A program made the translations under genes and the position numbers. The notes below the pieces were generated by a model. It had not been told where the DNA came from, made no database searches, and saw only the letters and a program-made list of their open reading frames with translations. DNA of 23,587 bases. Origin: a virus. The first letter of the stretch is position 1; each line of letters opens with the position of its first letter. The stretch lies in the IMG/VR virus record IMGVR_UViG_3300021963_000657, positions 1 through 23,587 of that record. One strand, given 5' to 3'. This document shows, piece by piece, positions 1 to 23,587 of the stretch.

Positions 1-42
1 GCATGACCCATATTCCCCATAGTGTCGAATTGATCGCAGTGT

Positions 43-56
43 AATCGATTCGCTTT
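43..56 (-). promoter_or_regulatory. Leader element copy, AAAGCGAATCGATT
   Basis: On the minus strand this is the same 14-nt word found immediately before the start codons at 1352 and 5075. Here no ATG follows directly; the nearest is at 18-20. It may be the leader of a gene cut by the left edge of the window. Confidence 0.35.
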
Positions 57-172
57 AGGTTCGCCAGATGGGCTGTTAGTGGCCTGCGCTGATCTCAGGC
101 TTTCATGCCGTCCTTAATATCGGCGCGACGCATGAGGTCACGACTATCCCAGCGCATCAGCCTGCGCATTCA

Positions 173-261
173 CCAACACGGCTGGGGACTGGCAGGTTCC
201 CTACCCTGAATATGGGACTGCACCCACGACTTCAGTTCTCGGCAATCCCCATGCGTGTTGG
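173..261 (-). ncRNA. Candidate structured RNA with a three-way junction
   Basis: Read on the minus strand, CCAACACG (261-254) pairs perfectly with CGTGTTGG (180-173). After a 2x2 internal loop, TGGGGATTG (251-243) pairs with CAGTCCCCA (191-183) with one G-U pair. Inside this 17-bp closing helix sit two hairpins. One is CTGAA (235-231) with TTCAG (210-206), enclosing GTGGG/CCCAT (227-223 with 216-212). The other is GTAGG/CCTGC (204-200 with 196-192) with a three-base loop. The nesting is far more ordered than expected for random intergenic DNA. I do not recognise a named RNA family. It would be made by read-through from the leftward operon, and could be a 3' UTR element, a riboregulator or a DNA structure. 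Confidence 0.45.
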
Positions 262-317
262 CTTGGGGCTTCCACCCAATCCCTCTTCGCTTTTACGCCT
301 GCGAGTCCAAGGCGTTT

Positions 318-330
318 AACCGAGTCGGTT
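318..330. repeat. 13-bp palindrome AACCGAGTCGGTT
   Basis: This inverted repeat (AACCGA, one central base, TCGGTT) abuts the stop codon of the gene at 331-549. It matches, except for the central base, the palindromes inside the replication initiator gene near 11.1-11.3 kb. It may be a binding site for the same protein, or a small hairpin in the transcript. Confidence 0.45.
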
Positions 331-549
331 TTATTTCGCTTTCGGTTCGGTACAAAGCCCGATGGTGATCGCCTGCGGTGATTGCTGGGCGCATTCCTCC
401 TCAGTCAAGAAGAAGTTTGGCACCCACATCCAGATGATCAAAAACAGTACGAACATTATACCAATTGTGAACTTCTGAAGGGTGGTTTCTTCAGGTAATT
501 GTTGGCTTGGCAAGTCCTTCATCATGTCGTCGATCTCCTGCTTGTTCAT
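331..549 (-). CDS. Small single-pass membrane protein, unknown function
   Basis: This 72-residue protein has a polar, acidic N-terminus (about residues 1-25), one hydrophobic stretch around residues 27-48 (starting FTIGIMFVLFLIIW) that should cross the inner membrane, and a short tail with two cysteines. The start codon overlaps the stop of the upstream gene as ATGA, which supports both the start and translational coupling. It is the last recognisable gene of the leftward operon before the structured non-coding stretch. No enzymatic or holin signature is seen. A role in envelope modification or superinfection exclusion is conceivable from topology alone, but nothing specific supports it. Confidence 0.75.
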   Translation of the reverse strand: MNKQEIDDMMKDLPSQQLPEETTLQKFTIGIMFVLFLIIWMWVPNFFLTEEECAQQSPQAITIGLCTEPKAK

Positions 550-743
550 TGTATTTTCTCCAGTCTTTGCAGTGTTGGTGCGGTCGCCATTCCAGCACGC
601 ACGACTTGAATTGCCTGCAACTCTTTGATGTACTTGATGGTGGATTCTTTGAGGTCTGAGGATGGCGTGGTCTTGTAGTCCATCTGCGGGGCAACAAAGG
701 ATCGCGCCCTGTCGATGGCTTCTTGCAGTTCTTGGTCTGTCAT
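546..743 (-). CDS. Small helical protein, unknown function
   Basis: This 65-residue, mostly helical and charged protein has no membrane segment, signal peptide or cysteine cluster. It overlaps both neighbours by ATGA junctions (740-743 and 546-549), so it is firmly part of the leftward operon. I do not recognise a family. Its size and position suggest an early accessory phage protein, perhaps acting on a host target, but that is only context. Confidence 0.75.
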   Translation of the reverse strand: MTDQELQEAIDRARSFVAPQMDYKTTPSSDLKESTIKYIKELQAIQVVRAGMATAPTLQRLEKIQ

Positions 744-955
744 GTGTTCTTCTCCTTGCCAGTCATAGCATCCAACAAAGGTGTGCCGTAGGTGTACTTC
801 TCTTGTGGCTCCTCCAAGATGATGCGCCTCAACACATCTTGGACATCGTGCAAATCATCGCGAAGGTAATCAGGGAAATTCTCTTTTACAGTGAACCCCC
901 ACGACTCCAAAGCCGACAACAACTTGACTGTGTCAAGGGCTTCCTCTTTGGTCAT
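740..955 (-). CDS. Small acidic protein, unknown function
   Basis: This 71-residue protein begins MTKEEALDTVKLL and is predicted to be soluble and rich in helix-forming and acidic residues. It joins both neighbours through ATGA overlaps (952-955 and 740-743). The N-terminus resembles other short proteins in this window that start MTK followed by acidic or polar residues (4726-4893 and 8827-9081), but the likeness is too short to claim a family. Function unknown. Confidence 0.75.
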   Translation of the reverse strand: MTKEEALDTVKLLSALESWGFTVKENFPDYLRDDLHDVQDVLRRIILEEPQEKYTYGTPLLDAMTGKEKNT

Positions 956-1161
956 GCTGTCACCCCATGTGTCGTTGCGTGGGGCTTGATGCCCAACTGC
1001 TCAAGGTGGCGGATTGCAAAGAAGTCCAGCGGCAAAGATGAACCGCGAACCATGAACGAGGCTTGACCAATTGTCACTGGGCGAGAGAAGACGCGCTGTG
1101 TGCCGTCCTCGTCCTTGATCACAACCACAAAATCTTTTTTGCCTTGGCCTTTGTATTTCAT
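952..1161 (-). CDS. Small basic phage protein, unknown function
   Basis: This protein has 69 residues when started at the ATG at 1161. A longer frame reaches 1272, but the internal ATG is preferred because it overlaps the stop of the upstream gene as ATGA, and the extra N-terminus is Arg/Pro-rich shadow sequence of that gene. The protein begins MKYKGQGKKDF and then has beta-rich sequence (FVVVIKDEDGTQRVFSRPV) and a helical C-terminus (FFAIRHLEQLGI). It looks soluble. Function unknown. Confidence 0.72.
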   Translation of the reverse strand: MKYKGQGKKDFVVVIKDEDGTQRVFSRPVTIGQASFMVRGSSLPLDFFAIRHLEQLGIKPHATTHGVTA

Positions 1162-1352
1162 GCTGTCACCTCTTTGTTCAACACTGCCTGCAAGCCAGCC
1201 AACAACTGCTGGGCTTCTTCGCGGGTCAACGCGGTGGACATCGCGCCGTGCTGGGCGCTGATGCGGAACCATGCACCACCGTCATCCCACTCGCTGACAT
1301 ACACGCGCACACCGTCGTCGGTGTAGATGGTTGTTTCAATTTCGTCTGACAT
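1158..1352 (-). CDS. Small acidic protein, unknown function
   Basis: This 64-residue protein has an N-terminal beta-rich half (IYTDDGVRVYVSEWDDGGAW) and a C-terminal helix (TREEAQQLLAGLQAVL). No family is recognised. The start codon at 1352 is followed upstream by the unusual 15-nt leader GAAAGCGAATCGATT rather than a normal Shine-Dalgarno sequence; the same leader precedes the gene at 4890-5075. It is the first gene of a five-gene ATGA-coupled run ending at 331, so expression of the whole run may depend on this start. Confidence 0.75.
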   Translation of the reverse strand: MSDEIETTIYTDDGVRVYVSEWDDGGAWFRISAQHGAMSTALTREEAQQLLAGLQAVLNKEVTA

Positions 1353-1367
1353 AATCGATTCGCTTTC
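1353..1367 (-). promoter_or_regulatory. 15-nt start-site leader GAAAGCGAATCGATT
   Basis: It lies immediately upstream of the ATG at 1350-1352 and is nearly identical to the element at 5076-5090. There is no GGAG-type ribosome site here, so this element probably sets translation start, or binds a regulator. Confidence 0.5.
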
Positions 1368-1389
1368 AGTTGGTTATTGATTCGGTAGT

Positions 1390-1405
1390 GGGGGCCGAAG
1401 CCCCC
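1390..1405 (-). other. Stable UUCG hairpin between operon genes
   Basis: On the leftward transcript this reads GGGGGC-UUCG-GCCCCC, a six-pair G/C stem with the very stable UUCG tetraloop. It lies just past the stop of the gene at 1413-1682. No U-tract follows in the leftward direction, so it is not a typical intrinsic terminator. It is more likely an mRNA-stability, processing or attenuation element. The gene at 5123-5407 is followed by a matching hairpin. Confidence 0.6.
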
Positions 1406-1412
1406 TGTTTGT

Positions 1413-1682
1413 TTAGCCGATGACAAACTTCACATCAGCCACATCGAGGATGTTTGCCAGCCTGCCGTTGGCGTTGATGCTGTACTCAACCTGCTCAATG
1501 GTGGGCACACGCAACAGCGAGTAGTCCACGCCTTGGATGCACTGGTTGGTACCCTCGAACCAAGTCAGAGTGACCACGAAGCCATCGACGCTCTCGACTG
1601 TGCGCACTTGCGCTTCTGGGCTGTCGCTGGTCACAACCAGTTGACCTACGCGGATGTCTTTGAGTTTGATAGATTTTTTCAT
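1413..1682 (-). CDS. Small soluble protein, unknown function
   Basis: This 89-residue protein has a basic start (MKKSIKLKDIRVGQLVV) and alternating beta-rich segments, suggesting a small beta-barrel or SH3-like fold. It is the first gene behind the promoter at 1683-1799 and has the strong ribosome site GAAGGAAACAGCGAA. A UUCG hairpin follows its stop. Gene order (strong promoter, small gene, hairpin, leader, next gene) repeats at 5.1-5.5 kb, so it may be an abundant early protein. Function unknown. Confidence 0.75.
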   Translation of the reverse strand: MKKSIKLKDIRVGQLVVTSDSPEAQVRTVESVDGFVVTLTWFEGTNQCIQGVDYSLLRVPTIEQVEYSINANGRLANILDVADVKFVIG

Positions 1683-1799
1683 TTCGCTGTTTCCTTCTCT
1701 GTTATCTGACTATGCAGGTTTGCTGTGTCAGTGCTGTAAGTGTAACACTGTATTTCACCTTAACAACACTTTTTTAAATTATTTTGTAGGGACAAACCC
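1683..1799 (-). promoter_or_regulatory. Leftward sigma-70-like promoter cassette
   Basis: On the minus strand it has TTGTTA (1761-1766) and TACACT (1739-1744) spaced by 16 bp, with the A/T-rich block AAAATAATTTAAAAAA upstream that may act as an UP element. About 57 nt lie between the -10 box and the ATG at 1682, ending in a leader (AACAGAGAAGGAAACAGCGAA) that contains the ribosome site. The word AAGGTGAAATAC in the spacer is shared with the promoter at 5408-5510. Confidence 0.65.
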
Positions 1800-2051
1800 T
1801 TAGTTGCTCATGTACTCGACAATCTCGCGCTCGATACGGCTGTAGTCGTCCTTGGACAACTTGTTTGCCAGCCAAGGAGCAGGACGGCCACGACGGTCAC
1901 AGACCTCCCAGTCGGTGTCGGTATAGCCGTGGTAGTCCCAGTCACTGGCGGCGTTGTAGGAGTAGGAGCCGCGCACGCTCTCGAACTCGATCAGGCCAAT
2001 GATGCAGGGGATGCCTGCGACGCGGGTTTCAATCTCTGCGATATATGACAT
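1800..2051 (-). CDS. Small Tyr/Asp-rich protein, unknown function
   Basis: This 83-residue soluble protein is rich in aromatic and acidic residues in its middle (YNAASDWDYHGYTDTDWEV), with a charged helical C-terminus. An AAGGAG ribosome site sits 7 bases before the ATG. It is the last gene of the short three-gene unit driven by the promoter at 2453-2566, and the next promoter cassette begins directly after its stop. Several neighbours also have Tyr/Trp-rich, beta-rich cores and may be distant paralogues. I do not recognise the family. Confidence 0.72.
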   Translation of the reverse strand: MSYIAEIETRVAGIPCIIGLIEFESVRGSYSYNAASDWDYHGYTDTDWEVCDRRGRPAPWLANKLSKDDYSRIEREIVEYMSN

Positions 2052-2061
2052 GGTGATCTCC

Positions 2062-2253
2062 TTACTTGCTCAAAACGGTTTGCAGGAACTTCTTGGCATC
2101 CTTGAGGCGGAGGTAGTTGCCGATGCATTGGCCGTTTTGCATGACTTCCCAATCGCTAGACAGGGTGTTGCAACGAAAGCCATAAGACTGAACGCGCACG
2201 ATGGTGAACTCGCCAGTGGCAGAGGTAAAAACTGTTTTCTTGTTGTCGATCAT
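2062..2253 (-). CDS. Small basic protein, unknown function
   Basis: This protein has 63 residues starting at the ATG at 2253. A longer frame to 2400 exists, but the internal start has a good GAGGAG ribosome site, while the extra N-terminus is a shadow of the upstream gene. The sequence has a beta-rich N-terminal half (TVFTSATGEFTIVRVQSYGF) and a C-terminal basic helix (RLKDAKKFLQTVL). The same layout, a beta sheet followed by a helix with a K-x-A-K-x-F/W-x-x-x-x-L motif, appears in the adjacent gene at 2264-2452, so the two may be diverged tandem duplicates. Confidence 0.72.
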   Translation of the reverse strand: MIDNKKTVFTSATGEFTIVRVQSYGFRCNTLSSDWEVMQNGQCIGNYLRLKDAKKFLQTVLSK

Positions 2254-2263
2254 GGTGTACTCC

Positions 2264-2452
2264 TCAAGCGGCCAAGAACTTCTCAACCCAGCGTTTTGCT
2301 TGGGCCAAAGACTTGAAGTTCTCGTAGGCAGAGTCAGTGTTGGTCTGCGCGTATGCGCTGTACTCTGTGCCGTCGAAGTAAACCTCACCACGAACATCAC
2401 CAGAGCCGATGATGTGTGAACCTAATTTACGAATCCATGTTGCGTTTGTCAT
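2264..2452 (-). CDS. Small beta-sheet plus helix protein, unknown function
   Basis: This 62-residue protein is first in its transcription unit, directly behind the promoter at 2453-2566, with the ribosome site GCGAAGGAACAGAGAA. It has an N-terminal beta-rich part (GDVRGEVYFDGTEYSAYAQ) and a C-terminal helix (SLAQAKRWVEKFLAA). It resembles the product of 2062-2253 in layout and in the helix pattern. It could be a small DNA-mimic or inhibitor-type early protein, but there is no direct evidence. Confidence 0.73.
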   Translation of the reverse strand: MTNATWIRKLGSHIIGSGDVRGEVYFDGTEYSAYAQTNTDSAYENFKSLAQAKRWVEKFLAA

Positions 2453-2566
2453 TTCTCTGTTCCTTCGCTGTTAGACGACTGCTTAATTGCTGTCGTTGGT
2501 GAAAGTATAACATTAACTTAAACAGATTGCACAACCCCTTTAAAAATTATTTTCTAAGTAGTTTCC
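2453..2566 (-). promoter_or_regulatory. Leftward promoter cassette
   Basis: On the minus strand it has a good -10 box TATACT (2504-2509). The -35 box is weaker: TTGTGC (2529-2534) lies at a long 19-bp spacing. An A/T-rich block (GAAAATAATTTTTAAA) lies upstream as in the other cassettes, and the leader AACAGCGAAGGAACAGAGAA ends at the ATG at 2452. The word AAGTTAATGT before the -10 box also occurs in the rightward promoter at 11.67 kb. Confidence 0.6.
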
Positions 2567-3223
2567 CTACCCCTCAATCACCCATCCAGCAAACTCACCC
2601 ATGCGGAAAAACTGCTTGGCATCAGACCCAAGGATGGCTGGATCAATCGGTATCTGCACGCCAGCCAGACTCATCTCCTTGGTCAGCACATCCTCTGGCT
2701 TGGCTCCCTGCTGGAGTTTGAACTGCATCGTGAGGCGCTTCAAAACGGTCGAGAAGTACCCTTGGTGATCGCAAACCTTGTCCACCACTATCAACACCCC
2801 ACCTTTGTATAAATCGGCTCTGAGGGCGTTTAAAACGCGTTGGCGATCATGCACTGGGATAAACATCATTGTGAGGAACAACACATAGACTTGCGCAGGC
2901 TGGACAGAGTCGTAGCGGATGTCTGCCTGCGTGATGCTGACATTGTGATGATTCTCGAATCGACGCTTCAGCACATCGACCATCGTCGGACTTTTCTCGA
3001 TGGCGCGTGCATATGCTTTACGCTCCAGTAAAAGTGGCATCAACTTGTCCACCATGTTGCCTGTCGATGCGCCAATATCCACCACCACACCGCCCTCTGG
3101 CAGGTAGTTGCGCACGATGTAGGCCACAGCATCGGTGACCATGTCGTACCACGGCAACTGTTCACGCACATGAGAGTCAAATGTCTGAGCAATCTCTGGT
3201 GTATCAAATGTCCAAGATTTCAT
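2567..3223 (-). CDS. CmoA-like SAM-dependent enzyme (candidate carboxy-SAM synthase)
   Basis: This 218-residue class I methyltransferase-fold protein has motif I VVDIGASTGN (47-56), an acidic ribose-binding position in AIEKSP (Glu76), and DIR (101-103). Its whole layout matches bacterial CmoA: an N-terminal WTFD (4-7), then SP-x-MV-x-x-x-K/R-R, a hydrophobic VLFLTMMFIPVHDRQ strand-helix, GGVLIVVDK, and a C-terminal GEFAGWVI. CmoA converts SAM and prephenate to carboxy-SAM, normally for tRNA uridine-34 modification. Here the gene is coupled by ATGA to a cytosine DNA methyltransferase, not to CmoB, which suggests supply of a modified cofactor for DNA. One caution: the carboxylate-binding Arg of E. 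coli CmoA (Arg199, from memory) seems to align with Glu183 (TKEMS). A plain methyltransferase remains possible. Fold is confident, product is not. Confidence 0.8.
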   Translation of the reverse strand: MKSWTFDTPEIAQTFDSHVREQLPWYDMVTDAVAYIVRNYLPEGGVVVDIGASTGNMVDKLMPLLLERKAYARAIEKSPTMVDVLKRRFENHHNVSITQADIRYDSVQPAQVYVLFLTMMFIPVHDRQRVLNALRADLYKGGVLIVVDKVCDHQGYFSTVLKRLTMQFKLQQGAKPEDVLTKEMSLAGVQIPIDPAILGSDAKQFFRMGEFAGWVIEG

Positions 3224-4134
3224 ACTGGCAACCTCTTTGCAATTTCATATATCACATTGACGGTCACAGCGCGGCCACATCGCTCATATCTTTGCGAGTC
3301 AGTGACCAATGAACCGTCGGCGTACCACTTTGTCCAGTTGTCTGGCAGTGATTGAAGGCGCTCACATTCGAGCGGCGTGAGTTGCCTCAGAAGAGACCCA
3401 ACTGCTTGTCCTCTTCTGGTGTATCCCATCCCAGTAGCATCAACTTCTCCACATACTCTGTCTTCAAGGTAGACATTGTTAGTGTCTCCCTCGTAAAGTC
3501 GGTGAAGTAAGGTTCCGACTGCGAATCTTTTATGATTTGCGGCTTGAATCCTCGGTTGAGAAGTTTGTTGCGTTCCGTCTTGAACACCATCCGCTGAATA
3601 GCATCTTCCGATAGGAAATACTTGGGGTCTGGGTCGGTCTCTAAGATTGCCGACAATGAAGACTCGTTCCCTACTCTGCGGGACTCCAAAATTTTTGCTG
3701 TTAAGACATTCCCATTGGATGTCGTACCCCAGTTCATCCAGACTTGCGACGATAACTCCAAAGGTTCGCCCTCCATCGTGGTTGAGGAGTCCTTTAACAT
3801 TTTCAAGGAATAAATATGGGATTCGCTTACCAGCGAGGATGCGGCAGATTTCAAAAAAGAGAGTACCGCGTGTATCTTCTGTCCCGAATCCTGTTCGCTT
3901 ACCAGCAACGCTGAAAGTCGCGCATGGAAATCCTCCGACGAGTAAGTCGGCATCGGGGAGTTCATCAGCGTGAATGGTTCGGATGTCTCGTCCATCTGGT
4001 TTGTCTTTGAAGTTGTGTTCATAAATGCTTGCCGCTTTCGGCATAAATTCGTTGGCCCAAACGCATTGATGACCAGCACGCTCAAGACCTAAGCGAAAGC
4101 CACCAATGCCCGCAAATAATTCAACGAACCTCAT
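3220..4134 (-). CDS. Cytosine-C5 DNA methyltransferase with altered cofactor pocket
   Basis: This 304-residue enzyme is slightly shorter than M.HhaI (327). It has motif I ELFAGIGGF (5-13), the ribose-binding Glu29 in ANEF, motif IV GGFPCATFS with catalytic Cys71 (67-75), motif VI ENV (111-113), motif VIII QSRERVFIVG (153-162), a short target-recognition region (about 165-245), motif IX RQLTPLECERLQ (250-261) and motif X CGRAVTVNV (286-294). Catalytic residues are intact. The Gln after the catalytic Cys is Ala (A72) and the motif X Asn is Arg (R288); both positions line the methyl pocket of SAM. This points to a bulkier, negatively charged cofactor such as carboxy-SAM. It overlaps both neighbours by ATGA. 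It should modify phage DNA in the cytoplasm at an unknown sequence. No partner restriction enzyme is seen. Confidence 0.92.
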   Translation of the reverse strand: MRFVELFAGIGGFRLGLERAGHQCVWANEFMPKAASIYEHNFKDKPDGRDIRTIHADELPDADLLVGGFPCATFSVAGKRTGFGTEDTRGTLFFEICRILAGKRIPYLFLENVKGLLNHDGGRTFGVIVASLDELGYDIQWECLNSKNFGVPQSRERVFIVGNLRDRPRPQVFPIGRCYSADGVQDGTQQTSQPRIQAANHKRFAVGTLLHRLYEGDTNNVYLEDRVCGEVDATGMGYTRRGQAVGSLLRQLTPLECERLQSLPDNWTKWYADGSLVTDSQRYERCGRAVTVNVIYEIAKRLPV

Positions 4135-4292
4135 CGAGGTTTGTCTTCCATCTTGAGTCGTTTGACCAACTCAACCAGCACCAGCGCATCATGGCTGTTG
4201 CATTCCTTGATGTATCGCTCGATCTCCGCCACGATGTAATCGCAACCGTGATCAAAGCCCTTGATGTATTCGCTCATCACTGTCTCGCTCAT
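4131..4292 (-). CDS. Small helical protein, unknown function
   Basis: This protein has 53 residues starting at the ATG at 4292, which overlaps the upstream stop as ATGA; a longer in-frame start at 4334 lies inside the neighbour and is rejected. The sequence is charged and helical, with a GFDHGCDYIVAEIERYI segment and a basic C-terminus. It is coupled directly to the start of the DNA methyltransferase gene (ATGA at 4131-4134), so it will be translated just before it. The product of 13918-14100 carries a comparable YMKGFDDGVEEAQ segment. Function unknown. Confidence 0.72.
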   Translation of the reverse strand: MSETVMSEYIKGFDHGCDYIVAEIERYIKECNSHDALVLVELVKRLKMEDKPR

Positions 4293-4729
4293 ACTTCCTC
4301 CAGTGCCAGAAAACCTTCTGGCGTTACAGACCACACCACCGCGTCTTTGCGCTGGTGCGTTTTCCTACGGGTTCCGCTGTCCACAACAAAACCCTTGTCC
4401 ATCAAAGACACTCGGCATGGCCGATACGAGTTGCCTTCCATGCCCATCGTGTGCTGGGCCTCCTCGTCTGTCAGACCTTCAGGGTATGTACACAAATGCG
4501 CCAGCACCTTTCGTGTAATGGTTCCAAACTTGGGCGCAATGGACTCTGCGGCGGCTCTGGAGGTGTCGCTGTGCCATTGGTGCGGGGGTAGGTAGCCTCT
4601 GCCCTTGCGACGGCCTATATCGGCCTCCAGCAACTCAATGCAGGTCTTGATGCTGTCGGCCACAAAGATGTCGCCAGTGCGAATGGATTTGAGTTCGGCC
4701 AGCACGCGGCCCATCGTGCGCTTGCTCAT
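4289..4729 (-). CDS. Winged-helix DNA-binding phage protein
   Basis: This 146-residue protein has an N-terminal helical region (1-45), then SDTSRAAAESIAPK (54-67) followed by a winged-helix domain: VLAHLCTYPEGLTDEEAQ, a recognition-like segment NSYRPCRVSLMDKGFVVDSG, and a beta wing with VVWSVTPEG. This pattern is common in small phage proteins annotated only as winged-helix or MarR-like. It probably binds DNA and may regulate the leftward operon or the modification cassette just downstream. It overlaps both neighbours by ATGA. No sensor domain is seen. Confidence 0.78.
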   Translation of the reverse strand: MSKRTMGRVLAELKSIRTGDIFVADSIKTCIELLEADIGRRKGRGYLPPHQWHSDTSRAAAESIAPKFGTITRKVLAHLCTYPEGLTDEEAQHTMGMEGNSYRPCRVSLMDKGFVVDSGTRRKTHQRKDAVVWSVTPEGFLALEEV

Positions 4730-4893
4730 GCGGCCTCCTCAATGTCGTTGTACAAACCTTCCAGTGCGCTGATCGCAAACTTGATCATGCGATCCTCATA
4801 CACGGGGGAGCCGTCCTCCTCCCGCTGTGCGCCAGCCATCACCAGCATCATTATTCGGCCCTCGATCAACTCAAGTGTTTGGTCTTTGGTCAT
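4726..4893 (-). CDS. Small protein, unknown function
   Basis: This 55-residue protein begins MTKDQTLELIEGRIMM and ends in a helical, acidic stretch. Both ends are ATGA junctions (4890-4893 with the upstream gene, 4726-4729 with the winged-helix gene), which is strong support for a gene this short. The middle holds several Met residues (RIMMLVMAGAQ) forming a short hydrophobic patch, too short to be a confident membrane helix. Function unknown. Confidence 0.75.
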   Translation of the reverse strand: MTKDQTLELIEGRIMMLVMAGAQREEDGSPVYEDRMIKFAISALEGLYNDIEEAA

Positions 4894-5075
4894 GCTGTAG
4901 CCCTCGCCTCTTGACGGCCACGCTCAACAAGGTGACGGGCCTCCGCTCTGTCCTCGATGGCCTCTTCCTCCATGAGTGTTCTGATGGCCTGCGCGGCGGC
5001 CTGCCCAGACGCTGGAGACTTGGCCTGCTCGTACTTGTAACCGAGGCTGATGTATTGCACTTCTGCGTGTTTCAT
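4890..5075 (-). CDS. Small Ala/Glu-rich helical protein, unknown function
   Basis: This 61-residue protein has an N-terminal MKHAEVQYISLGYKYEQAK and a long, charged, Ala-rich helix over the C-terminal two thirds, possibly a coiled coil. The start codon is preceded by the 15-nt leader GAAAGCGAATCGGAT instead of a usual ribosome site. It is the second gene after the promoter at 5408-5510 and the first of an ATGA-coupled chain that runs down to the CmoA-like gene at 2567. Its translation may therefore pace the modification cassette. Confidence 0.72.
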   Translation of the reverse strand: MKHAEVQYISLGYKYEQAKSPASGQAAAQAIRTLMEEEAIEDRAEARHLVERGRQEARATA

Positions 5076-5090
5076 ATCCGATTCGCTTTC
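5076..5090 (-). promoter_or_regulatory. 15-nt start-site leader GAAAGCGAATCGGAT
   Basis: Nearly identical to the element at 1353-1367 and, as there, directly abutting an ATG and lying some tens of bases after a UUCG hairpin. Confidence 0.5.
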
Positions 5091-5099
5091 GTTTGGGTT

Positions 5100-5117
5100 A
5101 AGCCCCCGAAGGGGCTT
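5100..5117 (-). other. Stable UUCG hairpin after the first operon gene
   Basis: On the leftward transcript this reads AAGCCCC-UUCG-GGGGCUU, a seven-pair stem beginning five bases after the stop of 5123-5407. No U-tract follows. It mirrors the hairpin at 1390-1405, including its place between a promoter-proximal gene and the 15-nt leader. Confidence 0.6.
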
Positions 5118-5122
5118 TGGGT

Positions 5123-5407
5123 TTACTTGCTGGTGACCTTCACGCTGAACACAGCGGAAACCTTTGTGAACTTGGCGTATGCCTCTGCGCCAAACTCTTT
5201 GATGAATGCGTCCTTGTCGAACACAGAGCGGTTGCTCTCGATATAGGTGGCCTTGAACAAAGCACCTTCGACAACCTTTGCGCCGCCCTTGCTGGCGCTG
5301 TCCTTGATGCTGTCCTTGATGCCATCGGCTTGCTTGGTAAGGTCGGCAATCTGTGCCAACAAAGCACCGAGTGTGTCTACGCTGTTGAGGTTGAGATCGT
5401 TGTTCAT
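5123..5407 (-). CDS. Promoter-proximal small phage protein, unknown function
   Basis: This 94-residue protein has a leucine- and lysine-rich N-terminal helix (about 8-42, probable coiled coil) followed by a small domain with SNRSVFDKDAFIKEFG and a beta-rich end. It reminds me of small early phage proteins found near nuclease and SSB genes, but I cannot name a family. It has a strong ribosome site (GCGAAGGAACAGCGAC) behind the promoter at 5408-5510 and a UUCG hairpin just after its stop, which favours high expression relative to the genes further down. Confidence 0.75.
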   Translation of the reverse strand: MNNDLNLNSVDTLGALLAQIADLTKQADGIKDSIKDSASKGGAKVVEGALFKATYIESNRSVFDKDAFIKEFGAEAYAKFTKVSAVFSVKVTSK

Positions 5408-5510
5408 GTCGCTGTTCCTTCGCTGGTTCTGCCTTGCACTATTGCTTGGTCAGTGATGGTAGTGTAATTCGGTATTTCACCTTTTTCAACATCTTTGAAA
5501 AAATATTTTC
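5408..5510 (-). promoter_or_regulatory. Leftward sigma-70-like promoter cassette
   Basis: On the minus strand it has TTGAAA (5484-5489) and TACACT (5461-5466) with 17-bp spacing, the best promoter in the window. The A/T block GAAAATATTTTTTCAAAG lies upstream and the leader CAGCGAAGGAACAGCGAC runs to the ATG at 5407. The -35 box spans the stop codon of the upstream gene at 5486-5809. Confidence 0.7.
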
Positions 5511-5809
5511 AACTGTTGCTCTTCCGCAACACCCAGCAATTTGAGGGTGTCGGCCAGCAGAGCGGCCTCGTCGTAGCCGTAGTGCGCCTCAAAGCCTTTC
5601 GTCCCAAGGCCATGCAGGCCCGTAGAGCCGCGATGATGCTCTGGGCATAGCGGTATGACACTGAAGTGCCCAGAACGCCCCCAGCCCCCCGCCAAACGCC
5701 TTGGATGGTGCAACTCAGCGGGCGTGCCCTCGTACCCCATTCGCCTGCATACGGCACAACCCAACTCGGCCACCGCGCTCATGTGCTTCTTTTCCTTCAG
5801 CGTGGTCAT
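5486..5809 (-). CDS. Ref-like HNH-type nuclease
   Basis: This 107-residue protein has a Cys/His layout matching the Ref family (phage P1 recombination enhancement nuclease) and related HNH proteins: Cys18 and Cys21 (CAVC), His34-His35 (ELHHPRR), then IPLCPEHHRGSTGLHG with Cys55, His58 and His59. Ref proteins are RecA-stimulated nucleases that cut DNA at displacement loops. The phage copy is near the minimal size of the C-terminal catalytic domain. The start overlaps the upstream stop by ATGA. In this window it accompanies RusA and a RecB-like nuclease, so a role in recombination or DNA processing is likely. Family assignment rests on motif recognition. Confidence 0.78.
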   Translation of the reverse strand: MTTLKEKKHMSAVAELGCAVCRRMGYEGTPAELHHPRRLAGGWGRSGHFSVIPLCPEHHRGSTGLHGLGTKGFEAHYGYDEAALLADTLKLLGVAEEQQLKIFFQRC

Positions 5810-5967
5810 TCGCCAGCCTCTATGTCTCTAAGCATTTGATGCAAAGCAAACAGTTCTCTTGTTGCTTCCATGCGTTTTTCTTGTATGTGATCCATTGCCT
5901 CACCCAACGCGTTCATTGCACCAAGCAACTCAAAAATCTCTTGTTGAATTTCTTTTTTGGTTTTCAT
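5806..5967 (-). CDS. Small coiled-coil protein, unknown function
   Basis: This 53-residue, highly charged protein is helical along nearly its whole length (KKEIQQEIFELLGAMNA, then MDHIQEKRMEATRELF) and likely forms a coiled coil or dimer. Both ends are ATGA junctions (5964-5967 and 5806-5809), which fixes the start and supports the call despite the short length. It sits just upstream of the Ref-like gene and may be a small partner or regulator of it. That is inference. Confidence 0.75.
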   Translation of the reverse strand: MKTKKEIQQEIFELLGAMNALGEAMDHIQEKRMEATRELFALHQMLRDIEAGE

Positions 5968-6164
5968 TGTCTTGGCGTCCTGTTTTGCATCAACTCGATG
6001 AACTTGGCTTCCTCTTCTGGGTCAATTGGCACAGCGTTGTCCATCAGCGTGCCGTCCTCAACCATCTGGTGTATGTCGGCCAGCATCGCGGCCAACTCTT
6101 CCTCTGTGCCGTCAAAGTTGTCAAAGCAACCCTCGGCAAAAACAACTTTCAGTTTCTCAGTCAT
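5964..6164 (-). CDS. Small acidic protein, unknown function
   Basis: This 66-residue, strongly acidic protein (FDNFDGTEEELAAMLADI, PIDPEEEAKFIELM) has no cysteine cluster or membrane segment. Its acidity resembles that of small phage DNA-mimic inhibitors, but many neutral explanations exist. It is coupled by ATGA to both neighbours (6161-6164 and 5964-5967). Confidence 0.75.
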   Translation of the reverse strand: MTEKLKVVFAEGCFDNFDGTEEELAAMLADIHQMVEDGTLMDNAVPIDPEEEAKFIELMQNRTPRQ

Positions 6165-6973
6165 TGCTTGTCCTTAGTAAGTTCTCGGTCGGGCACATAG
6201 TCGTGAACAATAAAACCATTCTCAATGCTACCTACCCACATTTCAGGTATCCATGTGAAGCCACCCGCGCTTAAACGCCTCATGTGGGCGCGTCGTTTGT
6301 GGCGGGCAGGGCTTGCGTGGGTACCACCCTTATGCGGTTGCTTGACCTGCGGGTCTGGTTTTAACTCAATCGTGTTCCACGAGTAAACCAGTGGCTGGTG
6401 CTTGGCCCTGCGCTTGCGGTTGATGAACCCCATCCCCTTTGCCATATGCGCGGTAACCACCTGCTCAGTGGTATGCGCTCTCAAGTTAATCAAACAAGCG
6501 TAGTTAACCGCGCTGATGCAAGCATCCTCGTAAAGTTTCATAGCATCGCGCTCGGCCATACCGCCTTTTTTCGACGCCTCCATCAGTTTTTGGTGGACGA
6601 CCACATTGGTGCCCTCTGAGGCATCATCCTCACTGCCAACCACTTTTACCCGCTTTTCGGTAACGATCACCAGCGGGCTGTTAAATCCATCGTTTGTCCA
6701 CAGCATAACGGCGGCCCCCTCGTACCCACCAAACTTGATGTATTTGTCATAGGTGAATGCAATGTCAGGCCATGCTGGTTGCATGACCGCCATGTGATCA
6801 GATGGGGTCAAAAACTGGTCGAGGTGCATCATCTGCTTATCCCACCCGTGTTGACGCCCAACGCTTTTTAGTTCTTCTTCGGCATGATCACCAAGTTCTG
6901 TGAAGTCAAACCATGTGTAGTCTGCGGCGTCGAACGCCACCTTCGATGCAAGGTCTGCAACTTTCGGATTCAT
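6161..6973 (-). CDS. Conserved-looking phage protein, unknown function
   Basis: This protein has 270 residues starting at 6973, where ATG overlaps the upstream stop as ATGA and has an AAAGGA ribosome site; the longer frame to 7033 is rejected. The N-terminal two thirds are mixed alpha/beta. The C-terminus contains GGTHASPARHKRRAHMRR followed by WIPEMWVGSIENGFIVHDYV, a His/Arg-rich signature I have seen in phage proteins of unknown function. This part could bind nucleic acid or metal. It lies between the zinc-ribbon gene (6970-7116) and an acidic small gene. No enzyme motif is recognised. Confidence 0.78.
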   Translation of the reverse strand: MNPKVADLASKVAFDAADYTWFDFTELGDHAEEELKSVGRQHGWDKQMMHLDQFLTPSDHMAVMQPAWPDIAFTYDKYIKFGGYEGAAVMLWTNDGFNSPLVIVTEKRVKVVGSEDDASEGTNVVVHQKLMEASKKGGMAERDAMKLYEDACISAVNYACLINLRAHTTEQVVTAHMAKGMGFINRKRRAKHQPLVYSWNTIELKPDPQVKQPHKGGTHASPARHKRRAHMRRLSAGGFTWIPEMWVGSIENGFIVHDYVPDRELTKDKQ

Positions 6974-7116
6974 TGTTTTCCTTTGGTAAAGCCGCCACGG
7001 TTCTTCAAGTCGTGGCAGGTCTGGCATCGCCACTGCGGTGCGCCCTTGCTAGTTCGCACCTGCTTGTCTGCTGGTCGCAGGCGGCACACCTGACAAGTCT
7101 TTGGTTTGTCGGTCAT
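6970..7116 (-). CDS. Small zinc-ribbon protein
   Basis: This 48-residue protein has two CxxC knuckles: CQVC (8-11) and CQTC (31-34), followed by HDLKNRGGF and a basic tail. The four cysteines should bind one zinc ion in a rubredoxin- or HNH-like ribbon. Both ends form ATGA junctions (7113-7116 and 6970-6973). Such mini-proteins in phages can bind DNA, RNA or host RNA polymerase; no specific target can be read from the sequence. Confidence 0.78.
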   Translation of the reverse strand: MTDKPKTCQVCRLRPADKQVRTSKGAPQWRCQTCHDLKNRGGFTKGKQ

Positions 7117-7508
7117 CGTTTCATACCTCGAACAAAGATTGCAAACGATGCGGCGGTGTCACCAAAGGGCATCTTGTCAAACTCTTTTGCAACTTCTTCG
7201 AGAACATCGTTGCGATCAACAGGCATGATAAATTTTTCTTTTGGAAACGCATCACGGTATTTGATGTATTCCTCGTCAAATTCATCGTTGATCTGCTTCA
7301 TCTCGATCTGGCGTTTGCGCCAGCCCTGTGCTTTGTCAATCTCTTCAAACGCTTCATCTTCTGGTGTCTTCATACATATGCTCCACATTGAATAAATTAA
7401 AAAAATAAAACCAAGCACGGCCAACCAGTGGGTGTGCATCTCCCACCCATCCAGCATGACTAGCACCCAGCCAGTCGCCTGCATCACGGTTGCTTGGTAG
7501 GTGTTCAC
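7113..7508 (-). CDS. Membrane-anchored protein with charged cytoplasmic tail
   Basis: This 131-residue protein has hydrophobic sequence around residues 6-19 and again around 28-46 (LAVLGFIFLIYSMW), then a long charged domain (48-131) rich in Glu, Lys and Asp with helical character (FEEIDKAQGWRKRQIEMKQI). The start at 7508 is supported by an ATGA overlap with the upstream gene. It probably sits in the inner membrane with its charged tail in the cytoplasm. Function unknown; a role in host takeover or membrane anchoring of replication is possible. Confidence 0.73.
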   Translation of the reverse strand: MNTYQATVMQATGWVLVMLDGWEMHTHWLAVLGFIFLIYSMWSICMKTPEDEAFEEIDKAQGWRKRQIEMKQINDEFDEEYIKYRDAFPKEKFIMPVDRNDVLEEVAKEFDKMPFGDTAASFAIFVRGMKR

Positions 7509-7840
7509 ATCGTTGCCTTTCCTTCAGCCCTATTGTTCGCCTGCTCAGTGCGCCAAATCTCCACTCTGAGTTCTGCGGCGGTAATGTCCCACTTCAACTT
7601 CTCCTCAATCTCCACCGCCGCTTGTAATCCCTTGAGCAACTCCACCATCTCTGGGTGTGCGTATGCTTCACGCTCCTGCGCCCCGATGGCTGTCTCCATG
7701 CTTCGCTTCATCAATATTCCCTTGAGGGACTTACGATAATGCTCGATGTATGTGCGCTCTGCCTTCGCACGGGCAAAAAGCGCGGCGTGCTTCAGGATGT
7801 AGTCCACCGCCTTGTGTGGGTCTCGCTCTTCAGAACTCAT
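7505..7840 (-). CDS. Conserved helical phage protein, unknown function
   Basis: This 111-residue, almost entirely helical, charged protein begins DPHKAVDYILKHAALFARAKAERTYIEHYRKSL and ends IEEKLKWDITAAELRVEIWRTEQANNR. The pattern is familiar from small phage proteins located near RusA and replication genes, usually annotated as hypothetical. The tryptophan and arginine residues near the end suggest nucleic-acid or protein contact. It overlaps the upstream small membrane gene by 11 bases and the downstream gene by ATGA. Confidence 0.76.
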   Translation of the reverse strand: MSSEERDPHKAVDYILKHAALFARAKAERTYIEHYRKSLKGILMKRSMETAIGAQEREAYAHPEMVELLKGLQAAVEIEEKLKWDITAAELRVEIWRTEQANNRAEGKATM

Positions 7841-7967
7841 AGATGTTCCCCTTGTTTTTGCGGCGTCGCTTGATGATCAACATCACAAAGCCCACAAAAC
7901 AAATCCAAAACATGAAGCCACTCATTGCCATGAATGTCCAAAAAAAATCTCCAAATGATTCAAACAT
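7830..7967 (-). CDS. Tiny single-pass membrane protein
   Basis: This 45-residue protein has a hydrophobic, aromatic helix (residues 8-32, FFWTFMAMSGFMFWICFVGF and on) followed by a very basic tail (KRRRKNKG), so the C-terminus should stay in the cytoplasm. A strong AAGGAG ribosome site precedes the ATG, which directly follows the stop codon of the previous gene (TAA-ATG). The topology would fit a pinholin, small toxin-like or superinfection-exclusion peptide, but no signature decides this. Confidence 0.7.
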   Translation of the reverse strand: MFESFGDFFWTFMAMSGFMFWICFVGFVMLIIKRRRKNKGNIYEF

Positions 7968-8090
7968 TTACTTCTCCTTTTTTTTGTTACACGACCAGTA
8001 ATACCAACACAAAAGAATAGTTGCAATCCAACACAACGCGCCAGACAACATCAACATAATCATAAAAATATTGAAGAGGTCACTCATCAT
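7968..8090 (-). CDS. Tiny single-pass membrane protein
   Basis: This 40-residue protein starts at 8090 (MMSD) or 8087 (MSD). It has one hydrophobic helix (about 5-31, FNIFMIMLMLSGALCWIATI and on) and a basic tail NKKKEK. The stop TAA abuts the ATG of the next tiny membrane gene, so the two are probably made together and may work as a pair. The start region overlaps the end of the upstream gene by about 11 bases. The nearest GGAGG is rather far (12 bases) from the ATG, so coupled translation is likely. Confidence 0.66.
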   Translation of the reverse strand: MMSDLFNIFMIMLMLSGALCWIATILLCWYYWSCNKKKEK

Positions 8091-8238
8091 ATTTTTCTTT
8101 TGCCTCCATCATTGCCTCCGCTTGCCTGTATGCCTCGTATGCAATGTCTTCGTTCCTTGCGTTCTTTGGTGCTGTCTGCAACAGCGAGTGCATCGCAATC
8201 AACGCAATAATGTCAATCCATTCGGGTTCTTGTTTCAT
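8080..8238 (-). CDS. Small helical protein, unknown function
   Basis: This 52-residue protein begins MKQEPEWIDIIALIAMHSLL and continues with a charged helix (NARNEDIAYEAYRQAEAMM). The start overlaps the stop of the RusA gene as ATGA, fixing its frame. A moderately hydrophobic segment lies near the N-terminus but is flanked by charges and is not a clear membrane helix. It sits between RusA and two tiny membrane-protein genes. Function unknown. Confidence 0.72.
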   Translation of the reverse strand: MKQEPEWIDIIALIAMHSLLQTAPKNARNEDIAYEAYRQAEAMMEAKEKYDE

Positions 8239-8582
8239 TCGATCTCCTCGATCTTGATCTTCAACATCCCACCGATGTCTGGTGCCCAGTAGATGCGCAA
8301 GTCAACGATCTGGGAATCATCCTCATACACGCCAGCGTGGGCCAGCCCGTCAAGTGTTGCCTTCAGCAGGTTGTCTAAGTCCCTGCGTCGTTTGTCTGGC
8401 CTCCATGCCTCGATCACCACACGCAGTGAACCCTTGAAGTGCTTCACTGTTTTTTGTAGCGTCATCTGGTCGCCGACCAACTCACGGTACTCGCGGCCTC
8501 GTGCGCTGATGATCATGCGGCCATCAAAGTTGCGCCAGTAGGTGTTGACCGATGGGGGCCACGGCAATGTAATCTCAATCAT
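8235..8582 (-). CDS. rusA: RusA-family Holliday junction resolvase
   Basis: This 115-residue protein matches RusA in length (120 in E. coli). It has the N-terminal PWPPSVNTYWR (7-17) and the catalytic segment RRRDLDNLLKATLDGL with Asp68, Asp70 and Lys74, then YEDDSQI with Asp89, corresponding to E. coli Asp70, Asp72, Lys76 and Asp91. RusA dimers cut four-way DNA junctions symmetrically, resolving recombination and replication intermediates before packaging. It overlaps the upstream gene by 8 bases and the downstream gene by ATGA. All key residues are intact, so it should be active. Confidence 0.94.
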   Translation of the reverse strand: MIEITLPWPPSVNTYWRNFDGRMIISARGREYRELVGDQMTLQKTVKHFKGSLRVVIEAWRPDKRRRDLDNLLKATLDGLAHAGVYEDDSQIVDLRIYWAPDIGGMLKIKIEEIE

Positions 8583-8814
8583 TGAAATCTTCGCTTTCGC
8601 TTATCCAAGCATTGAGAACGAACATCACATCCCTCAAGAATTGTCTTGACTCCTCAGTGTCCCCAGTACGCCCCTCAACAACAAGTTCTCCAGACTTTTT
8701 AAAAAAGAAAAACACAGCCGCCGTGTCTTCTGTATCAGGTGAAGAAAACAATTCGATTAGCCTTTTGTCTGGGCCACCTGCCATAGGGATTGGATCAATA
8801 TTTTCATATTTCAT
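8575..8814 (-). CDS. Small protein, unknown function
   Basis: This 79-residue protein has a central run of four phenylalanines (AAVFFFFKKSGELVVEG) likely forming a beta strand, followed by a charged helix and an acidic C-terminus (SESEDFND). It overlaps the start of rusA by 8 bases. The ribosome site upstream (AGGAT) is modest. No family recognised. Confidence 0.7.
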   Translation of the reverse strand: MKYENIDPIPMAGGPDKRLIELFSSPDTEDTAAVFFFFKKSGELVVEGRTGDTEESRQFLRDVMFVLNAWISESEDFND

Positions 8815-8826
8815 TTTGGTATCCTG

Positions 8827-9081
8827 TTAAAACTGTTTTGGAATTCGATTACGAATTGCCTCAGACAATTCTTCTTGGCTCCACTGCAACGCAAGGTCGG
8901 CACACGCGTTGCGCTCGATTGCAATTGCCTGCTTGCTGGTCTGAATTGCAATTGCCATGATCTCCGCTTTCGCGTCCCTCAGTGCCGCATCAAACTCGGT
9001 CTGTGTGAATAACTTCATGGCCCCAGAGTTGCCAAGTAGTTGCCTTGCTAAAGGGCTAAGTTCAGCGTCTTGCTTTGTCAT
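8827..9081 (-). CDS. Small helical protein, unknown function
   Basis: This protein has 84 residues starting at the ATG at 9081 (MTKQDAEL). An in-frame ATG two codons earlier lies too close to the AAGGAG ribosome site, whereas 9081 gives 7-base spacing and an ATGA overlap with the upstream gene. The C-terminal half is helical with two cysteine-free Ala/Ile-rich stretches and ends in ALQWSQEELSEAIRNRI. It has the look of small phage proteins with a helical coiled-coil N-part. Function unknown. Confidence 0.72.
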   Translation of the reverse strand: MTKQDAELSPLARQLLGNSGAMKLFTQTEFDAALRDAKAEIMAIAIQTSKQAIAIERNACADLALQWSQEELSEAIRNRIPKQF

Positions 9082-9323
9082 TTCCATTCTCCTTCGTTAC
9101 CTCGGTTACCTTTAGACCATTGGTCTCTAACATCCTCTTCAAGTTTCGATTCGGGGTGAAGTTCGTTCCACCCCTTCTTCCACCGCCCAGTGTTGTCACT
9201 GTAGCCACGAAGCCAACGGTATGCACCATCGCGATCTTTAATGCGCATCTTGATGACCTCCCGAACGAGACAACGGTGCATATGCTCACGGTCTCTGGCT
9301 CTTTGCTCCTCTTGGTCATTCAA
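9078..9323 (-). CDS. Small basic Trp-rich protein, unknown function
   Basis: This 81-residue, highly charged protein has four tryptophans in its C-terminal half (YRWLRGYSDNTGRWKKGWNELHP is the core, positions about 35-57). It begins MNDQEEQRARDREHMHR. The start overlaps the stop of the helicase gene's frame neighbour as ATGA (9320-9323), and its own end overlaps the next start as ATGA. A competing frame at 9062-9319 lacks these junctions. It could bind nucleic acid. Function unknown. Confidence 0.72.
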   Translation of the reverse strand: MNDQEEQRARDREHMHRCLVREVIKMRIKDRDGAYRWLRGYSDNTGRWKKGWNELHPESKLEEDVRDQWSKGNRGNEGEWK

Positions 9324-10321
9324 AATCTTCCTCCATTATCAAAAGACATCGGCACGCTGTTGTCGTACTCGACAAACTGTTGGCTCTCTTTGTGATACCA
9401 AAGCGAGTACCAGTCCTCTGCTTCGCCGTTGCGTTGCTTCTCGCACATCAACATGGCATCTGGGATCATCGGATCGACTGGCCCGTTCTGCGCTTGATGC
9501 TCCTTCTTTTTATTGCGCCAGACCATCAACACATTGTCAACTTGGTCGCTGATCGCGCCCGAACCTTTGATGTCGTTTTTGTTTGGCTGAATCTCTTCAC
9601 TTGCCAACTTGCGAATGTGATGAATCAAATGAATGTGAACATTATGGTCACGCGCTAATGCAGTCAACTCATCAACAAACATTTTCTGTGCGTTGTAGTC
9701 GTCTTCACCAGACACACACTTCATCAGCGAGTCAATGAAGATGTGTTGCACACCCAACTCGACGGCGCTGTATCGGGCCACCGCGATGACCTGCTGGGAT
9801 GTCACCGTGCCCTGCTGGTCATACAGCCACAACTTGCCGTGCGAGAAGTCCTGCAACCTTGTGACCAAGTCCATCAAGTGCTGTTGCTTGTTCACATACA
9901 TCGGGTTGTAAATGTTCTCGCCTGCAAACTGGCGAAGCATTCGGGTCAGCGTTCGCTTGGGCTTCATCTCAAACGACGCGATCATTACCCGCTGGTCTTG
10001 CTTGATCAGGTTCAAAGCAATCTGCCCTGTGACCATTGACTTGCCGCCACCGTTGCCGCCAGCGTACAGGGTCACTTCGCCTGCGCGAAACCCAAACCCT
10101 TGGTGCGTCTTCGGCCACGGCATCGTTTGATGTGGCTCCTCCTTGGGGTTGATGAAGTCCTCGCGCACCTCTTCTAAAAATTCCATTGCGCCGCGTACCT
10201 TCTGGCCGACATCGTTGGCCTTGATGTACTTCTCGAAGTCAACCTCATCAGGCTTGACAATCCGAATGCGACGCGCCTCGTCCAATTCCTTGGCCCGTTT
10301 TTGTATCTCAGACACCTGCAT
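9320..10321 (-). CDS. DnaB-type replicative helicase (RecA-fold, SF4)
   Basis: This 333-residue protein has a RecA-like ATPase core: Walker A GGNGGGKS (88-95), SFEM (116-119), Walker B IFIDSL (194-199), HLIHHIRK (231-238), GSGAISDQVDNVLMVWRN (253-270) and KQRNGE (295-300). This is the DnaB C-terminal domain pattern. The usual DnaB N-terminal helical domain is absent; only about 70 residues precede the core, so primase contact must differ from the host enzyme. It should form a hexamer that unwinds the fork. It follows the CHC2 zinc-finger gene (14-base overlap) and the initiator, forming a compact replication set transcribed leftward. Confidence 0.92.
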   Translation of the reverse strand: MQVSEIQKRAKELDEARRIRIVKPDEVDFEKYIKANDVGQKVRGAMEFLEEVREDFINPKEEPHQTMPWPKTHQGFGFRAGEVTLYAGGNGGGKSMVTGQIALNLIKQDQRVMIASFEMKPKRTLTRMLRQFAGENIYNPMYVNKQQHLMDLVTRLQDFSHGKLWLYDQQGTVTSQQVIAVARYSAVELGVQHIFIDSLMKCVSGEDDYNAQKMFVDELTALARDHNVHIHLIHHIRKLASEEIQPNKNDIKGSGAISDQVDNVLMVWRNKKKEHQAQNGPVDPMIPDAMLMCEKQRNGEAEDWYSLWYHKESQQFVEYDNSVPMSFDNGGRF

Positions 10322-10742
10322 ATACCACTACCTCCTCAATTCGCTGTTGTGCCACTTTCAATCGCTCCATGTCCTCATTGCTGAGTTGCTTGCCCTTGCT
10401 CATGTCGTATGCCGCAATCATCACCACCAAGCACTCGAACGACGCAATGCGTAAGAGGTCGCTGGCGTAGAACGCTGGCTTCATGCTGGGCTTACCTGCT
10501 TCAGGCCAGTCCTTGCGTTTGTTGTCTGGTGGGAACAAGTCGTTCATGTCCATGCCGACTGCGCCAACCACATCATGCACCGCGCAACCACCAAAACAAT
10601 GCACCAGCACGCGGCCATCTTCGGTCTCCCGAACTGACAGAGATGGTGACTTGTCCTCGTGTGCTGGGCACTGTGCAGTCCAAGACCCGTTACGGCCCCT
10701 GACCTTGCCTAGACGCGAAACAAAACGCTCGGCTGGGGTCAT
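10308..10742 (-). CDS. CHC2-type primase zinc-finger protein
   Basis: This 144-residue protein has an N-terminal zinc-binding domain typical of DnaG-like primases: CPAH (Cys25, His28) and VHCFGGC (His48, Cys49, Cys53), with SPSLSV between. The rest (about 75-144) is helical and lacks a TOPRIM catalytic core, so this is a stand-alone recognition module rather than a full primase. It may guide the host primase or a second phage subunit to start sites. It is coupled by ATGA to the upstream initiator and overlaps the helicase start. Confidence 0.88.
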   Translation of the reverse strand: MTPAERFVSRLGKVRGRNGSWTAQCPAHEDKSPSLSVRETEDGRVLVHCFGGCAVHDVVGAVGMDMNDLFPPDNKRKDWPEAGKPSMKPAFYASDLLRIASFECLVVMIAAYDMSKGKQLSNEDMERLKVAQQRIEEVVVYAGV

Positions 10743-11392
10743 ATCACCCTCCGCCCTGTTGCCTGCTGTTCGCCTGCATCATCTTCCCAGCGGCGCTGGT
10801 TGATGTAGGTCAGAGGCGCAGGATCAAAACCGCCAGTCCACTGCTCGGTGCGCTTCAGCCTGTTGACGCTGGAGAGTATGGTGTCGGCCACCATGTCGAG
10901 GTCGTGCTTGGCCCACTTCTTCTCGCACTCAGCGCGGGCGACCTTCCTTTTTGACGAAGGCCACGCAGACCAAAACTCGTCGAATCGCGATGTTGTCGGT
11001 GCAACCGACGATATATTCTTATTCTGTTTCTGTATCTGTTTAGGGTTAACCTTCGGTTTCGATTCGGTTACCGATTCGGTTTTCTTCGGCCTGCCGCCTC
11101 GCTTTCCGAGTTGTCGATTATTTTCAACTTGATGTTGATACTTTGCGATTTCAGCATCACAACGACTGTTGCGATACCCATCAACACCCTTGTCAAAAAA
11201 TTCCCCCAAAACCGATTCGGTTATATCCAAATCAAGGCGGATTTTGCGTGCAACCGATTCGGTTTCGAGTGGGATTGGTTTCTCGCTGATGTAGTACAAA
11301 TCAAGCAGGCGGCGGTATGCCAAGTCTTCGGCATCCGATAGGTGGTTGGTGTGTGTGATGTAGTCGCCCAAATAGAATTTGTACCAGATCAC
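10739..11392 (-). CDS. DUF1376-type replication initiator
   Basis: This 217-residue protein has an N-terminal DUF1376-like domain (1-90: WYKFYLGDYITHTNHLSDAE, then AYRRLLDLYY), a basic linker (95-130, GKRGGRPKK and a Gln/Asn/Lys stretch) and a C-terminal helical domain (136-205) beginning FDEFWSAWPSSKRKVARAEC, a pattern seen in phage replication proteins that recruit the helicase. By analogy with lambda O it should bind origin repeats through one domain and load the helicase through the other. Three TESV motifs are encoded by palindromic DNA repeats within the gene itself. Coupled by ATGA at both ends. Confidence 0.82.
   Translation of the reverse strand: MIWYKFYLGDYITHTNHLSDAEDLAYRRLLDLYYISEKPIPLETESVARKIRLDLDITESVLGEFFDKGVDGYRNSRCDAEIAKYQHQVENNRQLGKRGGRPKKTESVTESKPKVNPKQIQKQNKNISSVAPTTSRFDEFWSAWPSSKRKVARAECEKKWAKHDLDMVADTILSSVNRLKRTEQWTGGFDPAPLTYINQRRWEDDAGEQQATGRRVI
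11011..11264. other. Candidate replication origin with iteron-like palindromes
   Basis: Inside the initiator gene, ACCGATTCGGTT occurs at 11070-11081, 11211-11222 and 11253-11264, with a partial copy GATTCGGTT at 11061-11069. Two full copies extend to the 13-bp palindrome AACCGATTCGGTT. An A/T-rich tract (11011-11041) borders the array and could melt first. Lambda-type phages keep their origin iterons inside the initiator gene in the same way. The in-frame reading is Thr-Glu-Ser-Val each time, so protein-level repetition is an alternative. Confidence 0.5.
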
Positions 11393-11598
11393 TTGATTTC
11401 TCCAAAGATGTCAGGCCGCAATGTTGCACGCAACACCTTGCCCTTTGTGTACCGTTCAATGGCAACGCAAACCTCTGCGCTTGCCAAACCTCGACCTGTG
11501 ATAAGTGCGGCCATCCACTGCTTGGTTACGCCCAAGTGTCGAGCCAAAGCGATCTTCGATCCCCGTGGCTTGTCTTCAAAAAATTCCTCTAGCGTCAT
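11389..11598 (-). CDS. Cro/YdaS-like HTH repressor
   Basis: This protein has 69 residues starting at the ATG at 11598, which has an AAGGAG ribosome site; the much longer frame to 11829 reads through the promoter region and the opposite gene and is rejected. It has a helix-turn-helix (SKIALARHLGVTKQWMAALI, 14-33), then ASAEVCVAIERYTKGKVLRATLRPDIF, the ending typical of YdaS/Cro-like proteins. It should repress one or both promoters in the divergent region beside it. Its position at the junction of leftward replication genes and the rightward operon fits a switch gene. Coupled by ATGA to the initiator gene. Confidence 0.85.
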   Translation of the reverse strand: MTLEEFFEDKPRGSKIALARHLGVTKQWMAALITGRGLASAEVCVAIERYTKGKVLRATLRPDIFGEIK

Positions 11599-11716
11599 CC
11601 TGACTCCTTGTGTTTGTGAAACTTGATCATACACCAAAAAATCATTTGTGCAAGTGTTGTTGCAAAATAAGTTAATGTGTGTATGATACGAGACTTCAAC
11701 AGCGAAGGGAGAGTGT
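11599..11716. promoter_or_regulatory. Divergent promoter and operator region
   Basis: Leftward: TTGCAC (minus strand, 11648-11653), 16 bp, TATGAT (11626-11631), leading to the Cro-like gene. Rightward: TTGCAA (11660-11665), 16 bp, TATGAT (11682-11687), leading to the gene at 11717 with the leader AACAGCGAAGGGAGAGTGT. The two -35 boxes are only a few bases apart, and TTGTGCAA (11646-11653) and TTGTTGCAA (11657-11665) lie between them as likely operator half-sites. A repressor bound here could shut both promoters. Confidence 0.7.
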
Positions 11717-11887
11717 ATGCACAGCGAAGAGGAATACAACCAAGCGATGCTGGAGAGGCAACAGATGCTTGAGGAGGCTCTAGAACGGGCTGAGACAGGC
11801 GTTGCAACCGAGGACGACTGGGACATCATATGTTTTTCATGTGGCGTAACCAGACGGCCAAAATCAACTGAAACTAGGAGCGAATGA
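11717..11887 (+). CDS. Small acidic protein with CxxC, unknown function
   Basis: This 56-residue protein is the first gene of the rightward operon. It has a Glu/Gln/Met-rich helix (SEEEYNQAMLERQQMLEEAL) and then DDWDIICFSCGVTRRPK, whose CFSC could form half of a zinc knuckle in a dimer. The ribosome site GAAGGGAG is good, and the stop overlaps the next start (ATGATG, 11884-11887). The start-site leader resembles those of the leftward units. Function unknown; as the first gene after a repressor-controlled promoter it may be regulatory. Confidence 0.72.
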   Translation: MHSEEEYNQAMLERQQMLEEALERAETGVATEDDWDIICFSCGVTRRPKSTETRSE

Positions 11888-12537
11888 TGGCTTTAATAGC
11901 GAGAGAAAGCGGCGGCGGCGGAACCTTTACCCCAGTGCCCCCGGGGATGTACTTGGCGCGGTGCTACCGCATCGTTGACCTTGGCACACAGAAGAGCGAA
12001 TACCTTGGACAGATCAAAAACCTGCCCAAAGTGATGTTGCAATTCGAGGTGCATGGAGAAGACGACGCAGGCAAACCACTGGTCACGGCCAAAGGTGAAC
12101 CAATGTCAATCAGCAAGAACTTCACACTGTCTCTGGCAGAGAAGGCCACCTTGCGCAAAGACCTGCAAACATGGCGTGGCAAAGAGTTCACAGCCGACGA
12201 GTTGCGTGGGTTCCAAATCGACAATGTATTGGGCGCTTGGGCCATGATTGCCATCACTAAGGCGGTGGGCAACAACGGCAAAGAGTACACCAACATTGCC
12301 AACATCAACTCGGTGCCCAAGGCCATGAAGGCAAACCTGCCTGAAGGCCACAACAAGTGCGCCGCGTTCTACATTGAAAGCCCAGACATGGATATGTTTG
12401 AGACCTTCAGTGACAACCTTCGCGCCAAGATCGAGCAGTCACCTGAGTGGCAGGCTCGTGGCAACCAGCCCGCCAAAGCCGCAAGTGCCTCCAAAGGTTC
12501 AGGCTTTGACGATATGGACGACGACATCCCGTTTTAA
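11884..12537 (+). CDS. SSB-like single-stranded DNA-binding protein
   Basis: This 217-residue protein has an N-terminal beta-rich domain (10-165) beginning FTPVPPGMYLARCYRIVDLG, a pattern seen in phage SSB-like proteins adjacent to recombination nucleases, followed by a short Ala/Ser/Lys linker and an acidic tail ending DDMDDDIPF. That ending copies the conserved C-terminal tip of bacterial SSB (DDDIPF), which recruits host repair and replication proteins. It probably coats single-stranded DNA during replication and recombination. It lies next to a RecB-like nuclease. Fold assignment is by pattern; the tail is direct evidence. Confidence 0.83.
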   Translation: MMALIARESGGGGTFTPVPPGMYLARCYRIVDLGTQKSEYLGQIKNLPKVMLQFEVHGEDDAGKPLVTAKGEPMSISKNFTLSLAEKATLRKDLQTWRGKEFTADELRGFQIDNVLGAWAMIAITKAVGNNGKEYTNIANINSVPKAMKANLPEGHNKCAAFYIESPDMDMFETFSDNLRAKIEQSPEWQARGNQPAKAASASKGSGFDDMDDDIPF

Positions 12538-12555
12538 ACTAAAAGGAGAGTGGCA

Positions 12556-12825
12556 ATGTTTATTTCAAACGCAGAAAAAAATCAGATGCGCGAAAGCATC
12601 ACATACCTACTTGCAGAAACTTCTCGCGTTAAAAGCGAAATTTTGTTTTTGACGGCCAAAATTAAAGTGCTGGAGGGCAAAGCACCAGAGACAAAGAAGC
12701 CTCGCAAGAAGCATACGATGTCACCTGAAGGCCGAGCAAGAATGAGCCAGATGATGAAAGACCGACACGCAAAAAACAAACTGGAGAAAGCAAATGCTAC
12801 AAGCATCAGCACCACGAGCATCTGA
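12556..12825 (+). CDS. Small coiled-coil protein with basic motif
   Basis: This protein has 89 residues when started at the ATG at 12556, which has AAGGAG at 7-base spacing; a GTG at 12550 is too close to that site. It has an N-terminal coiled coil (5-40), a basic linker (KKPRKKH) and the motif MSPEGRARMSQMMKDRHAK, like the short DNA-binding NUMOD3-type repeat found in phage proteins. It probably binds DNA. Its end overlaps the start of the nuclease gene by 32 bases, so the two are translated together. Confidence 0.72.
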   Translation: MFISNAEKNQMRESITYLLAETSRVKSEILFLTAKIKVLEGKAPETKKPRKKHTMSPEGRARMSQMMKDRHAKNKLEKANATSISTTSI

Positions 12826-13561
12826 GTCAAATCACTGGTACACCCGTGATGGGGTGCCACAGTACACCGTAGAGGCCAAGAAGGGAGGTCAGCGTAACAC
12901 CACCCTCCGCGATGCCCGCACGATGAACTTGGTGCCCAGTGTCACTACAATCCTCAATATCGCCGCGAAACCAGCCTTACTGGCTTGGATGCAACAGCAA
13001 GTGTTGTATGCGGCGTTAACGCTTCCACGCCGCCCAGACGAGCCTGAAAAGGAATACATCGACCGAATCATCAACGATTCCAAAGAACAGGGTCGTTCTG
13101 CGGCGGATGCTGGAACAGACATCCATGCATCGATACAAGGACACTATGAAGGAAAGACAACAGGCAAGCACGCCGAAATGGTTGCCGCCTGCACGCAAGC
13201 AATTGACAACTGGGCTGGCCCACGCACATGGATCAGCGAACGAGCCTTTGCGCACGAGGCGGGCTTTGGGGGCAAATGCGACCTCTATTCTGAATCGGAC
13301 GGCGGCTTTGTGGCTGACATCAAAACCAAAGAGTTCACCGACCCAGACAAGATTGGTGGATACGATGAGCATCTGATGCAGTTGGCCGCGTACCGTGTGG
13401 GGCTTGGCGTCCCGAACGCACGGTGTGCGAATGTGTTTGTCTCGCGCAATGTCCCGGGTCTGGTGGTGGTCAAGGAGTGGCCCCTCGAAGACCTCACCAC
13501 GGGCTGGGAGATGTTCATGCACCTTCTAGCATTCTGGCAACTTAAGAACGACCACAAGTAA
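12794..13561 (+). CDS. RecB/Cas4-like PD-(D/E)XK nuclease
   Basis: This 255-residue protein shows the RecB nuclease motif set in order: GTDIH (His111), SERAF (Glu149), GGKCDLY (Asp163), VADIKTK (Asp175, Lys177) and QLAAYR (Gln196, Tyr200). These residues bind metal and cut DNA. No iron-sulfur cysteine set like that of Cas4 is evident, so a RecB-family exonuclease is the better name. Beside the SSB-like gene it likely serves recombination or end processing, possibly degradation of host DNA. The start is supported by GGAG at 7 bases. Confidence 0.87.
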   Translation: MLQASAPRASESNHWYTRDGVPQYTVEAKKGGQRNTTLRDARTMNLVPSVTTILNIAAKPALLAWMQQQVLYAALTLPRRPDEPEKEYIDRIINDSKEQGRSAADAGTDIHASIQGHYEGKTTGKHAEMVAACTQAIDNWAGPRTWISERAFAHEAGFGGKCDLYSESDGGFVADIKTKEFTDPDKIGGYDEHLMQLAAYRVGLGVPNARCANVFVSRNVPGLVVVKEWPLEDLTTGWEMFMHLLAFWQLKNDHK

Positions 13562-13563
13562 TC

Positions 13564-13776
13564 ATGCAAAAAATTGAAGCATTCAGAGCCAGCGATGGAA
13601 CCTTATGGGAGGACAAGGACAAGGCCGAGCGCCACGAATTGTTTCTCCAGAAGGACATGATCGTCGAAGAGTTTCTCGACAACGACATCAACCCCTACAA
13701 GGCGCTGGCGCAACGATCAATTGCACGAACCACTATCATCAACTGGGAACTCTGGAAGAACAAAAATGCTGAGTGA
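13564..13776 (+). CDS. Small charged protein, unknown function
   Basis: This 70-residue protein begins MQKIEAFRASDGTLWEDKDKAERHE and ends with IARTTIINWELWKNKNAE. It is mostly helical and mildly acidic. Its start lies two bases after the nuclease stop and its end overlaps the next gene by 11 bases, so it belongs to the rightward operon. The N-terminal pattern, a beta hairpin followed by DKAERHE, resembles a small domain often seen in phage hypothetical proteins. Function unknown. Confidence 0.74.
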   Translation: MQKIEAFRASDGTLWEDKDKAERHELFLQKDMIVEEFLDNDINPYKALAQRSIARTTIINWELWKNKNAE

Positions 13777-13999
13777 AGAGACCATCAAACAAATCTTTTT
13801 CTACTGCGATCTGCATGAACCAAACGCGGTTGTTGCCGACGATGTGGACATCGTTCAATTTGCGCACAAGATTGCGGCGTATGTTGAGCCTATCATTGCC
13901 GCAAAGGAGCATCAGAGATGCGTACAGATCGTAAGCCATATGAACCCAGAAGTCTCCCGCTCATTGGAAAATCAGAGGCCGAAATACTTGAGGCGTTGA
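13766..13999 (+). CDS. Small protein, unknown function
   Basis: This protein has 77 residues starting at the ATG at 13766, inside the end of the previous gene; an earlier in-frame ATG at 13721 would duplicate more of the neighbour and is not used. It contains IKQIFFYCDLHEPNAVVADD, then VQFAHKIAAYVE and a His/Arg-containing tail. The pattern looks like a conserved phage family of unknown function. It overlaps the next gene by 82 bases in another frame, which is unusually long here, so the tail may be dispensable. Confidence 0.68.
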   Translation: MLSEETIKQIFFYCDLHEPNAVVADDVDIVQFAHKIAAYVEPIIAAKEHQRCVQIVSHMNPEVSRSLENQRPKYLRR

Positions 14000-14100
14000 T
14001 GGAGGCGTACATGAAGGGCTTTGACGACGGTGTCGAAGAAGCCCAGCGCCAATTCATACAGACCCAAATTCTTCTTATGACGCCAGCAGGAAGCGCATGA
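13918..14100 (+). CDS. Small helical protein, unknown function
   Basis: This 60-residue protein has a strong AAGGAG ribosome site 8 bases before the ATG, supporting the start despite the 82-base overlap with the previous gene. It begins MRTDRKPYEPRSLPLIGKSE and then has a charged helix YMKGFDDGVEEAQRQF. The stop overlaps the next start by ATGA (14097-14100). The helix resembles part of the product of 4131-4292. Function unknown. Confidence 0.7.
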   Translation: MRTDRKPYEPRSLPLIGKSEAEILEALMEAYMKGFDDGVEEAQRQFIQTQILLMTPAGSA

Positions 14101-14525
14101 CAGACAAAGTGATACCAATACTGCCAGAACGCGCCTGCGGGGGCTGTACGGCCTGCTGTGAGGGGTGGCTAAGTGGGGAAGCCCACGGCCACACCTTCCA
14201 GCCGGGCCGCCCCTGCTTCTACCTCGACAAGGGTTGCGGCATCTACGAGACCCGCCCAGAAGACCCCTGCCAGACCTACAAGTGCGTGTGGCTCAAGGAG
14301 GACACCTTACCCCTGTGGATGCGGCCAGACAAGTCTGGGGCCATCGTCACCGAGCGCGAGGTCGAGGGTATCAAGTATTGGGATGTCTCTGAGTGCGGCC
14401 AGACCTTGACCGCAGAGATGCTGTCGTGGTTGATCATGTACACCATCGACAACCAGACTAACCTTCAGTGGCGCGTCAAGAGTGGTGCGCTGAAGATCGG
14501 CCAGCCCGATTTCCTTGAGCAATAA
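14097..14525 (+). CDS. YkgJ-family cysteine-cluster protein
   Basis: This 142-residue protein has the N-terminal cluster CGGCTACC (Cys14, 17, 20, 21), then Cys40, Cys47 and DPCQTYKC (Cys58, Cys63). This is the pattern of the YkgJ/UPF0153 family (CxxCxxCC proteins) thought to bind zinc or iron; the biochemical role of the family is not settled. The C-terminal part is helical. It is the last gene of the rightward operon, and its stop codon lies beside the leftward terminator at 14524-14547. Why a phage carries it is unclear; metal binding or a host-directed modification role is possible. Confidence 0.85.
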   Translation: MTDKVIPILPERACGGCTACCEGWLSGEAHGHTFQPGRPCFYLDKGCGIYETRPEDPCQTYKCVWLKEDTLPLWMRPDKSGAIVTEREVEGIKYWDVSECGQTLTAEMLSWLIMYTIDNQTNLQWRVKSGALKIGQPDFLEQ

Positions 14526-14547
14526 AAAAGCCCCCATTGCTGGGGGC
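14524..14547 (-). terminator. Intrinsic terminator of the leftward virion operon
   Basis: On the minus strand GCCCCC-AGCAAT-GGGGGC is followed by TTTTTT: a six-pair G/C stem plus U-tract. It lies 41 bases after the stop of the transglycosylase gene. In the rightward direction no T-tract follows, so it is mainly a leftward terminator. It stops virion transcription before it can run antisense into the rightward operon. Confidence 0.88.
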
Positions 14548-14587
14548 CAAGGGTAGGAGAGTGGCAACTGCAACTACCGCCACCATT

Positions 14588-15829
14588 CTATTCCTTTTCC
14601 TTGATGTAGTCGTTAGCCATTCCCGCAGGAATTGACAGCAAACCAAGGCCCGTACCCACAGCGCGGGTAAGTGGGTGGGGAACCATAGCCGCAAGCGATC
14701 CAAGCCCGCCAATGCCCTTAATAACCGCCCCTGATGTGTCGCCCTTCTCGTAGCGATCAATCATGTCAGCGATGTCGTAGCCTGCGCTTCCGCCAGCGAT
14801 TGCAGGGCCAATGACTGGAACCTTGGAGATAAACCCTATCTTTTCCAGCATTTTGTTTCTGGCCGCTTCTTTGGCAAGTTGTTCGGCTGTCTTTTGCTTA
14901 CGGTACAGCATATCCATGAGCGACTCACCAGCCTCTGGGACGCCCCACATCTTGGACATCTTGCCGCTGACCTTGCCGTGCCCTTTGGCGCGTTCACGGC
15001 TTGTTACAACATCTTCTACGGTGTAGCCAGAGCCGCGACCGTAGCCAGTTTTCTTCTTGTACTTTTGGCCGGGGGCATTTTCATCAACCGCAGATGTACC
15101 CGCACCCTTGTTTTGCGCAACGGTGTCCAAAGCCTCTGAAATCTTTTTTGAAAGCCCGACACCCGCCTGCGCCGTACCAACACCTGCGCCAGTAAGAGCG
15201 CCAGCACCAGTCAACAAAGTCTTGTCAACTTCGCCACTGGGGCCAGACGCCAATTGACGGGCGCGTTTGTAAAGTTGCTCAACTCCTGTCAACTCTGGCT
15301 CTGTTTCGTCAATGTCTGGCGGAAGATTGCCAAGGTAACTCAAGTCTTCAGAGCCTTGTACCTGCGCTTCTTGCGCTGGCTCTTCCTGCGCAATAAACCC
15401 AGTCTGAGTCAAGTCCCTCATGCCGCCAATCTTGGCGAGGTAGTTTCGAGTCTCCAGAGGCAACAACTTCATGTCATTGTTTTGCGCAAAACTTTTCGCT
15501 ATCGTTGGGTTTGCGTTATATCCAACCAGCGCATATCTTGGATCGCCTTTGTGCGCGTCCAAATTTTCTCTAAGGATGCGCATACCAGCGTCGATGTTGA
15601 TCTCTGGGTTTAGCAGATCATCAGGCTTCAACCCCAAACCTTCTGCGTTGGATGGCATGACCTGCATGGGGCCAAGAGCGCCCTTGGGTGACTTGCCATA
15701 AGGATTGAATTTGTTTTCCGACCAACCAACAGCCAAAGCAAGTTCTGGATCGATGCCGTAATCCCTTGCCCGCTCGGCAATCATGCGTGCAATGTTTTTT
15801 TGCTCGTCATTCAGTTCTGGAAATTTCAT
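14588..15829 (-). CDS. Virion lytic transglycosylase / ejection-type protein
   Basis: This 413-residue protein has an N-terminal SLT (soluble lytic transglycosylase) domain: catalytic Glu38 in WSENKFNP, GALGPMQVMP (50-59), DAGMRIL (80-86) and ALVGYNANP (100-108). The central part (150-200) is polar. The C-terminal half has Gly/Ala-rich hydrophobic stretches (about 207-230, 343-356 and 370-405) that could insert into membranes. Such proteins sit inside or at the tip of the virion and cut peptidoglycan while DNA enters. It is the last gene of the leftward virion operon. An AAGGTAA ribosome site precedes it. Confidence 0.88.
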   Translation of the reverse strand: MKFPELNDEQKNIARMIAERARDYGIDPELALAVGWSENKFNPYGKSPKGALGPMQVMPSNAEGLGLKPDDLLNPEINIDAGMRILRENLDAHKGDPRYALVGYNANPTIAKSFAQNNDMKLLPLETRNYLAKIGGMRDLTQTGFIAQEEPAQEAQVQGSEDLSYLGNLPPDIDETEPELTGVEQLYKRARQLASGPSGEVDKTLLTGAGALTGAGVGTAQAGVGLSKKISEALDTVAQNKGAGTSAVDENAPGQKYKKKTGYGRGSGYTVEDVVTSRERAKGHGKVSGKMSKMWGVPEAGESLMDMLYRKQKTAEQLAKEAARNKMLEKIGFISKVPVIGPAIAGGSAGYDIADMIDRYEKGDTSGAVIKGIGGLGSLAAMVPHPLTRAVGTGLGLLSIPAGMANDYIKEKE

Positions 15830-15835
15830 GGCGTA

Positions 15836-17611
15836 TTACCTTATCTGCGACTCTAGAGGGCCAGCATTACTTGGCACGGCGCGACGGGATGTGTCAGGCG
15901 CACCCTTGAAGCCGGGGAAATACTTCTTAGCCAAATCGCCCGTGACTTTGTTGTAGTGGTTGTATGACTCTTTGTATTCTTTTGAAGACTTGAAATCGTC
16001 CACATACTTGTTCGGGTTCTTTTGCGCCCATGCTTGGTAGTCTTCAGCCACATCACGATCAAACTCAGCGCGGGCCTTCACAAACTGCGCTTTAGCCATC
16101 GCTGACTTGCGAGAGTCTTCCCACACATTGGGGTTCAAGTTGGCAATCAAGGCGCGTTCACCCTCAGTGATTGCGCCCTGTTTAGCCATCAATGAAATGG
16201 TATCTTGCAGATTCAGCATAGTGCTGTTTCTCAACACCATCATCGCGGTGTTGACCAATTCAGGGTCGCCAGACGCACGCAACAGCGCGGGTTTGAGCGC
16301 CGCAATCTCGGTTGTGCCAAGCGGCGTGCGAACCCCGCCGGGGCCAGTGGTGGCTTGGATGATGGCATTACGAACCGTTGGATCGGAAAACAAACTAAAT
16401 ACCTTGCCAGTGTTTTTATTTTCTGCAATGCCATAAATTGAGTTGGATGCAATAACGCGCTCTTGAGCGGTATCACGACTCAACATCAATCTGGTTCGCT
16501 GTTCAGCGTCAGACTCAATCCTTTTCTTGTTGCGCTCAATCTCTGCCGACTTTTCAATCTCTGCCTCGGCTGGAGTCTTTGGCCGCTCAAATTGCGGCTT
16601 GACAGCAGGCGCGGCTCCAGCAGACGGCTTCGCTCCCGCCGATGGCACTGCGCCAGCAGATGGTGCGGCTTCAGCAGGAATTGCTTCGCCAGCCACATTA
16701 GGCTTGGCACCTTGTCCCAAATCCATCCAACCTTTTGAGTCGTAATAGTTGTACATGACTTGAGGGTCGCGAGTTTTTCTGTACTCGGCAAGCACGGTTT
16801 TGTATTCCGCCTGCTCGTCAGCATCTAACTCGATTTCGCCAAGTTTCTCAAGGCCGGGGAGTTTGAACTTCCGACGCTCTCCCTGCTGGGCCTTTTGACG
16901 CTCAATTGCAACCTTCTCAGCATCTATGTTGAGTTTTGCTTCTGCTTCCAACTCTTTTGCCAAGCCCCCTGTGGGGTCAATCATTCGAGCCTCGTCAATC
17001 ATCTTCTGGGTAACTTGTCGTCCAGAGAAGGAAGGCATACTGCTTGGCGCGTTTTTCTGTGCGCTTTGCGCAATAGCCGCTTGAGGCACGCCAGCCGTAC
17101 CAGTTGCGCCAGTGACAATTTCTGTGCCTTCGCCAGATCGGCTTCTGCGATAGTCATTGAGCAAAGCCTGTTGAGCCAACGCGGCTTGCTTTTCTGCCAG
17201 CGCAAGTTTTTCCTTTTGAATTTGTTGCTGGCGAATAAAGTCTTTTTCAGACTCCGCCGCATACGCCTCTGCGGCATAACCAGCAGATTCACCAAAGCCA
17301 CCTGTTTTTGTTGGACGCAGAAAACCAGAAGCCGCCGCCATCAACGAAGTGTCAAATGGTGGGGTCATGCGCGAATCAAGGCTTTTCTTCAATGATTCAA
17401 TTTGTGCGTTCAGCGCGGCTTCTTGCTCACGCTTGTTGCGCATAGCACGCGCCAAGAAGTCCTCTTCAACAGGAACCTCTTGCTCTAAACCAGAGATGCG
17501 CTGTGCGGCCTGCGCAGGGTTGGGTGGCTGTGCGCTTGGTTGTGGAGCAGGGGCTGGAGGTCTTGCGGGAGCCATTGCTCCCAATCCACCTTGTGCTTGT
17601 GGTGTTGCCAT
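15836..17611 (-). CDS. Large helical virion or ejection protein
   Basis: This 591-residue protein has a Pro/Ala/Gln-rich N-terminus (1-40), a long Ala/Gln/Glu-rich coiled-coil region (50-150, including LALAEKQAALAQQALLNDY), a linker rich in Ala-Gly-Pro with short A-x-P-S-A-G repeats (roughly 305-340), and a helical C-terminal domain (350-580). It shows no enzyme motif. Its position, upstream of the transglycosylase and after a Gln/Gly-rich virion gene, fits an internal or ejected virion protein of podophage type. A GAGGTAAT ribosome site precedes the ATG. Confidence 0.75.
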   Translation of the reverse strand: MATPQAQGGLGAMAPARPPAPAPQPSAQPPNPAQAAQRISGLEQEVPVEEDFLARAMRNKREQEAALNAQIESLKKSLDSRMTPPFDTSLMAAASGFLRPTKTGGFGESAGYAAEAYAAESEKDFIRQQQIQKEKLALAEKQAALAQQALLNDYRRSRSGEGTEIVTGATGTAGVPQAAIAQSAQKNAPSSMPSFSGRQVTQKMIDEARMIDPTGGLAKELEAEAKLNIDAEKVAIERQKAQQGERRKFKLPGLEKLGEIELDADEQAEYKTVLAEYRKTRDPQVMYNYYDSKGWMDLGQGAKPNVAGEAIPAEAAPSAGAVPSAGAKPSAGAAPAVKPQFERPKTPAEAEIEKSAEIERNKKRIESDAEQRTRLMLSRDTAQERVIASNSIYGIAENKNTGKVFSLFSDPTVRNAIIQATTGPGGVRTPLGTTEIAALKPALLRASGDPELVNTAMMVLRNSTMLNLQDTISLMAKQGAITEGERALIANLNPNVWEDSRKSAMAKAQFVKARAEFDRDVAEDYQAWAQKNPNKYVDDFKSSKEYKESYNHYNKVTGDLAKKYFPGFKGAPDTSRRAVPSNAGPLESQIR

Positions 17612-17614
17612 TTA

Positions 17615-18538
17615 TTACCTCGCCATTTTTACTGTGCCGCCGCGTGCCAAATAGGCATGGGCTTTTGATCGTTGGGCTTTGCCGCCGTTCTTCATAATCA
17701 CTGCGCCGCCGTTTGCTTTTTTCATAAAAGCGCCAAGGCCAGTCAACAAGCCAGCAATCTGAGACAGTGGGCTGTTGGAGTAAGCGCCAGACTGTGGGCC
17801 AGTTTGTTGCTGGATAGACCCGCCGGGGACTTGGTACTGCTTCAGCAACTGAGAGAACGCTTGCGCCTGCGCCATTGGGTAGTCCAGCATCTTCTGGCCG
17901 AGAGCCTGTTGCTGACCACCGTACTCGCTCATAGCCTTCAAGCCACCAAGGCCCAGACCTTGTTGTGCTTGGCCTAAGTTCTCAAAACCTTGACCAGCCT
18001 GCAAAGCGCGGGACAGGTCTGCCTGCGCAAACTTGCCAGCCTCTGTGTAGCCAGACTGGAGGGCTTGCATTTGCTTACCCAGCAGATCGGACTGGAGGTC
18101 ACGCAAAGAGTTGCCAGTGATTTGCGCCTGACGACGAGAACCGAACTGACCAGAGCCAGTTGCCGCCGCGCCAAGGTTTGGCAGGATGTTCTCTTGAATG
18201 CTCCGCTGTTGCAGGCGACCCATTTCATCCACCACACCCATTGTGTAGGGGTTCATGTAGTCGGCCACAACATCAGGCATGGTGGTCGCGCCAGCCTGCC
18301 CAAACAGTTGAGATGCCGCGCCCATTGAGCCAGCACCAGAGAATGCCACATCTGGCACCATCTGGAAGGCTTGCTGTTGCAGTGGGCTAAAGCCAGCCAC
18401 ACCACCCTGCTGGACGGCGTTCTGACCAAGGTTGGCTATGTCTTGAAGGTAGTTGGTGTAAAACTCTGGCGCAGTCGCTTGCGTCTGCGTCGTCGTCGTT
18501 ACATCTGGTAGGGGATCACCCTGAAACAGTCCAGCCAT
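17615..18538 (-). CDS. Gln/Gly-rich virion protein
   Basis: This 307-residue protein is rich in Gln, Gly and Ala. It contains NYLQDIANLGQ, FGSRRQAQITGNSLRDLQSD and repeated LGQ/AQQGLGLG stretches, and a basic C-terminus with GGAVIMKNGGKAQRSKAHAY. The composition and helical repeats are common in phage tail-hub, internal or injected proteins. Its start overlaps the stop of the giant upstream gene as TAATG. No enzyme motif is visible. A structural role is inferred from neighbours. Confidence 0.75.
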   Translation of the reverse strand: MAGLFQGDPLPDVTTTTQTQATAPEFYTNYLQDIANLGQNAVQQGGVAGFSPLQQQAFQMVPDVAFSGAGSMGAASQLFGQAGATTMPDVVADYMNPYTMGVVDEMGRLQQRSIQENILPNLGAAATGSGQFGSRRQAQITGNSLRDLQSDLLGKQMQALQSGYTEAGKFAQADLSRALQAGQGFENLGQAQQGLGLGGLKAMSEYGGQQQALGQKMLDYPMAQAQAFSQLLKQYQVPGGSIQQQTGPQSGAYSNSPLSQIAGLLTGLGAFMKKANGGAVIMKNGGKAQRSKAHAYLARGGTVKMAR

Positions 18539-21500
18539 TATCTGGCTCCTTTCAAGTAGGAAGTAAGCGCCTTGGTCTTTGGCGGAATCTTGTTCACGGG
18601 CGCAGACCGCTTATGCATTCTGATATTTTCCCTGAATTTGTCCAAAGCCTGTGCGCCTGCTTTTGTAGAACCGTTGCCAATTTGCGCCACGGTCTCAGCG
18701 TCAATCACATATTCGCCGTCAGCCAGCATCGCGGGGATGTCGTCAGACTGGCCGTCACCTGCGCCGTGTACCGCCGCGCCTTGGCGGAAGTTCAAGCGGC
18801 CATTGGTGATTGGAACATTTGACCAAGCAGGCAGGCCACCGCTCTTCATGCCGACGCCAGCGGGTGGCACGCCTTGAGGGATAGATGGCTGTTGCGGAGC
18901 CATACCCATCTGGGGCAATGCCTGCTGTGGAGGCGATTGCTGGGCGTTCTGAGCGGCCTGTGGAGGCATCTGAGGTTGCCCTTGTGGTTGCTGTTGTTGC
19001 TGGAATGGCGCAGGGTTGCGCAAGTTCTGCAAGGGGTCAACAGGTGTGCCAAAGGTGTAGTAAGTCTGGGGCGCTGTCTGGCCCAAGCCACCTGTAGGCA
19101 TACCACCATCCTTCATGCCTTCTGCGTAGCCCTCATCGGCCATCTCTTGGTCTTCCGCGTCGCCTTCCATGAACTGGTCAAGGCCAGACTCTTCAGCGTC
19201 GTAGCGTGCGTAGTCCCCGGGGTTCACCTCGTTGAAGCCGGGGGCGTTCAGGTTCTGATACAACTCGCGGCCATAGAGTTCTGGCATCTGCTCTGGCGTG
19301 CCATATTGGTCGTAGCCAACATAGTTTGCTGGGCCAATGCCAAAGTCTGTGGTGCGTGGGTTGATTGCGCCAACGCCCTCCATGTCAAAGCCGCCGCCAC
19401 CTCCGCTTGAGCCGCCACCGAACAGATCAGTGTTGCCCAGCAATGCGCCGAGAACAGCACCAGCCGCGCCTGCGCCACCGTAAGTGTTCAGGCTTGCCAG
19501 CAAGTCAGCAATTGCACTTTCGCTGGCCGCATTTCCTCTGTTTTCGGCAATTTTTTCTTGGATGGTTTTCTCGTTACCAGTGTTGACCGCTCCAGAACCA
19601 CCCGCGCCAGTTACTTGCGTGGGGCCAGTTACGCGACCACCGCCCAAAGGAATCACATTGCCTTGGGGGTCATACACGCCAACAATATTACCAAAGCCAT
19701 CGGTCACGATAGCGTTGCCCTCGTCGTCGTATGTTGTGTCATATGCGTCAACAGACCTGAACACATTGCCATCGGAGTCGTAAACAATTTGTGACCCGTC
19801 GTCAAATGTCTCGATGCTAGAGCCGTCGTCAAAATATTGACGGTTGCCTTGGCCTGCTTGTGTCAAGCCGCCAGTTGGCCCAGTTGGTTGACCATCTTGC
19901 GCAACGACTTCGCCGTTTGCATCAGTTACAAACACGATGTTGCTGTCAGCGTCAATAGTCACGGTGCTACCGTCGTCATCCACATAAGTGGCCGTGCCAT
20001 CACCATTAGAAACAAACCCTTCAGGCCAGCCTTCTGGAGGCGTAGCGTCATCAGAGACAGCAGAACTGGCTGAGTAAGTGTTACCTACTGGGTTGCGATT
20101 TCCAGTCAATGTGTAGCCAGTCATTGTGGGGTCGTCTGACTCACCAAAGTTGTAGTTAACATTTTGGAAATCTTGGACTTCTTCAGTTGTGTCTGAATAA
20201 TTGGGATCACGCGCAGACAAACTACGAGTTGCAAACGCAGGCTCGGCCTCATCTGTTGCCTCAGTTACATCAACAACTTCACCGTCTGCGTCGTAAGTAA
20301 TGGAAGAGCCGTCGTCGAAGTATTGAGTAATTGTGCCGTCTTCGTTTTCTTCTTCTTCGATTGGCTCAATTTCTTCGTCATCTCCTTCAGATGGATCACC
20401 ACCCTCTTGCATATGAATCAAGCCACCTTTTTTCACATCGTAGTCGTCGTATGAATAGTCGTCTTCAGAGGAATACTCATCTTCAGAAGAATACTCATCG
20501 TCTGCCGTGTACTCATCTTCAGCCGCATACTCGTCTTCAGCGCCGTAGCCTTCTGCGTACTCAATTAGGTTGCCATCCCAATCATAGGAATTGCCGTCGT
20601 CGTCGTACTGAACAAAGTCAGAGTGATCAGCCTCTGCAATCAGGTCGCCGTTGTAGTCGTATGTGTTGCCATACTCATCGGTAAATGCCACCTCGCCTTC
20701 AGTTGACTCTTCGTCGCCAACCATAGTGCCGTCGGCGTATTGGACAAGGTTGCCGTCAGGGTCATACAGGTTGCCCTCATCATCAGAGTACAAGCCTTCG
20801 TATGACTCCTCTTCATCAGCGACAATATCCTCCTCGTCTGTAACGGCATCCTCGTCGCCATTTACAAGCGTATCTGATCCATCAATGACCTCGCCGTCAG
20901 CGTCATATGTAACACCATCAGAGTCGGTGTAGGAAACAATGTCGCCGCTTGAGTCATAAGTGATAACGGTGCCATCATCCAGTGTCTCGGTGGTGTTGCC
21001 GCCTGCATCTAAATCTCCGCCGCCTTCGGTTATCTCATTGCCGTCAGCGTCATAAGTTGAGCCATCGGTGTCGGTGTAAGAAACAATTTCGCCGTTAGCG
21101 TCAAGCGTAACAACAGTGCCGTCGTCCATCACTTGAGTTGTGGTGCCTTCATCGTCTGAAGATATGTCTGTGTCATCACCGCTGTCAGAGGTGTCATCAC
21201 CTTCGCCACCAGTAAGCGTGTCTTCACCAAGGCCAACCCATACAGCGTTGCCTTCTTCGTCCAACTCGTACCCCGGCATCAAGTTGCCTTCGTCGTCGTA
21301 AGCAACTCCAGTTACCGTGGTGTCGGTGGTGTCATCGGTTTCGTCGTCATCAACCCCTGTTGCGCTCTTTACAGCGCCAGCGGCACCAGCCGCGCCCTTT
21401 GTTCCTGCGGTAGATTTTGTGCCAGTGCTTTTGGTTGTTTTTGGGCCAGCAGTAACAGGGGCTTTTGGGCCGACTGTTTTAGTTGTGCCAGTTCCACTCT

Positions 21501-22593
21501 TGGGAACAAATGGAGGCGTGCCAACATTGGTGCCAGTTCCTTTGACAACAGAAGTAACGCCGCTGGTGCCCGTTGTTCCAGTGCCTTTTACAACCCCAGT
21601 CCCAGCAGTGCCTGCGCCAGCAGTACCCGTTCCTCTAACCGTACCTGTTCCAGCAGTTGTAGTCCCAGCGGTTCCAGTTCCTTTGACGGTTCCAGTGCCA
21701 GCGGTTCCAGAGGTGCCTGTTGTTTTAATTCCTGTGCCGCCAGCGTTGGTGGTGGTTTTCAAACCAGTGCCACCATTCATGGTGTCTAGGTTCTTTGATG
21801 TTCCTTTTGTAAGCCCAGTCCCAGAGGTTGTGCCAGTGCCAGCGGTTTTTGAGCCGCCAGTCAACTTGTCAATTACAAACTTGGTTCCAGCACCAAGAGC
21901 CGCACCAGTCAAAGCATTTGTCAGCGTGCTGGTCAGACCTGAACCCGACTTAGTCCCGCCAGTCCCACCAGTTGCACCAGTGGTCTTGCCCGTGCCAGTA
22001 CCAGTTGAGGTCAAAGTCTTTGCCCCTGCTGTTCCTGTGCCAGCAGAAGTCAAACCTTTTGCGCCAGCGCCTCCAGCGGTGCCAACAGTGCCAGCGGTCT
22101 TGCTGGTCAAGCCGGGTAACTTAGAAGTCGTACCAGCCGCAGTAGTCCCTGCAACCTTGCCCGCCGTAGCGCCAGTGCCTGTTGTCTTGCCAGTGGTAGC
22201 GCCAGTAGTCTTTCCAGCCGCTGTAGAGCCTTTCAGGGCCGATGTAACAGCATTCTTAGGCTGACCTGCCATATTGCCAAATTTATCGACTGTGCCCTTG
22301 CCTGCGCCGCCCATAGCACCAGCACCGCCAGCACCCCCGCCCATAGGGCCAGCACCCATACCGCCGACGCCACCTGCGCCGCCACGGCCACCGCCCATGC
22401 CACCACCCATTGGGAGGTAGCCTTCAGACTCGCCCATTGGGCCGTAGCCACTTGAGCCAGCCAGTTGGCGGATCGCAGAAGTGATTGGAGTCTCGCCACG
22501 CAATGCGGCGGCACGATCACCAGCGCGGGTATCTTGATACCGCTGAAACCGTGGCAATTGATTGACTGCTCTGCGTTTTTCCAAAATTGCCAT
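18538..22593 (-). CDS. Giant repeat-rich virion protein
   Basis: This 1351-residue protein has a short head (1-45), a Gly/Met-rich stretch (50-100), a Thr/Gly-rich repeat zone with many GTGT and GTGTAG units (about 111-414), and an Asp-rich zone of repeats of the form DDG-x-x-x-x-YD-x-x-G-x-x-V/I (about 430-780 and 866-985) with an EDEYSSEDEYSSEDDY run near 695. A Pro/Gln-rich segment (1185-1245) follows, then a C-terminal domain with GAGDGQSDDIPAMLADGEYV (1277-1296), a signature I know from tailed-phage structural proteins. The Asp-rich repeats could bind calcium. It probably forms a fibre or an extended adhesive part of the virion. An AAGGAT ribosome site precedes the ATG. Confidence 0.8.
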   Translation of the reverse strand: MAILEKRRAVNQLPRFQRYQDTRAGDRAAALRGETPITSAIRQLAGSSGYGPMGESEGYLPMGGGMGGGRGGAGGVGGMGAGPMGGGAGGAGAMGGAGKGTVDKFGNMAGQPKNAVTSALKGSTAAGKTTGATTGKTTGTGATAGKVAGTTAAGTTSKLPGLTSKTAGTVGTAGGAGAKGLTSAGTGTAGAKTLTSTGTGTGKTTGATGGTGGTKSGSGLTSTLTNALTGAALGAGTKFVIDKLTGGSKTAGTGTTSGTGLTKGTSKNLDTMNGGTGLKTTTNAGGTGIKTTGTSGTAGTGTVKGTGTAGTTTAGTGTVRGTGTAGAGTAGTGVVKGTGTTGTSGVTSVVKGTGTNVGTPPFVPKSGTGTTKTVGPKAPVTAGPKTTKSTGTKSTAGTKGAAGAAGAVKSATGVDDDETDDTTDTTVTGVAYDDEGNLMPGYELDEEGNAVWVGLGEDTLTGGEGDDTSDSGDDTDISSDDEGTTTQVMDDGTVVTLDANGEIVSYTDTDGSTYDADGNEITEGGGDLDAGGNTTETLDDGTVITYDSSGDIVSYTDSDGVTYDADGEVIDGSDTLVNGDEDAVTDEEDIVADEEESYEGLYSDDEGNLYDPDGNLVQYADGTMVGDEESTEGEVAFTDEYGNTYDYNGDLIAEADHSDFVQYDDDGNSYDWDGNLIEYAEGYGAEDEYAAEDEYTADDEYSSEDEYSSEDDYSYDDYDVKKGGLIHMQEGGDPSEGDDEEIEPIEEEENEDGTITQYFDDGSSITYDADGEVVDVTEATDEAEPAFATRSLSARDPNYSDTTEEVQDFQNVNYNFGESDDPTMTGYTLTGNRNPVGNTYSASSAVSDDATPPEGWPEGFVSNGDGTATYVDDDGSTVTIDADSNIVFVTDANGEVVAQDGQPTGPTGGLTQAGQGNRQYFDDGSSIETFDDGSQIVYDSDGNVFRSVDAYDTTYDDEGNAIVTDGFGNIVGVYDPQGNVIPLGGGRVTGPTQVTGAGGSGAVNTGNEKTIQEKIAENRGNAASESAIADLLASLNTYGGAGAAGAVLGALLGNTDLFGGGSSGGGGGFDMEGVGAINPRTTDFGIGPANYVGYDQYGTPEQMPELYGRELYQNLNAPGFNEVNPGDYARYDAEESGLDQFMEGDAEDQEMADEGYAEGMKDGGMPTGGLGQTAPQTYYTFGTPVDPLQNLRNPAPFQQQQQPQGQPQMPPQAAQNAQQSPPQQALPQMGMAPQQPSIPQGVPPAGVGMKSGGLPAWSNVPITNGRLNFRQGAAVHGAGDGQSDDIPAMLADGEYVIDAETVAQIGNGSTKAGAQALDKFRENIRMHKRSAPVNKIPPKTKALTSYLKGAR
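19639..21306 (-). repeat. Asp/Gly-rich coding repeats
   Basis: Within the giant virion gene, units such as DDGTVVTLDANGEIVSYTD and DDGTVITYDSSGDIVSYTD recur as degenerate tandem copies, followed by TYDADGNE/TYDADGEV. They resemble YD-type repeats or calcium-binding Asp-Gly repeats. The copies differ at DNA level, so they are not recent duplications. Confidence 0.7.
21352..22263 (-). repeat. Thr/Gly-rich coding repeats
   Basis: About 300 residues are built from short Gly-Thr-Gly-Thr-x units with Ala, Lys and Val variants, for example GTVKGTGTAGTTTAGTGTV. The DNA is therefore full of GGNACN words and prone to slippage, and it opens long meaningless frames on the opposite strand. Confidence 0.75.
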
Positions 22594-22598
22594 GATGC

Positions 22599-23587
22599 TT
22601 ATCCTTTACGATTGACCAGAGTTGACAGGCCAGAGATGTTTGAAACTGGTGTCAATTTGCTCACATTTACTTTTGTGGGAGCGGTTTTCTTTGCGGTTGA
22701 AACTGGAATCAATTTTGATATAGCCATTGACTTAGGAACAACCTTGCTTCCAATTTGAGATGCAACACCCTTGACCAACTGCTTCCCAACTGATGGTTGT
22801 TTTGCAGTCTTGACGCCAATTGCCTTATTGATGCCGCTTCTGATCTGACCTTTAACAGCCCCAGTCACAGCCTTAGTCACTGCGCTTTTTGCGATGTTTG
22901 CAAGCGCATCAGTTTTTGATCCTGTGGTGCTTGCTTGATTCAAGCCGCCCGTTGTTGCGGCATCTGCGGCTGAATCCACATTCAAGCGGGTGTCGCCAGA
23001 CTGAAGTTGTGTTAAGCCACCAACGGTATCAGTTGAGCCAGTGTCAGCAACAATGTTGCCTGCACCAGTATCGGCAATGACATCATCTGCTTTTACGACG
23101 ACAGTGTTTCCGCCAGCGTCTGTGACGACGGTGTCGGTGGTGTCTGCGCCCTGATCACCAGTTACTGCGGTCAAGCCACCAACAACATCAGTGCCTGTAT
23201 CAATGTCCGATCCACCAGTTAACTCAGTGTTTATCGTGCCAAGACCACCCACGGTGGTGTCGCCCGTTGTATCAGTTGTCGTGTCGCCTGTCGTATCCAG
23301 TGTTGTGTCCAGCGTTGTATCGCCAGAGTCAAAATTTTGAATTATGTTGGCGACACTATCCAAGCCACCAGAATCACCGATGATGGTCGAGCCAGTTGTG
23401 TCGCCACTGTTCAAGACAACATCTGCAACACTGTCTGCGCCACCAGAGCCAGTAAGTGTTGAGCCAGTTGTTGTGTCGGTGCTGTTTAGGTTTGTATCAA
23501 CAACATCGGTTGCGCCAGTAAATGTGCTGTCTACACCTGTGTTGTCAACGCCTATGTCAGAAACAGTAACACTAGAAACAATATCCG
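22599..23587 (-). CDS. Asp/Thr-rich virion protein, 5' end outside the window
   Basis: The frame stays open to the right edge of the window, so the true start is beyond 23587; a TTG at 23414 is not a convincing start. At least 329 codons are visible. The visible N-terminal part is built from Asp-Thr-Thr and Gly repeats (LDTTLDTTGDTTTDTTGDTT is one run), with recurring GGL(T/D)-type units. The C-terminal third is Lys/Ala/Val-rich and basic (KSAVTKAVTGAVKGQIRSG) and ends near VNRKG. It resembles the adjacent giant protein in style and is probably a virion surface or internal protein. The stop lies 5 bases before the next ATG. Confidence 0.72.
   Translation of the reverse strand, partial: DIVSSVTVSDIGVDNTGVDSTFTGATDVVDTNLNSTDTTTGSTLTGSGGADSVADVVLNSGDTTGSTIIGDSGGLDSVANIIQNFDSGDTTLDTTLDTTGDTTTDTTGDTTVGGLGTINTELTGGSDIDTGTDVVGGLTAVTGDQGADTTDTVVTDAGGNTVVVKADDVIADTGAGNIVADTGSTDTVGGLTQLQSGDTRLNVDSAADAATTGGLNQASTTGSKTDALANIAKSAVTKAVTGAVKGQIRSGINKAIGVKTAKQPSVGKQLVKGVASQIGSKVVPKSMAISKLIPVSTAKKTAPTKVNVSKLTPVSNISGLSTLVNRKG

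Follow-up and report, generated by a model that had tools for sequence, protein, structure and literature searches.

The gene pair and its surroundings

The stretch of DNA considered here, hereafter the window, is a virus record of 23,587 bases, whose minus strand carries a gene pair encoding a cytosine-C5 methyltransferase and a homologue of CmoA (Table 1). A first-pass annotation had described the two genes as overlapping by ATGA, and both open reading frames as well as the junction (CCA GTA TGA / ATG AAA TCT) are confirmed. Its statement that no CmoB-like gene lies in the window holds for all 23,587 bases, and no match to a CmoY-like open reading frame (AMP-forming amide ligase) was found in the window either. 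Dozens of viral contigs keep the two genes as a pair, and most of the changes in them are synonymous, which indicates that their association is not due to chance; for instance, the window methyltransferase gene and that of relative L058 differ by 34 synonymous and 16 non-synonymous codons.

Elsewhere in the window, positions 18538-22593 encode a protein of 1351 aa that contains long repeat regions, rich in Gly/Thr and in Asp, and whose C-terminus weakly matches a tape-measure family. As regards the phage host, the helicase and one structural gene gave weak and mixed matches.

Table 1. Features of the predicted carboxymethylation cassette (window positions).
Feature	Position	Strand	Basis or remark
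CmoX-like cytosine-C5 DNA carboxymethyltransferase (predicted; GFPC class, PCA + GRA)	3220..4134	(-)	304 aa; PF00145, M.HhaI fold, CmoA linkage
CmoA-like carboxy-SAM synthase (predicted)	2567..3223	(-)	218 aa; TIGR00740, fold, conserved pair in relatives
ATGA stop/start overlap of cmoX and cmoA	3220..3223	(-)	ORF junction
Codons for Cys71 (nucleophile) and Ala72 (Gln82 in M.HhaI)	3919..3924	(-)	alignment
Codon for Arg288 (Asn304 in M.HhaI, Arg350 in SpCmoX)	3271..3273	(-)	predicted carboxylate holder of carboxy-SAM

A published precedent

It has been described that the Synechococcus phage S-B43 encodes CmoA, the C5 enzyme CmoX and the ligase CmoY (Yang et al., Nat Commun, December 2025; PMC12783734). 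SpCmoX, characterised by structure (PDB 8YF3), mutant and mass spectrometry, accepts carboxy-SAM only; its Arg350, the equivalent of Asn304 in M.HhaI, contacts the carboxylate, and the R350N mutant is inactive (PMC12783734). Furthermore, DNA carboxymethylation stops HhaI cleavage, while CmoY attaches glycine to 5-carboxymethylcytosine, S-B43 DNA containing the glycyl form only (PMC12783734). The first-pass annotation had considered that such a cassette, if natural, would be a novelty; this claim is superseded, and novelty of natural 5-carboxymethylcytosine was rejected, as a base derived from it in phage DNA is already on record (PMC12783734). The authors' census of 5,615 CmoX sequences demanded the SPPC motif together with Arg350, and the term "GFPC" is absent from the main text of that article (PMC12783734). 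No further paper on CmoX was found in the literature searched.

The window resembles S-B43 in that a CmoA homologue adjoins a C5 enzyme whose residue at the HhaI Asn304 position is Arg, and in that a CmoY homologue occurs in relatives of the pair. It differs in the class of its CmoX, which is GFPC with PCA and falls in a separate clade, as opposed to the SPPC of SpCmoX; in its CmoA, only about 21% identical to SpCmoA (tblastn); in being without CmoY; and in the order CmoX-CmoA with overlapping genes.

An HhaI-like enzyme with two altered active-site positions

The window methyltransferase is a full PF00145 protein (E=1.3e-77; 261.8 bits against a cut-off of 22), in which motif I, the motif IV Cys (Cys71), the motif VI ENV (111) and the motif VIII RxR (RER, 155) are all present and intact. 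Two positions depart from the HhaI-like GFPC methyltransferases, with which it shares fold, catalytic Cys, ENV and RxR. Motif IV reads GGFPCATF, so that Gln82 of M.HhaI is replaced by Ala72 (PCA for PCQ); motif X reads YERCGRAVTVNV, Asn304 of M.HhaI becoming Arg288 (CGRAV for GNS/GNA). The linkage to CmoA further sets the enzyme apart from M.HhaI. The SPPC motif on which the published census relied is absent, the window and its clade reading GGFPCATF. Arg288 aligns with the corresponding Arg of SpCmoX, in a column that holds R in 18/18 CmoA-linked rows of the tree set and N in the 43 others.

The best PDB structural match is M.HhaI, and 8YF3 was also matched, although the predicted structure is poor in the target-recognition region (178-245). 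In M.HhaI, Gln82 and Asn304 are the two conserved residues that chemists shorten for the transfer of bulky groups: the Q82A/N304A double mutant prefers bulky transfers over methyl, and Q82A alone reduces methylation (PMC10666283). The natural Ala72/Arg288 pair fits a pocket that has been both opened and charged for carboxy-SAM. The engineered M.MpeI N374K, cited by Yang et al. (PMC12783734), likewise has a basic residue in place of the motif X Asn, but the window enzyme is natural, carries Arg instead of Lys and Ala in motif IV, and has its own CmoA partner.

A divergent CmoA homologue

The partner protein reaches TIGR00740 with E=2.5e-18 and 66.6 bits, below the curated cut-off of 193.3; CmoA (TIGR00740) is still the top-scoring of the NCBIfam models for it, and PHROG 4752 also matches (E=1e-45). 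In the PDB its predicted fold (pLDDT 85) is matched best by 4gek, the CmoA of E. coli (TM 0.85), the top matches being 4gek, 1im8 and 4iwn, that is, the CmoA proteins of E. coli and H. influenzae. With these bacterial proteins (the latter known as YecO) it shares the fold and the N-terminal WTF...P.Y motif; it differs from them in a shorter C-terminal lid, in about 22% identity and in the change of Arg199 to Glu.

In E. coli CmoA, Arg199 binds the carboxylate by a salt bridge (PMC3663124). The same position is also Glu in SpCmoA, whose activity exceeds that of E. coli CmoA (PMC12783734). Since an active enzyme has Glu there, Arg199 is not decisive for CmoA function, and it was dropped as a criterion. 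The invariant Arg163 is a candidate for taking over its part.

Linkage of the motif X Arg to CmoA

The first-pass annotation had proposed asking whether the Ala and Arg changes co-occur with the CmoA homologue, and they do. In a set of methyltransferase loci picked from the genomes of bacteria and archaea as well as from viral contigs by conserved methyltransferase patterns alone, Arg at motif X was present in 11 distinct proteins, all 11 with Ala after the catalytic Cys. CmoA adjoins 11/11 of these Arg enzymes and, within the fetched flank, 0/155 of the Asn enzymes, which have Gln after the catalytic Cys in 147/155 cases. The Fisher test (p = 2e-17) overstates independence, because Arg arose once in that set and the counts are therefore not independent of each other. 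Within the window clade the Gln-to-Ala change accompanies Arg. Of the 54 loci retrieved by means of the window methyltransferase, CmoA is found in all except L091; this is the sole Arg enzyme scored without CmoA in all sets, and its contig stops 29 bases past the gene.

Evidence for more than one origin of the Arg enzymes

In a tree computed with the two trait columns taken out, the window clade (11 rows, 100/100) is nested among GFPC-Gln-Asn enzymes, while the SPPC Arg enzymes (7 rows, 100/96) adjoin SPPC-Gln-Asn enzymes without CmoA. A single clade of all Arg enzymes was not rejected in an earlier set without the SPPC-Asn enzymes (p 0.44, long branch); once these were added it was rejected (delta lnL 158, p-AU 4e-36), and with it a single shared origin of Arg with SpCmoX. 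Moreover, a third class (L043 and L044) combines GSPCQ with GRS and has a window-like CmoA adjoining; it stands apart from the window clade with p 0.024, on a long branch. Given the separate SPPC and GFPC clades and this additional class, the Asn-to-Arg switch appears to have occurred on two occasions at the least, and probably on three.

Relative to the literature searched, what is new is an HhaI-like, independently derived branch of very likely natural DNA carboxymethyltransferases, lying outside the published SPPC census. Across the separate branches, one active-site position would have been converted alike more than once, alongside a CmoA gene, and a compact HhaI-like enzyme would carry by nature an Ala/Arg pair at the positions that chemists mutate in M.HhaI for bulky cofactors.

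Exchange of modules among relatives

The window CmoX clade uses at least three types of CmoA: the short window type, a type that groups with the assayed SpCmoA (L137, L138, L141, L145; 100/99), and a type closer to E. coli CmoA (L143, L237). Conversely, the short window-type CmoA is paired with an SPPC CmoX in L081, in L123 (Moraxella phage Mcat8) and in L397 (Azospirillum plasmid). Each half of the cassette thus occurs with a biochemically proven kind of partner, which constitutes the strongest indirect support for the function. In about nine distinct relatives a CmoY-like ligase, with 39% identity to SpCmoY, separates CmoX from CmoA; the window and about 50 distinct relatives are without it.

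Proposed function and alternative readings

From the observed gene pair, residues, linkage, tree and module swapping we infer what follows on reactions, motif and role. With considerable confidence, we regard the window pair as a phage DNA-modification cassette yielding 5-carboxymethylcytosine, its CmoX recruited independently from GFPC enzymes. CmoA would make carboxy-SAM out of host SAM and prephenate; CmoX would flip cytosine out of a short motif, Cys71 attacking C6, and would transfer the carboxymethyl group from carboxy-SAM onto C5, with Arg288 gripping the carboxylate and Ala72 giving space. The resulting base in phage DNA should block host restriction. As no CmoY was seen, the acid may stay free, so that modification in the window phage and its CmoY-less relatives may end at free 5-carboxymethylcytosine. 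If so, these phages would keep a negatively charged DNA base, offering a chemical handle and possibly evading restriction. Unlike SpCmoX, the window enzyme would derive independently from HhaI-like GFPC methyltransferases. The proposal of DNA carboxymethylation by CmoA and an altered C5 methyltransferase, already advanced in the first-pass annotation, is in this way supported by residues, linkage and the S-B43 precedent.

It is unlikely, although less so than the other alternatives, that 5-carboxymethylcytosine is only an intermediate to which a ligase encoded elsewhere in the phage, or an unrelated one in a part beyond the window, attaches an amine in the manner of CmoY in S-B43. The presence of CmoY homologues inside the operon of about nine relatives, the exclusively glycyl form of S-B43 DNA (PMC12783734) and the size of the window, a 23.6-kb record that may be partial, would agree with it. 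Against it, CmoY had no match in the window nor in the whole 47-56 kb records of CmoY-less relatives (G001-G005, G011), where a hidden copy was looked for, whereas CmoY-bearing relatives of similar size reach E<1e-170.

That the pair comprises a conventional 5-methylcytosine methyltransferase using SAM, next to a protein of methyltransferase fold with some other role, is improbable. The CmoA homologue does fall under its family cut-off and is without Arg199; nevertheless, its best fold match is CmoA, the motif X Asn is kept in all CmoA-less relatives examined and is Arg in the window clade, relatives carry CmoY in the operon, and SpCmoX with the same Arg takes only carboxy-SAM and is inactivated by R350N (PMC12783734).

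CmoA classically serves the tRNA cmo5U pathway, and Dnmt2-like C5 enzymes methylate tRNA. On this basis the pair might be imagined to modify RNA (the tRNA wobble position) with the methyltransferase homologue as an RNA enzyme, a reading that we reject as scarcely credible, since the window holds no CmoB and the nearest structures are the DNA enzymes HhaI and HaeIII, with Dnmt2 far lower.

To return to DNA carboxymethylation as the function of the cassette, a broader proposal combines two parts: that this activity arose two or more times, from different classes of C5 methyltransferase but through one and the same change of Asn to Arg, and that in the often CmoY-less GFPC branch phage DNA retains the acidic 5-carboxymethylcytosine in free form as its final base. 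Taken as a whole we advance it tentatively, as a possibility for which the chances fall slightly on the unfavourable side.

Other arrangements of the genes

In Moraxella phage Mcat8 (KR093632; L123:3920-5627) the SPPC/Arg CmoX overlaps the window-type CmoA, both being annotated as hypothetical. SPPC/Arg CmoX genes with CmoA also exist on plasmids of Azospirillum, Thermobispora and Scytonema (L397, L398, L399), some with phage genes, so that the system is found on bacterial replicons as well.

In the Staphylococcus phages SPbeta-like (L128:5681-6679) and vB-SscS-F1 (L131:6491-7498), CmoA adjoins a C5 enzyme whose motif X has Gly in place of Arg, and in vB-SscS-F1 a CmoY homologue lies between the two; if these are CmoX enzymes, carboxylate binding must differ in them. 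A CmoA gene overlapping that of a C5 methyltransferase is found in L076 (6612-7604), L078 and L080; this methyltransferase retains PCQ, and its motif X is shortened (NGMTVPV) and lacks Arg. CmoA homologues are also present in L068-L075 and L077, with no C5 methyltransferase found within the fetched flank. Finally, in Erwinia jumbo phages (L405:4007-6136) CmoA occurs together with a CmoY homologue at around 12-14 kb; about 15 kb from them these phages encode a CmoX-like protein of 709 aa whose motif X reads GRICVP.
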